Shown: piece by piece, positions 1-64,000 of the stretch
Layout: each line of letters begins with the position of its first letter
Numbering within the stretch: position 1 is the stretch's first letter
Assembly: GCF_003286595.3 (NCBI RefSeq)
Contig: NZ_CP132985.1
Location: 744,001-808,000 of the forward strand
DNA length: 64,000 nucleotides
DNA from: Aerococcus mictus
Lineage (GTDB): Bacteria; Bacillota; Bacilli; Lactobacillales; Aerococcaceae
Reading direction: 5' to 3'
Translations under genes and position numbers: made by a program
The notes under the pieces: model-generated
Seen by the model: the letters and a program-made list of their open reading frames with translations, nothing else
The model's database searches: none
Told to the model about the DNA's origin: nothing

Positions 1-59
1 CAGGGCTGATATTTAGTACACTAGTGGTTGTGTAAAATAATGCAGCAGAGTTGAAGCAA

Positions 60-200
60 GCTCGTCAATAGTTCGCCCACGAATGGTGTAGTGAGTACCT
101 GCGGCTGCATAGGGGAAAGCCTTGGATGAACTACACGAATGCGATCAATTCCATAATTATTTTACTCCAATACTAATTATTTTAAAAAATGGAGGAAACA
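60..200 (+). promoter_or_regulatory. Structured leader of rpsD (probable S4 autoregulatory leader)
   Basis: The 5' region of rpsD can fold into a stem with GTGTAGT (86-92) pairing to ACTACAC (130-136), enclosing GGCT (103-106) with AGCC (118-121). S4 is known to repress its own synthesis in Bacillus by binding a structured rpsD leader. Equating this fold with that leader is an inference from position and structure only. The promoter is probably near or before the window start, and I could not place it confidently. Confidence 0.45.
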
Positions 201-204
201 ATTT

Positions 205-816
205 ATGTCACGTTATACTGGAACAAGCTGGAAGAAATCACGTCGTTATGGGATTTCATTATCCGGAACTGGTAAAGAATTAGCTCGTCGCCCTTACGCT
301 CCTGGTCAACATGGACCTAACCAACGTCGTAAGAGCTTATCTGAATACGGTCTTCAATTACAAGAAAAACAAAAATTACGTTTTATCTATGGTTTAACTG
401 AAAAGCAATTCCATAATCTATACAACCGTGCTGAAAAGATCAAAGAAGGTACTGTGGGTACCAACTTCATGACCCTTTTAGAACAACGTTTAGATAACAT
501 GGTTTACCGTTTAGGTTTAGCTTCTACCCGTCGCCAAGCACGTCAATTAGTTTCCCATGGACATATCACTGTTGATGGCAAACGTGTTGATATCCCTTCT
601 TACATTGTTGAAGTAGGACAAGTTATCGGCGTTCGTGAAAAATCTAAGAACTTACAAGTGATTAAAGATTCTGTTGAAGGTTTATACGGTCACGTTCCTT
701 ATGTTGAATTTGATGCTGATAAACTAGAAGGCTCATTATCACGCTTACCAGAACGCGATGAAATGAACCAAGAAATCGACGAATCACTCGTTGTTGAATA
801 CTACAACCAAGTTTAA
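205..816 (+). CDS. rpsD: 30S ribosomal protein S4
   Basis: The 203-residue protein matches bacterial S4 in length and layout. It has a basic N-terminus ([16 protein letters not shown]), an [10 protein letters not shown] segment, and an S4 RNA-binding fold around residues 92-155 ([19 protein letters not shown], then [20 protein letters not shown]). S4 binds the 5' domain of 16S rRNA, starts assembly of the 30S subunit and contributes to translational fidelity. The ATG follows a strong GGAGGA site. The gene stands alone, preceded by a structured leader and followed by an intrinsic terminator, which fits autoregulation by S4. Confidence 0.97.
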
Positions 817-829
817 TCTGCTTTTAGAA

Positions 830-864
830 AAGTCTGTTACAGTTTTTGTAACAGACTTTTATTG
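830..864 (+). terminator. Intrinsic terminator of rpsD
   Basis: A perfect stem of AAGTCTGTTAC (830-840) and GTAACAGACTT (848-858) with a T-rich loop is followed by TTATT, directly after the rpsD stop. Confidence 0.85.
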
Positions 865-922
865 TATAGCGGGAGTAGACCTTTGCCTGGCGAATACTTT
901 GGCCATTGCTCTGAGGCTAGTG

Positions 923-951
923 TGGACTAAGTCCCAACTTTAGCGTATAAT
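923..951 (+). promoter_or_regulatory. Promoter of ezrA
   Basis: A consensus -10 TATAAT (946-951) lies 17 bp after a -35-like TGGACT (923-928), about 50 bp before the ezrA start. Confidence 0.6.
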
Positions 952-1002
952 GTTTATTATTAGGTATAAAAGCGTCTTTTTAGCAATAGAGGGGGGAAGA
1001 CA

Positions 1003-2724
1003 GTGGGATTTATAATTGCTCTAATCATCATCATTGTGATTATTTTGATTGGCTATGGCCTACTCTACTACTTAGGTCGCAAGCAAAGCAAAACCAACCT
1101 AGAACTTGATGAGAAGAAACAGGAGATCATGGCCATTCCTGTTGCAGATAAACTCTACACTATCCGTAATAAAAATGTGAGTGGAAATACACGCCGGCTA
1201 TTTGAGGCTGAACAAGCCAAGTGGCAAACCATTAAACAGTATAAGTTGCCTGAAATTGAAGCGGCACTGGTGCAGGCCCAGGCAGATGCTGATAAATTTT
1301 CGCTGATTAAGTCTAGAAAAACGGCCGAAGAAACCGAAAAGTTGATTTATGATACTTTGCAAGATGTTCAGAATATCAATCAATCCTTAGAAGAACTCTT
1401 AGCTAGCGAGTCAAAAAATGAAGCTTATTTTCAAGAGGTTAATGACCGCTATGCCAAAATAAGAAAACAACTCCTTGCCCATGGTTATGCCTATGGGGAT
1501 TCACAAGAAACTTTGGAAAAACATCTTTCTTATATTGAATTGGACTTTACCAAATACAATACCTTAATGAGCGATGCCGACTACCTAGCAGCTCATGATG
1601 TTTTAGACCAAACTAAGGAAGATATCGAAGCCTTAGAAGCGATGATGGAAGAAATTCCTAAGTTATTGGATAAGATTGATAATGAATATGAAGAACAACT
1701 TGAAGACCTTAAATCTGGCTATTCGCAAATGCTAGATATGGACTTCCAGTTCCCTTCTGGTGTACGGGTTGATGAAGAAATTCAACAGGTAGAAAAGGGC
1801 ATCGAGCAATGCTATGCAGCCTTAGCTGAATGCGATTTAAGTGAAACATCTTCCTTAATGAGCGCAACTGAAGCTCAAATTGACCGCAGCTATGAATTAA
1901 TGGAAGTTGAATTACGGGCTAAGGAATATATTGAGAAAAACCAAGGTAACCTTGAACAAAGAATTAACCAAGTCCGCCAAAGTAATCGCTATGGCTCACT
2001 AGAAATTGACCGGGTGTCCCAAAATTATCTGCTCCATGATAATGAACTGGGCAAGTTACAGGACTACGCCGATCAAATTGACCGCATCCACGAAGAAGTA
2101 GATACCGTTAACCAACGTCTAGGAGCCCACGTCATTGCCTATACCGACATGCAGAGCGTTTATAAAGACAAATATGAACAACTTAATGAAATTGATAAGG
2201 CCCAATCCCATATTGTGGGCTCCTTAGCCAATCTCCGGCAAAAAGAACGCGATGCCCGTGACATGCTCTATACTTTCGACTTAGATATGCGTAATATGAA
2301 ACGCCGGGTTAATCAGTATCATTTACCGGGACTGCCTGATGCTTATCTAGATCGTTATTTTGCTACTGAAGATAAAGTTGAAGAACTCGAGCGCAAAATG
2401 AATCGGATCAAACTGGATATGGATGAAATTGACCAGCTCGTCAATGAAGTTTCCGAGGCAATTGAGCGTCTTGATTTAGAAACGGAAAATATGATTGACC
2501 AAGCCTTATTGACCGAACAAACCGTTCAATATGCTAACCGCTACCGGGCCAACCATCCTGAACTGAATCAAGCCATCGAAAAATCTTCTTATTACTTTAA
2601 TCAAACTTTCGATTATAAAAAAGCCCATCAGACCATTAGTCAAGCTGTTGACCAATTAGAGTCAGGGGCTTCTAATAAAGTCGAGAACCAATATCGTCAA
2701 GAGAAAGAAGAGCGTTTGTATTAA
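1003..2724 (+). CDS. ezrA: Septation ring formation regulator EzrA
   Basis: The protein has 573 residues: an N-terminal transmembrane segment (residues 2-25), then a basic patch and a long charged, almost continuous coiled coil. This is the EzrA layout, and the length is typical. EzrA is a membrane-anchored negative regulator of FtsZ ring assembly and couples division to wall synthesis in low-GC Gram-positives. The GTG start is set by an AGGGGGGAAG ribosome-binding site. The gene has its own promoter and terminator and precedes the desulfurase-thiI pair, an order I recognise from other Lactobacillales and Bacillus. Confidence 0.93.
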   Translation: MGFIIALIIIIVIILIGYGLLYYLGRKQSKTNLELDEKKQEIMAIPVADKLYTIRNKNVSGNTRRLFEAEQAKWQTIKQYKLPEIEAALVQAQADADKFSLIKSRKTAEETEKLIYDTLQDVQNINQSLEELLASESKNEAYFQEVNDRYAKIRKQLLAHGYAYGDSQETLEKHLSYIELDFTKYNTLMSDADYLAAHDVLDQTKEDIEALEAMMEEIPKLLDKIDNEYEEQLEDLKSGYSQMLDMDFQFPSGVRVDEEIQQVEKGIEQCYAALAECDLSETSSLMSATEAQIDRSYELMEVELRAKEYIEKNQGNLEQRINQVRQSNRYGSLEIDRVSQNYLLHDNELGKLQDYADQIDRIHEEVDTVNQRLGAHVIAYTDMQSVYKDKYEQLNEIDKAQSHIVGSLANLRQKERDARDMLYTFDLDMRNMKRRVNQYHLPGLPDAYLDRYFATEDKVEELERKMNRIKLDMDEIDQLVNEVSEAIERLDLETENMIDQALLTEQTVQYANRYRANHPELNQAIEKSSYYFNQTFDYKKAHQTISQAVDQLESGASNKVENQYRQEKEERLY

Positions 2725-2762
2725 ATATTAATAGGGACTCATTGATCAGTCTCTAAACAAGA

Positions 2763-2813
2763 AAAGTGCTTCAATCAATTGGATAGCTATTGATTTGATG
2801 CACTTTTGCTTTT
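2763..2813 (+). terminator. Intrinsic terminator of ezrA
   Basis: AAAGTGC (2763-2769) and GCACTTT (2800-2806) close a hairpin whose interior also pairs (CAATCAAT with ATTGATTTG). A T-rich run follows. Confidence 0.7.
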
Positions 2814-2870
2814 TATCCATTGATTGAATGACTAGCAGTCATTATTTTGTCCGTATATAAAGGAGTAATC

Positions 2871-4025
2871 ATGTCAGAAATCATTTATTTTGATAATAGT
2901 GCAACAACTAAAATTGATCCTGCCGCTTTAAAGTCCCTGGTGATGACCATGGAGAATTATTACGGCAACCCCTCCAGCTTGCATGACTTAGGTAACCAAG
3001 CCAAAGCCTTGCTCAATAAGGCCCGCCAGCAAATCGCAGAACTCTGTGGCTGTCAGGCAGAGGAAATCTTTTTTACCAGTGGGGGAACGGAATCCAATAA
3101 CTGGGCGCTTAAAGGCACAGCCTACGAAAAAGCTGGCCGGGGTAAACATATCATTACTTCTAGTGTTGAACACCCCTCAGTCAGTCATACTTTAAAAGAG
3201 CTGGAACAAGAAGGTTTTGAAGTGACTTACTTACCTGTTGATAAGGAAGGGCGGGTAAACCCCAAGGATCTTCAGACCGCATTACGACCGGATACGATTC
3301 TGGTGTCAATCATGGCTGTAAATAATGAAATTGGGACCATCCAACCGATCAAGGAGATAGCTGAAATTTTAACCGATTTCCCCACCATCCACTTCCATGT
3401 TGATGGCGTCCAAAGCTTAGGCCGTTTTAAGAATCCCCTCATTCATTCTCGGGTAGATTTGTATTCCTTCTCATCGCATAAATTCAATGGGCCTCGGGGA
3501 GTGGGAATTCTCTACAAAAAGAAAAACCGGACTTTAAAGAATTTAGTAGAAGGTGGCGGCCAAGAAGCGAATCTACGGAGTGGTACCGAAAACTTGCCCG
3601 GAATTGTGGCAACAGCCAAGGCTTTCCGCTTAAGTTTAGAGCGGGCTCAGGAAGAAAATCAGCGCCAAGAAGCCATCCAAGCTTTAATCAGAGCTTACCT
3701 CAAACAATACCCTGATACCATCCGCATTTTCTCTCCTGAATCAGGCGCTTCTCCCCATGTACTCTGCTTTGCCTTAAAGGCGGTTCGTGGAGAAGTGATG
3801 GTCCACGCTTTGGAAGAAAAGGGCATCTATGTGTCCACCACCAGTGCCTGTTCTAGCCGCCAAACCGGTCATTCTTCATCAACCTTACTAGCCATGGGAG
3901 TCGATGGGTCTTGGGCTCATTCGGCTATTCGTCTAAGCTTTGGCTTTGAAAATACAGAAGAAGAAGCTCAACGCTTTATTGACACTTTTGAAGAATTACG
4001 TCAAAAATTTACTGTTATCCAATAG
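2871..4025 (+). CDS. Cysteine desulfurase, NifS/IscS class (ThiI partner)
   Basis: This is a 384-residue PLP-dependent aminotransferase-fold enzyme. It shows YFDNSATT at the N-terminus, an HPSV histidine region, the PLP-binding lysine in SSHKFNGPRG (about residue 204) and a catalytic cysteine in TTSACSSRQTG (about residue 327). It converts cysteine to alanine and passes the persulfide sulfur onward. ThiI begins 8 bp downstream, so its main role is probably sulfur donation for 4-thiouridine in tRNA, as for the NifZ-ThiI pair of Bacillus. The ATG at 2871 is chosen over an upstream TTG (2847) because AAAGGAG lies just before it. Confidence 0.92.
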   Translation: MSEIIYFDNSATTKIDPAALKSLVMTMENYYGNPSSLHDLGNQAKALLNKARQQIAELCGCQAEEIFFTSGGTESNNWALKGTAYEKAGRGKHIITSSVEHPSVSHTLKELEQEGFEVTYLPVDKEGRVNPKDLQTALRPDTILVSIMAVNNEIGTIQPIKEIAEILTDFPTIHFHVDGVQSLGRFKNPLIHSRVDLYSFSSHKFNGPRGVGILYKKKNRTLKNLVEGGGQEANLRSGTENLPGIVATAKAFRLSLERAQEENQRQEAIQALIRAYLKQYPDTIRIFSPESGASPHVLCFALKAVRGEVMVHALEEKGIYVSTTSACSSRQTGHSSSTLLAMGVDGSWAHSAIRLSFGFENTEEEAQRFIDTFEELRQKFTVIQ

Positions 4026-4033
4026 GAGGTCTT

Positions 4034-5257
4034 ATGGAAACTAAAATCATGATTCGCTATGGTGAATTATCAGTTAAGGGAAAAAATAAACGCCGTTTTA
4101 TTAACCGTTTAGCTGAAAATATCCGCCAAATCTTTTCCGACTATCCACAGCTTAAGGTGAGTGAACAGTTCGATTTCATGTTTATTGAGCTTAATGGCGT
4201 CGATAAGGGAATCGTTATTGATCGCTTACAATATATTTTTGGTATCCAAAGTTATAGTCCTGTCTACGAAATTGGCCGCGACTTTGACCTGTTAAAAGAA
4301 GTGGCCAAACAAGTGGTGAAAGAAAAATTAGATGAAAGGGAAATTCATAGCTTCAAGGTTGCTACTTCCCGCTCCGACCACAATTATCATATGGATACCA
4401 ATGCTATTAACCGGGAATTAGGGGCTTATCTGATGGAAGAATTCCCCGATTTAGAAGTTAAAATGAAAAAGCCCGACCTCACTATCCGGGTTAAGGTCCG
4501 CTTCAAGGACTTTGTCGTGTCTTCTGACTGGATTAAAGGGATCGGCGGTTTACCGGTGGGAACCAGTTCCCGTGGGATTCTCATGTTATCTGGGGGGATT
4601 GATTCTCCGGTAGCAGGATATTTAGCCATGAAACGTGGAGTGAGACCCATTGCCATCCACTTTGCTTCACCACCCTATACCAGTCCCCAAGCCCTAGAAA
4701 AGGCGAAACAATTAGCGGGTAAGTTAACTAAATTCGGCTCTTGGATCGATTTTATTGAAGTGCCTTTTACAGAAATTCAAGAAGCCATTAAGGAGCATAT
4801 CCCCAGTGAATATTTAATGACCATTACCCGGCGGATGATGCTAAGGGTGGCTGACCGCATTCGTGACCAGTACCATGCCCTATCCATTATTAATGGAGAG
4901 TCCCTGGGACAAGTGGCTTCACAGACTGCTGAATCCATGTATGCCATCAATGCCGTGACGACAACACCGATTATTCGTCCTGTTGTTACCATGGATAAAT
5001 TAGAAATTATTGATATTGCCCAGGCGATTGATACTTTTGATTTGTCGATTCAACCTTTTGAGGACTGCTGTACTGTTTTTGCACCGGCTTCACCAAGTAC
5101 TAAGCCAAGAGTGGACCGCTGTGAATATTATGAATCTCGTCTTGATATTGACAGTCTAGTGGACAATTGCCTAGCTAAGCTTAACTTTGAGCGAATTGAC
5201 CACCATTCCTTAGAGGAAAGCAGTGCCCAAGAAGAAGCCATGGATGACTTGCTTTAA
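4034..5257 (+). CDS. thiI: tRNA 4-thiouridine synthase ThiI
   Basis: The 407-residue protein has an N-terminal ferredoxin-like and THUMP region (residues 1-165) and a PP-loop ATPase motif LSGGIDSPVAG (about residue 184). A CC-containing segment EDCCTVFAPASPSTKPR lies near the end. ThiI adenylates U8 of tRNA and inserts sulfur to give s4U. It lacks the C-terminal rhodanese domain of the E. coli enzyme, which is the normal short Gram-positive form, so sulfur transfer should rely on the desulfurase encoded just upstream. The spacing of 8 bp and the AGGAGG site indicate translational linkage. Confidence 0.95.
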   Translation: METKIMIRYGELSVKGKNKRRFINRLAENIRQIFSDYPQLKVSEQFDFMFIELNGVDKGIVIDRLQYIFGIQSYSPVYEIGRDFDLLKEVAKQVVKEKLDEREIHSFKVATSRSDHNYHMDTNAINRELGAYLMEEFPDLEVKMKKPDLTIRVKVRFKDFVVSSDWIKGIGGLPVGTSSRGILMLSGGIDSPVAGYLAMKRGVRPIAIHFASPPYTSPQALEKAKQLAGKLTKFGSWIDFIEVPFTEIQEAIKEHIPSEYLMTITRRMMLRVADRIRDQYHALSIINGESLGQVASQTAESMYAINAVTTTPIIRPVVTMDKLEIIDIAQAIDTFDLSIQPFEDCCTVFAPASPSTKPRVDRCEYYESRLDIDSLVDNCLAKLNFERIDHHSLEESSAQEEAMDDLL

Positions 5258-5299
5258 ACACAGCAATGACTTCATCCAGTTTATAAAACAGAATAATAT

Positions 5300-5334
5300 A
5301 AAAAGCTTGCCTCTCTCGATTGGCAAGCTTTTTA
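5300..5334 (+). terminator. Intrinsic terminator of the desulfurase-thiI operon
   Basis: AAAAAGCTTGCC (5300-5311) pairs perfectly with GGCAAGCTTTTT (5322-5333). The A and T flanks make it usable from both strands, and it also faces the small convergent gene at 5343-5516. Confidence 0.85.
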
Positions 5335-5342
5335 GCGCTTAT

Positions 5343-5516
5343 TTAGAAAAAATACCCGTAAACGGCGACACCTAGACTAATCACTACACCCGAAACGAGG
5401 GCAAGTAACATGGCCCAGGTGAATAATTTGCCCCATCTTTTCTTACGTCTTTTTTTTCGTTCTGATTTTTCATAGGCTTTTTCTCGTTGCTCTTTCCAAT
5501 TCGTTGAATTTGACAT
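5343..5516 (-). CDS. Small single-pass membrane protein of unknown function
   Basis: A 57-residue reading frame begins MSNSTNWKEQREKAYEKSER. It continues with a run of lysine and arginine (KKRRKKRWGK) and one hydrophobic helix (about residues 34-54), ending GYFF. The layout is a cytoplasmic basic N-terminus and one membrane anchor, as in small EpuA-like or division-associated proteins, but I cannot assign a family. An extended -10 on the minus strand (TGCTATAAT, 5552-5560) and an AAGGAG site support expression. The gene is convergent with thiI. Confidence 0.6.
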   Translation of the reverse strand: MSNSTNWKEQREKAYEKSERKKRRKKRWGKLFTWAMLLALVSGVVISLGVAVYGYFF

Positions 5517-5551
5517 ATCCTTATAACGCTCCTTACAATAATCTCCTTGCT

Positions 5552-5560
5552 ATTATAGCA
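5552..5560 (-). promoter_or_regulatory. Extended -10 promoter of the small membrane protein gene
   Basis: On the minus strand TGCTATAAT is a perfect extended -10. The -35 region is weak. It lies 36 bp upstream of the ATG at 5516. Confidence 0.5.
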
Positions 5561-5669
5561 TAAAGGCTAATGACATTTAACGTGGACTTAGAAAGATTTC
5601 TTTAAGCCTTCACTTAAGTAAAGGAAGAAAACAAGTGCCTGGCTACGTCTTTATTTTTGCTAAAGACTT

Positions 5670-5683
5670 TGATAATATTATCA
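5670..5683. promoter_or_regulatory. Perfect 14-bp palindrome upstream of gnd (possible operator)
   Basis: TGATAATATTATCA is a perfect inverted repeat 63 bp upstream of the gnd start and overlaps plausible -10 hexamers. Its half-site TGATAAT resembles half-sites of Fur-family regulators, but the spacing (7-0-7) is not the classical one, so the assignment is speculative. Confidence 0.35.
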
Positions 5684-5746
5684 TTGAAATGAGAAGCCTA
5701 ATGACGCAATCTCATCGAATGTTATTAGAATGTAGGAGGAACTACT

Positions 5747-7180
5747 ATGACTCAAGCACAAATTGGTGTAATCGGAATGGCGGTAATGGGGAAAAACTTA
5801 GCCCTAAATATTGAAAGCCGCGGCTATACGGTCGCTATTTATAATCGGACTACCTCACGGATGGAGGCCGTTTATGAAGAAAATAAGGACAAGAACTTAG
5901 TCCCTACCCGTTCCCTAGAAGAATTTGTTGAACATCTTGAACGTCCTCGTCGTATTTTACTCATGGTAAAGGCCGGGGCAGCTACTGATCATTTTATTGA
6001 CCAAATTTTACCTCTTTTAGAAGAAGGCGATATCCTCATTGATGGGGGAAACACCTACTTCAAAGATACTATACGTCGTTCAGAAAAATTAGCCCAATCC
6101 GGTATCCACTTTATCGGTATGGGTGTTTCTGGTGGTGAAGAGGGTGCCTTGAAGGGACCTGCTTTAATGCCAGGTGGTCAAAAAGAAGCTTATCTAGAAA
6201 TGAAAGATATTCTTGAAGCCATGGCGGCTAAGGCACCAAGTGATGGTAAACCCTGCGTGACCTATATTGGTGAAAATGGGGCCGGTCACTTTGTTAAAAT
6301 GGTCCACAACGGTATCGAATATGGGGACATGGAATTAATTAGTGAATCCTATGATTTATTGCGTCATTATTTAGATTTAAGCGTGGAAGAATGCGCCCAA
6401 TACTTCAAGCAATGGAACCAAGGCGAATTAGACAGCTATTTGATTGAAATTACTGCTGATATTTTGACCAAGAAGGACCCCCAAACCCAAGCGCCAATGA
6501 TTGACGTTATTCTTGATGCTGCGGGTAATAAGGGAACTGGGAAATGGACATCTCAAGAGGCCTTAGACTTAGGGGTGCCACTACCAACTATTACGGATTC
6601 AGTCTATGCACGTTATATTTCTGCTTTAAAGGATGAACGTGTCCGTGCTAGCCAAGTCTTAGAAGGACCAAGCCAAGTGCAAGGTGTTGAGGATAAGGAA
6701 GCCTTTATTGAAAAAATCCGTCAAGCCCTCTATTTCTCTAAACTAATGAGCTACGCCCAAGGTTTTGTGGAATACCGTGAAGCAAGCAAGACTTACAATT
6801 GGGACTTAGATTATAAGGCCATTGCAAGTATATTTAGAGGGGGATGTATTATTCGGGCACAATTCCTTGAAACAATTATGGCTGCTTATGAGAATAATCC
6901 AGAATTAGAAAATATTCTTTTAGATGATTACTTTAAGGAAATAGCCGCTAAATACCAACAAGCTACCCGGGATGTGGTGAGTGCAGCAGTTCAAGCGGGT
7001 ATTCCGGTGTCTGGATTTACTAGTGCGATTTCATATTATGACAGCTATCGTTCAGCCACACTACCTGCTAATATGATCCAAGCACAAAGAGATTATTTTG
7101 GGGCCCATACTTATCAAAGAGTGGACCAAGAAGGAACTTATCATTTCTTATGGGATGAAGAAAAGGAAGTTAAGCAGTAA
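5747..7180 (+). CDS. gnd: 6-phosphogluconate dehydrogenase, decarboxylating
   Basis: The protein has 477 residues with the NADP-binding motif [15 protein letters not shown] at the N-terminus, [18 protein letters not shown], the substrate motif [19 protein letters not shown], and the active-site region [16 protein letters not shown]. It oxidises and decarboxylates 6-phosphogluconate to ribulose 5-phosphate with production of NADPH in the oxidative pentose phosphate pathway. The ATG follows TAGGAGGAAC. The response regulator gene begins 26 bp downstream and is probably co-transcribed. Confidence 0.97.
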
Positions 7181-7206
7181 TCCGCATTAAGGAGTTGTGT
7201 TAGGGT

Positions 7207-7914
7207 TTGGAAGCAAAAAAGCAAATTCTTTTAATCGATGCTGAAGAAGAATGGGTGCATTACCTCGGTGATGAGTTAAATAGTGAAAATTATTTTGCCA
7301 CAATCGCTCATGATGGTCCAATGGGCTTAGAACTGGCTCATCAACACCAATGGGATTTGATTTTACTTGATTTAGATTTGCCTTTGTTAAACGGCTTAGA
7401 GGTCATGCGCCGCTTGCGGCAAGAGATGACGGTCCCAATTCTAGTGATGACCCAGCGCTCATCGGTCATTGACCAAGTGTCCGCCTTGGACCAAGGAGCT
7501 GATGGTTATTTAATTAAGCCGCTTCCAATTGAAGTTTTTTTAGCACACATACGCTCAATTTTAAGGCGTATGACCATTGAAGCCAATGAAAACCACATTA
7601 GACAGACCCGCTTGGTCTTTCGCGATTTACTAGTAGAAAAAGAAAATCATCTTGCTTATCGCGGCGAAGAAGTCCTAGACTTAACCAAGCGCGAGTATGA
7701 TCTATTAGTCATTTTTATGGAGAATATCAATAAGGTATTGAGCCGGGAAAAATTACTTAAAGATGTCTGGGGCTTTCAAAGTGTGGTTGAAACCAATGTC
7801 GTGGACGTTTATATACGTTACCTACGTAATAAAATTGATCCCAATAGGAATCAAAAGTATATCCAAACCATCCGCGGTGCTGGTTATGTCATGCGCGATG
7901 AGGATAACTCTTAG
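7207..7914 (+). CDS. Orphan OmpR-family response regulator, RitR-like by context
   Basis: The 235-residue protein has a receiver domain (residues 5-118) and a C-terminal winged helix (about 135-230, ending RGAGYVMRDE). The phospho-acceptor aspartate is present (LLDLDLP), as are the threonine (VMT) and lysine (IKP). The usual paired acidic residues at the start are altered to IDAEEE. No histidine kinase gene is adjacent. In Streptococcus pneumoniae gnd is followed by the orphan iron-transport repressor RitR, so the gene pair is a useful clue, though this protein has no cysteine and keeps the aspartate that RitR lacks. The start is a TTG, 12 bp after AAGGAG. Confidence 0.8.
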   Translation: MEAKKQILLIDAEEEWVHYLGDELNSENYFATIAHDGPMGLELAHQHQWDLILLDLDLPLLNGLEVMRRLRQEMTVPILVMTQRSSVIDQVSALDQGADGYLIKPLPIEVFLAHIRSILRRMTIEANENHIRQTRLVFRDLLVEKENHLAYRGEEVLDLTKREYDLLVIFMENINKVLSREKLLKDVWGFQSVVETNVVDVYIRYLRNKIDPNRNQKYIQTIRGAGYVMRDEDNS

Positions 7915-7929
7915 CATAAAAAAGACATT

Positions 7930-7984
7930 AAAACACCCCCTAACTGTGAGCTTAATGCGCTAGCAGCTAGGGGGTGTTTTAGTT
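7930..7984. terminator. Bidirectional terminator between the regulator and yidC
   Basis: AAAACACCCCCTA (7930-7942) pairs with TAGGGGGTGTTTT (7968-7980). It separates two convergent genes and has A and T tracts on both sides. Confidence 0.8.
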
Positions 7985-8003
7985 TGAATGCTTACTTAAA
8001 ACT

Positions 8004-8930
8004 TTATTTCTTTCTGTTTTGTTTTCCCGCATTCCGGTTAGATTTATGGGGCTTAGTTGATGAAGTTGAGGAATTTGCTGTATGGGTGACGTCTTTTACC
8101 GTATTATTGGGTTTATAATGTTGGTCAAAGCGGATGGGATTATCCTTCATTTCATCTTCCACTTTGGCTTTAATACGAGGATGAACAAAGGTATTAATAG
8201 CCAATTGTTGGAGCATTCCCCAAATGGTGGTTGTTACTAAGTATAAACCAATGGCAGCAGGGACGTTGAAGACAACAAAACCGAGCATGAGAGGCATAAA
8301 TAGCATGGATTTACCTTGTTGCTCGCGGACTTCTTCAGGCATGGTTTGCATGCTGATCCGGGTTTGTAAGAAAGATAAAAGAATAAAGATAATTGTTAAA
8401 ACCAGGTTGGGTTCTCCTAAAGAGAAGCCAAAGAAATTGTAGTTGGCAATATTTTGGTTATTATAGATCGCCACATACATCCCGGAAAGGATAGGTAACT
8501 GAATTAATAGGGGTAAACAGCCCATATTTCCAAATAAAGAAATGTTATTATCCTTCATAAAGGCCTGTTGTTGACGGGTATATTCCATTTGTTCTTCTGG
8601 AGTTTCGGCGCCTTGGATTAACTCTTGGAATTTCATCAAGTAAGGTTGGTAATAACGGCGTTTCTCTGTCCCTAGAATGGAACTGGTTTGTTGCTTGTAG
8701 GTGAGTGGAATAAGTAGTAGGCGGATAATGATCACTAGGCCAATAATAGCAAAGCCATAGTTACCATTGAAAAATTGGGCCAACCACTCAATTAACTGGT
8801 TAATTGGACTGGCAATTAAACGAAAAGTCCAGCTGTCTTGGTTACGGCTCACACAGCCTCCTAAGAATAGGGAAGAGGCAGCCAATAGACTGAGCAGCTG
8901 GAGGTGTTTTGATTTGGTACTTGTTTTCAA
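8004..8930 (-). CDS. yidC: Membrane protein insertase YidC/OxaA, lipoprotein type
   Basis: The 308-residue protein has a lipoprotein signal ending in a lipobox (LFLGGC, cysteine at about 26), five hydrophobic segments typical of Gram-positive YidC, the conserved IRLLLIPLTYKQQ segment, and a hydrophilic, lysine-rich C-terminal tail (KPHKSNRNAGKQNRKK). It inserts membrane proteins alone or with SecYEG. The basic tail is typical of the YidC2-type paralogue, which can interact with ribosomes. It lies 64 bp downstream of the acylphosphatase gene on the same strand and is probably co-transcribed with it. Confidence 0.93.
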   Translation of the reverse strand: MKTSTKSKHLQLLSLLAASSLFLGGCVSRNQDSWTFRLIASPINQLIEWLAQFFNGNYGFAIIGLVIIIRLLLIPLTYKQQTSSILGTEKRRYYQPYLMKFQELIQGAETPEEQMEYTRQQQAFMKDNNISLFGNMGCLPLLIQLPILSGMYVAIYNNQNIANYNFFGFSLGEPNLVLTIIFILLSFLQTRISMQTMPEEVREQQGKSMLFMPLMLGFVVFNVPAAIGLYLVTTTIWGMLQQLAINTFVHPRIKAKVEDEMKDNPIRFDQHYKPNNTVKDVTHTANSSTSSTKPHKSNRNAGKQNRKK

Positions 8931-8994
8931 AATAGCACTCCTTAATTATAGATTTGTCGAACGCCCCTAATTTTAGCGAAAAATATTGTTTTTT

Positions 8995-9273
8995 TCAATA
9001 TATGGGGTGAAAATCGTGCATGGCTGGAAGATCTTTTTCTTCCGTGACACTCAGCTGGTCGATTCTAGCGTAAGGGATATTCTTAGGATCTTGGAGCTCT
9101 GTGATAAAATGTTCTCTTTGGCTTTCATCTGCCTGTAATTGGATAGTCACACTGCCATCGGACTCATTTTTTACCGTACCGGTCAGTTGCAGTTTATTGG
9201 CTAGGCGGGTAACGTGAAAACGAAAGCCGACACCTTGTACTCGGCCTTGAACTTGTATTTTACTGGTTAGCAT
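8995..9273 (-). CDS. acyP: Acylphosphatase
   Basis: The 92-residue protein carries the acylphosphatase signature VQGRVQGVGFRFHV with the catalytic arginine, followed by GTVKNESDGSV containing the catalytic asparagine. It hydrolyses carboxyl-phosphate bonds such as in acetyl phosphate. The start at 9273 (MLTSK) is preferred to an in-frame ATG 15 bp upstream because GGGAG lies at the correct distance. It precedes yidC, a common pairing in Lactobacillales. Confidence 0.93.
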   Translation of the reverse strand: MLTSKIQVQGRVQGVGFRFHVTRLANKLQLTGTVKNESDGSVTIQLQADESQREHFITELQDPKNIPYARIDQLSVTEEKDLPAMHDFHPIY

Positions 9274-9294
9274 ATGATCATCTCCCATTGCTTT

Positions 9295-9303
9295 ATTTTA
9301 ACA
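9295..9303 (-). promoter_or_regulatory. Extended -10 promoter of acyP-yidC
   Basis: The minus strand reads TGTTAAAAT, an extended -10 motif, 22 bp upstream of the acyP start. The -35 is weak. Confidence 0.45.
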
Positions 9304-9356
9304 TAATCCCTCTAATAAATTGATTGATTCTATGGAGAGGCCCACCAAGACCCAGC

Positions 9357-9385
9357 TTTAAAAAATGGGAGGGATATTATATAAT
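9357..9385 (+). promoter_or_regulatory. Promoter of ftsK
   Basis: -35 TTTAAA (9357-9362) and -10 TATAAT (9380-9385) are separated by 17 bp, 41 bp upstream of the ftsK ATG. Confidence 0.5.
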
Positions 9386-9426
9386 GAAGACTGATTGACT
9401 TAAGAAGAGATGAGTCGGGAGGAACT

Positions 9427-11781
9427 ATGGCAAAAAGAAAAACACGTTCAAAGAAAAAAACAAATAATACTTACCAACAAGCGATTATCGCTTTTTTTAT
9501 TTTAATTTTAACCGGGCTAGGGAGCTTTCAACTGGGCTTTTTAGGTCGAATTGTCAAAGCCAGCATGCGCTTTTTGGTGGGCGAGCTCTATCTATTGGGC
9601 TTTTTCCTGGTGGCCATTACCGCCCTTGCCTATTTGTTAACCAATCAAGGACCAAATTGGCGCAAACGCCCTTACAGTTCTCTGCTATTAGCCGTCCCCA
9701 TTTTGGCTTTACTCTGCCATGCAATCCAGTTTAAAGAAGTCATGGCCAAGGGAGAATCTCTATTTGCCGTTAGTTTAAATCACTTTTTGGCAGGTTTTAA
9801 AGGAAATTTTCAGCCCGATGTTGGTGGCGGTATCATGGGTGCTGGCCTCTATCAAGTGAGTTACTTTATTCTCAGCCAATGGGGGACTTACCTACTTATT
9901 TTGCTAGCTGCTTTAGCTTGGCTAGCTTACTGCCTAAATATATCCGGTCAAGAAATGATTTCCAGTGTCCAAAATCTGTTTCAAATGGCGGTGCAGTGGC
10001 TACAAGGCTTTATAAATGCTACTAAGGAGAAATCTGCTAAACGTAAAGAAGCCAAGGCGAATAAGGTTAAGGAAAGTCAGTCAGCCCCTCTTGTGGAAGA
10101 TCACTCCCCTAAACTCCCTGAAGTGGAAGATAAGGGCAATGAAGTAAGGCTTGATGAGGAACAAAATCAAGAATCCGCTGTGGAAATTGTGGGCCCCAAC
10201 TACCAAAACTTAGTGGGATCAAATGAAGAATCAGCCCTTGACCAGGAAAAGGCAAGTCAAAGCCAAGACCAAGCCAGCCAATTAAGTCTGGATATCGACG
10301 AAGAGGATGATGGAGAAGATTTATCTGATTTAACTATCGAGGCCGAAGAAGAAAATCCCGATTATAAACTCCCTCCAGTCAGTCTCTTAAATCCGATTCA
10401 TCACACGGATCAAAGTAGTGAGTACCACATTATTAAAGAAAACATCAAAACCTTGGAAAAGACCTTAGCCAGCTTTAATGTGGATGCCAAGGTGACTAAG
10501 GCGAATTTAGGTCCGGCAGTTACCAAGTATGAAATTGAACCAGCAGTTGGCACCAAGGTATCTAAAATTACCAACTTAGCTGACGACATCGCCTTGGCCC
10601 TAGCGGCTAAGGATATCCGGATTGAAGCGCCGATTCCAGGGAAATCAGTGATTGGTATTGAAGTTCCTAACCAAAAGGTGTCTGTGGTTTCCTTTAGAGA
10701 CAGTTTTGAGAACCAGCCAGCCAATACGAAGTTGCTAGAAGTTCCCTTGGGACGGTCAATTTATGGGGACACCCGGGTGGCGGACTTAACGAAAATGCCC
10801 CATCTCTTAATTGCGGGATCTACTGGTTCTGGTAAATCCGTCTGCATCAATGGCATGATTGTTTCCATTTTATTAAAGGCTAAGCCTAATGAAGTGAAAT
10901 TAATGATGATTGACCCCAAAAAGGTTGAGTTAAACGTCTATAACGGTATTCCTCATCTGCTAACTCCAGTAGTAACTAATCCACGCAAAGCAGCCCAAGC
11001 CTTGAATAAGGTAGTTGAGGAAATGGAGCGGCGTTATGAATTGTTTGCCGCAACGGGTCAGCGAAATATCGATGGTTATAACCATCATGTGAGTGAATAT
11101 AATGAGACCAGTGATGATAAACAGGCCTTGCTGCCTTATATTGTGGTTATTGTCGATGAATTAGCTGACTTGATGATGGTGGCTTCTAAAGAAGTTGAGG
11201 CTGCCATCACCCGTTTAGCACAAATGGCCCGGGCAGCTGGTATTCACATGATTTTAGCTACCCAACGGCCGTCCGTTGATGTTATTACGGGGATCATTAA
11301 GGCTAATGTGCCGTCCCGAATTGCCTTTGCGGTGTCTAGTGGGACGGATTCACGGACAATTATCGATCAAAATGGAGCGGAAAAACTCCTCGGTCGCGGT
11401 GATATGCTCTTTATGCCCATGGGAGAGGGTAAGCCTTTAAGAGTACAGGGGGCCTTCATTACTGATGAAGAAGTTGAAAGCGTGGTTGACTTTGTTAAAG
11501 ACCAGCAAGAGGCTAATTATAGTGAAGCGATGATGCCAAGTGAAGTAAATGAGAATAGCGCGGCTGACGACCTTGATGAGATGTGGGATGAGGTTATTGA
11601 TTTTGTTAAGGGCCGCGAAACGGTTTCGATTTCCATGTTGCAACGTCAATTTCGCATTGGTTACAACCGTGCCGCCCGCTTAGTTGATGACATGGAGGCA
11701 CGCGGCATTGTCTCAGAACAAAACGGAAGTAAACCGCGGACGGTTAATATTTCTGAAAAACAAGAAGATCAAGAAGATTAG
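9427..11781 (+). CDS. ftsK: DNA translocase FtsK/SpoIIIE
   Basis: The 784-residue protein has a basic N-terminus, four hydrophobic segments (residues 15-170), an acidic low-complexity linker (about 200-315), then the motor. The Walker A motif is AGSTGSGKSVC (about residue 460) and Walker B is VVIVDELADLMM. A C-terminal winged-helix gamma domain (about 715-775, VSISMLQRQFRIGYNRAARL) recognises polar sequences. It pumps chromosomal DNA through the closing septum and activates dimer resolution. It has its own promoter and a terminator downstream. Confidence 0.95.
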   Translation: MAKRKTRSKKKTNNTYQQAIIAFFILILTGLGSFQLGFLGRIVKASMRFLVGELYLLGFFLVAITALAYLLTNQGPNWRKRPYSSLLLAVPILALLCHAIQFKEVMAKGESLFAVSLNHFLAGFKGNFQPDVGGGIMGAGLYQVSYFILSQWGTYLLILLAALAWLAYCLNISGQEMISSVQNLFQMAVQWLQGFINATKEKSAKRKEAKANKVKESQSAPLVEDHSPKLPEVEDKGNEVRLDEEQNQESAVEIVGPNYQNLVGSNEESALDQEKASQSQDQASQLSLDIDEEDDGEDLSDLTIEAEEENPDYKLPPVSLLNPIHHTDQSSEYHIIKENIKTLEKTLASFNVDAKVTKANLGPAVTKYEIEPAVGTKVSKITNLADDIALALAAKDIRIEAPIPGKSVIGIEVPNQKVSVVSFRDSFENQPANTKLLEVPLGRSIYGDTRVADLTKMPHLLIAGSTGSGKSVCINGMIVSILLKAKPNEVKLMMIDPKKVELNVYNGIPHLLTPVVTNPRKAAQALNKVVEEMERRYELFAATGQRNIDGYNHHVSEYNETSDDKQALLPYIVVIVDELADLMMVASKEVEAAITRLAQMARAAGIHMILATQRPSVDVITGIIKANVPSRIAFAVSSGTDSRTIIDQNGAEKLLGRGDMLFMPMGEGKPLRVQGAFITDEEVESVVDFVKDQQEANYSEAMMPSEVNENSAADDLDEMWDEVIDFVKGRETVSISMLQRQFRIGYNRAARLVDDMEARGIVSEQNGSKPRTVNISEKQEDQED

Positions 11782-11899
11782 GTGGCCTGGCTAAAGGCTC
11801 TAATCTCTTTTCAAAATCCAACTATCTCATTCAAAATGTATTCCGGGTGCAGATCGCTTTTTATTTAAACGCACTTGTCGCACTCTCATTTATACGAAT

Positions 11900-11948
11900 A
11901 GTCAAAGAGAAGGGAATCTTTAGTAGTGACTCGCTCTTTGACTTTTTT
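11900..11948 (+). terminator. Intrinsic terminator of ftsK
   Basis: AGTCAAAGAG (11900-11909) pairs with CTCTTTGACT (11934-11943), followed by a six-T run. It lies 118 bp after the ftsK stop and just ahead of the pgsA promoter. Confidence 0.75.
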
Positions 11949-11962
11949 AATGGGCTGGATTG

Positions 11963-11991
11963 CTTTTTGACTGTCTAAAACGTGATATAAT
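11963..11991 (+). promoter_or_regulatory. Extended -10 promoter of pgsA
   Basis: TGATATAAT (11983-11991) is a perfect extended -10. A TTGACT hexamer at 11967-11972 is only 13 bp away, too close to be a normal -35, so the extended -10 probably does most of the work. Confidence 0.5.
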
Positions 11992-12027
11992 GTAAGAGAT
12001 ATTTTCCTAAAGGAGGACATTGTCATA

Positions 12028-12606
12028 ATGAATTTACCTAATCGACTGACCATGCTAAGGATTTTGATGATTCCTTTATTTATTTTATTAATCGAAATTC
12101 CTTTTAATTGGGGAACATGGACCATTGGCAGTCAAAGTGTGAGTATTCAATTCGCTGTAGCAGCCCTTATTTTTGCCATAGCGAGTTTGACCGATTGGCT
12201 GGATGGCTATATTGCTCGTCGTGATAACCTGGTGACCAACTTTGGTAAATTTGCCGACCCCTTAGCAGATAAAATGTTGGTCATTACCGCCCTAATCGAG
12301 CTCATTGCTCTAGGTAAGGCGCCAGCTTGGCTTGTTGCCATTATTGTCATGCGGGAGTTGGCTGTTACGGGCTTAAGGCTATTAATCGTGACTGAAGGGG
12401 AGGTTTTGGCAGCTAAGTGGCCAGGGAAAATCAAGACCTGTACCCAGATGTTGGCGATCATTTTATTATTAGTGAACGATTTTCCTTTCCAAGCCTTGCC
12501 ATTTTCACTCGGACAGTTCTGCCTCTACCTGGCTTTACTAGCAACCATCTATTCAGGTTATGATTATTTTAAAAAGAATTGGCAAGTCTTTAGTGATAGT
12601 TTTTAA
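12028..12606 (+). CDS. pgsA: CDP-diacylglycerol-glycerol-3-phosphate phosphatidyltransferase
   Basis: The 192-residue polytopic protein carries the CDP-alcohol phosphotransferase signature: DWLDGYIARR (residues about 57-66), then GKFADPLADK, with all three catalytic aspartates present. It makes phosphatidylglycerophosphate, the first committed step to phosphatidylglycerol and cardiolipin. An AAAGGAGG site precedes the ATG. The pgsA-cinA-recA order is a well-known Firmicutes arrangement. Confidence 0.95.
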   Translation: MNLPNRLTMLRILMIPLFILLIEIPFNWGTWTIGSQSVSIQFAVAALIFAIASLTDWLDGYIARRDNLVTNFGKFADPLADKMLVITALIELIALGKAPAWLVAIIVMRELAVTGLRLLIVTEGEVLAAKWPGKIKTCTQMLAIILLLVNDFPFQALPFSLGQFCLYLALLATIYSGYDYFKKNWQVFSDSF

Positions 12607-12657
12607 AGAAAACAATAAAAATTGCTGAAAGTACGGAATAATAGAGTGGAGGAAATT

Positions 12658-13896
12658 ATGAAGGCAGAAATAATTGCGGTAGGAACAGAAATGCTGATGG
12701 GACAAATTGTTAATACCAATGCTCCCTTTATCGCTAGACAACTGAATGAACTAGGGATTGAACACTACTACGAGACGGTGGTGGGGGACAATCCTGAGCG
12801 CTTAGTTGAATTAACCCGGATTGCCGAGTCACGAAGCGATATGATCATTTACTCTGGGGGGATTGGGCCCACCCAGGACGATTTGACCAAGCAAGCGATT
12901 GCTGATTATCTCAATGAAGAGCTTATCTACGACCAAGAGTGTTTAGAGCAGATAAAACAGTACTACCAGGACCGCCATCAAAGCATGTCCTCCAACAACC
13001 TACAAATGGCTTTGACTTATAAGAATGGCCAATCGCTAAAGAATACAACGGGGCAAGCCTGTGGTAGTCTCATTCATAAAAAGGGTTGTCTCTATGTCTT
13101 CCTGCCTGGTTTTCCAGATGAATTGGAACCTATGTTTATTAATGAGGTTAAGCCTTATCTCTTTGAACATTTGTCCAATAAACAGGTATTGGCTTCTCGC
13201 TTTTTAAATTTCTTTGGTATTGGGGAAGCGGCCTTAACTAGTCGTCTAGAAGACCTGATCGCTAAACAAAGTAATCCAACGATCGCTCCTTATGCCTCTA
13301 AATCAGTAGTCACCTTAAGACTCACGGCCCAAGGGGAAAATCACGCAGTTACAGATAAACTGCTCGACCAAACCCAGGAAGAAATACTTGAACTCGTTGG
13401 CGAATATTATTACGGAAGCGGTTATAATTACCTCCCTATGGATGCCTTGTTCGATTATTTGAACCAAGAAGGAAAAACGATTGCCTTTGCTGAAAGCCTG
13501 ACGGGAGGCCTAGCGGCGCATTTATTGGTCAACCATGAAGGCTCTTCAAAAATTTTTAAAGGGTCAACAGTTTCCTATAGTGAATATGCCAAGGCTCACG
13601 TCATTGGCGTAAGTCAAGCAACTCTCGACCAAGAGGGCATGGTTAGCGAGGCTTGTGCCCGGCAAATGGCTGAATTAACCTGCTCGGACTATGGGGCTGA
13701 TTATGCCATTAGCTTCACCGGAGTTGCTGGTCCTGAGAAGATGGAAGGTCAAGAAGTTGGAACCGTCTATTGTGGTTTTGCTAGCCGAGGGCAGTCTACC
13801 CAGGTCAAACGCTATCACATTAATGGCAACCGTTCAGCCATTCGTTTAAAGGTTATCTACCAAGCTGTGTTGGATTTTATCCAAGAAGAAAGCTGA
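12658..13896 (+). CDS. cinA: CinA-family protein (competence/damage-inducible)
   Basis: The 412-residue protein starts MKAEIIAVGTEMLMGQI. Its N-terminal molybdopterin-binding-like domain (residues 1-170, with YSGGIGPTQDDLT) and its C-terminal CinA nicotinamide-nucleotide amidase domain (about 255-410, AESLTGGLAAHLL and FTGVAGP) are both complete. The family acts in pyridine nucleotide salvage and is co-expressed with recA in competent streptococci. The ATG at 12658 is preferred to an upstream TTG because GGAGG lies 6 bp before it. The gene ends at the LexA-like box preceding recA. Confidence 0.92.
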   Translation: MKAEIIAVGTEMLMGQIVNTNAPFIARQLNELGIEHYYETVVGDNPERLVELTRIAESRSDMIIYSGGIGPTQDDLTKQAIADYLNEELIYDQECLEQIKQYYQDRHQSMSSNNLQMALTYKNGQSLKNTTGQACGSLIHKKGCLYVFLPGFPDELEPMFINEVKPYLFEHLSNKQVLASRFLNFFGIGEAALTSRLEDLIAKQSNPTIAPYASKSVVTLRLTAQGENHAVTDKLLDQTQEEILELVGEYYYGSGYNYLPMDALFDYLNQEGKTIAFAESLTGGLAAHLLVNHEGSSKIFKGSTVSYSEYAKAHVIGVSQATLDQEGMVSEACARQMAELTCSDYGADYAISFTGVAGPEKMEGQEVGTVYCGFASRGQSTQVKRYHINGNRSAIRLKVIYQAVLDFIQEES

Positions 13897-13908
13897 GAAC
13901 GTTTGTTC
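13897..13908. promoter_or_regulatory. LexA/DinR-type SOS box upstream of recA
   Basis: GAAC-GTTT-GTTC begins immediately after the cinA stop and matches the core GAACN4GTTC of the Gram-positive LexA box. It lies 17 bp before the -35-like TTGACT. Its SOS role is inferred from the match and from the position before recA. Confidence 0.6.
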
Positions 13909-13925
13909 TATTTTTGCTTGCTTTT

Positions 13926-13954
13926 TTGACTTAATGCCGTTAGACTAAGATAGA
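13926..13954 (+). promoter_or_regulatory. Promoter of recA
   Basis: -35 TTGACT (13926-13931) is near consensus. A -10 candidate GATAGA (13949-13954) is 17 bp away, with an alternative TAAGAT at 13946. The weak -10 fits a repressible promoter. Confidence 0.45.
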
Positions 13955-13977
13955 AAGATAAACGAGGAGGATATTGA

Positions 13978-15093
13978 ATGAGTACATCACATGATGCAAA
14001 TCGCCAAAAAGCTTTAGACCAGGCCCTTAAACAAATTGAAAAAAACTTCGGTAAGGGAGCTATAATGAAGATGGGAGAATCAACGGATACTCAGGTATCG
14101 ACTGTTCCGTCAGGCTCCTTATCCTTAGATATTGCCCTAGGAGTCGGAGGTTATCCGCGTGGACGAATTATTGAAGTCTACGGTCCAGAATCTTCCGGGA
14201 AAACCACTGTTGCCCTACATGCTGTTGCCGAGGTTCAAAAACAAGGTGGTATTGCTGCCTTTATTGATGCTGAGAACGCCTTAGACCCTGAATACGCTAG
14301 AGCTTTGGGGGTTGATATTGATGAGCTATTACTCTCCCAACCGGATACTGGTGAACAAGGGCTAGAAATTGCTGATGCCTTAGTGTCCTCTGGTGCGATT
14401 GATATTGTCGTTGTCGATTCTGTTGCTGCCTTAGTTCCACGGGCTGAAATTGAAGGTGAGATGGGGGACTCCCATGTGGGACTCCAAGCCCGGTTGATGT
14501 CTCAAGCCCTACGGAAATTATCGGGCTCCATTAATAAGACGAAAACCATTGCCATGTTTATTAACCAGATCCGTGAAAAAGTAGGTGTCATGTTTGGTAA
14601 CCCAGAAACCACCCCAGGGGGACGGGCCCTAAAATTTTATTCTACTATCCGCCTAGAAGTTAGACGCGGGGAACGGATCAAATCCGGTCAGGATATTATT
14701 GGTAACCGCACCAAGATTAAAGTAGTAAAAAATAAGGTTGCTCCGCCATTTAAGGTTGCTGAAGTGGATATTATGTATGGTCAAGGAATTTCTCAAGCGG
14801 GTGAATTAGTTGATTTAGCTGCTGACATGGATATCATTAAGAAGAGTGGCTCTTGGTATTCTTACGGGGATGACCGGATTGGCCAAGGACGCGAGAATGC
14901 TAAACTATATCTTACCGAAAATCCTGAGATATTTAAGGAAATTGATAGTAAGGTTCGAGCAGAGTATGGTTTTGGTCCAGCTGTTGAAGATGACGATTCA
15001 GAGGATGAAACAACCAATGAAGAAGCCAAAAACGATTCATCAAGCGATGAAGAAAATGAAACCCTAGATTTATTTAACGATGATGAAGAATAA
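13978..15093 (+). CDS. recA: Recombinase RecA
   Basis: The 371-residue protein has the RecA core: Walker [10 protein letters not shown] (about residues 67-75), Walker [14 protein letters not shown], the L1 region [21 protein letters not shown], and [21 protein letters not shown] long acidic C-terminal tail (about 335-371) is typical. RecA forms filaments on ssDNA, drives homologous recombination and triggers LexA and phage-type repressor self-cleavage. The latter matters here because the ICE encodes an S24 repressor. The ATG follows GAGGAGGAT. Confidence 0.98.
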
Positions 15094-15104
15094 AATATTT
15101 TTCC

Positions 15105-15134
15105 AAAAACTTGGTGTTCTTAGCCAAGTTTTTC
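15105..15134 (+). terminator. Intrinsic terminator of recA
   Basis: AAAAACTTGG (15105-15114) pairs with CCAAGTTTTT (15124-15133). Confidence 0.8.
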
Positions 15135-15265
15135 TTTAGAAAAGTCTTATAAATAATGAGATTATGACCTGTATCTATTATCTATAAGCGTCTCATCCTA
15201 TCAATACTTCTTTATGTTTGCTTTCAGAGCAGAAGGAGAATTTTTTGGTAGCGCTTCTAGAATAA

Positions 15266-15294
15266 TTGACAATAATGTGAAAAAAATATAAAAT
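15266..15294 (+). promoter_or_regulatory. Strong promoter of rny
   Basis: A consensus -35 TTGACA (15266-15271) and -10 TAAAAT (15289-15294) are separated by 17 bp, leaving a leader of about 75 nt. Confidence 0.75.
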
Positions 15295-15376
15295 TTAAAT
15301 AAATGCTTTGCATTTGAAATTTTATGATTTTTTTATTTAAAAAAGCAAACAATTAAATAGACACGGAGGTGAAACT

Positions 15377-16948
15377 ATGGATGGTTTAACTATTGCCTTC
15401 GTTATCGTTACTTTAATTGTTGGCCTTTTAGTCGGATTAGTAATTGGTTACAAAAGACGTCAAAATGTTGAAGAAGAAGAACGTAATGAGGCGCAAAATA
15501 CTGCAAAAGGAATTTTAGCTCAAGCAAATAAAGATGCTGAAGCTAAAAGAAAAGAAATTCTTTTAGATGCAAAAGAGAAAGCTCAGGATTATCGCAATCA
15601 AGTAGAAAGCGAATTAAGTGACCGTCGTCAAGAAATCACTCAAAAAGAGCAAAGGCTCTTCCAAAGAGAAGAAAATCTTGACCGGCGTGAAAATGTTCTT
15701 ACCAATAAGGAAAATGATCAGCTTTCTAAAGAGCAATCGATTCAAGATCGCTTAAAAAATGTTTCTCAAAAAGAAGAAGAAGCCCAAGCAATGGTTCAGG
15801 AACGCCAAGATGAAATCGAGCGGATTTCTATGATGACAACTGAAGATGCCAAGGCTTTGATTTTGAAAGAGACAGAAGCAAACTTATCTAATGAAATTGC
15901 TTTACGAATTCGAAATGCAGAAGAAAACTATAAAGAGCAAGCACATAAGCTCGCTACTTCAATTATCTTACAAGCAATCGAAACATCTGCTGCCGATACA
16001 GTCGCCGATACTTCGGTAACCCGTATCGATTTGCCAAACGATGATATGAAAGGTCGTATCATCGGTAAAGATGGACGGAACATTAAAACCATTGAAGCCT
16101 TGACTGGGATTGATTTAATTATCGATGACACCCCAGAAACGGTGGTACTTAGTGGTTTTGACCCGATTCGTCGGGAAATTGCTCGTATTGCTTTAGAAAA
16201 TCTAATTAAGGATGGACGTATTCATCCAGCAAAAATTGAAGAAGCGGTTGAACGTGCTAGAAAATCAATGGATACAAAAATTCGTGATACTGGGGAAGAG
16301 ACAACCTTTGACCTAGGTATTCATGATATGCATCCAGACTTAGTCAAGTTAGTCGGACGTTTAAACTATCGCACCAGCTATGGGCAAAATGTCTTAAACC
16401 ATAGTGTCGAAGTAGCTAAACTGGCTGGTATTATTGCTAGTGAACTTGGCGAAGATGAACAACTGGCTAAACGAAGTGGATTATTACATGATATCGGCAA
16501 AGCCGTGGACCACGAGGTGGAAGGTACCCACGTTGAAATTGGTACTGAACTCGCGCGTAAATATAATGAAAATGATATCGTTATTAATGCCATTGCGGCC
16601 CACCATGGAGATATCGAATCTGCTTCTGCGATTGCCATTATTGTTCAAGTCGCTGATGCCTTGTCAGCTGCTCGTCCCGGTGCTCGAAGTGAATCATTAG
16701 AGAATTATATTCAACGTTTAAGAAGTTTAGAAGCCCTAGCTAATGAATTTAGTGGTGTGAAGAAGACATACGCTATTCAAGCAGGTCGCGAAATTCGTGT
16801 GATTGTTAACCCCGAAAAGGTGGATGACTTAAGTGTCGTTAAGATGTCACATGATATTTCTAAACGTATTGAAGACGAACTGGATTACCCAGGCCAAATT
16901 AAGGTGACGGTAATACGTGAATCCCGTTCTGTGGATTATGCAAGATAA
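15377..16948 (+). CDS. rny: Ribonuclease Y
   Basis: The 523-residue protein has an N-terminal transmembrane anchor (residues 5-25), a long charged coiled coil (30-200), a KH RNA-binding domain (about 212-275, [15 protein letters not shown]) and an HD domain (about 335-430, with [12 protein letters not shown] and AAHHGDIE). RNase Y is the membrane-bound endonuclease that starts decay of many mRNAs in Firmicutes. The ATG has a GGAGGTG site. The gene is monocistronic with its own promoter and terminator. Confidence 0.96.
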
Positions 16949-17019
16949 ATTACCTAAGCTATACAATAAGCTTTGATTAAAAATAAAGAAATCTGGAGTA
17001 GTAAATTCCAGAATGAAAT

Positions 17020-17070
17020 AATAAGCGAATCGATAAATCCCTATTGGAAAGGTCGGTTCGCTTATTTTTT
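17020..17070 (+). terminator. Intrinsic terminator of rny
   Basis: AATAAGCGAA (17020-17029) pairs with TTCGCTTATT (17057-17066), followed by a T run. Confidence 0.75.
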
Positions 17071-17232
17071 ATGTGACTTGGTATGACATGCCAGTTTTTA
17101 TGATCCTATATCTTTTCTGCACGTATTCATCTTATTAAAGTTAATAATATTTCAAGTAATTATTTTATTTTTATAAATACTTTGTAAAAATATAGTATAC
17201 TTAGGACATGAGATGAATAAGGAGGAGAATCC

Positions 17233-18867
17233 ATGCAGAATAAAGAAAAGACACTTTCATTTCGTAAATTAAACATTGGCCTTGCCGCTGTTGCTGTCGC
17301 CGCTTTCTTAGCAGCCAATCCTCAAGAGGTCCATGCCCAAGAAAATGGAACTACTAATGTATCTTTGACGACAACATATGCTTCAGCCATTCCAACCAAT
17401 GATTTTGCAAATGATAGCTATGAAATCCAAGATCCACAGCAAGCTGAAAAAGCTTTGGAAATAATTCGCAATACCCGTAATACTTATTATGATGATGAAA
17501 CTGTGCCTTTTGAAGGAATTCCACTTAAAAACTATGTGACCCAAAAAGGCTTGACCAAGGAGCAGTATGTCAATGACATCCGCTATGACCGCATGAATGA
17601 AAAGGATGCCTACATCCGGGCGGAAGAAACAGCTATCCATGGAAAAATTGACCATAAGGGACCCGATGGGGTAAGTAAACCACAATATCAAAATAGTGAT
17701 GCCACACTGGAAAACTTGAGCTGGGGTCGCCCCAATGTCGAAGTTGATATGAAGGCTTGGACGAGTAGTGAATTACCTGCCTTGAAAGGAGCCAATGGGA
17801 AATTTACTGCTAATAACGGCCACCTTTATCAGATTTTAAATCCTAATAATATTTCCTTTGGTTACGGAAGATTTTCAAAATTTGCCCCTGGCGTAGATTC
17901 TTCTAAGTATAAAAATGCCATAGATCCTATTGGCACCTTGACCATATCTCGTCAAGTTGGTGATACTGATTATCCAGCTGGGAAGATTACTGAAACGATA
18001 CCGACACCAGAAGATCAAAAAACTGAGCCTATTCCCTTTGAAGTGGAAAGAATTGAAGATTCAACACTTGAAAAGGGTAAAACCATCGTTAAACAAGAAG
18101 GTGAGGATGGTTTAAGAGATTCGAAGGGTGTTGTTATCCGTCAACCGAAAAATAAAATTATTTTAGTCGGTACAAAGGAAGCTGAAAAACCAAATCCTAC
18201 AAATCCGGAACCAACCAAGCCAAACCCAGATCCAACATTGGATGAAAAACCAACGACACCAGTTACACCGGACCCGCAACCAGAACCAACGCCGGATCCA
18301 GAACCAGAACCGGTTCAACCAAAACCGGAAGAAAAGCCAACCCCAAAACCACAACCAGAACCAACGAATCCAAATCCAACAAAACCAGAACTAGATCCAG
18401 TTCCAGTACCAGTACCGAATCCTAAACCTGCTCCGACAGCAAAACCGGAAATTCAACCAACAAAACCGTTAGATAAACCAACTCTAACCGTACCAAGCAC
18501 TCCGCTTGTTACTCCAACTAGCCAAGCTAGCACTGCTGTAGCACCTACACTAGCAACTCCTACAGCTGTTGCTCCAACTAGCGATAGTGATAAGTCAGTG
18601 ACTGCAGAAGAAGGTTCACAAGTTTCAACTTTAGTGACTGCTTCTTGGACACATGATCCAGTGACTGAAAATCAAAATAAAGATACCAAGACAGATAAAG
18701 TCCTAGCCTTAGCACCTAAGGAAGAACAATCTTCGTCTGCTAAAGCGACCTCTGCACCGGCTACTCATTCTGTTTTACCGAAAACTGGTGTAGTTGCTGC
18801 CTCCTTCACAGGCTTTGGCCTTGCCTTAGTTGCAGCTGGAGCAACTGTCTTGAAACGTCGCAAATAA
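17233..18867 (+). CDS. LPXTG wall-anchored protein with CAP/SCP-like and G5 domains
   Basis: The 544-residue protein has a YSIRK-type signal peptide (FRKLNIGLAAVAVAAF, mature after about VHA-Q). A region at about 55-240 resembles CAP/SCP domains (RAEETAIHGKIDHKGPDG, then ENLSWG, then GHLYQILNPNNISFGYG). A single G5-like module follows (about 265-315, with LEKGKTIVKQEGEDG). After a proline-rich wall-spanning stretch (about 320-425) comes a Thr/Ala-rich linker. The C-terminus has the sortase signal LPKTG, a hydrophobic helix and KRRK. It should be covalently attached to peptidoglycan by the housekeeping sortase. The CAP call is by motif and moderate. Its adhesive or enzymatic role is unknown. 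Confidence 0.8.
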   Translation: MQNKEKTLSFRKLNIGLAAVAVAAFLAANPQEVHAQENGTTNVSLTTTYASAIPTNDFANDSYEIQDPQQAEKALEIIRNTRNTYYDDETVPFEGIPLKNYVTQKGLTKEQYVNDIRYDRMNEKDAYIRAEETAIHGKIDHKGPDGVSKPQYQNSDATLENLSWGRPNVEVDMKAWTSSELPALKGANGKFTANNGHLYQILNPNNISFGYGRFSKFAPGVDSSKYKNAIDPIGTLTISRQVGDTDYPAGKITETIPTPEDQKTEPIPFEVERIEDSTLEKGKTIVKQEGEDGLRDSKGVVIRQPKNKIILVGTKEAEKPNPTNPEPTKPNPDPTLDEKPTTPVTPDPQPEPTPDPEPEPVQPKPEEKPTPKPQPEPTNPNPTKPELDPVPVPVPNPKPAPTAKPEIQPTKPLDKPTLTVPSTPLVTPTSQASTAVAPTLATPTAVAPTSDSDKSVTAEEGSQVSTLVTASWTHDPVTENQNKDTKTDKVLALAPKEEQSSSAKATSAPATHSVLPKTGVVAASFTGFGLALVAAGATVLKRRK

Positions 18868-18890
18868 TTAGCATGCATTGATACAGCTAT

Positions 18891-18921
18891 AGTCCAAGTT
18901 CAAGTAGAGCTTGGGCTTTTT
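18891..18921 (+). terminator. Intrinsic terminator of the wall protein gene
   Basis: AGTCCAAGTTC (18891-18901) pairs with GAGCTTGGGCT (18907-18917) with G-U pairs, followed by TTTT. Confidence 0.65.
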
Positions 18922-19464
18922 ATTATGCCTGTTACTTAGGAGATTATAATGAAAAACTAAGATTTTGTACTCCTATTGAAGGAGAGTAGACCAAAGTCCT
19001 AAAGAAGCGCAATAAAAAAGCGGTTCTAATGACCGCTCATTCATTCTTTTCTATAAACCCGATAGTGGGGGAGAAAAAACTTGTTCGAGATTTGTACGAT
19101 TTATTTTGGAATTAACTGTTTTTAAGTAGTCACAACTTATTTTAAAAGTGTTTTTCAATATAGGACAAGAAAGGCAAAAAAGTTATAGAAAAAAGCACCT
19201 CAAAAGGTGCTAAAATGCTGATGTGGTGCGAATTTGTGAAATAAAAAGTTATAGAAAAGTTATATATTTTTGGGTAAAAGTTGGCGATTATTGGAAATTG
19301 TTAGGAAATCGAAAACCTTAGAAAGGCTGATTTAACAACAATTGAGGGTTATTGGGCATTTTGAAAATTTGACTACGGAGAAGGTGGGGTTCCAACTTAA
19401 TGCCTACAAATCGCTTTACATCGGCATTTCTTTTTTTAAATCATAGATTGGTCATAGATGGGCT
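18922..19464. other. Intergenic junction region with the left end of the ICE
   Basis: No gene is visible in this 543-bp stretch. It holds a stem AGCGGT/ACCGCT near 19020-19035 and a hairpin AGCACCT/AGGTGCT near 19192-19210. A terminator-like AATGCC/GGCATT hairpin with a T run lies near 19399-19437, and two adjacent direct repeats follow at 19441-19462. The host-element boundary must lie in here, but the exact attachment core cannot be set without the other end of the element, which is outside the window. Confidence 0.5.
19441..19462. repeat. Two adjacent 11-bp direct repeats next to the integrase (possible arm-type sites)
   Basis: TCATAGATTGG (19441-19451) and TCATAGATGGG (19452-19462) are adjacent and differ at one base, abutting the integrase stop codon. 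Short direct repeats at the element end are typical of arm-type binding sites for tyrosine integrases. This role is inferred. Confidence 0.45.
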
Positions 19465-20610
19465 TTAATTGTTCATGAAGTTAGCAAATTTATCAGCAGA
19501 TTTTTTTCGACTATCAGGTGTTACATGGGCATAAATATTCATGGTAGTTTTTATATCAGAATGGCCTAGTCTTTCTTTAACATCATTCATTGGAACTCCA
19601 GCTTCAAAAAGAAGTGAGCAATGTGTATGTCTAAAACCATGAATTTTTAAAAATTTTAGTTTATATTTTTTACAAAACTTATGAAAAAAGTTACGAGGTG
19701 TAGTTAAATTTATAACCTCATTTTTTTCAGTTTGGGTAAAAATTAATTGATTATGATTGCGAACTCGAATACCAAGTTGTAAAAACTCTTGTGCTTGCTT
19801 AAGTTTCCAGCGTCTGAGGACTTTTATAGTTTCTGAATCAATAGAGATTGTTCGTACGCTTGAAAGTGTCTTAGGATTTGAAACATAGAGGCCGTCAGTG
19901 CCTTCTGTAAGATTCTTATTAATCACTAGCTGGCTATTATGGAAGATAATGTCTTCCCAAGTTAGCGCAAGGGCTTCACCCCGCCTTAAGCCAGTATAAG
20001 CAAGAATTCTAAAAAATACGTACCATTTATATGGAGCATACTTTTCTAAAGCTTCTAAGACTGTTTTAAGTTCCTCTTTAGTATAGTATACAATATTATT
20101 GTCTGTAATATACTTAACGGCAGGTAACTCGGCATATTGACAGGGATTCTCTTTCAGCCATCGTTTCTTAAACACTGCCCAATCAAGAATCTTTTTTAGA
20201 TACACATAGACTTTTCGATAATCTTTAAATTGCCTATACCATTTATCAACAATTACTTCAATATCATCAGGGGTTATGTTTTTAATTTTCACATCATGGA
20301 AAAATGGTAAGATATGATTTTTAAAAAGTCCTTTAGTCTTTTTAAGAGTACTATTTTTAACTGTTAGTTTATACCGGTCAATCCAAGTATCATATAGTTC
20401 TTGAAAAGTATAATCTTTATTCTTAAACTTATATACTCCAGAATCAAAAAGAATTTTTTCTTGATTTAGATACTTCACAGCTTGTGATTTAGTTTTGAAA
20501 CCTTGCTTGTAGCAGTTCACTTGTTGACCAGTTTGCGGATTAATACCTAAATAACTTGATACTCCCCAAAATTTTTCTCCTTCTTGCGTGCTATAATTAT
20601 ATATTGTCAT
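19465..20610 (-). CDS. int: Tyrosine recombinase (ICE integrase)
   Basis: The 381-residue protein has an N-terminal arm-binding-like region (about 1-60), a core-binding SAM-like domain (about 65-150) and a C-terminal catalytic domain. The catalytic set is complete: Arg209 in TGLRRGEAL, His324 and Arg327 in HGFRHTH, His350 in LGHSDIKTT and nucleophile Tyr360 in IYAHVT. It should integrate and excise the element at a specific chromosomal site. The ATG at 20610 is preceded by GGAGGAAATAAAA, so a longer upstream frame is not used. It is transcribed toward the element end. Confidence 0.93.
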   Translation of the reverse strand: MTIYNYSTQEGEKFWGVSSYLGINPQTGQQVNCYKQGFKTKSQAVKYLNQEKILFDSGVYKFKNKDYTFQELYDTWIDRYKLTVKNSTLKKTKGLFKNHILPFFHDVKIKNITPDDIEVIVDKWYRQFKDYRKVYVYLKKILDWAVFKKRWLKENPCQYAELPAVKYITDNNIVYYTKEELKTVLEALEKYAPYKWYVFFRILAYTGLRRGEALALTWEDIIFHNSQLVINKNLTEGTDGLYVSNPKTLSSVRTISIDSETIKVLRRWKLKQAQEFLQLGIRVRNHNQLIFTQTEKNEVINLTTPRNFFHKFCKKYKLKFLKIHGFRHTHCSLLFEAGVPMNDVKERLGHSDIKTTMNIYAHVTPDSRKKSADKFANFMNN

Positions 20611-20634
20611 TTTTATTTCCTCCAAACAAAAGCA

Positions 20635-20672
20635 GCCAGCATGTTGAGGAAATGCCAATGATATGATAAAAT
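20635..20672 (+). promoter_or_regulatory. Promoter-like block with GCCAGCATGTT motif, copy 1
   Basis: GCCAGCATGTT (20635-20645) is followed by TTGAGG (20644-20649), a 17-bp spacer and TAAAAT (20667-20672) preceded by TG. It points rightward into a gene-free stretch that ends in a terminator at 20713-20756. A sister copy of the motif is at 22916-22958. Confidence 0.5.
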
Positions 20673-20678
20673 AATATT

Positions 20679-20756
20679 GAGTATTTAACTCACTAAATTC
20701 TTCATGTTAGCTAGGCCTATTCCTATTTTTAAAGATACAGAATAGGTCTTTTTATT
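20679..20756 (+). ncRNA. Candidate small RNA between integrase and repressor genes
   Basis: The promoter at 20644-20672 and the hairpin-T tail at 20713-20756 (GGCCTATTC with GAATAGGTC, then TTTTTATTTT) would delimit a transcript of about 75-80 nt with no reading frame. It runs antisense to nothing annotated and lies between two leftward genes. This is an inference from signals only. Confidence 0.35.
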
Positions 20757-20840
20757 TTATTTGTAACTTAAGTAGAAAGTTTTCGATACTAAATTCTCTA
20801 AAGAATGAATTATACTAGATGACGTTGCTACTATTAGATT

Positions 20841-20870
20841 AAGCAGTTATTTAATATTAAATAACTGCTT
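20841..20870. terminator. 30-bp perfect palindrome, likely terminator
   Basis: The sequence from 20841 to 20870 is its own reverse complement (AAGCAGTTATTTAAT and its mirror). It is followed by TTTTT on the plus strand and has a weaker T tract on the minus strand. It lies 53 bp past the repressor stop and could end the repressor transcript or rightward transcription. Confidence 0.55.
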
Positions 20871-20922
20871 TTTCTAACATAAAAAATTAAAGTTATATAA
20901 CAAATTACTCTATATATGAATA

Positions 20923-21672
20923 TTATAGAATAACTTTACCAAGTATAGTGACCTGATTAGTATTAAAATGCATATCATTAAATTTAGGATTTTCACTTTT
21001 TAAAGTAATTCTTCCATTGTCATAATAAACTCTTTTACAAGTAACACCTTCATCATATATTCTCACAATAGCTACTTCGCCATTCTCAACTGTGGGTTGA
21101 TGTCGAATGTATACTTCATCACCTTTTTGAATGAGTGGCTTCATACTATCTCCAGTTATCTCTACTAACTCGTCTGCACCTTTGGGAACAACTGAGTTAG
21201 AGACCACTTCATAATTATATTCATCGTCATCCACGTAGATAGCTGATCCAGCTGCAGAGGAACGTTTTCTTAAAGTATAAGTTTCATTTTCTTCCTTAGT
21301 AATTAAATTTTTTTCATCTAACTGCTGCTTAGCATAATGTAAAACCTTTTGTTGCTGTATCGGTGTAAGTTGGTCATATATTGCTATAATTTTTTTATTT
21401 CCCTCATCAATTTTCTTTTCCTTTTGACGTTCTTTAGGGACGTTTGTAAAACCCATTAGCCAGGCTTCGTTGACATTTAACGTTTTTGCTAATAGATAAA
21501 GTTTATTCTGATCAGGACTACTTTTATCATTAACATACTGCGAGAGGTGACTTTTATTTAATGAGATATTGAGTTCTTTTTGGTAGGGTTTCGACATGTT
21601 TAATATGTCAACTTGCCTAAGACCCCTTTCACTCATCAATTCTTTTAATCTTGATCCCGTTGTAACTCTCAT
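20923..21672 (-). CDS. cI-like repressor, HTH plus S24 self-cleavage domain
   Basis: The 249-residue protein has an N-terminal XRE helix-turn-helix (about residues 7-65) and a C-terminal LexA/S24-type peptidase domain. Ser176 (ITGDSMKP) and Lys213 (TCKRVYY) form the catalytic dyad and Ala141-Gly142 (SSAAGSA) the likely cleavage site. By family knowledge, RecA filaments formed after DNA damage promote self-cleavage and derepress the element. It is divergent from the Cro-like gene, with operator-like repeats in between. The ATG follows GCTGGGGGAACGA. Confidence 0.9.
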   Translation of the reverse strand: MRVTTGSRLKELMSERGLRQVDILNMSKPYQKELNISLNKSHLSQYVNDKSSPDQNKLYLLAKTLNVNEAWLMGFTNVPKERQKEKKIDEGNKKIIAIYDQLTPIQQQKVLHYAKQQLDEKNLITKEENETYTLRKRSSAAGSAIYVDDDEYNYEVVSNSVVPKGADELVEITGDSMKPLIQKGDEVYIRHQPTVENGEVAIVRIYDEGVTCKRVYYDNGRITLKSENPKFNDMHFNTNQVTILGKVIL

Positions 21673-21707
21673 TTCGTTCCCCCAGCTTTCCTTAATTGTT
21701 TAACTCT

Positions 21708-21736
21708 ATTATATAAAGAAAACTAAAAATTCTCAA
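21708..21736 (-). promoter_or_regulatory. Promoter of the cI-like repressor
   Basis: On the minus strand TTGAGA (21731-21736) and TATAAT (21708-21713) are 17 bp apart, 36 bp upstream of the repressor start. Operator copy 1 lies directly behind the -35. Confidence 0.6.
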
Positions 21737-21740
21737 TCAT

Positions 21741-21762
21741 AAAGTTCAAAATGCTTAACTTT
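21741..21762. promoter_or_regulatory. Operator-like inverted repeat O1
   Basis: AAAGTTCAAA and TTAACTTT form an imperfect dyad between the two divergent promoters. The same AAAGTTCAAAA half recurs at 21803 and 22059. Confidence 0.55.
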
Positions 21763-21767
21763 AGTTG

Positions 21768-21796
21768 TTGACTTCTTTCTATTAACTTGCTAACAT
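21768..21796 (+). promoter_or_regulatory. Rightward promoter of the Cro-like gene
   Basis: TTGACT (21768-21773), a 17-bp spacer and TAACAT (21791-21796) lie between operator copies O1 and O2. Confidence 0.55.
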
Positions 21797-21802
21797 ACTA
21801 TT

Positions 21803-21826
21803 AAAGTTCAAAACTTTTTAACGTTT
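21803..21826. promoter_or_regulatory. Operator-like inverted repeat O2
   Basis: AAAGTTCAAAAC and TTTAACGTTT form a second dyad, immediately downstream of the rightward -10. Binding here would block the Cro-like gene. Confidence 0.5.
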
Positions 21827-21853
21827 AATATAAAGAGAGGAGAGAGCAGCTAT

Positions 21854-22075
21854 ATGTTTAATTATTCAAAATTAAGCGGTAAGATTGTGGAAATTTTCGG
21901 CACACAAGCTAAGTTTGCTAAAGCTATGAAGATGTCAGAAAGGTCTATATCATTAAAATTAAATAATAGGGTGAGTTGGAAAGATTCTGAAATTATCAGA
22001 GCTTGTAAATTATTAAGAATTCCTTCTAAAGATATACCAGTCTATTTTTTTAAATCTAAAGTTCAAAACATTTGA
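21854..22075 (+). CDS. Cro-like small DNA-binding protein (DUF739-like)
   Basis: The 73-residue protein begins MFNYSKLSGKIVEIFGTQAK. It has one helix-turn-helix (AKFAKAMKMSERSISLKLN) and the pattern of small phage Cro-like proteins of the DUF739 type. It is expressed divergently from the S24 repressor and would form a bistable switch with it. A GAGAGGAGAGAG site precedes the ATG. A third operator-like repeat overlaps its stop codon. Confidence 0.75.
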   Translation: MFNYSKLSGKIVEIFGTQAKFAKAMKMSERSISLKLNNRVSWKDSEIIRACKLLRIPSKDIPVYFFKSKVQNI

Positions 22076-22080
22076 ACTTT
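22060..22080. promoter_or_regulatory. Operator-like inverted repeat O3, overlapping the Cro-like stop
   Basis: AAGTTCAAA and TTTGAACTT are perfect 9-bp arms around ACA. This is the most symmetric of the three AAAGTTCAAA repeats and it spans the end of the Cro-like gene. Confidence 0.5.
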
Positions 22081-22083
22081 AGA

Positions 22084-22672
22084 TTTTAATAATTATTGTT
22101 TACTCTTAGTTATATTGTACTTATTAATAATCTTACACAATAAATCAATAGGTAATTAAGTTAGTAAATTCTAATATGTATTTTATTAAATATGCAAATA
22201 GTTATCTCGCTTATAAGTAGTAGTAAACAAAAATATTACGTAAACTAACGAATATGCTAGATTTTTATCATTATTTAATTAGTTTTTCTATTAATTTCAA
22301 TGGATCGAACAAAAAAGGAGTAACTTTGATACTTAATACGGGAGTAATAAACAAGTCCTGGAGGAGTAATACAAAAATCAGTAATCCAGATAACTTTTCT
22401 TAAAAGGGTAACAAGTACGTTACTAAACGTACACAATAAGCATTCAATTTTGTTTTTTTAATGAATTCTACACTGTCTATAATAGTTAAATTATTATCAA
22501 TATAAATAACTAATCGTTCAGTTATTCAATCGTTAGAAAAGAATTCGCTACTATAAGCGGATAAGTTTAGAGTTAGTAACTATATCAATCATTTTACAAA
22601 TAACTTATTTTATTCACAGTATTACTTCTTTTTATGGGACTACTATAACGAAAATATCCAGGAGGCAAGTAG
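22084..22672. other. AT-rich stretch without recognisable genes
   Basis: This 589-bp interval has stop codons in all frames and no convincing start with a ribosome-binding site. A TATAAT (22478-22483) could be a -10 but lacks a good -35. It may hold the regulatory region for the rightward early operon. I see nothing else firm. Confidence 0.4.
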
Positions 22673-22906
22673 ATGCAGACAAAAATTTTAAACGAAATAA
22701 TCTATATTAGAAAGTTACTTCAGCAGTATCAAAAAAGATACTTAAAAAAAGAAGAAGTAATGGACGAATTTAATATCGGTTACAAAACTTTAGAAGCGTG
22801 GGAGGCAAATGGCCTTATTAAGATTGAGGTTCCTACGGAATCGTCCAGAAGGTTTTTTTATGACAAAAAAGATATAGAAGAATTTATGAATAATAACAAA
22901 TACTAA
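22673..22906 (+). CDS. Small helix-turn-helix protein, excisionase-like
   Basis: The 77-residue protein has an N-terminal helix and then KKEEVMDEFNIGYKTLEAWEANGLIKIEV with SSRRFFYDKKDIEEFM. This is the MerR/HTH_17 pattern typical of excisionases and small phage or ICE DNA-binding proteins. A CAGGAGGCA site precedes the ATG. The position near the integrase suggests a recombination directionality factor, but the assignment rests on fold and context only. Confidence 0.65.
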   Translation: MQTKILNEIIYIRKLLQQYQKRYLKKEEVMDEFNIGYKTLEAWEANGLIKIEVPTESSRRFFYDKKDIEEFMNNNKY

Positions 22907-22915
22907 GATAAGCCA

Positions 22916-22958
22916 GCCAGCATGTTAATTTAGAGGGATGTCAATGAAATTCTAAAAT
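22916..22958 (+). promoter_or_regulatory. Promoter-like block with GCCAGCATGTT motif, copy 2
   Basis: GCCAGCATGTT (22916-22926) is followed by TTAGAG (22930-22935), 17 bp and TAAAAT (22953-22958). It resembles copy 1 at 20635, including a shared TCAATGA/CCAATGA block. It points toward the replication genes. Confidence 0.4.
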
Positions 22959-23188
22959 ATCAGTAACATACAAACGTTAATATTTATTAATAATATTAAA
23001 CAAAAATCAATTATAAAAAGAAAAATTTGGTTATAAAGTTCAGTTAAGCTAATAAGCATTTTTGAACAGTATTAAATAAAGTTTAATATCGTTTTTACAA
23101 AGCAAAAATATCATTTTAAAATAAAATTATTTATAAACTCTTATAAGTATATACGAATTAGTTTGAAAGATATGTAAAGGAGATAATA

Positions 23189-23437
23189 ATGCAACAACCG
23201 CTCTCTCAATCAATGAACGTATTATCAGGAAACAAATATGCTATTTATGACGTAAAACATGAATCATGGCTTTATAAAGCTACGGTATACAATAATAGCG
23301 AAACAGAATTCTTCTGGTGTGCTAATAAAGATAAAGCAATTCAATTTTCGAGTTGGGAACAAGCTAATCAATTATTAAAATATATTCAATTGTTCCGTCA
23401 CCATATCACGATATTTCAAGTATCTACTACAGTTTAG
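23189..23437 (+). CDS. Hypothetical 82-residue protein
   Basis: The protein starts MQQPLSQSMNVLSGNKYAIY and reads as one small soluble domain with aromatic residues (HESWLYKATVYN, EFFWCANKDKA). There is no signal peptide or membrane segment and no family I recognise. An AAAGGAG site precedes the ATG. It lies just before the replication initiator gene and is likely part of the same transcript. Confidence 0.55.
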   Translation: MQQPLSQSMNVLSGNKYAIYDVKHESWLYKATVYNNSETEFFWCANKDKAIQFSSWEQANQLLKYIQLFRHHITIFQVSTTV

Positions 23438-23478
23438 TTAATCTGGTTATTAATTATTTTTAAGAAAGGGGAGTAAAG

Positions 23479-24897
23479 ATGCACTCACCCGAGAATTACA
23501 TTCGAATTCCACTGTTTGTCAGAGCCAATCAAGAATTAACTGATGATGAAAAAATCTTATTTGGTGAAATTGAAGCTTTATCCAACAATGGATATAAGGC
23601 ATGTTACGCAAGTAATGCTTATTTTGCAAAGCTTTATCATGTCTCAGAACGTACGATTTCAAGACGTATTCAACATTTACTCGAGGAGGGTTTTATTACT
23701 AAATTAGAAAGTAATAAACGCTATTTGAGAGTATCTCATGCAAAACAAAAGGACTTCGAGGGACATTCTAATATTGTAGATTACCCGCAATATTCAGTTA
23801 TTCCCTCTTCTGTTCGTTTTAACGACTCATTGTCTGCTGGAGATAGATTGATGTTTGGAGAAATTGCTGTACTTTCTAACAACGAATGGGAAACATGCTG
23901 GGTTAACAATCAATATTTTACAAAGTTATTTGCTTGGTCACGCTCAACGATTGTTCGCCGTATTAATAAATTAATTGAGAAAAACCATATTTTTCGTCCG
24001 AAGGATAAGGATTCTATGTTTAATGACAAGCGTACGTTGTCATTAGTTGATCCTTTATTGTTAAACGAGGATGAGGTTGATAAAGATCAAAAAAATAATG
24101 AAGTAGGACTATTTGTTGAGAAATTCTCCGAACCTTCTATGGAAACTGTTGAAGTGTCTGACGACAAACAAAGTGATAACCAGTCTAAATGTGAATTTCC
24201 CAATCAAATTATTGATTTAAGAAATTTCTTTATTAACCGTCAATCCGCTATTGTGGAATTTGTTAAAGAAGAAAACACGGTGAATATCAACGCAGACGAT
24301 GTCAAATCTGACCAGGAAGATGTTCAAATCTGTCTAGGGGGTGTGTCAAATCTGTCTAGGGGATGTGTCAACCGTGTCTACCATAATAATATAAATAATA
24401 ATATAGAAAATAATATAGATAACATATCATCTTATAAGTTATATATAAATAATAAGCTACACACAAGAAAAGTAGAATACAATAAAATCGATGATGGTAG
24501 CAAACAACTCTTGCTATTTTATAAGCAAAACTGGAAGACACCTACAAGATTTATCATTAACCAAGTGATTAGCTGGAAAGAAAAGTATGGAATGGATCTA
24601 ATGATCTATGCTTTTAACCGTACTCTTGAATACGGTGTGTCTAGTCATGCAGCTTTCAAATATTTAAAAACGATGATCACTAATTGGGAAAAGGCTAATA
24701 TAGATACTTTAGAAGCTGTTAGAGCAATGGATAGTCAACGAAGTCAATATGTTGTCACTAAACCTCGCTATCAAGAAATTGAACCTGCATGGTTTAAAGT
24801 TGGAAAAGATCCTAAAGAAGAAATCGCTGAAGATGAAAGACTATCAGATGAGACTATTAGGCGATTAGAATCGAGAATCTCTGCATTATTTGGCTAG
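23479..24897 (+). CDS. Replication initiator with two winged helices and a DnaD-like domain
   Basis: The 472-residue protein has two related N-terminal winged-helix modules (about residues 3-72 and 90-160). Both read IPxxVR...L..GE.....N....C...N.YF.KL...S..TI.RRI..L. A middle linker follows, then a C-terminal DnaD/DnaB_2-like region (about 345-425, LLLFYKQNWKTPTRFI and MDLMIYAFNRTLEYG). Such proteins bind an origin and load the replicative helicase. The linker coding region carries 22-bp tandem repeats and an AT-rich block that look like the origin itself. A strong GGGGAG site precedes the ATG. Confidence 0.75.
   Translation: MHSPENYIRIPLFVRANQELTDDEKILFGEIEALSNNGYKACYASNAYFAKLYHVSERTISRRIQHLLEEGFITKLESNKRYLRVSHAKQKDFEGHSNIVDYPQYSVIPSSVRFNDSLSAGDRLMFGEIAVLSNNEWETCWVNNQYFTKLFAWSRSTIVRRINKLIEKNHIFRPKDKDSMFNDKRTLSLVDPLLLNEDEVDKDQKNNEVGLFVEKFSEPSMETVEVSDDKQSDNQSKCEFPNQIIDLRNFFINRQSAIVEFVKEENTVNINADDVKSDQEDVQICLGGVSNLSRGCVNRVYHNNINNNIENNIDNISSYKLYINNKLHTRKVEYNKIDDGSKQLLLFYKQNWKTPTRFIINQVISWKEKYGMDLMIYAFNRTLEYGVSSHAAFKYLKTMITNWEKANIDTLEAVRAMDSQRSQYVVTKPRYQEIEPAWFKVGKDPKEEIAEDERLSDETIRRLESRISALFG
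24303..24382. repeat. Tandem 22-bp iterons inside the initiator gene
   Basis: Units start at 24303, 24325 and 24347, each 22 bp, with the core CAAATCTGTCTAGGGG in the second and third and CAAATCTGACCAGG in the first. A degenerate fourth unit starts at 24369 (CAACCGTGTCTACC). The 22-bp period is not a multiple of three, so the protein repeat is out of phase (QICLGG versus NLSRGC). Selection therefore seems to act on the DNA. Confidence 0.75.
24303..24475. other. Candidate replication origin (iterons plus AT-rich unwinding region)
   Basis: The iterons run directly into about 90 bp made almost only of A and T (from 24381, ATAATAATATAAATAATAAT and onward). Iterons followed by an AT-rich unwinding element inside the initiator gene are the known layout of several phage and plasmid origins. 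The assignment is inferred. Confidence 0.6.
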
Positions 24898-24929
24898 CAA
24901 GGCTTGATATAGCTTAGAAAGGGGCAATT

Positions 24930-25538
24930 ATGTCTAACAATAACTCAAAGGATAACAATACTTTTTCTCTTTTAGATAATATTGATGATTTGAACGATTT
25001 CGCCTCAATCAATTTAAAAAAATCGAGAAATCTTACTAAAAAAGTTCTGGATCAATATCGTAAACTTGACCGTTTTGCTAATCATACTGTTTCATGGAAA
25101 TTAACCTCGAAATTATCTCATTCCCCTCATTCCACAACCAATGTAAATTATGCATTTGACAATCAAGTGGATCGTAAGATATTAGCAGAATTGCAGGTTG
25201 AAAAAATTGATGAAGGAGTTAAAAAGCTAACTTTTGTAAACAAGGACTATATACCTATCTTACAAGCAGAAGATATTGGCGCATATCATGATATTCAATA
25301 CTACAAGGATCTTTTATACCTAAAATATATGACTGACGTGGCGGTAAATGATATTTATGTTCGTAAGCAATTAGCGGATAAATATCCTGATCATGTTCTA
25401 GAAATTGGTGAAAAAATCATTTCGCAGACAAGATTTTATAGGGATCTTTCTATCGCTATAGATGCTTTTGCGGTAGCTTATGATAATGGGCGATTGGTGA
25501 TTTATAACCACTATTATGATCACTATGAGAACCACTAG
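24930..25538 (+). CDS. Hypothetical 202-residue protein
   Basis: The protein is soluble, rich in Asn, Lys and Tyr, starts MSNNNSKDNNTFSLLDNIDD and ends with a His/Tyr-rich tail (YNHYYDHYENH). No motif or membrane segment is recognisable. It follows the initiator gene by 32 bp with a GAAAGGGGC site and precedes the nuclease gene by 9 bp, so it belongs to the same operon. I cannot infer a function. Confidence 0.6.
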   Translation: MSNNNSKDNNTFSLLDNIDDLNDFASINLKKSRNLTKKVLDQYRKLDRFANHTVSWKLTSKLSHSPHSTTNVNYAFDNQVDRKILAELQVEKIDEGVKKLTFVNKDYIPILQAEDIGAYHDIQYYKDLLYLKYMTDVAVNDIYVRKQLADKYPDHVLEIGEKIISQTRFYRDLSIAIDAFAVAYDNGRLVIYNHYYDHYENH

Positions 25539-25547
25539 GGCTATATT

Positions 25548-26246
25548 ATGAAAAAGCTATTAAGATTCCTTCTTTGTTTAGTGGAGTTATTTGCTGTCAT
25601 CTATTTTGCTTCTGATTATTTTCAACTAGGAAAACTCTTTAGCAAAGACTCTGAGATTGAACAAGCAATAGCTCAAGTCACTCCTAGCGATAACTATATA
25701 GTGTTAAACAATAATATCCCCAAATTTGAAAATGAATATCTTATATCTATTGACCCGTATGAGGACTATGGTAATAAAGATTTACTGGGACGTGTTACTG
25801 AAGCTAATGCTGTTTTAGGTAATGAATTGATGCCTGATAAGGTTAGAAAAGATATATCCTCTGTAAAACCAAGTGGTTGGAAACAAATGAAATACGACTT
25901 AATTGAAGGGGGTTGGTTATATAATCGGTGTCACTTAATTGGTTACCAATTAACAGGAGAGAATGATAACCCCAATAATTTAATGACTGGCACTAGGCAA
26001 TTTAATGTCGATGGGATGTTACCGTTTGAAAACTATGTTGCAAATTATATTGAGTGTACAAATAATCACGTTCGTTATCGAATAATACCTTATTTTAAAG
26101 GAATCAATGCTCTTGCTAGTGGTGTTATTATGGAAGGGGTTTCTATAGAGGATAATAGTAAAGGGATTTGCTATAATATTTTCATACCTAACCACAAAGA
26201 GGGGATTACTATCGATTATCTAACTGGAAAAAGTACACAGGAATAA
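25548..26246 (+). CDS. Secreted or membrane-anchored DNA/RNA non-specific endonuclease
   Basis: The 232-residue protein has an N-terminal hydrophobic signal or anchor (residues 4-22). Its catalytic core is of the Endonuclease_NS type, with GGWLYNRCHLIGYQLTGE (His129 probable general base) and NNLMTGTRQFN providing the metal-binding Asn region. This variant with NRCHLIG replaces the classic DRGH motif and is common in Gram-positive mobile elements. It would act outside the membrane, perhaps on competing DNA or cell-surface DNA. The role in transfer is unproven. Confidence 0.8.
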   Translation: MKKLLRFLLCLVELFAVIYFASDYFQLGKLFSKDSEIEQAIAQVTPSDNYIVLNNNIPKFENEYLISIDPYEDYGNKDLLGRVTEANAVLGNELMPDKVRKDISSVKPSGWKQMKYDLIEGGWLYNRCHLIGYQLTGENDNPNNLMTGTRQFNVDGMLPFENYVANYIECTNNHVRYRIIPYFKGINALASGVIMEGVSIEDNSKGICYNIFIPNHKEGITIDYLTGKSTQE

Positions 26247-26283
26247 TATGGGGATTACAATATGAAAAAAATTAAATGGTTTT

Positions 26284-26541
26284 ATGGAACTTTTTGAAAT
26301 TATAGTAATTAAATGTGCGGATTCACTAGTAATACTAAACCTCCTTTCATATTTTGTATTTACAAAATTAGATCAAAGTTTTACAGATAGTAATGATATA
26401 GGTTTTGCTCTAATTGTTATCCATATACGTTTAATATTGACCGTATTATTTTATGCGATACTAGTTTTCCTGCTGATCAAATATGTAAAATCTATTGATA
26501 AATTGGTAAAAAAGCAAATAAAGAAAGAAAAAGACACATAG
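26284..26541 (+). CDS. Hypothetical two-helix membrane protein, start uncertain
   Basis: The 85-residue product has two hydrophobic helices (about 8-27 and 42-66) and a lysine-rich end (KKQIKKEKDT). The ATG at 26284 has no ribosome-binding site. An ATG at 26262 in another frame (MKKIKWFYGTF, then stop) has a better context, so the real N-terminus may have been lost by a small frameshift near the T-run at 26291. Function unknown. Confidence 0.45.
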   Translation: MELFEIIVIKCADSLVILNLLSYFVFTKLDQSFTDSNDIGFALIVIHIRLILTVLFYAILVFLLIKYVKSIDKLVKKQIKKEKDT

Positions 26542-26552
26542 GAGATTATAAA

Positions 26553-26813
26553 ATGGATAGTGAAAATTCGAGAAAAAATAGCATTAACCATACCATTATC
26601 AAAACAATAATTGATATGATAGTATTTTCTTTAAAAATGTTTATTATTTCTCATTGTGGACGTTCGTTAATCGAATATTACCCAAGTTTATTAATAAAAG
26701 GTACTGTTGCTTTTATTATGTTTCTGGCTACTATTGTAGTGATATATAACACGTTTATAGCGGACTTTTTAGAAGATGAAAAAGCTAAGAAAGAAGGAAA
26801 TAGAAATGAATAA
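26553..26813 (+). CDS. Hypothetical two-helix membrane protein
   Basis: The 86-residue protein has two hydrophobic segments (about 16-36 and 48-68) and an acidic-basic tail (FLEDEKAKKEGNRNE). It overlaps the start of ssb by 8 bp (ATG at 26806), which implies translational coupling. No family recognised. Confidence 0.5.
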   Translation: MDSENSRKNSINHTIIKTIIDMIVFSLKMFIISHCGRSLIEYYPSLLIKGTVAFIMFLATIVVIYNTFIADFLEDEKAKKEGNRNE

Positions 26814-27412
26814 TACTGTCTCTTTAGTTAGCCGTTTAACACGGAATATCAATATTAAATATTTAGATAATGATAAAAAGGCGCTAATTTTAACTTAGCT
26901 GTTAATTCTCCTTATAAAGATAAAGAGGGTAATCGTACCGCTTCATTTATTGCTTGTACAGTATGGGGGAAAACTGCTGAAAATTTAGCAAAATATTGTC
27001 ATAAAGGATCACTAATTGGTATTGAAGGTCGTTTACAGTCAAAGGTTTATTTAAATAAACATGATGAAAAAACCTATTCTTTATGGGTAAATGTTACCAG
27101 CTTCTATATGTTAGAATCTAAAAATAAATCTGAAGAAAGATCTGAAAGTGATGCTTCAACTAATGATATGATCGCCCACGAGAAAAAAGCTATTCAAATT
27201 CAACACCTTTTAACAGTACACAGAATGATGTTGATACTAGTACAAATTGGACACCTAGTTTTAAGGAAGAACCATTGCAAAGTCAACAAAATCATGACGA
27301 AGATGATCAACTAATCGGTCAGAGAGAATTAGAATTTCCTTACAAAGAACCTAAAGAAAGGGATTCTGCAGATATTTCAGACTTTAATCAATTAGATGAT
27401 TTGCCATTTTAG
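26806..27412 (+). pseudogene. ssb: Single-stranded DNA-binding protein, broken by two frameshifts
   Basis: Three reading frames together give a normal SSB. MNNTVSLVSRLTRNINIKYL is followed by ANFNLAVN, TASFIACTVWGKTAENLAKY and GSLIGIEGRLQ, and the product ends in the acidic tip DFNQLDDLPF. A one-base loss near 26885 (GCGCTAAT where GCGGCTAAT is expected) gives an early stop. A second one-base loss in a T-run near 27215 shifts out of the tail frame. SSB protects ssDNA during element replication and transfer. The chromosomal SSB may replace it. A sequencing error is possible for either site but less likely for both. Confidence 0.8.
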
Positions 27413-27683
27413 TAAAAAGAATTAAGCGAAATAAGTGCTATTAATAGATAAATTATCTATCTAGAAATCTGAAACTGCACCAGAATCGCTCTCAGCAACC
27501 GAAAAACTTGAAAAAAGGAAATTATTAAATTCCCTTTTGGTGACAGTTAGTGAAAAAAGCTTTCTACTTTTAACGTGGCAAACCAAGATAAAATATTCTG
27601 TTTCTAATAACAATTATTCTGTAAACAAGAATATTCATTTCAACAGAGCCAAATATGTATTGTGTACATTATTACAGAAAGAA

Positions 27684-27755
27684 GTTGAAGTGAAAGTACA
27701 GGTGAAAGCTGAAGTGAAAGTTGAAGTGAAAGTACAGGTGAGAGTTGAAGTGAAA
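27684..27755 (+). repeat. Six 12-nt repeats, leader copy 1
   Basis: Six direct units of the type GTTGAAGTGAAA (variants GTACAGGTGAAA, GCTGAAGTGAAA) run without spacers. They are followed by GCTAGAAAGAACTAG at 27756. A second array with four units is at 54563-54610. Confidence 0.8.
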
Positions 27756-27820
27756 GCTAGAAAGAACTAGAGAGAAAAGTTGATACCTGCTATTATGATA
27801 TTGTGAGATTTAGTAGGTGG
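27756..27820 (+). promoter_or_regulatory. Conserved RNA-like element, leader copy 1
   Basis: The first 25 nt (27756-27780) are identical to 54611-54635. Then CCTGCTA (27786-27792) pairs with TAGTAGG (27811-27817). In the other copy the arms differ but still pair, which suggests a selected RNA structure. Confidence 0.6.
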
Positions 27821-28003
27821 GGGAGAGAAGCATGCTTTACTTAACTTTATTTTCTTCCCTATAAAATGAATAATACCTAAAATATTTACTATTAAAAATA
27901 AAGACGTGCTTCTAATTCCAAAAATGATTGTCCTTTTTAAAATGTTTTCTCATAGTTAAATTTCATCCATTACAGCTTACCTACTTTATCCTAGCTTTTC
28001 CTA

Positions 28004-28040
28004 AGACAGAAGAAGTTTTTAACTTCTTCTGTCTTTTTTA
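28004..28040 (+). terminator. Strong terminator just before the transfer operon
   Basis: AGACAGAAGAAGTT (28004-28017) pairs perfectly with AACTTCTTCTGTCT (28021-28034), followed by T-rich sequence. It lies 24 bp before the next start codon with no room for a promoter, so transcription must read through it. Confidence 0.85.
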
Positions 28041-28064
28041 TTTTCTTTGAAAGGAGACTGAACG

Positions 28065-28295
28065 ATGGAGGCTCAGATATGGGGTATATACCTTTATGAT
28101 GACTTAGGAACTTGCCGATATTCTTTATATTTTTACGAAGAAGAGGAATTGGATCAAAACTTAAAACAAATAAAAGCTAATCTCAAAGGGTCTATTAATG
28201 AATATGAACCCATTGGGGAACTCATGGGGACTAAGCTCATATCATTAAAAGATATTTCTAGTATTAAGGTTAGTTCAGAAAAGATTCCTTTTTAA
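28065..28295 (+). CDS. Hypothetical 76-residue protein, first gene of the transfer operon
   Basis: The protein starts MEAQIWGIYLYDDLGTCRYS, is acidic in the middle (EEEELDQNLKQ) and has no membrane segment. It follows the leader terminator with a GAAAGGAG site. Because genes in this position in other Gram-positive conjugative operons can encode an antitermination processivity factor, that role is a possibility, but no sequence motif supports it here. Confidence 0.55.
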   Translation: MEAQIWGIYLYDDLGTCRYSLYFYEEEELDQNLKQIKANLKGSINEYEPIGELMGTKLISLKDISSIKVSSEKIPF

Positions 28296-28324
28296 AATAA
28301 AAATCTAAAAAGAGGGTGTTTATA

Positions 28325-28546
28325 TTGCGTAAAGAAAAAATTGTAGCAACGAGTTTAATCTGCCTTAAATGTCAGTTTCTCTTTCCAATTTTTCGGAAGA
28401 TGAATCGTCAAAAAGTGCGAGGCCATCGCAAGAATTTGTATTGTCCGAGGTGTAAAAGAGATAGAGTTTTTTTAGAATTGAAAGATTATGACAAAAAAAT
28501 TGCATATTGGGACAACTTTTACAATAAATTAAGCACAGCGAATTAG
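28325..28546 (+). CDS. Small zinc-ribbon protein
   Basis: The 73-residue protein has two CxxC knuckles (ICLKCQF and YCPRCKRDRVF) about 30 residues apart, separated by a very basic stretch (RKMNRQKVRGHRKN). The layout is a zinc ribbon likely to bind nucleic acid or RNA polymerase. The TTG start at 28325 has a GAGGGTG site and is preferred over an upstream ATG. It follows the first operon gene by 29 bp. A role in antitermination or relaxosome function is only a guess from the fold and position. Confidence 0.6.
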   Translation: MRKEKIVATSLICLKCQFLFPIFRKMNRQKVRGHRKNLYCPRCKRDRVFLELKDYDKKIAYWDNFYNKLSTAN

Positions 28547-28566
28547 TATCAGAAAGGAAAGTATTT

Positions 28567-28887
28567 ATGGCGAATGATAATGTTATGAAGAAATATGAAG
28601 ATTTAATTAAAAAGGTTAATAAACAAAAAGAACTGGTTGATAAACGAAAAGATAGCTATGACAAAGCTCAAGATAAGCTAGTGGAATTAGAAACCGAGTT
28701 AAAAGATTTTAAATATGAAGCACTTATGGAAAAGCTATCTGAAGAAACTGGTTTAGAAGATTTTGATGAAATCTTGGGTGCGATTGATCAATCTTCGGAA
28801 GATAGTATTTCTGCAGAGGAAGAAATTAATGATGAAACCGAAGAAGATTTAGATAGCGCTACAGATTTACCAAGTTTTAATTATTAA
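28567..28887 (+). CDS. Acidic coiled-coil protein (DUF4315-like)
   Basis: The 106-residue protein has a coiled coil (residues 5-60, KKYEDLIKKVNKQKELVDK) and an acidic C-terminal tail (SAEEEINDETEEDLDSA). It resembles small coiled-coil proteins annotated DUF4315 that sit early in Gram-positive conjugation operons. A GAAAGGAAAG site precedes the ATG. Function unknown. Confidence 0.55.
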   Translation: MANDNVMKKYEDLIKKVNKQKELVDKRKDSYDKAQDKLVELETELKDFKYEALMEKLSEETGLEDFDEILGAIDQSSEDSISAEEEINDETEEDLDSATDLPSFNY

Positions 28888-28909
28888 ATTTACTGATAGT
28901 CGAAACAGA

Positions 28910-28938
28910 AGTCACAACGAAAGTTGTGGCTTTTTTTA
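28910..28938 (+). terminator. Intra-operon terminator with GAAA loop
   Basis: AGTCACAAC (28910-28918), a GAAA tetraloop and GTTGTGGCT (28923-28931) are followed by seven T. It separates two co-directional transfer genes. Confidence 0.8.
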
Positions 28939-28999
28939 TTTACAGAGAAATAACTGGTGAGTGAGAGTAGCCGACTGGATAGGAAGGAGGGAAAGCACT

Positions 29000-29257
29000 A
29001 TGTCAGGGATTTTTAATAATATCACGAATTTCATTCAAAACTTTGTGCAACAAATCCAAAATATCTCCCCTTGGGTAGGTCTGATTGTTGTTGCTGTTGC
29101 TGGGTTAATTTATACCTTTGGTGACCAAGAAGCGAGTGAAGCTGCTAAGCGCTATGGTAAGAAAGTGGTTATCGGTCTTTTCTGTGTATGGTTTGCATCT
29201 TTAATTATTAACACATTGATCGACCTTTTCGGAGCAGGCGTATCACCTTTAGGTTAA
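29000..29257 (+). CDS. VirB2/TrbC-like pilin subunit
   Basis: The 85-residue protein has two hydrophobic helices (about 24-42 and 53-75, PWVGLIVVAVAGLIYTFG and VVIGLFCVWFASLIINTL) joined by a short polar loop. This is the pattern of VirB2-type pilins and their Gram-positive equivalents. It would sit in the membrane and form part of the mating channel. The ATG at 29000 has a GGAAGGAGGG site, so an upstream in-frame start is rejected. Terminators flank it on both sides, which could set its dosage apart from the rest of the operon. Confidence 0.65.
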   Translation: MSGIFNNITNFIQNFVQQIQNISPWVGLIVVAVAGLIYTFGDQEASEAAKRYGKKVVIGLFCVWFASLIINTLIDLFGAGVSPLG

Positions 29258-29277
29258 TCAATCGATTAGCTATTATT

Positions 29278-29306
29278 AAAGGCTAGTGGGTTATCCGCTA
29301 GCTTTT
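29278..29306 (+). terminator. Intra-operon terminator after the pilin gene
   Basis: GCTAGTGG (29282-29289) pairs with CCGCTAGC (29295-29302), followed by TTTTAATTT. Confidence 0.65.
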
Positions 29307-29335
29307 AATTTATTAATTTGGAAAGAGGTGTCCAT

Positions 29336-31165
29336 GTGAGTCTATTGAGTATATTTAAGAAAAAGAAACAAAGCAAAGATACGGAGGAAGAAGAAAAAGA
29401 TCCCTTATATGGAATCGATGATGAGTTATCTGAACAAATTGAAGCAGCCGCTTCTGATGAGGATAATGATGAATACGGTTTAAATAACCTAGATGAAAAC
29501 ATAGATGATTCTTCTATGAATGAAGAAGAATATCAAGATATATATGCTTCTGATCCAGAAATGGAAGAAGTTGATAATCATCAAATCGATCAGTTAGAAA
29601 ATATTGAACTTGATGATATACAGAAGGATTATGATAGTTATGATCAACCTACTATGGACGATTATGGCTACGATTTTACTACCTCTCTGGAATCGATTGA
29701 AGAAAATTTTGAGGAGGATGAGCCGGTTTTTAGCAGAAGCCTGCAACGGAAAGACTATGAACTGCCGTCTTCTGATGAATACGTTCAGCTAACTGATTAT
29801 CAAACGATTGTTGATCTTTCTAAAGCAGAAAGTGATATTGAAAAAATTAAAACCTACTTTAAAGTAAACAATCATCCAGAACTAGACCAAGAAACTGCTG
29901 ATGCATTAAAAGTAAAAGAACAACAAGGGGTTGATTTCTACTTAAACTCCCCTGAATTCCAACAGTTTATTAATAAATATAAGGATTCGATTAGTAATAT
30001 TGAAGCAGAAGCAGTGGATCAACTCAAAAGTCGCTATGAAAATTCCTTAGCGATTGATTTCGAAGAAGATGCTAAAGAGAGTATCGTCGACTACTTAACT
30101 GAAATTGAAGAAAAACGTGATCAACAAATTGATGATTATCAAAATAAAGAAACTGAGCGTTATCATAAAAAGCTTGATGATAAGAAAAAACAACAAGACT
30201 TAGAATTGAAACAATTTCAGGCTAATCAAGAAGCAGAATATAATAACTATCAAACAGAACAAGAGAGTTTAAAGGATAGCAATATTCAATCCTTTACTGA
30301 GAGTGAAAATAATAAATACGAGTCACAAAAAGAAAGTGCTTTAGTTGAAGAAATTCAAAAACAAAAACGAGAAGAAGTTAAGAGTTTAGATTATGACAAA
30401 CAACAAACATTAGATAGTTTGAAGACAAGACTAAATAACGAAAAATCTAAATTCTTAGAAGCTTTGGCCAAATACCAAGAAAACTTCAACAAGCTTCTTG
30501 AGAATAATCAATCAAAATGGCTACATGAGGTCACAACTAAAAAGCAAGCTGATGAACAAAAACGTCAAAATGACTATAAACAAGAAGAAATTCAGTTAAT
30601 TAGAGATAAACTCAAATTGAGGGAAGCTGAATTGACGGCTAGTCAATCCGATGATGCTAAGGAGCTTGAAAAATTAAGAGAAGAAATTAAGGCTTTTAAA
30701 GAAGAACAGAGAAACTTACAAAATCAAAATAGTCAGCAAGTATCAAATGGTGTTTATCCTCAAGCTACAATGGGATATGATCCTTATTTAGCAAATTTTA
30801 TGGATAAATTAGATCGAAAAGTCGATCATTTATCAGAAAAACAAAAAGAAGAGAGTCAGCCAAAGCAAACAAATAATTACTGGTTGCCAGCCATTTTAGC
30901 TGTCTTAGCGATTCTTTCTATTATTACAGCTTTTGCGACAACTTATATTGTTAAAGGGGATAGTAAAGCTGAAAATGCACAAGCAGCAGTTGAAACAGTA
31001 CAACCAGCAAACACACCAGTAGATTCATCATCCCATGATAATAATCAAGAAGTTAGTAATCCCCAGCCTAACGAAAAAATAGATGATGAAGAAATAAAAA
31101 AGCTCTTTATGGAACTTCAAAAGGAACAAGATGTTAAAGAGCCTACTGAAAGTCAAAAAAGTTGA
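29336..31165 (+). CDS. Large coiled-coil protein with one C-terminal membrane segment
   Basis: The 609-residue protein is very acidic at the N-terminus (about 15-150), then a long Lys/Glu/Gln-rich coiled coil (about 180-480). One transmembrane helix (about 515-535, WLPAILAVLAILSIITAFA) precedes a short outside tail. The topology suggests a cytoplasmic scaffold tethered to the membrane. The GTG at 29336 has a GGAAAGAGGTG site. It lies between the pilin and coupling protein genes, so it is probably a mating-channel or relaxosome-docking component. No family recognised. Confidence 0.6.
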   Translation: MSLLSIFKKKKQSKDTEEEEKDPLYGIDDELSEQIEAAASDEDNDEYGLNNLDENIDDSSMNEEEYQDIYASDPEMEEVDNHQIDQLENIELDDIQKDYDSYDQPTMDDYGYDFTTSLESIEENFEEDEPVFSRSLQRKDYELPSSDEYVQLTDYQTIVDLSKAESDIEKIKTYFKVNNHPELDQETADALKVKEQQGVDFYLNSPEFQQFINKYKDSISNIEAEAVDQLKSRYENSLAIDFEEDAKESIVDYLTEIEEKRDQQIDDYQNKETERYHKKLDDKKKQQDLELKQFQANQEAEYNNYQTEQESLKDSNIQSFTESENNKYESQKESALVEEIQKQKREEVKSLDYDKQQTLDSLKTRLNNEKSKFLEALAKYQENFNKLLENNQSKWLHEVTTKKQADEQKRQNDYKQEEIQLIRDKLKLREAELTASQSDDAKELEKLREEIKAFKEEQRNLQNQNSQQVSNGVYPQATMGYDPYLANFMDKLDRKVDHLSEKQKEESQPKQTNNYWLPAILAVLAILSIITAFATTYIVKGDSKAENAQAAVETVQPANTPVDSSSHDNNQEVSNPQPNEKIDDEEIKKLFMELQKEQDVKEPTESQKS

Positions 31166-31478
31166 TAAACCATTAGAAGAAAGAATCAAAGAAGCTGATG
31201 GTGTTGAAGATTATGACAAAATTGCTAATGATTTAAGAAACGAAGGAAATCTAAGTGATCTAAAAAAGTTTAATGAAAACCATGAAAGTAATTATGGGGA
31301 ACTTGATCAAAAAATCTTAGAAAATGATATTTGGGCTATTTATAATATCTTGAAAGAAGCTCCAGCGGATTATATTAAGTATCTAGGTAAAGAAAGACGT
31401 TTTGCTCTGTCAATGTGTCTTTATAGAAATTACTTTTATAAGGTTAATGACGACACTTTAATCAAAGATAATGAATAA
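31131..31478 (+). CDS. Hypothetical 115-residue protein
   Basis: The protein is soluble and charged (VDKPLEERIKEADGVEDYDK and NDIWAIYNILKEAPADYIKYL). It overlaps the end of the preceding gene by 35 bp and has AAAAGGAAC before its ATG, so translation is probably coupled. A terminator follows directly. No family recognised. Confidence 0.55.
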   Translation: MLKSLLKVKKVDKPLEERIKEADGVEDYDKIANDLRNEGNLSDLKKFNENHESNYGELDQKILENDIWAIYNILKEAPADYIKYLGKERRFALSMCLYRNYFYKVNDDTLIKDNE

Positions 31479-31482
31479 CGAT

Positions 31483-31532
31483 GAGAATCAAGTTTTGGCT
31501 TTTTGGCTTAGGACTTGGTTCTCTTTTATTTT
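31483..31532 (+). terminator. Intra-operon terminator before the coupling protein gene
   Basis: GAGAATCAAGT (31483-31493) pairs with ACTTGGTTCTC (31513-31523) with one G-U pair, followed by TTTTATTTTT. It lies 19 bp before the coupling protein start. Confidence 0.8.
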
Positions 31533-31550
31533 TATAAGGGGGTATCTTAT

Positions 31551-34304
31551 TTGAATAAATTTAAAGAGATAAGCCATATGCTTAGGGATAATTTAACTCA
31601 GCATATGGCTAATCCATGTAAAAAGAACTATTCGATTGCTGGTGAAGATTTACCTGAAGAAATGAAAGAGAAAACCTCTAGAAATAAATATCTAGTCGGA
31701 TTTGTCTTAGGAATTTTATTAGTTTTAGTCATTAATTATTTTATTTCTTCGTTCTTTACATTTTTCCAAGAAGTCAATCGAATAAAAGAAGGTCAATTAG
31801 CTTTTAACTTTTTACAGATTAGCCAGGTTGATTTTTCTAGAGTTTTTTCACCACTCAATATATTGAGGCTCTATAGTTGGAAATTATTAATCCCCTATGG
31901 GTTTTTAGTGGCTTTGGTTTCAATGGTAGGAAAATCAAAACTAAACTTTGGATCCAAGGATCAGATTGCCTATGGTCAAAAAGGGGATTCACGTTTTACT
32001 ACGATAAAAGAAATTAAAGAGCAATATAAAGAGATTCCAGATACGGCAAAAGATTATCCAGGTGGTAATTCCTTTAAAGGAATTGGTGGGATTCCAATTT
32101 CTCACTATAAGAGATCCTACTTTATCGATACAGATACAACAAATACATTAATTAATGGAGCATCAAGATCAGGTAAAGGGGAACTTTTGGTTACTCCTTT
32201 TATCGATATTCTTTCTCGAGCAGAGATTCAATGTTCTATGGTAAATAATGACCCGAAAGGTGAATTGTATGCTTCTTCCAAAGATACCCTAGAGGCTAGG
32301 GGATATGATGTACAGGTATTAAATATTCAAGATCCTATGCAGTCAATGTCATATAATCCTTTACAACTCGTTAAAGAAGCTTGGTTAGAAGGTAATCCTG
32401 AAGAAGCTTCTAAGCGAGCCAATTCTATCGCATTTACTCTATATAATGATCCGCAAGCAGGGGATAATGCTTTCTTTAATGAAACAGCTCAATCAGCAGT
32501 TACAGCGATTATCTTATCATTAGTTGAATATTGTGTAGATAATGGTTGTCCGGAGAAGATTACTATGGGAAATGTCAGTCACTTACTTAATGAGTTAGGA
32601 ACAATTAACTGGAGTGCTGGCCCTGGTCAACCTGAGAAAAATGCGCTTGACGAATGGTTTAAAGCTTTACCCCAGGGACATGTTGCTAAAAAACGCTATG
32701 GTGCAACAAGTTTTGCGGGTTCAAAAACAAGAGGTTCTATTCTAGCAACGGCCAATAATGGGCTACAGCCCTTTGTCGATCCCCAATTTGTGAAAATGAC
32801 CAGTCGTTCATCGATTGAATTGAAGCAAATTGGTTTTCCTAAATATTTAAGAGGTCAATTATCTGATAAATATGTAAATCAACGTCTGATCATAACATTT
32901 ATTAAGCCCACCAAGCCTTTGACTGTCATTAAACAATATCGACAAAAAATTAAAGCTGGTGGGCATTTTAATCTTAACTTTGACGAGTTTGTTCGAGGTC
33001 CTGTAAATAAAGAAAAAGGGATTCAGGATGGAGATTTTCTTCATATTCGCTTACCTCATGCGAATGGTGATAAAGATGGTGAATTACTTTATAAAATCCA
33101 TTTTGTTGAAGAAAGAGATCAGGATGGTAGAACAATAACTGAAAGGATTAATGGCAAAGAAGAAATTGTCTATAAAAGAAAAGTTCAATTAAGAAATATA
33201 GAGGTACAAAACCCAATCAATGGTTTAAGGCAATTACCAGAACTTTATTATTCGAATAAGCCAACAGCCGTCTTTATGATCATTCCTGATTATGATTCAT
33301 CAAACCACGCTTTATCTTCTATTTTTGTTAAACAATTATATACCACATTAGCACAAACATGTGTAGAAACGGAGGGGAATAAGACTTTTAAACGAGTCCA
33401 ATTCATTTTAGATGAATTTGGTAATATGCCACCTATTGATGATATGGATCAAGTCATGACTGTGTCATTAGGACGTAATATTTTATTTAACCTCTTTGTT
33501 CAGTCTTTTTCTCAATTGTCTAATAAGTATGGTGATAATATAACAAACACCATTAAAGATAACTGTCAAAACTGGATCTACATTATGTCCAAAAACAAAG
33601 ATACCATTCAGGAGTTTGTGGATGCTGCTGGAAAGAAAACTAGTATTTCAATTAATACCAATGGTGAATCACCAATGAGTTTAGATAAAAATCTAGGGAA
33701 AAATAACGATGAAGATGACTTAATTACTTTAAGTCGTTTAACTCAATTGATCGAAGGTGAAACGCTTGTTATACGATCGTTACACCGCCAAGATCTCAAA
33801 CGACAGAAAGTGAGACCTTTCCCAATTTTTAATACGAAAGAAACCACGATGCCTTATCGTTATCAATTTTTGTATGAATGGATTGATACTTCTAAATCTC
33901 TAAATGATATGGACATTCATTCGGACCATACTCATTTAACTTTAGAGGAGATTACCATTGATGCAACTGACTTTATTGTAGAAGAAAAAATTAGGAAGAA
34001 ATATCAAAATGCAGATAAGAAACCGATCAATCCACATCATGATCCAGAAAAAGAAAAAGAGAAAACGATTATTAGAAATATAAATAATATAAAAAATTTG
34101 ATTAAAGCATATGATGATGAAACGAATGATTGGTTAGTACGTGGTCTAAGTGAAAAGATCGATGAAATTATCAAGGAAAAAAATTATTCTAAAATTTTAG
34201 ATTTAAATTTAGAGAATTTATATGAGCCTATCAATGGTATAGAAGGACACCTGAATATATTACGTCCATATTTAAAGGATGAGAGAAAGGAGAAAGTCAT
34301 TTAA
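31551..34304 (+). CDS. VirD4/TraG-type coupling ATPase
   Basis: The 917-residue protein has two N-terminal transmembrane helices (about 48-75 and 108-127), then the TraG/VirD4 ATPase. Walker A is NGASRSGKGE (about residues 202-211) and Walker B is FILDEFGNMPPI, with a coiled, charged C-terminus. Coupling proteins deliver the relaxase-DNA complex to the mating channel. The TTG at 31551 follows AAGGGGGT, so the longer upstream frame is not used. The last codon overlaps the start of the VirB6-like gene. Confidence 0.92.
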   Translation: MNKFKEISHMLRDNLTQHMANPCKKNYSIAGEDLPEEMKEKTSRNKYLVGFVLGILLVLVINYFISSFFTFFQEVNRIKEGQLAFNFLQISQVDFSRVFSPLNILRLYSWKLLIPYGFLVALVSMVGKSKLNFGSKDQIAYGQKGDSRFTTIKEIKEQYKEIPDTAKDYPGGNSFKGIGGIPISHYKRSYFIDTDTTNTLINGASRSGKGELLVTPFIDILSRAEIQCSMVNNDPKGELYASSKDTLEARGYDVQVLNIQDPMQSMSYNPLQLVKEAWLEGNPEEASKRANSIAFTLYNDPQAGDNAFFNETAQSAVTAIILSLVEYCVDNGCPEKITMGNVSHLLNELGTINWSAGPGQPEKNALDEWFKALPQGHVAKKRYGATSFAGSKTRGSILATANNGLQPFVDPQFVKMTSRSSIELKQIGFPKYLRGQLSDKYVNQRLIITFIKPTKPLTVIKQYRQKIKAGGHFNLNFDEFVRGPVNKEKGIQDGDFLHIRLPHANGDKDGELLYKIHFVEERDQDGRTITERINGKEEIVYKRKVQLRNIEVQNPINGLRQLPELYYSNKPTAVFMIIPDYDSSNHALSSIFVKQLYTTLAQTCVETEGNKTFKRVQFILDEFGNMPPIDDMDQVMTVSLGRNILFNLFVQSFSQLSNKYGDNITNTIKDNCQNWIYIMSKNKDTIQEFVDAAGKKTSISINTNGESPMSLDKNLGKNNDEDDLITLSRLTQLIEGETLVIRSLHRQDLKRQKVRPFPIFNTKETTMPYRYQFLYEWIDTSKSLNDMDIHSDHTHLTLEEITIDATDFIVEEKIRKKYQNADKKPINPHHDPEKEKEKTIIRNINNIKNLIKAYDDETNDWLVRGLSEKIDEIIKEKNYSKILDLNLENLYEPINGIEGHLNILRPYLKDERKEKVI

Positions 34305-37300
34305 TGAAAGAAAAAACGATTGGTTTTAAAGATCGATGGTTACAACGATTAAAAAATCCATATATTATCATGTTAATAATAGTAGCAATCATTGCGATTG
34401 TTAGTTTGACCTCGGCAACAGTTTTTGCTGAAGAAGGAGGATTAGGTACTGCTTTACAAGACTTAGCGGAACAGGGAGCAGATGCAGACCAAGGGGCCGT
34501 TAATAGTACTCCTTTAGTTCAGAACGCAGAGCTATTTCAATTAAGAACGATAATTCAAGATGCTTTAAGGTCTACACTATGGTGGATTATTGAGATGGCG
34601 TATTGGATGTCCAATGCCTTAGAAGGTTTATTGAAGCAAATGCAGACCTTCTTTGGCTTTGTTGAATATGTAGCGCAAAGTAATATTTATACTCAATTGA
34701 TTAGTGGTGTATCGGTAGCTTTATTAGTGGCAACACTTTCTTATATTGGGATAAAAAATGTTTTAGGCGTTGAAATAAAATATGATAGTGTCGTTAAAAA
34801 CATGGTGATTGTTGTTGTTCTAATTGTTGGAATGCCTTCTTTAATGGCATGGATGAATGAAGGGGCAGGATACATATGGGATGCTATGATGCAGGGAGAA
34901 GATCAAAAGGTTGAAAGTTTATCGACCTCTGTTATTCAGGAGAATACCTATGATCTTTATATTCCTTTGAGTGGCAAAATGTCTTTTGATTCCTTACAAC
35001 ATGCAGATCCACCAAGTGGCTTAAATTCTAAAGAAGCGATTAATTTAGTAAATATCAATGAATACTATGGTGTTGAAGAAGGAGATATTCCAGAAGCTTT
35101 TACGGATAGCGAAAGTGATAACTGGGAAGTTCTACAATATAGTATCGTTAACGAACCTGTAGAAGATGGTGGTGGTTTTGGTAATAAACCAGTTATTCAA
35201 AAAATTGAGAAGTCAGGAAATTGGTTTACTAACTTCTTCATAGGAGACACGCTTCAGACAGGTTATTACCGCTATTCCTTTAATTCGATATATATTATTG
35301 CAACATTACTAGGTCTTATTATTGGTTTCTTTACTTGTCTCTTAACCCTAGCAAGGACTTATCTAGAAATGGGGATGCAGTTAATTGCAGGTGTTCCCTT
35401 AATGGCAACTGACCTAGAGACAGGTCAAAAAGTGAAACATATGATGCAAACGATCATCAATGGCTTTTTAACAATTGCTTTTACAAGTCTGTCCTTCCAA
35501 CTGTTTAATCTAAGTATGGTATGGATGTCAGAAAACCTTGAAAATCCGATGATTAAACTGATTGGCTTAGTGGCTGCGGTCATGTTGCTTGCTCAAGGTT
35601 CAAAAACTATTCTTTCTTGGTATGGTGTCGATCTTGGAATGCAAGAAGGGTTCTCGATGTCCAAATTACTTGGTCTTAAAATGGCAAGTAGTGCAGGACG
35701 AGCACTATTTTCTAGAAATAGTGATAAAAATAATGAATTTGATTCAGAAAGTGCCTCAGAAAATAATAAAGACAGCGAAAGCTTAACTGAAAGTAATAAT
35801 GAGGAAGCAAAAGAAGACTACCGTGAAGATCTGGGCGATTACCTCAATTCTGCTTCTAGGAATTTTGGTTATATGAAAAATCGTGGCCTATCCGGAATGG
35901 TTTCTGACGGCATGAATTTTGTTACTCAAGGTGGAAAAGATTTCATTGATGATGTTGGGGAACAACTTCAAGGTAAAGTTAGCGATGTTAAGGAAAAGGC
36001 AAGTGATATATCCCAAGGAGTAAAAGATAATTATACCGATGGAAAAACCACGGCCGAACAAAATAGAGAATCCATGGATAATCAACGAAGAGAAAAAGCT
36101 AGTCAAGACATTCGTTCAATGGGCGATCATCTAGCAGAAAGATCTACCGATGATAATTTAAGAAATATTCAAGATGGGTTAAATAAATATCAAGGCAGAC
36201 CTCTCACTCAATCACAAATGGATTCACTCATGCAGGATTTACAACCAGCACGTCAAATGCCTAAACAAGAAGCAGATGATCATATTCGTCAAACATTGAA
36301 TAAGGCTTCTGACGATATTATGAAACCAACAGATATTGATCAGTATGGTCAACAAGAATTGAACCAAATTATGTCAAATCTGAATGATACCCCAGCCAAT
36401 ACCACTCAGGAATTGAGACAGAATCTTGATCGAGCGCTTGAAAATAGCAATCTTTCTGATGATAAAATTCAACGAATTCGCCAAGAGGTTGATAAGGCTG
36501 ATATTAATAATCCAGAAGACTTACGCCAACGCATTAATCAAATTCTAGGTGGAGAGAATCCAGAAAGACAAGAACTAAATCAACTGCTTTCAACTATGCA
36601 AACTAGTCAACGTCCTAACGCTGATGAATTTAGACAGTCTTTAAACCACGCTTTAGATCAAAGCAATATGTCTAATGATACGGTACAAAGAATTCGTCAA
36701 GAAGTTGATCGAGCTAATATCACCGATCCAGAGGACTTACGTCAACGTATTAATCAAATTCTAAGTGCTGATAATCCAGATAGACAAGCAATCAATCAAA
36801 TGCTATCGACTATGGACACTAACCAACAATCAGCAGGAGAATTCAGACAAAATCTAGATCGTGCATTAGAACAAAGCAATCTATCGAACGATACGGTACA
36901 AAGAATTCGTCAAGAAGTTGACCGCTCTCAAATTAGTAATCCAGAAGATCTTCGTCAAAGAATCAATCAAATTGCCAATGAATCGGCAAATATCACTAAA
37001 GAAGATAGAGAAGCGATTGAACGAGTCCGTCAACAATTTGAACATGCAGATCTTGGTCAAATGAGTGATATTAATCAAAATATTCGTCAACGGTTAGTTA
37101 ACGAAGGGGTTTCCCCTCATGGCGTTCAAATGATTGACCAACGCTTAAATCGTATGAATCAAAGCGATCTTCAAAGACAACGTCAAGAGGTTGAACAAGT
37201 CTTACGGCAAAATCTCAGTCAGTCTCAACCTCAACAAAGCATTAGAACAAATGCTCAAGGACAAGCTGAGATTAGACAAGTATTAAAACAAGCAGACTTT

Positions 37301-38278
37301 AGCCAACCAGAAAAAGCCACTCAACAAGTGATCCGTCAGGTTCAAAATGGCGAGCTATCTCAAATAGGGGATGCACGCCAAAATGTTGTACAAGAGTTAC
37401 AAAAAGCTAGTCAGATGTATCCCAAACAAGCCCAAAGTTATACTCAAGACGTCTTAACAAGAGCTAGTCAAGGAAACATGACTCAACAAGCGATGAAACA
37501 ATCACTTGGACAAATTAAATCAGACGTGGCTCCTTTAAGAAGTGTCGATTCTTCCATTGGTCAATCGGTTAGCCAAGCCTCTAGACAGCTTTATCGTGTT
37601 CAAGGGGATACTATGGCTGATAAGACATCTTCCTTGGCTCAAGGCGTTTACCGCTCAGCAAGTTCACCAGATATGGTGGCCAAGAATACGGGTAAAATCT
37701 TATCGCAATCAGGTACTAACTTATCAGGTGATTTACAACAAGAAATTACTCAGAAAGTTAGAACGATACGAGAAGAAGCTACTGCAAATAACACTTCAGA
37801 TGCAGTCGTCAAACAACGAGTACAGCAAGAAGTTAACCCCATGTTATCTTCAGGCGGTTTGTCTAATAGCCAAGTACAGAACCTGTCACAACATGTGGCC
37901 AATGCTTCTGTTGGACATACTAAAGGTACTGAACATTTTGCAGATTCAGTTCATCGTTCATCCATTGCAAACCCTGGTCAATTTAGACGAAATGCGGTTA
38001 AAAACGCAGGTGGCAAGGTCTCTGAAGTGGTTCAAAAAGATATTGAGAACTTCGCTAAACAAGCGCATTCTCAAAACCTAAGTCAAACTGAAACACAAAA
38101 ATATATTAGAAATAAAATTCAACAAAAAGATTATGGTGCAAATAGTGCAGCTGTTGAATCTCAACAACGTATCTTGAATGTGGTTGATGAAAGCTTACAA
38201 GCCACTAAACCACAAGTTCAAGCCAACCTAAGAAAATTAGGGAAGCTTGAAGAACAATTCTATAATGAAGACGAATAA
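34304..38278 (+). CDS. Giant VirB6-like mating-channel protein with repetitive tail
   Basis: The 1324-residue protein has an N-terminal hydrophobic segment, a cluster of six or more membrane helices (about 75-480), then a very long hydrophilic tail rich in Gln, Asn, Arg and Ser. Within the tail three tandem units of about 70-75 residues occur (about 695-910) with the shared string QRIRQEVD...PEDLRQRINQI. The membrane part matches TrbL/VirB6-type channel components. The tail is alpha-helical by pattern and could act as an internal scaffold. It overlaps the coupling protein stop by one base and ends at a terminator. Confidence 0.75.
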   Translation: MKEKTIGFKDRWLQRLKNPYIIMLIIVAIIAIVSLTSATVFAEEGGLGTALQDLAEQGADADQGAVNSTPLVQNAELFQLRTIIQDALRSTLWWIIEMAYWMSNALEGLLKQMQTFFGFVEYVAQSNIYTQLISGVSVALLVATLSYIGIKNVLGVEIKYDSVVKNMVIVVVLIVGMPSLMAWMNEGAGYIWDAMMQGEDQKVESLSTSVIQENTYDLYIPLSGKMSFDSLQHADPPSGLNSKEAINLVNINEYYGVEEGDIPEAFTDSESDNWEVLQYSIVNEPVEDGGGFGNKPVIQKIEKSGNWFTNFFIGDTLQTGYYRYSFNSIYIIATLLGLIIGFFTCLLTLARTYLEMGMQLIAGVPLMATDLETGQKVKHMMQTIINGFLTIAFTSLSFQLFNLSMVWMSENLENPMIKLIGLVAAVMLLAQGSKTILSWYGVDLGMQEGFSMSKLLGLKMASSAGRALFSRNSDKNNEFDSESASENNKDSESLTESNNEEAKEDYREDLGDYLNSASRNFGYMKNRGLSGMVSDGMNFVTQGGKDFIDDVGEQLQGKVSDVKEKASDISQGVKDNYTDGKTTAEQNRESMDNQRREKASQDIRSMGDHLAERSTDDNLRNIQDGLNKYQGRPLTQSQMDSLMQDLQPARQMPKQEADDHIRQTLNKASDDIMKPTDIDQYGQQELNQIMSNLNDTPANTTQELRQNLDRALENSNLSDDKIQRIRQEVDKADINNPEDLRQRINQILGGENPERQELNQLLSTMQTSQRPNADEFRQSLNHALDQSNMSNDTVQRIRQEVDRANITDPEDLRQRINQILSADNPDRQAINQMLSTMDTNQQSAGEFRQNLDRALEQSNLSNDTVQRIRQEVDRSQISNPEDLRQRINQIANESANITKEDREAIERVRQQFEHADLGQMSDINQNIRQRLVNEGVSPHGVQMIDQRLNRMNQSDLQRQRQEVEQVLRQNLSQSQPQQSIRTNAQGQAEIRQVLKQADFSQPEKATQQVIRQVQNGELSQIGDARQNVVQELQKASQMYPKQAQSYTQDVLTRASQGNMTQQAMKQSLGQIKSDVAPLRSVDSSIGQSVSQASRQLYRVQGDTMADKTSSLAQGVYRSASSPDMVAKNTGKILSQSGTNLSGDLQQEITQKVRTIREEATANNTSDAVVKQRVQQEVNPMLSSGGLSNSQVQNLSQHVANASVGHTKGTEHFADSVHRSSIANPGQFRRNAVKNAGGKVSEVVQKDIENFAKQAHSQNLSQTETQKYIRNKIQQKDYGANSAAVESQQRILNVVDESLQATKPQVQANLRKLGKLEEQFYNEDE

Positions 38279-38281
38279 CAG

Positions 38282-38308
38282 AAAAGCGATCCTAGCGGTC
38301 GCTTTTTT
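38282..38308 (+). terminator. Intra-operon terminator after the VirB6-like gene
   Basis: AAAAGCGATC (38282-38291) pairs with GGTCGCTTTT (38297-38306), followed by more T. Confidence 0.75.
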
Positions 38309-38333
38309 GTTTTATTGAAAGGAAGAAGAGTCA

Positions 38334-38663
38334 ATGTATAGGAACCCAAAAGAAATTAAAACAGAAGTCAAAATGTTCTTTTTCTATGTCATGGATGGTG
38401 TCATTTTCTTCGTTACTTTAGCTTTGGGAGTTGCTCTTTTAAATCGTTTTAATGTGAACTCAGTATTGAGTATTATCGGATATATTTTCTTTGGCATTCT
38501 TGGTATCTTCCTAGCTTTAAGGACACCAAGACACCCTGTAGAAAGAAATCTTAGTCTGATTATACATATGTTTAAAAGGGATAACAATCAATATTATGAT
38601 TTTCAATTGGATTATTCCCCAAGTATCACAGCAACTCAATTAAAGGAGGAAAATGATGGCTAA
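38334..38663 (+). CDS. PrgI/TcpE-like small membrane protein
   Basis: The 109-residue protein has two adjacent hydrophobic segments (about 16-37 and 44-62) and a conserved-looking tail (PRHPVERNLSLIIHMFKRDNN). This is the layout of PrgI-family proteins that sit just before VirB4 in Gram-positive conjugation operons. It would be an inner-channel partner of VirB4. It overlaps the next gene by 11 bp. Confidence 0.7.
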   Translation: MYRNPKEIKTEVKMFFFYVMDGVIFFVTLALGVALLNRFNVNSVLSIIGYIFFGILGIFLALRTPRHPVERNLSLIIHMFKRDNNQYYDFQLDYSPSITATQLKEENDG

Positions 38664-39264
38664 TCGAGCAGTAGAACGGTTAAAAAGTCTATTCGATAAA
38701 GATTCCTTATCGATAATCGATAAAATCTGGTATAAGCGCATTACGCCTGAAGGCTATATTGTCGATAAGAATGATCGTTATCAAGCCTATTTTAAGGTGC
38801 GAACAGCTGATCTCTATTCAATGGATGATAACGATTTAGAAAGATACATCTTACAATTCACCAATTTACTACGAATTTACACGGAACCATTAAAAATCTA
38901 TTCCATGACTTACCCAACAGAAACGAAAAAACAACAAAACTATTATGCAAAGCTCATCAAGCGGTATACACGAGAAATGGAATATTACAAGGAAACGAAG
39001 CCTAATCAAAGGCGATATGAGGAAATTGCTAACAAGCGTGATCGAGCCTTGGAGCAATTTAGAACGCAATCGTGGGTTGAAGACAACTTAAAAGATCTGA
39101 TTTTCTTTATTGCGATTTATGGAGAATCTAAAGAAGCTTTAGAAGAAAACCTAAGATCAATGAAACGGTTGAATTCTACGACTTTTAATATTGAACATAT
39201 TAGTGATCAAACAACTTTGATTAATTTAATGAAAAAGATGCATAACATGACGAATGAATTATAA
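38653..39264 (+). CDS. VirB4 N-terminal domain as a separate protein
   Basis: The 203-residue protein (IWYKRITPEGYIVDKNDRYQ, then RYILQFTNLLRIYTEPLKIY) looks like the N-terminal domain of VirB4/TraE ATPases rather than a full enzyme. The rest of VirB4 starts 14 bp downstream with its own AAAGGGGG site and TTG. The VirB4 chain is therefore made as two polypeptides here. The total of about 844 residues is a normal VirB4 length. Either ATG, at 38653 or 38656, could be used. Confidence 0.65.
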   Translation: MMANRAVERLKSLFDKDSLSIIDKIWYKRITPEGYIVDKNDRYQAYFKVRTADLYSMDDNDLERYILQFTNLLRIYTEPLKIYSMTYPTETKKQQNYYAKLIKRYTREMEYYKETKPNQRRYEEIANKRDRALEQFRTQSWVEDNLKDLIFFIAIYGESKEALEENLRSMKRLNSTTFNIEHISDQTTLINLMKKMHNMTNEL

Positions 39265-39956
39265 AGGGGGTTATCTTTTTGAAGCTATCAAAAAAAGAAA
39301 TAAAAAAATATGAGGATGCAGGCTATGACCTTAGAATGATCGAACAAATTCAACCAGAAGGTGGAATTTCTTTTAAAGATCGTTTGATTGAATCGGGAAA
39401 TGGTTTTGTTGGATGTCTTCATCTCTATGCTTTAGCTGATAAAGTCAATCAATTGTGGTTGGCAGGGATTATGAGTATTGAACGGACCATTGCTACCATT
39501 GACGTGGCCACAGCTGATAAATATGAAGTGATTGATCGAATTAACAAAACTAGTAAAGAATTGAGAATGCGTGGAAACGAAGAAAAGCATGAAACTGCTG
39601 TTTCTGATGCCGCTTCAAATTACATTCAATTGCAGCAATTTGCTCAGTCTTTAAGTCAACAAGGAGAAATTGCTAAATTAGTTCATGTACGAATTTATTT
39701 CTATGATCATTCTCAAGAGGAACTAGAAAAGCGGATGGGGGATGCTAAGAAAGATTTAACCAATAGGGGGCATAAATTTACAGTCTTTGAATTTAGAAGC
39801 TCTCAAGAGTGGGATTCCCTCTTTCAAAACTATGACCAACAAATGGAATGGTCGAGTTTCCGTTCTGGAGAAGTCTCACCCTCTGTTACTTTAGGGGCAG
39901 GATTACCATTTCACCACCAAAGCCTAAAAGACCCTAGAGGGATTTACTTAGGGGTC

Positions 39957-39981
39957 TATGGTGACCCCAATAAGTTGGACT
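39957..39981. repeat. Left terminal inverted repeat of the IS
   Basis: It begins TATGGTGACCCC and ends AAGTTGGACT, mirrored by the right end. Confidence 0.85.
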
Positions 39982-39992
39982 TTATATATAGT

Positions 39993-40019
39993 GAGTTGGC
40001 CTTTGGCCAGCTCTTTTTT
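39993..40019 (+). terminator. Strong rightward terminator inside the IS left end
   Basis: GAGTTGGCC (39993-40001) and GGCCAGCTC (40005-40013) with a TTT loop are followed by six T. It would stop transcription entering from the upstream virB4 fragment. Confidence 0.75.
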
Positions 40020-40070
40020 GTTGCTTACAGTTCTTGCTTATTTCTTGCCGACACATTTACTCAGAAATTT

Positions 40071-40112
40071 AAACTTGTCAAGAGGAAGAGCGTAGCGGCT
40101 CTTGATAAGTTT
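40071..40112. repeat. Imperfect inverted repeat in the IS left end
   Basis: AAACTTGTCAAGAG (40071-40084) and CTCTTGATAAGTTT (40099-40112) pair at 13 of 14 positions. It lies between the orfB stop and the left inverted repeat. Confidence 0.65.
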
Positions 40113-40130
40113 AAAGTTTATGTGTAATCA

Positions 40131-41021
40131 TTAAGCGGCGAAAGAAGCGTGATGAAGACGAAATTCTATAGGACTCCTAAAATCTAATTTTTCTTTGATT
40201 CTTTCACCATTGTAATAGATTATAAAATCTTCAATCGCTTGTGCTAATTCTTCAAAGGAATGATAAGTCCGACCATAGTAGACTTCTTGTTTTAGTAGAC
40301 TAAAGAAATTCTCCATTGGCGAATTATCTAAGCAATTTCCTTTACGAGACATACTTTGAAAAATTCGGTGATCCTTCAAGAGCCGGGTGTAACTTTTCAT
40401 TTGATAGGCCCAGCCCTGATCAGAATGAAAGGTTCTTCTGTATGGACATAATTTACTTGCTTCAATGGCAGCTTGTAGCCCCTCCAACATGCTTTGTCCA
40501 TTAGGCTGATGTGTTATCTTAAAAGAAATAATTTCTCGATTAAATAGATCCATGTAAGGATCTAAATAGAGTTTTCCAGTTTGATAATTCCCAGAATCAT
40601 CGGCATAGTAGTATTTAAATTCTGTTGTGTCTGTTGTTATTTTTTGATAAGGAATGGTCGAATCAAACCGCCGGTTGATACGATTTGGCGCTATCTCTCC
40701 AATCGTTCCTTTGTAGGAATTATATTTTCTTGTCTTTCTAGTATAGCTAGTGACCTGTATCCCCATAATTTTCATTAGGCGTTGAACTTTGTTTTTACTG
40801 ACCTTATAACCACGGGAAAGCAGTTCAGCTCGCATTCTTCGATAACCATAATCCTTATGGGTTTCTCTGATGTCTTTCATTTCCTCTTTTAAATCGGCAT
40901 CCTTATCAATTTCCTCATCTTTATTTTTCCAATAAAAGTAGGTCGATTTAGGAAACTTTAAAACGCTAAGAATATCTTTTAAAGCATATTTTTCATCATG
41001 GAGACGTGTGATTTCGGTCAC
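40131..41021 (-). CDS. IS3-family transposase OrfB (DDE integrase domain)
   Basis: The 296-residue protein has an N-terminal HTH_21-like region (YGYRRMRAELLSRGYKVSKNKVQRLM) and an rve catalytic core. The DDE residues are seen in TTDTTEF, HSDQGW and MENFFS, and IIYYNGERIKEKLDF lies near the end. It catalyses strand transfer of the IS. Its GTG start overlaps the orfA stop by one base, as in IS3 elements where a programmed -1 frameshift makes an OrfAB fusion. The exact slippery site in the A-rich end of orfA was not identified. All catalytic residues are intact. Confidence 0.93.
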   Translation of the reverse strand: MTEITRLHDEKYALKDILSVLKFPKSTYFYWKNKDEEIDKDADLKEEMKDIRETHKDYGYRRMRAELLSRGYKVSKNKVQRLMKIMGIQVTSYTRKTRKYNSYKGTIGEIAPNRINRRFDSTIPYQKITTDTTEFKYYYADDSGNYQTGKLYLDPYMDLFNREIISFKITHQPNGQSMLEGLQAAIEASKLCPYRRTFHSDQGWAYQMKSYTRLLKDHRIFQSMSRKGNCLDNSPMENFFSLLKQEVYYGRTYHSFEELAQAIEDFIIYYNGERIKEKLDFRSPIEFRLHHASFAA

Positions 41022-41557
41022 TATTTCTTCTTTTCTCGCTTGACTCTTTGAGCCACACGTCTCCTCAATCCTTTTAAAAATTTGTTCTCAATTTCTAAAT
41101 CCGTAATCCGTTGTTCAAGTTCCTTTATTTTTGCTTCACTTAACTGATTGGTTTCGCTGCTATCCTTTATTTGATTGATTTGTGATTTCTTTTTAGACAC
41201 TTTAGGTGGCCTTCCTTTCCTCGCGGAAAGGCCATCAAGTCCTCTTTCATGATAAGCTCTTCGCCAATTAGCGATTAGACTTGGATTATTCATGTTTAAT
41301 GAATTGGCCAATTCGCGATAACTCATTTCCGTACTTTCATACAATTCTATCGCATTTAATTTGAATTCAACAGTATAAACCTGTTGAGTCCGCCTTTTCT
41401 TTAAACCATCTACACCAAATTCATAATAGTTATTAACCCACCTTCGTAAAATAGAAGGATCTATTCCTGCTTTATTAGCTAAGGTTCGATAACTTCCTTT
41501 TTTCGCAATATAGTCTCCTACTAAATTCAGTTTAAATTCTAATGAATATTTAGACAT
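41021..41557 (-). CDS. IS3-family transposase OrfA
   Basis: The 178-residue protein has two helix-turn-helix modules (YSLEFKLNLVGDYIAKKGSY and YTVEFKLNAIELYESTEMSY) and a C-terminal leucine-zipper-like helix (IKELEQRITDLEIENKFLKG) ending KREKKK. It recognises the IS ends and regulates transposition. The ATG at 41557 is preceded by GGGGGTTA and is chosen over a start 15 bp upstream. Confidence 0.9.
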   Translation of the reverse strand: MSKYSLEFKLNLVGDYIAKKGSYRTLANKAGIDPSILRRWVNNYYEFGVDGLKKRRTQQVYTVEFKLNAIELYESTEMSYRELANSLNMNNPSLIANWRRAYHERGLDGLSARKGRPPKVSKKKSQINQIKDSSETNQLSEAKIKELEQRITDLEIENKFLKGLRRRVAQRVKREKKK

Positions 41558-41585
41558 AAAAATAACCCCCAAAAGTTGAATTCTT

Positions 41586-41610
41586 AGTCCAACTTTTGGG
41601 GGTCACTACA
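41586..41610. repeat. Right terminal inverted repeat of the IS
   Basis: It reads outward as TGTAGTGACCCC to AAGTTGGACT, matching the left end at 21 of 25 positions. Confidence 0.85.
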
Positions 41611-42876
41611 GTCACCTCGACTAATGGGGCCTTTATTTTTGACCCATTCCTATCAACCGCCACACGTAAATCATTCAATGGCTTTGTCTTAGGAAAGATG
41701 GGTTATGGTAAATCAACCGTTTTAAAGATGATCGAAGAAGGACTTGTTGCTAAAAACTGCTTTATTCGTGGTTTTGATAAAGCACGTGACTTTCATAAGC
41801 TCATAAAGTCTCAAAAAGGGATGATTATTGACTTAGCAGGAGATAATGGTGAAATTATTAATCCTTTAGAGATCTTTGCGACGGCTACTGATTTAACTGG
41901 TCAAAAAGTCAATGAATTCGGGTCGTTTATGCACCATATCGCTAAAGTAACTAACATTATGCGGTTTATGTATCCATCTTTAACTGATATGCAAATTACT
42001 GAATTCCGTACTTATTTAAGAGAATTTTATATTCAATGGGGATTATTAAGACCTGACTATAACTCAAACCAATCACAAGTTAAGGTGACAGGATTAGATC
42101 CAAAAGCCTATCCGATCTTCTCTGATTTCTTAGCCTTTCTAAACAGCTATTCCTTATCAGGTAATGTGACTAGTGGAAAAAGAGCAACGCTCGAAACATT
42201 AAAGACCTATGTTCAAGAAATCGTATCGCAATATGGCCCACTATTTAATGGGCATACTACGATTTCTGACTTAGCGCAAGAAAGTGTCTTGTTCTTTGAT
42301 ATTGACAACTTGTCTAACTTGGATAGAGAAGTTTTCCAAGCACAACTTTTCCAGGCCTTAACGATTATCTGGTCTCACGGTTTGATTAATGGACGTAAGA
42401 TGAAGGCGAAGCTCGAGTCCAAACAGATTACTCTCGATGAATACCGTAATTTTATGGTGTTTATTGATGAAGCCCATAATGTCATTAATGCGCAAAACTT
42501 AGGCGCTGTACAATACGTGACTAACTTCATGCGTGAAATGCGTAAATTTGGTGCAGGGGTAATTTTTGCTACCCAAACACCAGCCGAAGTGTTACCAGAA
42601 TCATCATCTAACGAAGCTATTGACGAAGTGAAGAAAGTTTTCGAGCTTTGTCAGTATAAAATTCTATTGAATCTCGATAACAGTATGGTAAGTCGGATGA
42701 AATCCGTTTTAGGAGATACGATAACAGAAACAGACTTTGCAAAATTACCTCGATTAAAACAAGGAGAAGCCGTGGTTCAGCTCTCCTCAACAGAAAATTA
42801 TAATGTGTCCTTTATTCCTACTGCTGATCAATTGGATCGCTTTGCAGGAGGGCAATAATCTAATAGGAGTGATTTC

Positions 42877-44121
42877 ATGGAAAATACATCGTCACAAAAA
42901 ATCACAAGAACCAGAAGGTTTATACAGGTTATTAAGAATAGAGTCAAACGTCAGGCTGGCTTATTTGCTATAATCGCTGCTTCTATAATTGTAGTGGGCG
43001 TTTTTTCAGTTAGTGTCGTTTCTACCATTGCAGACTCAATCGCTCAATCTCAGCGAAGAGAAATTTCCTTGTGGGATTTAAGCGGATCTAACCTAACTCC
43101 TCAAGTTTTAAAATGGCAAGATGCCATGTCAAAGGAAATGTCCAAACAAGGAATTGATCAAAAATGGTTATTTGTTCTGTTAGGAATTATGCAAGTTGAA
43201 AGTGGTGGCCATTCTGATAGGGTTCCAGATATTATGCAAGCTAGTGAAAGTTTAGGCCTTGCCCCTAACTCAATCTCTGATCCATACAAGAGTATTGAAG
43301 TAGGCGTCAAGGCTTTTAAAAATTCTTTGGAATATGCTGAGCGCTATGGGATTACTGATCCTAAAGCAATTATCTTTTCCTATAACACAGGCGCTGGTTT
43401 TATCAGTTACCTAAGTGGTATTGGAGAAAGCAAATGGACAATTGAGATCGCAGAACGCTATTCAAGAGATAAAGTATTTCCAGCAGTCACAGGTTTATCG
43501 CCCTCACAAGCGGTGAAATCGCCTTATAACACGCCTTACTCTCAGGCAGTAGGAAAGCCCTACTACTACCGAAACGGCGGTAATTTCCACTATGCAAACG
43601 CTGTATTTTATGCAATTGGGGGCGAACAAGCAATCTATCAGAGCAGTATTCCTACTTTCTTATCAGGGAATCCTGATGCTTTACCAGGAGCAGTTGGAAA
43701 CTCAGGAGGTATGATGTCGCCACCTGCTGGTGTTAAATTAGCTTACGGTCCCGCAAGGACACCGGGGCCTAATCCATATCCTTATGGGCAATGTACTTGG
43801 TATGCCTATGGACGAATGCATCAAATCGGTAAACCGATTGCATGGTTTCCAGGGAATGCAGGAAACGGTGGTCAGTGGATGTATACTGCCTTACAATATG
43901 GCTATCGTGTTGAAAAAGGTCGTCCGGCTGCTGGCACAGCAGTCAGTTTTCCACCGGGTCTATCTGGTGCTGGTTCTGTTGGCCACGTAGCCTTTGTTGA
44001 AGCTACATTTAGTGACGGATCAATATTAATTTCAGAAAGTAATATGGTTGGTGCAGGGATTGTTAACTATCGAACGATTGGTGCGGCAGAAGCAAGCCAA
44101 GCTTCCTATATTTATATGTAA
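42877..44121 (+). CDS. Bifunctional wall hydrolase: lysozyme-like plus CHAP
   Basis: The 414-residue protein has a transmembrane anchor (about 25-50), a lysozyme-like domain (about 80-205, with the glutamate in IMQVESGGHS and FSYNTGAGFISYL) and a C-terminal CHAP amidase/peptidase (about 300-414). The CHAP has Cys in YGQCTWYAYG and His in GHVAFVE. This is the CwlT/VirB1-like enzyme of Gram-positive ICEs, which cuts peptidoglycan so that the mating channel can pass. It follows virB4 by 18 bp. Confidence 0.9.
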   Translation: MENTSSQKITRTRRFIQVIKNRVKRQAGLFAIIAASIIVVGVFSVSVVSTIADSIAQSQRREISLWDLSGSNLTPQVLKWQDAMSKEMSKQGIDQKWLFVLLGIMQVESGGHSDRVPDIMQASESLGLAPNSISDPYKSIEVGVKAFKNSLEYAERYGITDPKAIIFSYNTGAGFISYLSGIGESKWTIEIAERYSRDKVFPAVTGLSPSQAVKSPYNTPYSQAVGKPYYYRNGGNFHYANAVFYAIGGEQAIYQSSIPTFLSGNPDALPGAVGNSGGMMSPPAGVKLAYGPARTPGPNPYPYGQCTWYAYGRMHQIGKPIAWFPGNAGNGGQWMYTALQYGYRVEKGRPAAGTAVSFPPGLSGAGSVGHVAFVEATFSDGSILISESNMVGAGIVNYRTIGAAEASQASYIYM

Positions 44122-44136
44122 AGATGGAGGGAAAGT

Positions 44137-44823
44137 ATGAAAAATTTAATAAAAAAGCCAAGTTTTATTGCAGGGGTCATTGCTTTGTTAGTGGCCTCTG
44201 TATGTTTTAATGGTGTCCTTGCTTATATTAATAACAATCTAACCAATGAGTTAGAAAAAACACGCCAAGCAGTATCTATTAATAGAAATAATGGAGATGA
44301 ATCTTCTGATAAGGATAAATTGATAAAATCATTAGAAGAAGAAAACGCAAAATTAAAAAATGATAAAAATAGTCAACAGAACCGGAATCCAGATGATAAA
44401 AATAAAGCCACCTCAAACGTTACCTCGACAAAAACTTTAGTGGAGGACTTTATTAAAAACTATGAGGAATTATCTACTCAACGTCCTGACTATGATAATC
44501 AAATTCCAAAATTCAAGCCATTGGTTACCGATAATCTTTTAAAACAACTCTTCCCTGAAGTTCCTCAAGATCAAATGGCAAAGACCGAGGATGAAATAAA
44601 TGATCATAATATCTATAATCGAACAGTCGACAATATTTCAGTCTTTCTAAATGAAGAAGAATTAGAAAAGGAAGAGCCAGTAGCTATGGCTAAAGTAACA
44701 ATAACTACACATATCGAGAATGCTGAAGACCGAAATAATACCTCGAGTAAAATAATGGAAATTCATTTAAAGAAAGTTGACGGCCAATTAAAAGTCGATT
44801 CTTTTGCAACCAATTTCCTTTAG
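44137..44823 (+). CDS. VirB8-like channel protein (tentative)
   Basis: The 228-residue protein has one N-terminal transmembrane helix (about 9-29), a coiled-coil and Asn/Lys-rich linker (about 35-95) and a C-terminal domain (about 100-228) with alpha+beta character that could be an NTF2-like VirB8 fold. Membrane topology, size and position after the wall hydrolase fit a VirB8 equivalent, but no sequence motif proves it. Confidence 0.55.
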   Translation: MKNLIKKPSFIAGVIALLVASVCFNGVLAYINNNLTNELEKTRQAVSINRNNGDESSDKDKLIKSLEEENAKLKNDKNSQQNRNPDDKNKATSNVTSTKTLVEDFIKNYEELSTQRPDYDNQIPKFKPLVTDNLLKQLFPEVPQDQMAKTEDEINDHNIYNRTVDNISVFLNEEELEKEEPVAMAKVTITTHIENAEDRNNTSSKIMEIHLKKVDGQLKVDSFATNFL

Positions 44824-44838
44824 AAAGGAGAATAAATA

Positions 44839-45726
44839 ATGGCTAGTCTTTTTAAGAAAAAGAATAAAAGAAATGAACCAGTCAAAAAGAAAACCAAAGA
44901 AAACACTATGAGTAAGTTTTATAAAAAAGCTTTTATCTTTTTTGGTTTAGGAAGTGCGCTTTTATTTCTAAGTCCTATTGTTACTGGAACGGAGTATAAA
45001 ATTGAAAGTACTCCAGTTGGGGAACTAAGTCCAATTACTGATAAAATACAAATTAAAATGGTTAAAGCAGCCTATAATCCTCGAGCAGAATTATTCCGTG
45101 TTGATTTTGAAATTCAAACAGATGCAAGTAACCCAGCATTAGTGAACTTAGAATATTATGCTTTCGCAAAAATTTTGAAAGATACAGATGAAGAAATACC
45201 AGGCGAAATCGTACAAGTTAACCCAAAATATTTAGTTGCTTTCTTTAAAAAAGTTCCTGATAACTATAAAGCGATAGGAGTTACTTTAAAGCCATCTTAT
45301 ATTGAAGAGGCAATAACAAATGACCCTAATATGGAAAAACGTAAGGTGTTTGTTAACTTCCTGCAAGAAGATGTACCAGAAGATACAAACATTTCCATAA
45401 CAACTGCAAATCAATACGAAGCTGATTGGATTCGTGCGAAGGTGGATGAAGTTCAACAAGAAATTGAAGAACACCAAGAAGATATTCGATTATCAAGAAT
45501 TAAGATTGAGAATAATAAGAAGACCATGGAAGAAAATAAAGCAGATACTAGCTTAATGACTAAAGAAGAAGTTGAAGAATACGAACGTGGTCGCCGAACG
45601 CTTGAAACAAATATTCTTCAGGAAGAAGGTCTCATTGAAAAGAAAGAAGAAGCTATTAAGAAATTAGAAGAAAGAAAAGAGAATTACAATAAACAAATTC
45701 AAGAATTAGAAAATAAGATGAGGTGA
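44839..45726 (+). CDS. Membrane-anchored extracellular protein with coiled-coil tail
   Basis: The 295-residue protein has a lysine-rich cytoplasmic start (FKKKNKRNEPVKKKTK), one transmembrane helix (about 29-46), an extracellular beta-rich domain (about 50-180) and a long charged coiled coil (about 195-295). It lies in the transfer operon directly after the VirB8-like gene with a GAAAGGAG site. It is probably a mating-channel or surface-contact component. Family unknown. Confidence 0.6.
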   Translation: MASLFKKKNKRNEPVKKKTKENTMSKFYKKAFIFFGLGSALLFLSPIVTGTEYKIESTPVGELSPITDKIQIKMVKAAYNPRAELFRVDFEIQTDASNPALVNLEYYAFAKILKDTDEEIPGEIVQVNPKYLVAFFKKVPDNYKAIGVTLKPSYIEEAITNDPNMEKRKVFVNFLQEDVPEDTNISITTANQYEADWIRAKVDEVQQEIEEHQEDIRLSRIKIENNKKTMEENKADTSLMTKEEVEEYERGRRTLETNILQEEGLIEKKEEAIKKLEERKENYNKQIQELENKMR

Positions 45727-45733
45727 TTTTATT

Positions 45734-46033
45734 TTGTCCAATAAAATTACTACGAAAGATATTCTTGTAAGAAATATTCCCATTGAATACTTATCAAAGA
45801 TAAAAGAGTATCAAAAAATTTATAAAGAAAAAACAGGACTAACAATTTCACAACAAGATATTCTTTTAGAGATTATTGATCATGGATTTAAAGAAGATCT
45901 GTTTAAAAATCAATTTAATTATTTCTATGAAGATTCAGAAAAAACAAGAGATGAAATTGAAAGTTTGAAATTAGCTATTGAAAAATTAACGGCAAACCTC
46001 GACATGTTGGTCGAGGTTTTGTTGTCTATTTAA
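45734..46033 (+). CDS. Hypothetical 99-residue protein, possibly DNA-binding
   Basis: The protein (TKDILVRNIPIEYLSKIKEY, then LTISQQDILLEIIDHGFKED) has a beta-strand followed by two helices, a pattern like ribbon-helix-helix proteins, then a coiled tail. The start is a TTG 10 bp after AGGTGA. A terminator hairpin is built into its last codons. A relaxosome or regulatory role is possible. Confidence 0.5.
   Translation: MSNKITTKDILVRNIPIEYLSKIKEYQKIYKEKTGLTISQQDILLEIIDHGFKEDLFKNQFNYFYEDSEKTRDEIESLKLAIEKLTANLDMLVEVLLSI
45994..46022 (+). terminator. Terminator embedded in the 3' end of a coding region
   Basis: AAACCTCGAC (45994-46003) pairs with GTCGAGGTTT (46010-46019), followed by TGTTGT. It lies fully inside the final codons of the gene ending at 46033. 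Confidence 0.65.
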
Positions 46034-46062
46034 AATATTTTATTAATAAAGGAAGATAGAAA

Positions 46063-46272
46063 ATGGAAACTTCAAAAGATCAAATTTTAAATATGAAAAG
46101 AATTGTTGCTCGTAAAAAAAATATTCGCCAACGTCTTTTTGTGGAGTTAACTCAAACTGAGTTAGAAATTCAAGAGTATGAAAGAAAAATTAATTACCTA
46201 ACAGAATTAGAAAATAAAAAAGAGAGTATTCAATATAATTATCAACATTCCAATGAAGAACTCGAAAGATAA
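46063..46272 (+). CDS. Hypothetical 69-residue coiled-coil protein
   Basis: METSKDQILNMKRIVARKKN is followed by a charged helix (LTQTELEIQEYERKINYL). It is one small coiled coil with a basic start. An AAAGGAAGA site precedes it. Function unknown. Confidence 0.5.
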   Translation: METSKDQILNMKRIVARKKNIRQRLFVELTQTELEIQEYERKINYLTELENKKESIQYNYQHSNEELER

Positions 46273-46286
46273 AAGGAATGATAACA

Positions 46287-46550
46287 ATGAGTGAACAGTC
46301 ATTGAAAAGAATGAATGATTATCAAGAATATAATGACAAATACGAAGTTAATAATATTTATTTAAATGCGAAACAGATGATTGAATTAATCAATTCAAAT
46401 TTTTTTGGTGAAGATCTTACCTTAGGAAAATTTATTGAGTATGCAATGGAAAATAATTTTAGTCGATGGTTTGTAACGTTATGTGATGAACCTGGTATTT
46501 TAAAAGTTATTGAAACCATTATTAAAGAACGAAAAATTAAAATGAATTAA
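46287..46550 (+). CDS. Hypothetical 87-residue protein
   Basis: The start at 46287 (MSEQSLKRMNDYQEYNDKYE) is preferred because AAAAGGA is 9 bp before it, whereas an ATG at 46278 abuts the site. The rest (LNAKQMIELINSNFFGEDL) appears helical and soluble. No family recognised. It belongs to the cluster of small genes before the oriT candidate. Confidence 0.5.
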   Translation: MSEQSLKRMNDYQEYNDKYEVNNIYLNAKQMIELINSNFFGEDLTLGKFIEYAMENNFSRWFVTLCDEPGILKVIETIIKERKIKMN

Positions 46551-46573
46551 TTTAAAAATATAGGAGTGATCTA

Positions 46574-46846
46574 ATGGATTCAAAACATACTAATAAAAAT
46601 TACGAAAAAGAATTTAGAAAAGAGAATGAAGAAGTAACTAAACTATATAAAATTTTAACTCGAGACATTGAATTAATTGAAGAAAACGTTAAATTAAAAA
46701 AACAGCTAGATGAACAATTAAAAAGAGAGAAAGTTGTTCGTAATGAATTAAGGGTTATTAAGGATTTTAATGATCGACTTTTTAATTATATCAATCAGCA
46801 CTATATAAAAAGTGAGGATAAATATGACGAAGAAGAAATATATTAG
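46574..46846 (+). CDS. Hypothetical 90-residue coiled-coil protein
   Basis: The protein is highly charged and helical throughout (IELIEENVKLKKQLDEQLKR), ending in acidic residues. It overlaps the next gene by 23 bp. Function unknown. Confidence 0.45.
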   Translation: MDSKHTNKNYEKEFRKENEEVTKLYKILTRDIELIEENVKLKKQLDEQLKREKVVRNELRVIKDFNDRLFNYINQHYIKSEDKYDEEEIY

Positions 46847-47168
46847 AAAAAATATTCGAATGTCTGAAGATGAAGTAGAAACTTTGAATGAATTAATTAA
46901 AAAGTTGCCTGTAGAAAATTTTACGGAATTCATTCGTTACTCATTAAATTATTTTTCAAAAACTAAATATGAAAATGAATATAATAAAAAAATACTTCAA
47001 GATATTAGTCGAGATACACAATTAACTTATTTGGTTATGAATGAATATATGAAAATTTTATCAGAAGCACGAAAAAATGATTTTGATATCATAAAGAAAG
47101 AAGTTGAAAATAAATTTGATGAAGATATGAAAGCAAAATTAGTTAAAAAAAATTATAGAACATATTAA
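46824..47168 (+). CDS. MobC-like relaxosome accessory protein (ribbon-helix-helix type)
   Basis: The 114-residue protein begins MTKKKYIRKNIRMSEDEVET and continues LNELIKKLPVENFTEFIRYS. This is a basic beta-strand then two helices as in MobC and other RHH auxiliary proteins. Such proteins bind oriT and help the relaxase nick. It is the last gene before the hairpin-rich oriT candidate, as expected for such a protein. The ATG at 46824 has a GTGAGGA site. Confidence 0.6.
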   Translation: MTKKKYIRKNIRMSEDEVETLNELIKKLPVENFTEFIRYSLNYFSKTKYENEYNKKILQDISRDTQLTYLVMNEYMKILSEARKNDFDIIKKEVENKFDEDMKAKLVKKNYRTY

Positions 47169-47770
47169 TTTTGAAAAAATTTCTGACTAAACTTTAATAA
47201 ATGTATACTGAATCACATGTTTGTACTTAGTACAGCATTTGTACATAATGAATACATAATTTTTCTGTTCTAAGTACACCATATTTATGTATGATGTTGT
47301 TATATCAACGTTTTCATGTATGTTTATTATATGTACAAAAAAATCGATTTGATATCACTTTTATGTACATTTTCTGTCCACCCCCCGCATCCAGCTCCCT
47401 CCTTTGGCTCAGCCAAAGTAAGCAAAATCTAGGTGCTTTAGTACCAGCTTTTGCTATCAGGGATTCCTTATGCTCTTTCAAATAATTGGGACAATTTTTT
47501 GAAATCAGAGGGTCAGGGGTCGGACAGCCACCGCAAATTCATGAAATGGATTTGGACTTGGGTCGAGGGATAAAGTGTCCCCGTGCGAAATCCAACAGGG
47601 CAGGGCGGTTGGTCGAGGGTGTGGGAGAGAAAATCCCACAATTTGCGAAAGCAAATTTCTAATAATTGATTTATAATTTTTTGAAATAGAGAAAATGAAT
47701 TTGAAAGTACGTTTAAAAAATTTAATTCATTCGTAAAAAGTTTTGAGTTGAAAAAATAAATGAGAAAGAT
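47169..47770. other. Candidate origin of transfer: repeat- and hairpin-rich non-coding region
   Basis: The left part (about 47200-47370) is AT-rich with many GTAC and GTAT repeats. The right part (about 47375-47640) is GC-rich against an AT-rich background. It contains a 17-bp palindrome (CTTTGGCT, c, AGCCAAAG at 47402-47418), AGCAAAA/TTTTGCT (47421-47455), TGTGGGA/TCCCACA (47620-47640) and AATTTGC-GAAA-GCAAATT (47640-47657). No gene is present. Position after a MobC-like gene supports oriT. The nick site is not identified. Confidence 0.55.
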
Positions 47771-47869
47771 ATGAATGAAAAAATACTAAGAGATTATTTA
47801 AAAAATTATCCTATTGTTAAGGAAGAATTTCCACTAAAAAAAGCGAGAGTGTTTGAAAAATCAAATTGA
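47771..47869 (+). CDS. Possible 32-residue peptide
   Basis: MNEKILRDYLKNYPIVKEEF and 12 more residues end at 47869, overlapping the next gene by 17 bp. The upstream site (GAGAAAGAT) is weak. It may be a translated leader for the next gene or not a gene at all. Confidence 0.3.
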   Translation: MNEKILRDYLKNYPIVKEEFPLKKARVFEKSN

Positions 47870-48221
47870 AACCTATCAAAAATATTTTACTTACGTTGGA
47901 ATTTTAACTGGAAACAAAAATCTGGAATCAATAGTTAAAAAATATAAGAATAGCTCAATAGGAATTTATACAAAAGAAAAATGTATTCAAAAAGAAAAAT
48001 ATAATGATAGTCATTTAAATAGTTATGCTCAATATCAAATATTGAGAAAAGAAGAACGACATAAATTATATCGACAAATAATTCAAGAGCCGATTCTCTA
48101 TTCTCAATTTACTGAATATGAAAATGTATTTAAAGACTTAGACATACATCTCAATAAAAAAGAATGGTCAAAAATTTTAAATACGTTCCTAATAGAACGG
48201 TATAGAAAAATAATTAGATAG
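47853..48221 (+). CDS. Hypothetical 122-residue protein
   Basis: The protein is basic and rich in Lys, Tyr and Ile (YQKYFTYVGILTGNKNLESI), with no membrane segment. The TTG start at 47853 follows GCGAGAG. It lies directly right of the oriT candidate, where anti-restriction or establishment proteins are common. No family recognised. Confidence 0.5.
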   Translation: MKNQIETYQKYFTYVGILTGNKNLESIVKKYKNSSIGIYTKEKCIQKEKYNDSHLNSYAQYQILRKEERHKLYRQIIQEPILYSQFTEYENVFKDLDIHLNKKEWSKILNTFLIERYRKIIR

Positions 48222-48235
48222 TAAGTTTTAAATTT

Positions 48236-48262
48236 AAGAGGAGTAACTTCCTCTTTTTTTAT
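48236..48262 (+). terminator. Intra-operon terminator
   Basis: AAGAGGA (48236-48242) pairs with TCCTCTT (48249-48255), followed by TTTTATTTT. Confidence 0.7.
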
Positions 48263-48291
48263 TTTAATTTTTATAAGAAAGGATTATAGAA

Positions 48292-48477
48292 ATGATTGTT
48301 TATTGTCAGTCAAAAGATGATAAAGGAAATTTACAAGTTACCAACATTGATGGAAAACAATTTGAAATTACACATGGTAACCCTCGATATTCTCAAGCAT
48401 TAATTTGTTATAACAATGATCTTGCTTTTTCTATTGATGTTAAAGAATTAGAAAGGGTGGATCTAAATGAAAAATAG
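48292..48477 (+). CDS. Hypothetical 61-residue protein
   Basis: MIVYCQSKDDKGNLQVTNID continues as a small beta-rich domain (FEITHGNPRYSQALICYNND). It has AAGAAAGGA before the ATG and overlaps the ArdC-like gene by 11 bp, so translation is coupled. Function unknown. Confidence 0.55.
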   Translation: MIVYCQSKDDKGNLQVTNIDGKQFEITHGNPRYSQALICYNNDLAFSIDVKELERVDLNEK

Positions 48478-49897
48478 AAAAACAACAAAACAAGATCGTC
48501 AACAAAAATTAGATGATGTTTTTACCAAAGTTCACGATGCTGTTGAGAATTATTCAAGCGATCCCAAGGATCTTGCAGATTTTATCAAGTTTAGAAAAGA
48601 GTTTTCACAAAATTATTCGACACGAAATCAAATGCTGATTCACCAACAATATCCAACCGCGTCTAAGGTACAATCTTATAAAAAATGGTTAGATGATGGC
48701 TATCAAGTTCAGAAAGGTCAAAAGGGAATTCGAATCTTAGCTCCTGCTATCCGAAAAGAAATATTCGATGGTAAGCAATCGCTAGGTGGATATCGAGATC
48801 TATCTAAAGAAGATAAAGCGAGATTAAAAAAAGGTGAGTTACGTACTAAGGATGAATTAGTAGGGTTTCGATCTGTTTCTATTTTTGATATTCAACAAAC
48901 AAACGCAGAAGTGGATCAATTGCCTAAATATCTTCAGGATGGGATCATTGAAGGTAATCAAAAGAATGAAGATGAAATTTATGAAGCAATCGATAAGTAT
49001 CGAGAAGCATTAGGTATTGAAAAATTAAAGGAACGTCCTCAAGGTGTCAATGCAGGTGTTAAGGGATGCTATTTTAACTATAAACTAGGATCCGGTGAAG
49101 AAAAACATGCGATATGGCTTGAAGAAAATAATAATATTTCTCAAAAAATTAATGTTTATCTACATGAACTTGGCCACGCACAATTTGAATCGTTTGCTGA
49201 AAAACAACCTAAAGTCCAAAATGAATATCAAGCAGAAATGTTTGCAGGTGTTGTGAGTGAGTATCTTGGCATTGAAAGTAGTCAAGCCAATGCAAAATAC
49301 TTAGAAGCATATTTACAAAACGAACCTGATATGGCAAATCGAGAAGAATTACTAGAACCACTCATTCAATGCATTGAAGAAGCTGTACCTCAGATTGAAA
49401 AACAAATGAATAGTCTAGAGCAAACTCAAGATCAACAAATGGAGAATCAACTTGATGATTACTGGAAAATTAAATGGAATGAATCGAGTCAACGCTATTC
49501 AAAAGACTATGAAGGACAAATTGTTGACAAGGAAGTATTAGATGAGCTAGTTGAATTGGATACACGCCTACAATTACACAATAAAATTTTAGGTTTTGTT
49601 GATCCTGTTAATGAAAGGAATATGACAACAGAATATGAAGGGTATCATAAGTTTAAGCTAGAACATATTGAAGACGGACAAACTATTGAAGAAGTTAGAG
49701 TAGATATGGGAGATGGGTGCCTTGTTAATGAGGGGATGTTTACTTCTTTATATGAGGCAATAGGTGAAAAATATCAACCTTTGTCACAAGAAAAAATCGA
49801 ATCGATTAGGGATGAACTAGAAATAGAACGTGAAGAAAATCCTCCCATATCATGGGAAGATGCTCAGGCATTAGCACAATACGAATTAGAAATTTAG
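48467..49897 (+). CDS. ArdC-like antirestriction protein with zinc-metallopeptidase motif
   Basis: The 476-residue protein has an ArdC-type N-terminal ssDNA-binding domain (about 10-130, FSQNYSTRNQMLIHQQYPTA and GYQVQKGQKGIRIL). A central metallopeptidase-like domain carries HELGH (His233 to His237) and a downstream acidic helix (YQAEMFAGVVSEYLG). An acidic C-terminal region (about 325-476) follows. ArdC-type proteins bind incoming ssDNA and protect it from restriction. The position just beyond the oriT candidate places it among the first genes to enter a recipient if transfer proceeds rightward. Confidence 0.8.
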   Translation: MKNRKTTKQDRQQKLDDVFTKVHDAVENYSSDPKDLADFIKFRKEFSQNYSTRNQMLIHQQYPTASKVQSYKKWLDDGYQVQKGQKGIRILAPAIRKEIFDGKQSLGGYRDLSKEDKARLKKGELRTKDELVGFRSVSIFDIQQTNAEVDQLPKYLQDGIIEGNQKNEDEIYEAIDKYREALGIEKLKERPQGVNAGVKGCYFNYKLGSGEEKHAIWLEENNNISQKINVYLHELGHAQFESFAEKQPKVQNEYQAEMFAGVVSEYLGIESSQANAKYLEAYLQNEPDMANREELLEPLIQCIEEAVPQIEKQMNSLEQTQDQQMENQLDDYWKIKWNESSQRYSKDYEGQIVDKEVLDELVELDTRLQLHNKILGFVDPVNERNMTTEYEGYHKFKLEHIEDGQTIEEVRVDMGDGCLVNEGMFTSLYEAIGEKYQPLSQEKIESIRDELEIEREENPPISWEDAQALAQYELEI

Positions 49898-49915
49898 TTA
49901 AAATGGGGTAAAACA

Positions 49916-50464
49916 ATGAATAAATATAAATCGCAAAAAATTGCTTATAACGATATTTCTTATCTAATTCCAAACGAATATGTTGTTTTTGATTTAGAAA
50001 CAACTGGATTAGATTTTAGTAGTAAAATCATTCAATTATCAGCAGTTCATTTTAGAAATGGATCAGAAATTGATCATTTTGATCATTTGATAAATCCGAA
50101 AACTAAAATACCAGATATTATTACTGAAATAACAGGAATTACCGAATCAGATGTCATTAATGAACCAACAATTGATGATGTTATTGATGATTTTGTAACA
50201 TTTATTGGTGACTTAACTATTGCTGGATATAATAGTAAAAAATTTGATATACAAATGTTAAAGGCGAATACAGATATCGATTTATCTAAACATCCACAAT
50301 TAGATGTATTAGAACTAGCAAGAATGAGTCCAATTTATCTATATAATTATAAATTAACAACGATTAAAGCTTATTATGGCATTCAAAATAAAGCGCATGA
50401 TAGTCTAAATGATTCTAGAGCAACTGCATTAGTATTAGAAAAATTTAGAGCAAGTGAATATTAG
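49916..50464 (+). CDS. DnaQ-like DEDDh 3'-5' exonuclease
   Basis: The 182-residue protein has the exonuclease I motif FDLETTG (Asp26, Glu28), motif II around AGYNSKKFDIQML and motif III HDSLNDSRATALV, the full DEDDh set. It is similar to PolC/epsilon proofreading domains acting alone. It follows the ArdC-like gene by 18 bp and could process DNA ends during establishment. Its substrate is not known. Confidence 0.88.
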   Translation: MNKYKSQKIAYNDISYLIPNEYVVFDLETTGLDFSSKIIQLSAVHFRNGSEIDHFDHLINPKTKIPDIITEITGITESDVINEPTIDDVIDDFVTFIGDLTIAGYNSKKFDIQMLKANTDIDLSKHPQLDVLELARMSPIYLYNYKLTTIKAYYGIQNKAHDSLNDSRATALVLEKFRASEY

Positions 50465-50524
50465 GAATATGAAGTTATAAACTTAATGAAAAATACAATT
50501 GATCATGGTATAATTGAGTTGTGG

Positions 50525-50540
50525 AACGTTAGGATCGTGT
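50525..50540. repeat. Direct repeat of the par locus (antitoxin copy)
   Basis: AACGTTAGGATCGTGT is repeated perfectly at 50709-50724, which covers the toxin start region. Confidence 0.8.
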
Positions 50541-50553
50541 CCATTTATAACAC

Positions 50554-50590
50554 AACACCCCTTGAAGAGGTTGCTTCAAGGGGTGTTTTT
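50554..50590. terminator. Bidirectional terminator shared by toxin and antitoxin RNAs
   Basis: AACACCCCTTGAAG (50554-50567) pairs perfectly with CTTCAAGGGGTGTT (50574-50587), followed by TTT. It lies between two convergent transcripts. Confidence 0.85.
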
Positions 50591-50638
50591 GTCACTCAGA
50601 GGTGGGTATGAGCGTGTGTGGTTAATGGGCTAATAAGA

Positions 50639-50731
50639 TTATTGCTTCTTGTTTAACCACCAAGAAAATAACTCAATGAGTATTCCCACAATTAGTGGTG
50701 CAATAATCAACGTTAGGATCGTGTTAATCAA
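50639..50731 (-). CDS. Fst-family small membrane toxin (type I toxin-antitoxin)
   Basis: The 30-residue peptide reads (L)INTILTLIIAPLIVGILI then ELFSWWLNKKQ. It shows the Fst hallmarks: a single hydrophobic helix with the IIAP.IVG motif and a charged, polar tail. Fst toxins insert in the membrane and kill or arrest cells that lose the locus. The start is a TTG with a GGGAGGTG site. In the mRNA the site is held in a 5' stem (CTCCC with GGGAG, about 50745-50760), as known for fst RNA I. Confidence 0.8.
   Translation of the reverse strand: MINTILTLIIAPLIVGILIELFSWWLNKKQ
50709..50724. repeat. Direct repeat of the par locus (toxin copy)
   Basis: A perfect 16-bp copy of 50525-50540, located within the first codons of the toxin gene. 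Pairing with RNA II here would block toxin translation. Confidence 0.8.
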
Positions 50732-50779
50732 AAATAACACCTCCCTTCTCGGGAGTTAGCCCTAATAGAAATTATATCA

Positions 50780-50788
50780 TAGTGGATA
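50780..50788 (-). promoter_or_regulatory. Extended -10 promoter of the toxin mRNA
   Basis: The minus strand reads TGATATAAT close to 50780-50788, about 50 bp upstream of the toxin start. Positions are read by eye and may be off by a base or two. Confidence 0.5.
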
Positions 50789-50864
50789 AAGGACTATTAA
50801 GCATGTATTATAGCTATAAAGTATAAAATAAAAGTTGCTGAAGTTATAATATGCAGGTGAGAGA

Positions 50865-51614
50865 ATGATAATTACTAACAGACTACTTGAAGAAAAGAAA
50901 ACTAAATTTTCTGGTGGACTTTATGATTGGACTCAATATAAATTTGCGTATAACTCATCTAAGATTGAAGGAACACTTTTAAGTGAGTATCAAACACGGT
51001 TAATGTATGAAACCAAGAAAATTAAATTTTCTAATGAAACTGCTATAGAAATTGATGATTTAATAGAGGTTCAGAATCATTTTAAATGTTTTGATTTTAT
51101 TTTAGAAAACTATGAAGAAGAGTTAAGTCATGAATATATTAAAAAGTTACATAGCCTACTTAAATCAGGCATCTCATCCGATCAGAGCTACTTAATGCCT
51201 GTTGGAAATTATAAAACCTTTGATAATGAAGTTGGTTATGTTCAAACATCACCTGCTGAACGGACTGAGGATGATATGACTAGTTTATTGTTAGGTTATA
51301 ACTATAAAAGTCATAAATCTTTAGAAGATATTGTCGATTTTCATGTCCAATTTGAAACAATTCATCCTTTTGCTGATGGAAATGGGCGTGTAGGAAGATT
51401 GATTATGTTTAAAGAATGTCTAGCTAACGATATAATTCCTTTTGTAATAAGGGTTGAAGTTGGACTTGACTATAGAGAATCTTTAGATGATTATCGCAAT
51501 GGTGACAAAGGTCGCTTGCTTAATATAGTTGAATCAGAGCAAAATATTTATTTAAATAAATGTATCGATTTAAGAATCATTGACCCTGACCAGCAATATG
51601 ACCTTGAAAGATAA
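50865..51614 (+). CDS. Fic-domain protein with N-terminal inhibitory motif
   Basis: The 249-residue protein carries the Fic motif HPFADGNGRVGR (His167 catalytic). Its N-terminal helix has SSKIEGT, matching the class II inhibitory motif (S/T)xxxE(G/N) that blocks the ATP site. Fic enzymes AMPylate or otherwise modify proteins, and many serve as toxins or stress regulators. Here inhibition appears intramolecular, so no separate antitoxin is expected. The ATG follows CAGGTGAGAG. A terminator follows directly. Confidence 0.88.
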   Translation: MIITNRLLEEKKTKFSGGLYDWTQYKFAYNSSKIEGTLLSEYQTRLMYETKKIKFSNETAIEIDDLIEVQNHFKCFDFILENYEEELSHEYIKKLHSLLKSGISSDQSYLMPVGNYKTFDNEVGYVQTSPAERTEDDMTSLLLGYNYKSHKSLEDIVDFHVQFETIHPFADGNGRVGRLIMFKECLANDIIPFVIRVEVGLDYRESLDDYRNGDKGRLLNIVESEQNIYLNKCIDLRIIDPDQQYDLER

Positions 51615-51634
51615 ACTAAATAAGTATTAATAAA

Positions 51635-51666
51635 AAGGCTTTCCGTTAAAAGAAAGCCTTTTCTTT
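51635..51666 (+). terminator. Intrinsic terminator of the Fic gene
   Basis: AAGGCTTTC (51635-51643) pairs with GAAAGCCTT (51652-51660), followed by TTCTTT. Confidence 0.75.
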
Positions 51667-51677
51667 ATGCATTAAAA

Positions 51678-51736
51678 AAAGGAATTGCCTACACTTATGA
51701 CACATTCAAGATATGTGCTACCTGTACAATTCCTTT
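51678..51736 (+). ncRNA. Structured RNA repeat A (candidate type III antitoxin unit)
   Basis: The outer stem is AAAGGAATTG (51678-51687) with CAATTCCTTT (51727-51736). The inner stem is CACAT (51701-51705) with ATGTG (51713-51717), with a TCAAG loop that can pair with upstream CTT (possible pseudoknot). It shares the frame GCCT.C, CTTATG, inner stem, TCAAG, TACCTGTA with the next two copies. Confidence 0.65.
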
Positions 51737-51740
51737 GCTC

Positions 51741-51804
51741 ATTAATAAGATACCTTCTCTAGTGGAGTAACTCGAAGTGTACTCTGCTTGTATATCTTAT
51801 TAAT
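51741..51804 (+). ncRNA. Structured RNA repeat B (candidate type III antitoxin unit)
   Basis: The outer stem is a perfect 12-bp ATTAATAAGATA (51741-51752) with TATCTTATTAAT (51793-51804). The inner stem is GAGTA (51765-51769) with TACTC (51780-51784). Loop GAAG can pair with upstream CTTC. The sequence differs from copies A and C while the fold is kept. Confidence 0.65.
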
Positions 51805-51810
51805 AAAAAA

Positions 51811-51865
51811 AGAGGATGCCTTACCTTATGGAACAGTCAAGGCCTGTTCTGCCTGTACATCCTCT
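51811..51865 (+). ncRNA. Structured RNA repeat C (candidate type III antitoxin unit)
   Basis: The outer stem is AGAGGATG (51811-51818) with CATCCTCT (51858-51865). The inner stem is GAACAG (51831-51836) with CTGTTC (51844-51849). Loop AAGG can pair with upstream CCTT. It ends 28 bp before the toxin-like start codon. Confidence 0.65.
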
Positions 51866-51893
51866 AATAATATATTAAGGGAGGACTCAAAAA

Positions 51894-52985
51894 ATGTCAA
51901 CCTATAAGACAGTTCTTATTAAACCTGAATTTATAGCTGAGACAGTTATGAGGACAGGTAGCGAACAATTATTAGAGAAAGATTCGAGAAGCTATGTGGG
52001 ATTATATAACGAAAAGGAGAACTGGTATATTCCTTTACGCTCAAAATTAAGTATAAAAAGTCCGAAAGGTTCACATTATGCAACGCCTTTTAATACAACA
52101 AATCCTCATTTTATACGTCCAGGATTAGATTTTCAAAAAGCGTTATATGTTCCTAAAGATAAAATTGTAGAAATTAGGAATACTTTGCCCTATGAACAGA
52201 ATCAATTTATTTTAGAGCACCAAGAAGATATCCAAGACAAGTTTGAAGAATATGTATTATCTACTGAAGAATTAGATCGAAAATCAACCGAATTTCTGTT
52301 CTCTACCGTTCCCTTGTTTCCAGAAGGTGTTGAACGCATTAAAGAAAAGCATTTAAAAGATTTAACCATTGATTTTAATCAAGAGCTATATGATGATCCT
52401 ACAATTTCCGAAGGTGGTATTAGCTATCAAGGCGAAACGTTAGAACATTTCATGGATGATGTTGGTCTAACTAAAGAAACACCTTTAGATGAAATCAATA
52501 AAACACTTCAAGAATGCGGTATTCAACCCATAGATTATGGAAAAACAGACCAAAACGTTACAAATAGAAAGGAAGATAAAAATATAATGGAGACAACAAT
52601 TGAAAATTATAAAGGTGAGGAAGTACCAGTAGTACTTGAAGTCCACCAATATGCTGCAAACGAAACCTTAGCGCTTTACGCTAATGAAAAAGATACAGGT
52701 GAATTGTACACGGAATTAACGACTTATGGGGCACAATTTCGTAATAACGAAGGGGAAGGAGTCACTCACCTTGCCTTGCGTAGTGATAAGCCTGAATATA
52801 AAGCAGCTTTAGAAAAAATTGGCTTCTTAGAAGTTCCGTATCCCTTTTATCAAGATCCTAAAGGGAACATAACTGTTGATTATTATGATTTAAGTGACGA
52901 GGCGATTCAATTTTGCAATGGAGAGATTGCTAAGCAACAAGGAATTGATCAATATCAAAATTATGACGATGAGTTGGAACTATAA
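51894..52985 (+). CDS. ToxN/AbiQ-like toxin domain fused to a second domain
   Basis: The 363-residue protein has an N-terminal domain (about 1-125) with the ToxN/AbiQ pattern. SYVGLYNEKENWYIPLRSKL corresponds to the (F/Y)xGI...YxxPLxSxK core, GLDFQKALYVP follows, and YEQNQFILEHQEDIQDKFEE matches the C-terminal helix. A linker and a C-terminal domain (about 232-345) resembling DUF4313-type ICE proteins follow. An internal ATG at 52587 with an AAAGGAAG site could make the C-terminal part alone. ToxN proteins are endoribonucleases inhibited by tandem RNA repeats, as found just upstream. A GGGAGGA site precedes the ATG. The call is motif-based. Confidence 0.6.
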   Translation: MSTYKTVLIKPEFIAETVMRTGSEQLLEKDSRSYVGLYNEKENWYIPLRSKLSIKSPKGSHYATPFNTTNPHFIRPGLDFQKALYVPKDKIVEIRNTLPYEQNQFILEHQEDIQDKFEEYVLSTEELDRKSTEFLFSTVPLFPEGVERIKEKHLKDLTIDFNQELYDDPTISEGGISYQGETLEHFMDDVGLTKETPLDEINKTLQECGIQPIDYGKTDQNVTNRKEDKNIMETTIENYKGEEVPVVLEVHQYAANETLALYANEKDTGELYTELTTYGAQFRNNEGEGVTHLALRSDKPEYKAALEKIGFLEVPYPFYQDPKGNITVDYYDLSDEAIQFCNGEIAKQQGIDQYQNYDDELEL

Positions 52986-53019
52986 ACGCTCCTGCTCATT
53001 TTTTATTTAGAGAGGTGTT

Positions 53020-54552
53020 ATGATGGGTAGTCCTGGTATTATCCTTTCGGGAAAGTTTTCATTGCCCAATTCAGGTGAGAGTTATGGAGGCTATGCTGAT
53101 TATCTAACTAGAACGGAAGCATTAGAGCGAGATAAAAATAGTGAAGAACGTAGAAAATCCGAAGCGAAGCAAATTATCGATTATCACCGTATGTTAAGAG
53201 ATCCTGATATTGATAAAAAAGATAAAGACTTTGGCCGTTATGTGTACTACACCACACGAAAGTATGCCTTAGATCAAAAAAATAAAAAGAATGAAAAAGG
53301 CGAAAAGATCTTATCTGGAGTGTTTTCTGATAAGTTAGATCAAATGACCATGAAAGATAAACGTGAATTTTCTAAAGTGTTAACCGAAGCTCAAGAAAAA
53401 GGGTCAGTTATGTGGGAAGATGTTATTTCTTTTGATAATACCTATTTAGAAGAAAATGGCCTATATAATTCGACAACTGGAGAATTAGATGAAGATCGCT
53501 TACAAAAAGCCACTCGAAAAATGATGAAAAAATTTGCTAAGTTAGAAGATCTTCATGAACCAAGATGGATGGCTAGTATTCATCGCAATACTGATAATAT
53601 TCATATTCACTTGGCCACAGTCGAATTAGAACCTTCTAGAAAGCAGGTAGTCGTTGACAATAAAAAGCAACCTCGTGGTAAAAGAAAACAGAGTTCTTTA
53701 GATAAAATGAAAACTGAATTTGGCACAGAGTTATTACAAATGTCTGAATTATTTTATCAAGTGACAGATCAAAGACAAAAAGCGGTTGATGATATACGGA
53801 AATATCTAGAAAAACGTTATGAAAAAGATATTTATACTCAAACGATTGATTATTTAGATCATATCGAAGGTAACGATTGGCATAAAAAAGTAAAACGGAA
53901 CCATGTATCCTATAAAAAGTTAGATGGAGAAGGGAAATACCGTATTGATCAAGTTGTAAAGAAAGTTGCTAATGAAGACGAAACTTTTAGAAATGACTTG
54001 GAAGAGTACGAACAAATGATTCAGCTAAATAACGATATTTTTAAAAAGATGTATGGCCAAAAATATGATAAAAAAGAAGAATATCTGTCAACAAGAACTG
54101 CTGAATTGAAAGAGCGTTTGGGCAACCGAACGCTTAAAGAGCTTGGAAAAATGAAAGAAGAGCGCTTACAGAATAGTAATAATAAACAAAAAGAAGTCAA
54201 GAAAGATATATGGAAAGATATAAAGGAAAATCGATTGCCACAAGAAGAAATTATTAATAAATATAAAAGTTCAGAACCTAATGTCTCTTCAAAACAGCTT
54301 AAAAAGATAAAATCTTCTTATGATAATAAGAAAGAGAAAAATCAAGGAGTTAAAGATGATAAAAATGGAACTTCCTATTCTTATAAGAAATCAAGGTATC
54401 GATCATATACTGGAGTTGAGAAGAATTTATGGGTAGCTGGTAAAAAGTCGGAAAGAGAACTTTCTAATGCTTTAAAAAGAACAATGTATCAAGAAAAACA
54501 ACGTGCGATGCAAAGTTATCAAGAAATGATGGCGGACGTAGAAAGAGCCTAA
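53020..54552 (+). CDS. MobL-type relaxase
   Basis: The 510-residue protein shows an N-terminal relaxase domain (about 1-210) with the HUH-type motif NTDNIHIHLATVEL and a conserved start (GKFSLPNSGESYGGYADYL). A long charged helical C-terminus (about 250-510) follows. It resembles the MOBL family defined by the relaxase of Bacillus plasmid pLS20. It would nick oriT, stay covalently bound to the DNA and pilot it into the recipient. An AGAGGTG site precedes two adjacent ATGs (53020, 53023). Its oriT is probably the non-coding region at 47.2-47.7 kb. Confidence 0.75.
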   Translation: MMGSPGIILSGKFSLPNSGESYGGYADYLTRTEALERDKNSEERRKSEAKQIIDYHRMLRDPDIDKKDKDFGRYVYYTTRKYALDQKNKKNEKGEKILSGVFSDKLDQMTMKDKREFSKVLTEAQEKGSVMWEDVISFDNTYLEENGLYNSTTGELDEDRLQKATRKMMKKFAKLEDLHEPRWMASIHRNTDNIHIHLATVELEPSRKQVVVDNKKQPRGKRKQSSLDKMKTEFGTELLQMSELFYQVTDQRQKAVDDIRKYLEKRYEKDIYTQTIDYLDHIEGNDWHKKVKRNHVSYKKLDGEGKYRIDQVVKKVANEDETFRNDLEEYEQMIQLNNDIFKKMYGQKYDKKEEYLSTRTAELKERLGNRTLKELGKMKEERLQNSNNKQKEVKKDIWKDIKENRLPQEEIINKYKSSEPNVSSKQLKKIKSSYDNKKEKNQGVKDDKNGTSYSYKKSRYRSYTGVEKNLWVAGKKSERELSNALKRTMYQEKQRAMQSYQEMMADVERA

Positions 54553-54562
54553 CTCCTCAAAA

Positions 54563-54610
54563 GTTGAAATGAAAGCTCAAGTGAAAGTTGAAGTGAAAGT
54601 TGAAGTGAAA
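54563..54610 (+). repeat. Four 12-nt repeats, leader copy 2
   Basis: Four units of the type GTTGAAGTGAAA (first two GTTGAAATGAAA and GCTCAAGTGAAA) run directly into the same 25-nt block found after copy 1. The array begins 10 bp after the relaxase stop. Confidence 0.8.
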
Positions 54611-54675
54611 GCTAGAAAGAACTAGAGAGAAAAGTAGCCACCTGTTATTATGGTATTGTGGGAAATAGCAGGGGG
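54611..54675 (+). promoter_or_regulatory. Conserved RNA-like element, leader copy 2
   Basis: 54611-54635 is identical to 27756-27780. The hairpin CCTGTTATT (54641-54649) with AATAGCAGG (54664-54672) sits at the same distance from the repeats as in copy 1 and contains compensating G-U/G-C changes. Confidence 0.6.
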
Positions 54676-54717
54676 ATACTATTTCTACACTTTCCAACCT
54701 ATAAATTATAATCTCCT

Positions 54718-54745
54718 AAGATCAGTCGCTGACTGATCTTTTTTA
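54718..54745 (+). terminator. Terminator of leader copy 2
   Basis: AAGATCAGTC (54718-54727), loop GCT and GACTGATCTT (54731-54740) are followed by TTTTATTTT. It is 26 bp before the next start codon, the same arrangement as at 28004-28040. Confidence 0.85.
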
Positions 54746-54770
54746 TTTTAAGACAAAAAGGAGGAAGACC

Positions 54771-55790
54771 ATGACAAAAACTATCTACACCCAAGATCAA
54801 ATTGATCAAGCAAAAAGTATATCATTAATCGATTATTGTAACTATCGTGGTATCGATATATCAGGATCTGAAAATAATCCTCATTTAATAGAAATGGATA
54901 GTTTGGTTCTTTTTCCTGATAATACAGAAAGGCAATGGCACCGCTATTCTACCCAAGAGGGAGGAGATGCTATTGCTTTTGTACAATATATGGAAGATAA
55001 AAGCTTTTCAGAAGCGATGGAAGTATTACTAGACCCTTCTTTTGAACATGAAAACAAAGTGACTAAAAAACCTATAAAAAAAGAACCGTTTTCCTATAAA
55101 AATTATGAAGTTAAAGCTTTTGATAAAGCAAAAGATTATCTCGTTAATAAAAGAAAGATTGATCCTGAAATTGTAGATACCTTACAAAACAAAGGGTATA
55201 TCGCTCAGGATCAACGGAATAATATTGTTTTTAAATGGCGTAATCAGCTGACTAATGAACTTTGTGGCGCTAATATTCAAGGTACCTATCAAACCAAAGG
55301 ACGTAGTTTTAAACGTATACAAAGAAATTCAACCCAAGGTTATGGATTTAATTTGTTAAATGGCGACCCAGAAGAGATCTACTTTTTTGAGAGCAGTATC
55401 GATTTACTCAGTTATTGTACAATGAATAAGGGTAACCTAGATAATAAATGGTTTGTATCGATGGAAGGCTTGAAGAATGTGGTTGCTCAAACTATCTTTG
55501 ATTATGAAGCCTATAAAAAAGAACGCAATCTACCAATAAAGGCTCCTAAAGTTCATATCTGTACTGATACCGATCAAGCAGGTAGAGAATTTTATGATAG
55601 ACATTTTGAAATGTTCCCTTATATGCATTATGATCCTCCTTCCGTTGGGAAGGACTGGAATGACGAATTAGTTGCTAAAACAGAAGAATATGAACGGTCT
55701 GATGAAAGTCATCAGGCTTTTTTTGTAGGAGAAGATAAAGAGTTTGACTTACCCATATATATTCATGAAGAAGAACTGGAAATAGAATAG
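54771..55790 (+). CDS. TOPRIM primase-like protein (DUF3991 type)
   Basis: The 339-residue protein has an N-terminal zinc-less CHC2-like region (about 10-95, LIDYCNYRGIDISG and YSTQEGGDAIAFVQYM), a middle DUF3991-type segment (about 110-190) and a TOPRIM domain. The conserved Glu207 is in YFFESSIDL and Asp266/Asp268 in CTDTDQAGREF, with GKDWNDEL near the end. TOPRIM proteins of this type in ICEs are thought to prime the transferred strand. It starts after leader copy 2 with an AAAGGAGGA site. Confidence 0.85.
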   Translation: MTKTIYTQDQIDQAKSISLIDYCNYRGIDISGSENNPHLIEMDSLVLFPDNTERQWHRYSTQEGGDAIAFVQYMEDKSFSEAMEVLLDPSFEHENKVTKKPIKKEPFSYKNYEVKAFDKAKDYLVNKRKIDPEIVDTLQNKGYIAQDQRNNIVFKWRNQLTNELCGANIQGTYQTKGRSFKRIQRNSTQGYGFNLLNGDPEEIYFFESSIDLLSYCTMNKGNLDNKWFVSMEGLKNVVAQTIFDYEAYKKERNLPIKAPKVHICTDTDQAGREFYDRHFEMFPYMHYDPPSVGKDWNDELVAKTEEYERSDESHQAFFVGEDKEFDLPIYIHEEELEIE

Positions 55791-55803
55791 TAAAGGAGTA
55801 GCT

Positions 55804-56994
55804 ATGGAAAGTAAAAATATCTATGACTATTTCAATTGTGACAGTCAAGAAGAACTGTATTCAAAGATCAAAGCAAAAGATCCAGCAGTTAATAAATTAT
55901 ATGAATTTTATAATGATTACCAAACTGAGATCCAAACAGGAAAATTTGGACGAGCTGCAGATTATGCCAATGATATGTTGAAACAAAAGCTGATTCCTCC
56001 CGAAAATACTTTTACTGTTGTAAGTGTAAATTCAAAAAATCAGCCTATTAAATATACCAATTATAGTATGGCTGCCGATTTTAAAGAGGTCTTTGAGAAG
56101 AGTTATATTGGATCAACCGCACGTTTTCTATATTTTAGTGGAAATAATCGACCGCGCGAGCAAAGTTTAATCGACCGAAATATTGCTTTAGCTGAAGAAG
56201 CTTTTGAAAAATTTTATGGTATAAGAAGTTTGGATTATATTCAAGTTAATAAAGATGGCCAATTTTATTCAAAGTGGCAGCAACAATTTGTAAATACTGA
56301 AAGAGCTAAAGCGAGTGATTTTGCTAAAGAAAATAGCGAAGTTTATACTCAACCAGTTACTTTACAACAAGAAATCGAAAATCTTCCTGAGTTTTCTAAA
56401 TACTATGCTAACAAAGAGTTGGAAGGGAAAAACGTTATTTATGATAAGAGTGAAGTAGAACACTTGCTACAAGTAGGGTATAGTGATTTACCAAAAGAAC
56501 ATAACTGTGCTATTAAATATGACCAAGATTACAATATTCAAGAAGTAGAAGTATTAAGTATAGGGCTTGTCAATATCTCTCTTTCAAGTCCCGCTGTTAA
56601 CGTTAAAAATGTTCCTCAAAAAGATAAAGGTGGGGCTATTTTATTTCATAATCACCCATCGGGACATAGCAAACCCAGTGGGGAGGATATAGAGAATTCT
56701 GCGAGAAATTATGTTGGCTTTAAAATGCTAGATAAAGAACTGTTTGACGTTTACGTTGTTGGAAAAGATAAAGTCTATTCCTTTGCCAATGACGGCTATT
56801 CTTTAAATAAGGCGTTTAAACAAATGAAGATTAATCAATATGAAGTTGAAGAACAGCTCAATGAAGAATTTATGCAAGAATTTACTGTTAATACTAATGA
56901 ATTTGAATTTTCTGATTCAACAGAAAATTATGAACAAATGGCGTTGTTTGAGAAGCAAATGCAATATTATTATGACGATGAATACGAAATCTAG
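55804..56994 (+). CDS. RadC/JAB-domain protein
   Basis: The 396-residue protein has an N-terminal region of unknown type (about 1-195) and a C-terminal JAB/MPN metallohydrolase-like domain (about 205-345). The metal-binding motif HNHPSG (about residue 281) and the downstream S..D (KPSGEDIENSA) are present. RadC-like proteins are frequent in mobile elements and their biochemical role is unsettled. It lies 13 bp after the TOPRIM gene and is followed by a decayed paralogue of its JAB domain. Confidence 0.8.
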   Translation: MESKNIYDYFNCDSQEELYSKIKAKDPAVNKLYEFYNDYQTEIQTGKFGRAADYANDMLKQKLIPPENTFTVVSVNSKNQPIKYTNYSMAADFKEVFEKSYIGSTARFLYFSGNNRPREQSLIDRNIALAEEAFEKFYGIRSLDYIQVNKDGQFYSKWQQQFVNTERAKASDFAKENSEVYTQPVTLQQEIENLPEFSKYYANKELEGKNVIYDKSEVEHLLQVGYSDLPKEHNCAIKYDQDYNIQEVEVLSIGLVNISLSSPAVNVKNVPQKDKGGAILFHNHPSGHSKPSGEDIENSARNYVGFKMLDKELFDVYVVGKDKVYSFANDGYSLNKAFKQMKINQYEVEEQLNEEFMQEFTVNTNEFEFSDSTENYEQMALFEKQMQYYYDDEYEI

Positions 56995-57008
56995 GAAAGG
57001 AGATTACT

Positions 57009-57179
57009 ATGGAAGAAGCATTTAATAATGGTTTAGACCAAATAAAAAGAGATCTTGGAGTACAAACCGATCAAGAATTATTTCTTTTAATTAATAATCC
57101 TCATATTAATCATCCTTTAATTGTGCAACTTAGAGAAATGATGAAATATATGAAAGTAGTTGAAAGCAATGGCATCTAA
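57009..57179 (+). CDS. Hypothetical 56-residue protein
   Basis: A short frame starts MEEAFNNGLDQIKRDLGVQT and ends VESNGI, helical and soluble, with a strong GGAAAGGAG site 6 bp before the ATG. It overlaps the next gene start by about 11 bp, which suggests translational coupling. Function unknown. Confidence 0.6.
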   Translation: MEEAFNNGLDQIKRDLGVQTDQELFLLINNPHINHPLIVQLREMMKYMKVVESNGI

Positions 57180-57762
57180 CAAAGGGCATCCACTCAAAAA
57201 TTTAGATTTATATTTAATTTATGCCTATGAAAATCTAATAGAAAAAAATGTTATTTATGATCATGAAGAAATTTGCTACTACTTGCAAATCGCTTATAAG
57301 AATTTCAATAATGAATTTTTAACTATTATTAATTACGATAAAGAATATAATATTCAAAATCTAAAAATCTTTAACAGCAAATATTCAACGGATTCATACC
57401 AATCAATTGTTAAACAATCTTTTAATAAAGAAGAAGGCGGTAGCATCCTAGTTATGAATCACTCAACAGAAGATTCTATACCGTCAGAAGCAGATGAAGT
57501 AAAAGCTTTATCATTTGTTGATTTTTATAAATTGCATGATAAAGAACTTTATGATGTTTATATTGTAAGCCAACAAGAAGTTTACTCATTTGCTGATGAA
57601 TCCTATAAAGATCATGTAAGTTTCTTGAAATTAAAAGTGAATCAAGAATACTTTGAAGAAAAATATAGTAATAACATGATCTATGAGATCTTTAGCAATC
57701 TTATTTCCCCTTCAATTATTACATGGTTTACTAGTAGGAAAAAATTAATGCAGAAATATTAA
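57169..57762 (+). CDS. Degenerate paralogue of the RadC/JAB domain
   Basis: The protein of about 197 residues aligns to the C-terminal half of the preceding JAB protein: EEGGSILVMNHSTEDSIPSE against KGGAILFHNHPSGHSKPSGE, then LHDKELYDVYIVSQQEVYSF against LDKELFDVYVVGKDKVYSFA. The metal-binding HNHPSG is changed to MNHSTE, so the first histidine is lost and catalysis is unlikely. It may have become a binding protein. The start could be TTG 57160 or ATG 57169. Confidence 0.65.
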   Translation: MASNKGHPLKNLDLYLIYAYENLIEKNVIYDHEEICYYLQIAYKNFNNEFLTIINYDKEYNIQNLKIFNSKYSTDSYQSIVKQSFNKEEGGSILVMNHSTEDSIPSEADEVKALSFVDFYKLHDKELYDVYIVSQQEVYSFADESYKDHVSFLKLKVNQEYFEEKYSNNMIYEIFSNLISPSIITWFTSRKKLMQKY

Positions 57763-57791
57763 AAACTTGAGAAACAAAGAAAGGTGAGGCC

Positions 57792-58616
57792 ATGTCTAAA
57801 GATAAGGTTATGAAGTATTTAGCCATATTCTTACTATTTATCGGTTTAGGCTGCATGGGATTTTATTTTTATGAGGTAAAATCGACAGAAGATAGCGTTC
57901 AAGCGAATACAGAAGCGGTTAGCCCAAAGAATATAGCTAGTTCCGTACGTTCTAATTCAAAAGACTCTAAACAGATTGATAGCGATTCAAATAAGGAAGA
58001 TGGGCAACATGGAGACAAAAATCAGGAGGCTAATGAAGAGAATCATTCTGATAACCAAAATATTGAAGCTCCTGAAGTGACCTATGATCCCCACCAAGTG
58101 ACTCAAATTACGCCACAAGCAATTCGGGAAGTTAATGAGAAAATGCAAAATCCTTGGTATCGAGAAGTGGTAAAAGAAAATGCTTTAGGCGCTTTATCTA
58201 TACCAGATTCAGGTTTATCAATAACAATTTTAAATGGTTTATCTGAAACTAATCTTGTTTCCGGGGCAGGAACATTTTGGGCAGAACAACAAATGGGAGT
58301 GAATAATTATCCATTAGCTTCACATAATGTTAATAATGGCGATCTATTGATGGGCCCACTTTTTAGAACCCAACCTGGAATGAAAGCTTATTTAACTGAT
58401 TTTAACAAAATCTATGTTTATCAAATGGAAAGCATTGCCTTATATAAACCTAATCGTTCCGACTTAATTGATTTACATAAAGAAACACCTACACTTACGC
58501 TAGTAACGTGCGCCTCATTTGACGACATTTCAGAACGATGTGTAGGTATTGGTAAATTGATTGATACGATGGATTTCGATACTGCACCAGTTTGGATCAA
58601 AAATAGTTATCAATAA
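57792..58616 (+). CDS. Class A-like sortase carried by the ICE
   Basis: The 274-residue protein has an N-terminal membrane anchor (about 7-27), a long polar linker (about 30-110) and a sortase domain. The catalytic His is in PLASHNVNNGD, Cys in LTLVTCASFDD (about residue 240) and Arg in ISERCVGIGKL. It attaches LPXTG-type proteins to the wall or polymerises pilins. Being element-encoded beside secreted cargo, it may serve the coiled-coil protein at the right edge. A GGTGAGG site precedes the ATG. Confidence 0.88.
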   Translation: MSKDKVMKYLAIFLLFIGLGCMGFYFYEVKSTEDSVQANTEAVSPKNIASSVRSNSKDSKQIDSDSNKEDGQHGDKNQEANEENHSDNQNIEAPEVTYDPHQVTQITPQAIREVNEKMQNPWYREVVKENALGALSIPDSGLSITILNGLSETNLVSGAGTFWAEQQMGVNNYPLASHNVNNGDLLMGPLFRTQPGMKAYLTDFNKIYVYQMESIALYKPNRSDLIDLHKETPTLTLVTCASFDDISERCVGIGKLIDTMDFDTAPVWIKNSYQ

Positions 58617-59056
58617 TGTTTATTTTGATCCTTATATAAGGATTGAATAAAATAGAAAACGTTTAATTTGTTTTCTGTATTCAGTAGATTGAAAAATTCA
58701 TTGATGTTTTCTTCAGATGATTCATTAGTATTAGTCATCTCCCTATCATATAGCTCATAAGGAGCAACCGCTTCTTTATATACATTATTTTTTATCTCTG
58801 TTGTAAAGTCTGAATAATATTTCTTGTTTGTAGATGGGGGATAGAATTCAGATATATCACTATCTAAAGCATTTGCAATTAAAAAAATACTATCAGCAGA
58901 AGGGGTTCGTCTACCTGTTTCGTAATATGAAATGGTGGTTGGTACTATATTAACCGTTTCTGCTAATTCTTTTTGAGATAATCCTCTTTCCTCACGCTTT
59001 TCTTTAATTTTTTTAGCTATAAAACTTTTAACTTGTTCATTATTGTTATTGCTCAT
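58610..59056 (-). CDS. XRE-family transcriptional regulator
   Basis: The 148-residue protein has an N-terminal XRE helix-turn-helix (about 12-66, IKEKREERGLSQKELAETVN and TTISYYETGRRTPSADSIFL) and a C-terminal helical region without a known domain. It is divergent from the small membrane peptide genes, with several TATAAC repeats in between that could be its operators. It overlaps the end of the sortase gene by 7 bp on the other strand. Confidence 0.85.
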   Translation of the reverse strand: MSNNNNEQVKSFIAKKIKEKREERGLSQKELAETVNIVPTTISYYETGRRTPSADSIFLIANALDSDISEFYPPSTNKKYYSDFTTEIKNNVYKEAVAPYELYDREMTNTNESSEENINEFFNLLNTENKLNVFYFIQSLYKDQNKHY

Positions 59057-59100
59057 ATTAGCGCACCTTCTTTCACTCTTATTATATCATAGATATAACA

Positions 59101-59228
59101 ATAGTTGATCGTTGGTGAAGTTATAAATAGTGAAAGTTAAAACAAAGTATAACAAAAGTATATATTACACTTTACAATTGTTATAGTTAGTATTATAGTA
59201 TAACTAGAAAGAAAAGGAGTGAATCATC
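59101..59228. promoter_or_regulatory. Divergent control region with TATAAC repeats
   Basis: At least four TATAAC/GTTATA motifs occur here. A rightward promoter TTTACA (59171-59176), 17 bp, TATAGT (59194-59199) overlaps two of them. These are candidate binding sites for the neighbouring XRE regulator. Confidence 0.45.
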
Positions 59229-59345
59229 ATGATAAACGGAATTTTTAGTATTATTCGTTTTATCGTTAGAATTGTATGGATGGCATTTATTATGTCTGTA
59301 ACATTTTTACTCCAAGCTTTTATATTTTTAATTACCTGGTGTTAA
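59229..59345 (+). CDS. Tiny membrane peptide 1
   Basis: The 38-residue peptide begins MINGIFSIIRFIVRIVWMAF and is almost fully hydrophobic, ending FLITWC. The AAAGGAG site is well placed. It has the size of a small membrane toxin, regulatory peptide or pheromone precursor, but matches no family I can name. Confidence 0.5.
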   Translation: MINGIFSIIRFIVRIVWMAFIMSVTFLLQAFIFLITWC

Positions 59346-59363
59346 TGAGAGGAGAGAATAAAA

Positions 59364-59483
59364 GTGGACTTTTCTAAATTCCCCTTGTTATTTCAGTTAA
59401 TTATTGGAGCATTTGGATTTATTTTATCTTCAATAACATTAGTAATCTTATTTTTATTAGAATTATTAGGAGTAACTTTATAA
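59364..59483 (+). CDS. Tiny membrane peptide 2
   Basis: The 39-residue peptide (GTG start) reads MDFSKFPLLFQLIIGAFGFI then LSSITLVILFLLELLGVTL. It is a single long hydrophobic helix with an AGGAGAG site. It follows peptide 1 by 18 bp and precedes the LysM protein fragment by 25 bp, forming one operon under the XRE-controlled promoter. Confidence 0.5.
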   Translation: MDFSKFPLLFQLIIGAFGFILSSITLVILFLLELLGVTL

Positions 59484-59508
59484 ATAAAATAAAAAAGAGG
59501 TGTCTTTC

Positions 59509-62099
59509 ATGAAGAAATGTATAAGTGAAGTTAAGAATCGTGTATCAATGAAAAAAGTTAAAAAGCATTGGGTGATTGCTTCTTCGATAGCGGTAGTTGC
59601 ATTAGCAAGTCCAGTTGTTTTTGCTCAAGATTCTAATGATCAATCTTTAACCCAAGAAAAAATGACTGAATTACTCGCTATGGTAAACGGACAGGATTGT
59701 TATAACGAATGGGTAGCTAATACAGTTGAGGAAATTCAAGCAACTATTGAAAAGCAAAAAGGGCAAAATCTTGATGAATATATTATTCAATGGGGTGATA
59801 CCTTATGGGCAATCAGTCAAGCTTCAGGTATTCCTATTGATGAATTAGTAGCGATTAACGGCATTCAAAATGCTGATCTAATCTATGCAGGAGATACCTT
59901 AAAAGGGTTTTAAATCGTATCCAAGCTTATGCTAAACAAAAAGAAGCTCAAACAACAGTTGTTGCACCACACCAAAGTGCAAGCCCTTTACAAGCTCTAA
60001 CTACAGAACCAGTATCTGTTTTACATACAGAAGTAGCTGAAACAAAAGTTCCAACAACTCATTCTGTAAATGAGAGTCAAACAACGGTTAGCCAACCAGC
60101 CAAACCAAGTCAAGCTCATACTTAAACAGAAGTTAGTCAACCAAATAATCAAAAAGCTGATCCAGTAGAAATAGTAGAAAATCAATCCGAACCACAAGTG
60201 ATTGATAAAACAGAAGAAACGATTAAGGTTACTGAAAGCGAACAAACAAATAGTCAAACGGCTCCAAGTGGTGTTATCGAGGAACAACTAGCCAGCGAGG
60301 GAGCTTCAACCGAGTATCAAACAGATTCTAGTACTGTTACTGAAACGCCTCAACTAACAGTTAAACCAACTCCAGAACCTCAAGTTCCAGAAACACCTTC
60401 TCAATCAGAAGAAGGCAATGAAGTGAGTGAAGAAGAACCAGAAAGTGTTCCATTGACTCCATTAACTCCAGCTGCACCAGTTGAAGAGGTGCAACCTACT
60501 ATAGTTAAACGTACCGATCACTCTGTAAGAACCACTCCAATTCATTTTGGTGTTCAAAAAGTAGCTGATCCTAATCTTGAAAAAGGCGCAGAAAAAGTCG
60601 TTCAAGAGGGAAAAGATGGTCTTAAAACAGAGACTATTGAACGGATCTATGAGAATGACCAACTGATTTCTGAAACTGTCATTGCTACTGATATTGTTGA
60701 AGCAACACCCTAAATCATTCATGTGGGAACGAAAGAATCTGCTCCAGAAGATACCATCGAAATTAAGAAAGTAACCACAACTGAAACTATTCCTTATAAG
60801 CAAGTGATTAAAGAGAATCCTAATCTTGAAAAAGGAAAAGAAGCTCTTATTCAAAAAGGAGAAGAAGGTCAACGAGAAATTGTCGAAGAAGTGACTTATA
60901 CTAATGGGAAAGAAACCAATCGCAAACAGATTTCAGATAAAGTTATCAAAGAAGCAGTTGAGGAAATCATTGTTCGAGGAACTAGAGAAGAACCAGAAAG
61001 TGTTCCATTGACTCCATTAACCCCAGCAGTAACAATTGAAAATGAAAAAGCTGATCCAGTTATTATCACTAAGGAAGAAAGTCATACTGAAAAAATTCTT
61101 TTTGAAACTGTTAGAAAAGAAAATAAAGACTTACAAAAGGGAGTAGAACAAGTTGTGCAAGAGGGAATCAATGGTGAGAAAACGATCATTGAAAAAGTAA
61201 CTCTTACAGATGGTAAAGAAACCAATCGTGAAGTCATTCGAGAAGAAGTCACTAAACAACCTATTAATGAAGTGGTAGAGTACGGAACAAAAGAAGAATC
61301 TTTATCTGATCCTTTATCTCCAATTCAAGGTTTACAAGTAGGAGATACCTTTAATGGTGGGGTAGTTGAAGGATTTATCATTAATATTCCAGAAAACATC
61401 AATGATCTTGCCAAGGAAAAGAATAATAGTAATGAACAGGAATATTACGAAAAAGCAAACAATCACACCTATAACTCTGTTATCACAAAGCAGAATGACG
61501 TATTTTTATATCAACCTATTCCATATAATAACGAAGTCGTTAATCTCTTTAATACTACAGATACACTAGTTAATACAGTAAAACTCAACCAAGAATTTGC
61601 AAAACTTTTAAATGCTGAACGTCAATCTAAAGGATTATTACCACTAAATTATGCTGATTATCTCCAAGAAGGGGCAGATACACGATCACAAGAATTAGTT
61701 GACTATGGTCATATTGTTGTTAATGGGAAAGCGCATGTAAGACCGCATGATGGAAGTTCATTCCGAACTGCATATGATCCAACAATTAGATATGGCTTAT
61801 CAGAAAATTCTCTAATTGACAGGGTTTTAGGCAACCCTTATACCATTCTTAGTGAAAAATATTTAGCAGAAAAAGTGTTTAATACCTGGAAGAATTCTCC
61901 TGGTCATTACAGTAATATGATGAGTGAACATGCAAAAGCTTTTGTACTATCAATTAAACTTGGTCAATATGATGGGCAAACTGGAAACCCACTAGGTGCT
62001 ACATTCTCGGGAGATTCTCAAATGAGTAAAGAAGATAATTTATTTATGCATGAACTTTATAAACAGGGTAAACTAAACAATCCTAACGGTATTAAATAG
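59509..62099 (+). pseudogene. Secreted LysM-G5-CAP surface protein, broken at three sites
   Basis: Read through, this is one protein of about 860 residues: signal peptide (ends VFA-Q), LysM domain (IIQWGDTLWAISQASGIPID), Thr/Pro/Gln-rich linker, three G5 repeats (each with NLEKG or DLQKG and EGxxG) and a C-terminal CAP/SCP domain (LLNAERQSKGLLPLNYADYL, HVRPHDGSSF, SPGHYSNMM). A one-base loss in the G-run near 59908 stops the LysM part at 59913. TAA codons at 60123 and 60714 replace sense codons in the same downstream frame. A secreted LysM fragment could still be made. CAP proteins bind or process extracellular ligands. Confidence 0.85.
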
Positions 62100-62112
62100 T
62101 TACTATTTAACT

Positions 62113-62140
62113 AGGCACTCATTGATGAGTGCCTTTTTTA
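62113..62140 (+). terminator. Intrinsic terminator after the LysM-G5-CAP gene
   Basis: AGGCACTCA (62113-62121) and TGAGTGCCT (62126-62134) with a TTGA loop are followed by TTTTT. Confidence 0.85.
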
Positions 62141-62212
62141 TTTAAAAAGACATTAGTGAAAGCTAACACTCAAAAACTGTTTAGTTTGAATAAATATTTT
62201 TTGAAAGGGGGA

Positions 62213-62323
62213 ATGCCTTCATTATCTGCCATTGTTGTTGTTACTTTGTTTTTGAATATTTATTTTATGACCACGATATGGTCTTTTTTATATTTAGGAG
62301 GAAAAAGATATGAAATTATTTAA
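62213..62323 (+). CDS. Possible 36-residue hydrophobic leader peptide
   Basis: MPSLSAIVVVTLFLNIYFMT and 16 more residues follow a strong AAAGGGGG site. The frame runs across a terminator hairpin (62269-62290) and overlaps the start of the next gene. It may be a leader peptide whose translation affects the hairpin, or a chance frame. Confidence 0.35.
   Translation: MPSLSAIVVVTLFLNIYFMTTIWSFLYLGGKRYEII
62269..62290 (+). terminator. Terminator or attenuator before the coiled-coil protein gene
   Basis: GACCA (62269-62273) pairs with TGGTC (62279-62283), followed by six T. It is only 20 bp before the next start codon and inside the small leader frame. Confidence 0.55.
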
Positions 62324-64000
62324 TAAATCTGTAGCTGTGTTAACAACTGCTTTAATCTCAACTGGTGTATTTGCTGAAGGTGTGGAAGTTTACGCACAAA
62401 CTGTAGAGAATACGCCTACTGAAAACCGCTTAATGCGTGTTGAAGATGAAATGGTTCGAATGAATGAACGTTTATCCAAACTAGAAGCTAATCAAGATAA
62501 TTTTAGAAAACGTTTAGATGCTATGCCATCTGGCGAAGAAATTCAAGCCGTGAAAGCTTTAGCGGAAGATAATCAGAAACAGATCAGTGTTGTAAAAGAT
62601 AGCTTATCTAAACTTAGTGAAAAAGTAGGTAAGAATGAAGAAGATATTCAAGGTTTAGATGGCCAAGTTAAACAAGTTCAAAATGATTTAAAACGCTTAG
62701 AAGATAAAGATCAATTGCTTAACCAAGTCATTCAGGCCATTGAAAAACGTGTAAGTGTTAATGAGGAAGCTATTAAAGCTTTACAGGCAAAGACAGGTGA
62801 ATTAGAAAATAAAATTCAAGCTGTCGATGATAAGTATGCTGATAAAACAGATCAACTTCAAAAGGCGATTGATGGTATTAATGGCGAAATTCAATCATTA
62901 AAAGACCGTATGTCTAAAGGTGAAGGACGACTTGATGAAGTTGAAAAAGCTATCGCAGATCTCACTAATCGAGTGGGTAATTTAGAAAAATCGTATGCAG
63001 CTTTAGAAGCTCAAGTGAATACGATTGATCAAAACTTAAAGGCTGCTACAGATCGTGTTTCTCAAGCTGAAGAAGCTATCAACCAATTACGTGAAGGATT
63101 AAAAGCTGTTGATGAAAAATATGATGATCATGTGAAAGCAATTAATGATCAATTAAATGCACATGAAGATAAACTTAACGATCTCACCCAGCGCCTTGAT
63201 CAAGCAGAAAAGACCATTCAAGAACATGGTGCTGATATTGATGGTTTAAAAGGGTCAGTTGAAAAATTAGCTACTGACGCTAAGGCATTGCAAGAAGAAG
63301 TTGCTAAAGATAAACAACGATTAGACCAGGTTGAAGCTCGTCTTGGAACTGTTGAAGCAGATGTTAAAGTTGCTAAAGATAAAATTGGTGATCTAGAAAA
63401 ATCTAACCAAGAATTAGCTGGTAAAGTTCAAGCAATCGAAACTGAATATCCTAAAGTTGCTGAAGAGCTTAAATCTCAAATTGATCAAAATAACCAATCA
63501 ATCAACGATCTGAAAGAAAAAGTATCAAAAGCAGAAGAAGGCCTAACTAAACATGATGGTGATTTTGATCGTATTCATAATGAATTGAATACAGTACATA
63601 TTGCAATTCGTGAACTAGACAAGAAAGTATTAGATACTTCAAAACTTGCTGAAACGGTTCAATCAAATAAGGAACAAGTTGATAAAGAAATTAGTGGTCT
63701 AAAAGATGTTATTAAAGGACTGGAAGATAAAGCAAAAACAAACGACGGTTTGAAAGATGAATTACAAAAAGCTAAAGATCAACTTGCTAAAGTAGAAGGA
63801 TCTGTTGGAGAACAGGGGAACGATCTAAAAACAGTAAAAGATAACTTAAATAAGAGTTCTGATACAATTCAACAAATCCAAAATGATTTAGAAAAAGTAA
63901 TGAAAACAGATGAATCACAAGAGAAATCGCAATCAGCGACTGATCAAAAAGTAGAAGAGCAAGGTAAAGACATTCAAGCTTTAAAAGATGAATTAAAAGT
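62310..64000 (+). CDS. Secreted long coiled-coil protein, truncated by the window edge
   Basis: The visible 563 codons begin with a signal peptide (MKLFNKSVAVLTTALISTGV, mature near VYA-Q). They continue as an unbroken alpha-helical coiled coil of heptad repeats rich in Lys, Glu, Asp and Leu (LEKSYAALEAQVNTIDQNL, LNDLTQRLDQAEKTIQEHGA). There are few aromatic residues and no enzymatic motif. The layout resembles fibrous surface proteins, and a wall anchor may lie beyond the window. The nearby sortase gene supports that idea. A TAGGAGGAA site precedes the ATG. Confidence 0.8.
   Translation, partial: MKLFNKSVAVLTTALISTGVFAEGVEVYAQTVENTPTENRLMRVEDEMVRMNERLSKLEANQDNFRKRLDAMPSGEEIQAVKALAEDNQKQISVVKDSLSKLSEKVGKNEEDIQGLDGQVKQVQNDLKRLEDKDQLLNQVIQAIEKRVSVNEEAIKALQAKTGELENKIQAVDDKYADKTDQLQKAIDGINGEIQSLKDRMSKGEGRLDEVEKAIADLTNRVGNLEKSYAALEAQVNTIDQNLKAATDRVSQAEEAINQLREGLKAVDEKYDDHVKAINDQLNAHEDKLNDLTQRLDQAEKTIQEHGADIDGLKGSVEKLATDAKALQEEVAKDKQRLDQVEARLGTVEADVKVAKDKIGDLEKSNQELAGKVQAIETEYPKVAEELKSQIDQNNQSINDLKEKVSKAEEGLTKHDGDFDRIHNELNTVHIAIRELDKKVLDTSKLAETVQSNKEQVDKEISGLKDVIKGLEDKAKTNDGLKDELQKAKDQLAKVEGSVGEQGNDLKTVKDNLNKSSDTIQQIQNDLEKVMKTDESQEKSQSATDQKVEEQGKDIQALKDELK

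Follow-up and report, generated by a model that had tools for sequence, protein, structure and literature searches.

In the window analysed here (the whole stretch of 64,000 nucleotides), a fusion gene whose product has a predicted ToxN fold at its N-terminus is preceded by three structured RNA units, and the minus-strand small RNA that they would give rise to (51674-51900) is probably a type III-like antitoxin that binds and blocks the ToxN-fold domain. What was computed for this reading is a covarying structure, strand signals, a promoter in a shared register, the RNA at ten toxin loci, and copies of the RNA without the domain; transcription, RNA-protein binding, RNase activity, and inhibition are what we infer from them. 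If this is true, type III-like RNA antitoxins can exist as independent small RNA genes able to move without their toxin, ToxN-fold domains can be fused to conjugation proteins, and there is a direct route to test RNA-based immunity between mobile elements.

Organization of the Locus

The open reading frame at 51894-52985 is real and encodes 363 amino acids, and a Fic gene lies upstream of the three RNA units (Table 1). No promoter of the toxin gene itself was found at the locus. The element that carries the locus is likely mobile DNA and, judging from its genes, probably conjugative.

Table 1. Features of the locus in window coordinates; the roles of the RNA elements are predicted
Feature	Position	Strand	Score or basis
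Hairpin, T-runs on either strand; probably ends the upstream Fic gene and serves as a back-up RNA end	51633-51662	both	by eye
U-run after unit A, likely terminator	51674-51679	minus	sequence
RNA unit A	51680-51734	minus	69.3 bits
RNA unit B, without U-run	51745-51800	minus	64.6 bits
U-run after unit C, likely intrinsic terminator together with the outer stem	51805-51810	minus	sequence
RNA unit C, first transcribed if the minus strand is used; outer stem and predicted H-type pseudoknot	51811-51865	minus	78.8 bits
-10 box TAATAT, spacer 17, 6 nt before unit C	51872-51877	minus	10/12 matches
-35 box TTGACA of the likely RNA promoter; shares bases with the start codon of the toxin (ATGTCAA on the plus strand)	51895-51900	minus	
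N-terminal domain, predicted ToxN fold, residues 1-155	51894-52358	plus	
C-terminal part of the fusion protein, no family match	52353-52985	plus	
MobP2-family relaxase gene, directly downstream of the fusion gene	53020-54552	plus	

In the list of open reading frames, two transposase-like frames (40131-41572, minus strand) lie between the frames 39279-40127 and 41596-42858, which look like pieces of a single VirB4-type ATPase gene. A match to the Rfam family RefB11 (56.5 bits; 50588-50761, minus strand) covers a minus-strand frame that resembles an Fst-type toxin peptide, and this site adjoins a Fic gene that has a PADLOC PDC-S04 match. At the E. gilvus locus (L001), an annotated Fst toxin likewise stands beside the fusion gene.

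Structure of the RNA Units

The earlier note had described three divergent structured units whose stems vary and still pair, and this was borne out: each of the window units A, B, and C has two stems, outer and inner, and a short loop, and the stems differ in their letters but keep their pairing. In a covariation alignment of nine units (the three window units and six from other loci), the outer stem pairs in 65 of 72 cells and the inner stem in 48 of 54, and for either stem none of 20,000 permutations was as good. The pairing of each loop with an upstream CTT stretch, as proposed in that note, did not hold up, because 5850 of 20,000 permutations were as good as the observed 34 of 45 cells. 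That partner shows no covariation and was rejected in favour of the other flank. The hairpin loop pairs with the downstream TGCCTG (plus-strand sense) in 33 of 36 cells, and 11 of 20,000 permutations reached this value; a pseudoknotted RNA is supported, with its partner on the downstream side. This third helix joins the loop (AGGC type) to the flank past the inner stem (GCCT type); it becomes AAGC/GCTT in L007, and in L006 it pairs via a C-G swap.

Read on the minus strand, seven units show 96.8% pairing and two-sided changes in 14 of 18 pairs; for 17 distinct units the figures are 96.3% and 16 of 18. The near-copies L004, L005, and L014 were excluded from the unit counts, and L003 and L006, in which MAFFT misplaced gaps, were excluded from the model A7 and used as held-out tests. 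The pseudoknot helix was left outside the search model; it pairs at 96.9%, a value matched by none of 500 shuffles, and its two-sided changes and pair types taken alone lie within the shuffle range (48/500 and 205/500). The number of shuffles that fold as well is 1, 0, and 2 of 200 for window units A, B, and C, and some single units are little better than their shuffles (on the minus strand: L002, 21/200; L007, 22/200; L001, 12/200). Ten unpaired positions of the unit are nearly invariant. The units are predicted to fold as stem-closed pseudoknots, and the covariation of the outer stem, inner stem, and pseudoknot helix would be that of a pseudoknot-type antitoxin RNA.

Whether an existing Rfam family covers the units, a question raised by the earlier note, was answered in the negative at gathering scores: RefB11 is the sole match in the window and lies elsewhere. 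At relaxed E-values, 21 matches of many kinds appeared in 51600-51900, every one under its gathering score. Unit C is 91% identical to the unit at the E. gilvus toxin locus; identity to any other unit does not exceed 69% for unit A and 67% for unit B.

Strand and Ends of the RNA

The RNA is likely made from the strand opposite the toxin gene, with a promoter of its own and an end in a U-run. The non-Watson-Crick cells of the nine units, counted on the plus strand, are 11 A-C, one G-U, and five others; such A-C mismatches are G-U pairs on the minus strand, which is a sign for a minus-strand RNA. Among the 17 units, which are not independent of one another, the minus-strand departures are 17 G-U, three A-C, and eight others (binomial P 0.0026). 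The minus-strand loops of 1-2 and 3-4 nt fit the classical H-type pseudoknot; a plus-strand fold would, by our reasoning, force one or two nucleotides to span the inner stem.

The best minus-strand promoter stands in a shared register at all ten toxin loci, which amount to about seven independent ones (L003/L004/L014 and L001/L005 are near-copies). Its -35 box, TTGACA, is the complement of the start ATGTCAA (in L006 this start reads TTGTCAA, and an ATG lies 6 nt upstream), and the -10 box stands 17 or 18 nt away in the ten loci. All 12 promoter letters match in seven loci, 11 in two, and 10 in the window, whose promoter is the weakest of the ten (20 of 100 shuffles were as good). Because the -35 half lies within coding sequence, the conservation could partly stem from the protein. 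The distant relatives L012 and L013 are without such a promoter (8/12 and 7/12), and the plus strand has none in the shared register. In six single-unit loci, 5-12 nt separate the end of the -10 box from the unit; in seven loci, the distance between the unit edge and the start codon is 27-34 nt.

U-runs follow the outer stem in most units, with unit B of the window as an exception; at L001, a U-run belongs to a separate hairpin. The A-rich stretches that the earlier note saw before units A and C are indeed there; rather than linkers, they are minus-strand U-runs behind the outer stem. A terminator scan covering loops of 3-8 nt listed none in 51400-52100, hence none before the toxin.

The Fusion Protein

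The earlier note's assignment of a ToxN/AbiQ-like N-terminal domain was upheld by structure prediction, in which the top five PDB matches of this domain are type III toxins. By sequence alone, single-sequence and profile searches of PDB gave no type III toxin, and PADLOC has no family for the protein. NF047358 (TenpIN) is the only NCBIfam match for 15 of 15 aligned N-terminal domains; the window protein scores 32.9 bits against a cut-off of 90, and on this weak score the domain appears to be a relative of TenpIN, not a filed member. Arg49 is kept in 35 of 35 aligned rows, and Lys29, Arg32, and His72 in 34, the remaining row being a gap. From its fold and these conserved residues, the domain is a putative endoribonuclease. 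At the position of ToxN Ser53, as placed by motif match and not by structure, 61 of 109 relatives apparently have Ala and 48 have Ser, so some relatives may be inactive.

A second fused part after the ToxN-like domain, also claimed in that note, found support. Across loci, which include those of Lactococcus pUC06A and p14B4, the domain is fused to conjugation-module proteins (ArdC, Toprim, and others without assignment). Stand-alone relatives occur in Fannyhessea, Solobacterium, and Weissella. The C-terminal part of the window protein has no Pfam match and no plasmid match; it matches the same protein and one Aerococcus protein only, and its AF2 model is of low confidence (pLDDT 46). An Aerococcus protein with 79% identity hints at the host of the window. 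It should be mentioned that a different TenpIN-like domain (54.7 bits) is fused to a Toprim protein at L013 (1489-3228) without a unit RNA; this fusion, found in a genome from the family of G002, is apparently an independent one of the same kind. At L012 (1501-3278), a distant relative of the domain is followed in another reading frame by an ArdC-like frame (by eye), without the RNA of model R1.

The RNA with and without the Toxin Domain

The RNA is present at 10 of 10 closely related toxin loci and absent from the distant relatives L012 and L013. Nine of the ten loci hold one unit, at odds with the tandem array described in the earlier note. Units also occur beyond the window, at other toxin loci, in genomes (model R1), and on plasmids. 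The domain occurs in 3 of 395, 3 of 105, and 2 of 335 genomes (overlapping sets), counts that include the distant L012 (395 and 105 sets) and L013 (335 set); the TenpIN family occurs in 6 of 295 genomes, one of them over the cut-off. Scans of genome contigs gave no locus in the first round and three in the second, and four protein scans of viral contigs gave one locus.

Twelve matches to the RNA were found in 11 of 395 genomes; from these 395, the domain search gave G001, G003, and G373 alone. Five matches reach at least 52 bits, and two of these are at known toxin loci. The others are a copy in G211 without a toxin domain (67.2 bits), where the 4.3-kb contig has a replication-like gene (by eye); a copy in G016, likewise without the domain (64.6 bits), beside an ArsC-like gene (by eye); and a second copy in E. 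cecorum G003 (52.7 bits; L033 8318-8372). The last has a cas9-like gene and its long repeat array (names by eye) at a distance of about 400 nt, which may be a chance neighbourhood or a link. Among the seven weaker matches (L025-L031), only L027 (22.4 bits) and L031 (21.5 bits) were counted as likely real, distant copies, since both show a promoter-like stretch (TTGACT-N16-TATAAT) along with a U-run hairpin; by eye, the remaining five were put down to chance.

Plasmids also carry the RNA. L. lactis LB7 plasmid unnamed5 (L036) has two copies, of which the second is identical and was counted once; the whole plasmid is apparently a head-to-tail dimer in which the RNA and a lactococcin gene each occur twice. 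Plasmid unnamed4 of the same strain carries the toxin locus L004. E. faecalis pAT40b-c has two adjacent units (67.1 and 64.7 bits), the first of which is 91% identical to the unit at the E. cecorum toxin locus. The domain search of the plasmid collection listed neither unnamed5 nor pAT40b-c. The RNA is absent from the annotated phages, and RNA patterns found nothing in the viral contigs beyond the own contig of toxin locus L008.

Proposed Mechanism and Alternatives

We propose that a small RNA is read from the minus strand, from a promoter that would overlap the start codon of 51894-52985, and that its primary transcript would run from about the base of the outer stem to the U-run. As such a transcript would be about the unit itself, cutting by the toxin would not be needed, unlike in canonical type III arrays. 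The RNA would bind the ToxN-fold ribonuclease domain and keep the toxin in check, so that a toxin domain carried on conjugation-module proteins would do no harm as long as the RNA is produced; a cell or element that carries the RNA alone would be immune. The matching RNAs on plasmids in which no such toxin turned up suggest such portable immunity. It is possible, if somewhat doubtful, that conjugative elements bear toxin domains welded to their DNA-handling proteins, that rival plasmids and chromosomes have self-contained antitoxin RNA genes, at times arrays of differing specificities, as a transferable immunity, and that the window array comprises one antitoxin of its own and two against rival toxins.

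Control could also be of a type I-like kind, by pairing of the RNA with the toxin-fusion mRNA in its leader or by interference between promoters at the start codon, without protein binding. The RNA would be fully complementary to an mRNA initiated ahead of the units, and at 10 of 10 loci the likely RNA promoter shares bases with the start codon. Antisense pairing, however, needs no conserved loop letters, and it would not account for the invariant unpaired positions, for pseudoknot pairs that covary, or for a motif kept in copies with no adjoining toxin domain. Type I toxins are by definition small hydrophobic peptides, whereas the protein here has 363 amino acids and a predicted ToxN fold. 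We consider this reading unlikely as the whole explanation. The RNA at all ten close loci, the ten conserved unpaired letters, and the toxin-free copies favour direct inhibition over pure antisense; both could act. Should the toxin mRNA begin ahead of the units, the RNA would be antisense to the leader as well, and protein binding may be joined by control through base pairing or by promoter interference.

The N-terminal domain might instead have lost its toxicity and regulate the conjugation gene as an RNA-binding protein, for which the RNA would be a ligand or decoy. The Ser/Ala variation at the presumed nucleophile position and the fusion to conjugation proteins fit this idea, which we regard as very unlikely: the conserved Arg49, Lys29, Arg32, and His72 leave room for catalysis, and where the RNA occurs apart from the domain, there is no such gene next to it to regulate. 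Least credible, to the point of being hardly probable, is a canonical type III leader, in which plus-strand repeats form a precursor that the toxin cuts at A-rich linkers. A ToxN-fold protein does lie downstream of the repeats, and the TenpIN-like loci L017 and L018 have the same order, with two repeats and a terminator before the toxin (by eye). The plus-strand A-C mismatches, the minus-strand promoter and U-runs, the single unit in nine of ten loci, and the missing shared-register promoter on the plus strand all speak against it. Of the type III system in the earlier note, what remains is a pseudoknotted RNA beside a ToxN/AbiQ-fold domain; the same-direction leader array is unsupported, and the RNA probably lies on the opposite strand.

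Comparison with Known Systems

In the passages cited from PMC5086642, type III systems are recognized by upstream tandem repeats followed by a Rho-independent terminator before the toxin, and there and in those from PMC12373285 the antitoxins are described as co-transcribed tandem arrays. The locus has, by its predicted structure, a ToxN-fold toxin; in place of repeats and a terminator it has minus-strand signals, one unit at nine of ten loci, and three divergent units in the window. This layout could explain why such loci escaped same-strand tandem-repeat searches. The open-licence literature gave no paper pairing TenpN with ArdC, ToxN with "polyvalent protein", or a type III toxin with ArdC and conjugation (subscription papers and preprints lay outside its scope), and the main text of PMC5512222 names neither ToxN, MazF, nor AbiQ.

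TenpIN (NF047358) is similar in having a pseudoknot-type RNA beside the toxin. It differs in that the RNA here is probably read from the other strand, from a promoter of its own, and usually has one unit, that no terminator separates RNA and toxin on the toxin strand, and that the toxin is fused to conjugation proteins. The TenpIN-like L015 has a 53-nt repeat in 2.1 copies; with this tandem repeat and the two repeats and terminator of L017 and L018, the layout here is a departure. From ToxIN/AbiQ (PDB 4ato, 4glk, 2xd0, 7d8o), in which, according to the passages cited from PMC5086642, ToxN cuts a ToxI tandem array of the same direction, it differs also in the outer stem that closes each unit; the same differences apply to CptIN (PDB 4rmo), at lower similarity.

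AbiF/RCd22 of Clostridioides difficile, as presented in the cited passages of PMC12373285, resembles our proposal in that an RNA antitoxin acts by direct protein contact and both motifs are uncut in transcripts; its toxin is of the family Abi_2, and its RNA motifs precede the toxin gene in canonical type III style. The pseudo-ToxI of phage PhiTE, in the passages cited from PMC12548467 and PMC5086642, is a case in which an antitoxin-like RNA on another mobile element neutralises the toxin. There the RNA came from phage escape mutants, whereas here it is found as standing copies on plasmids and in genomes.
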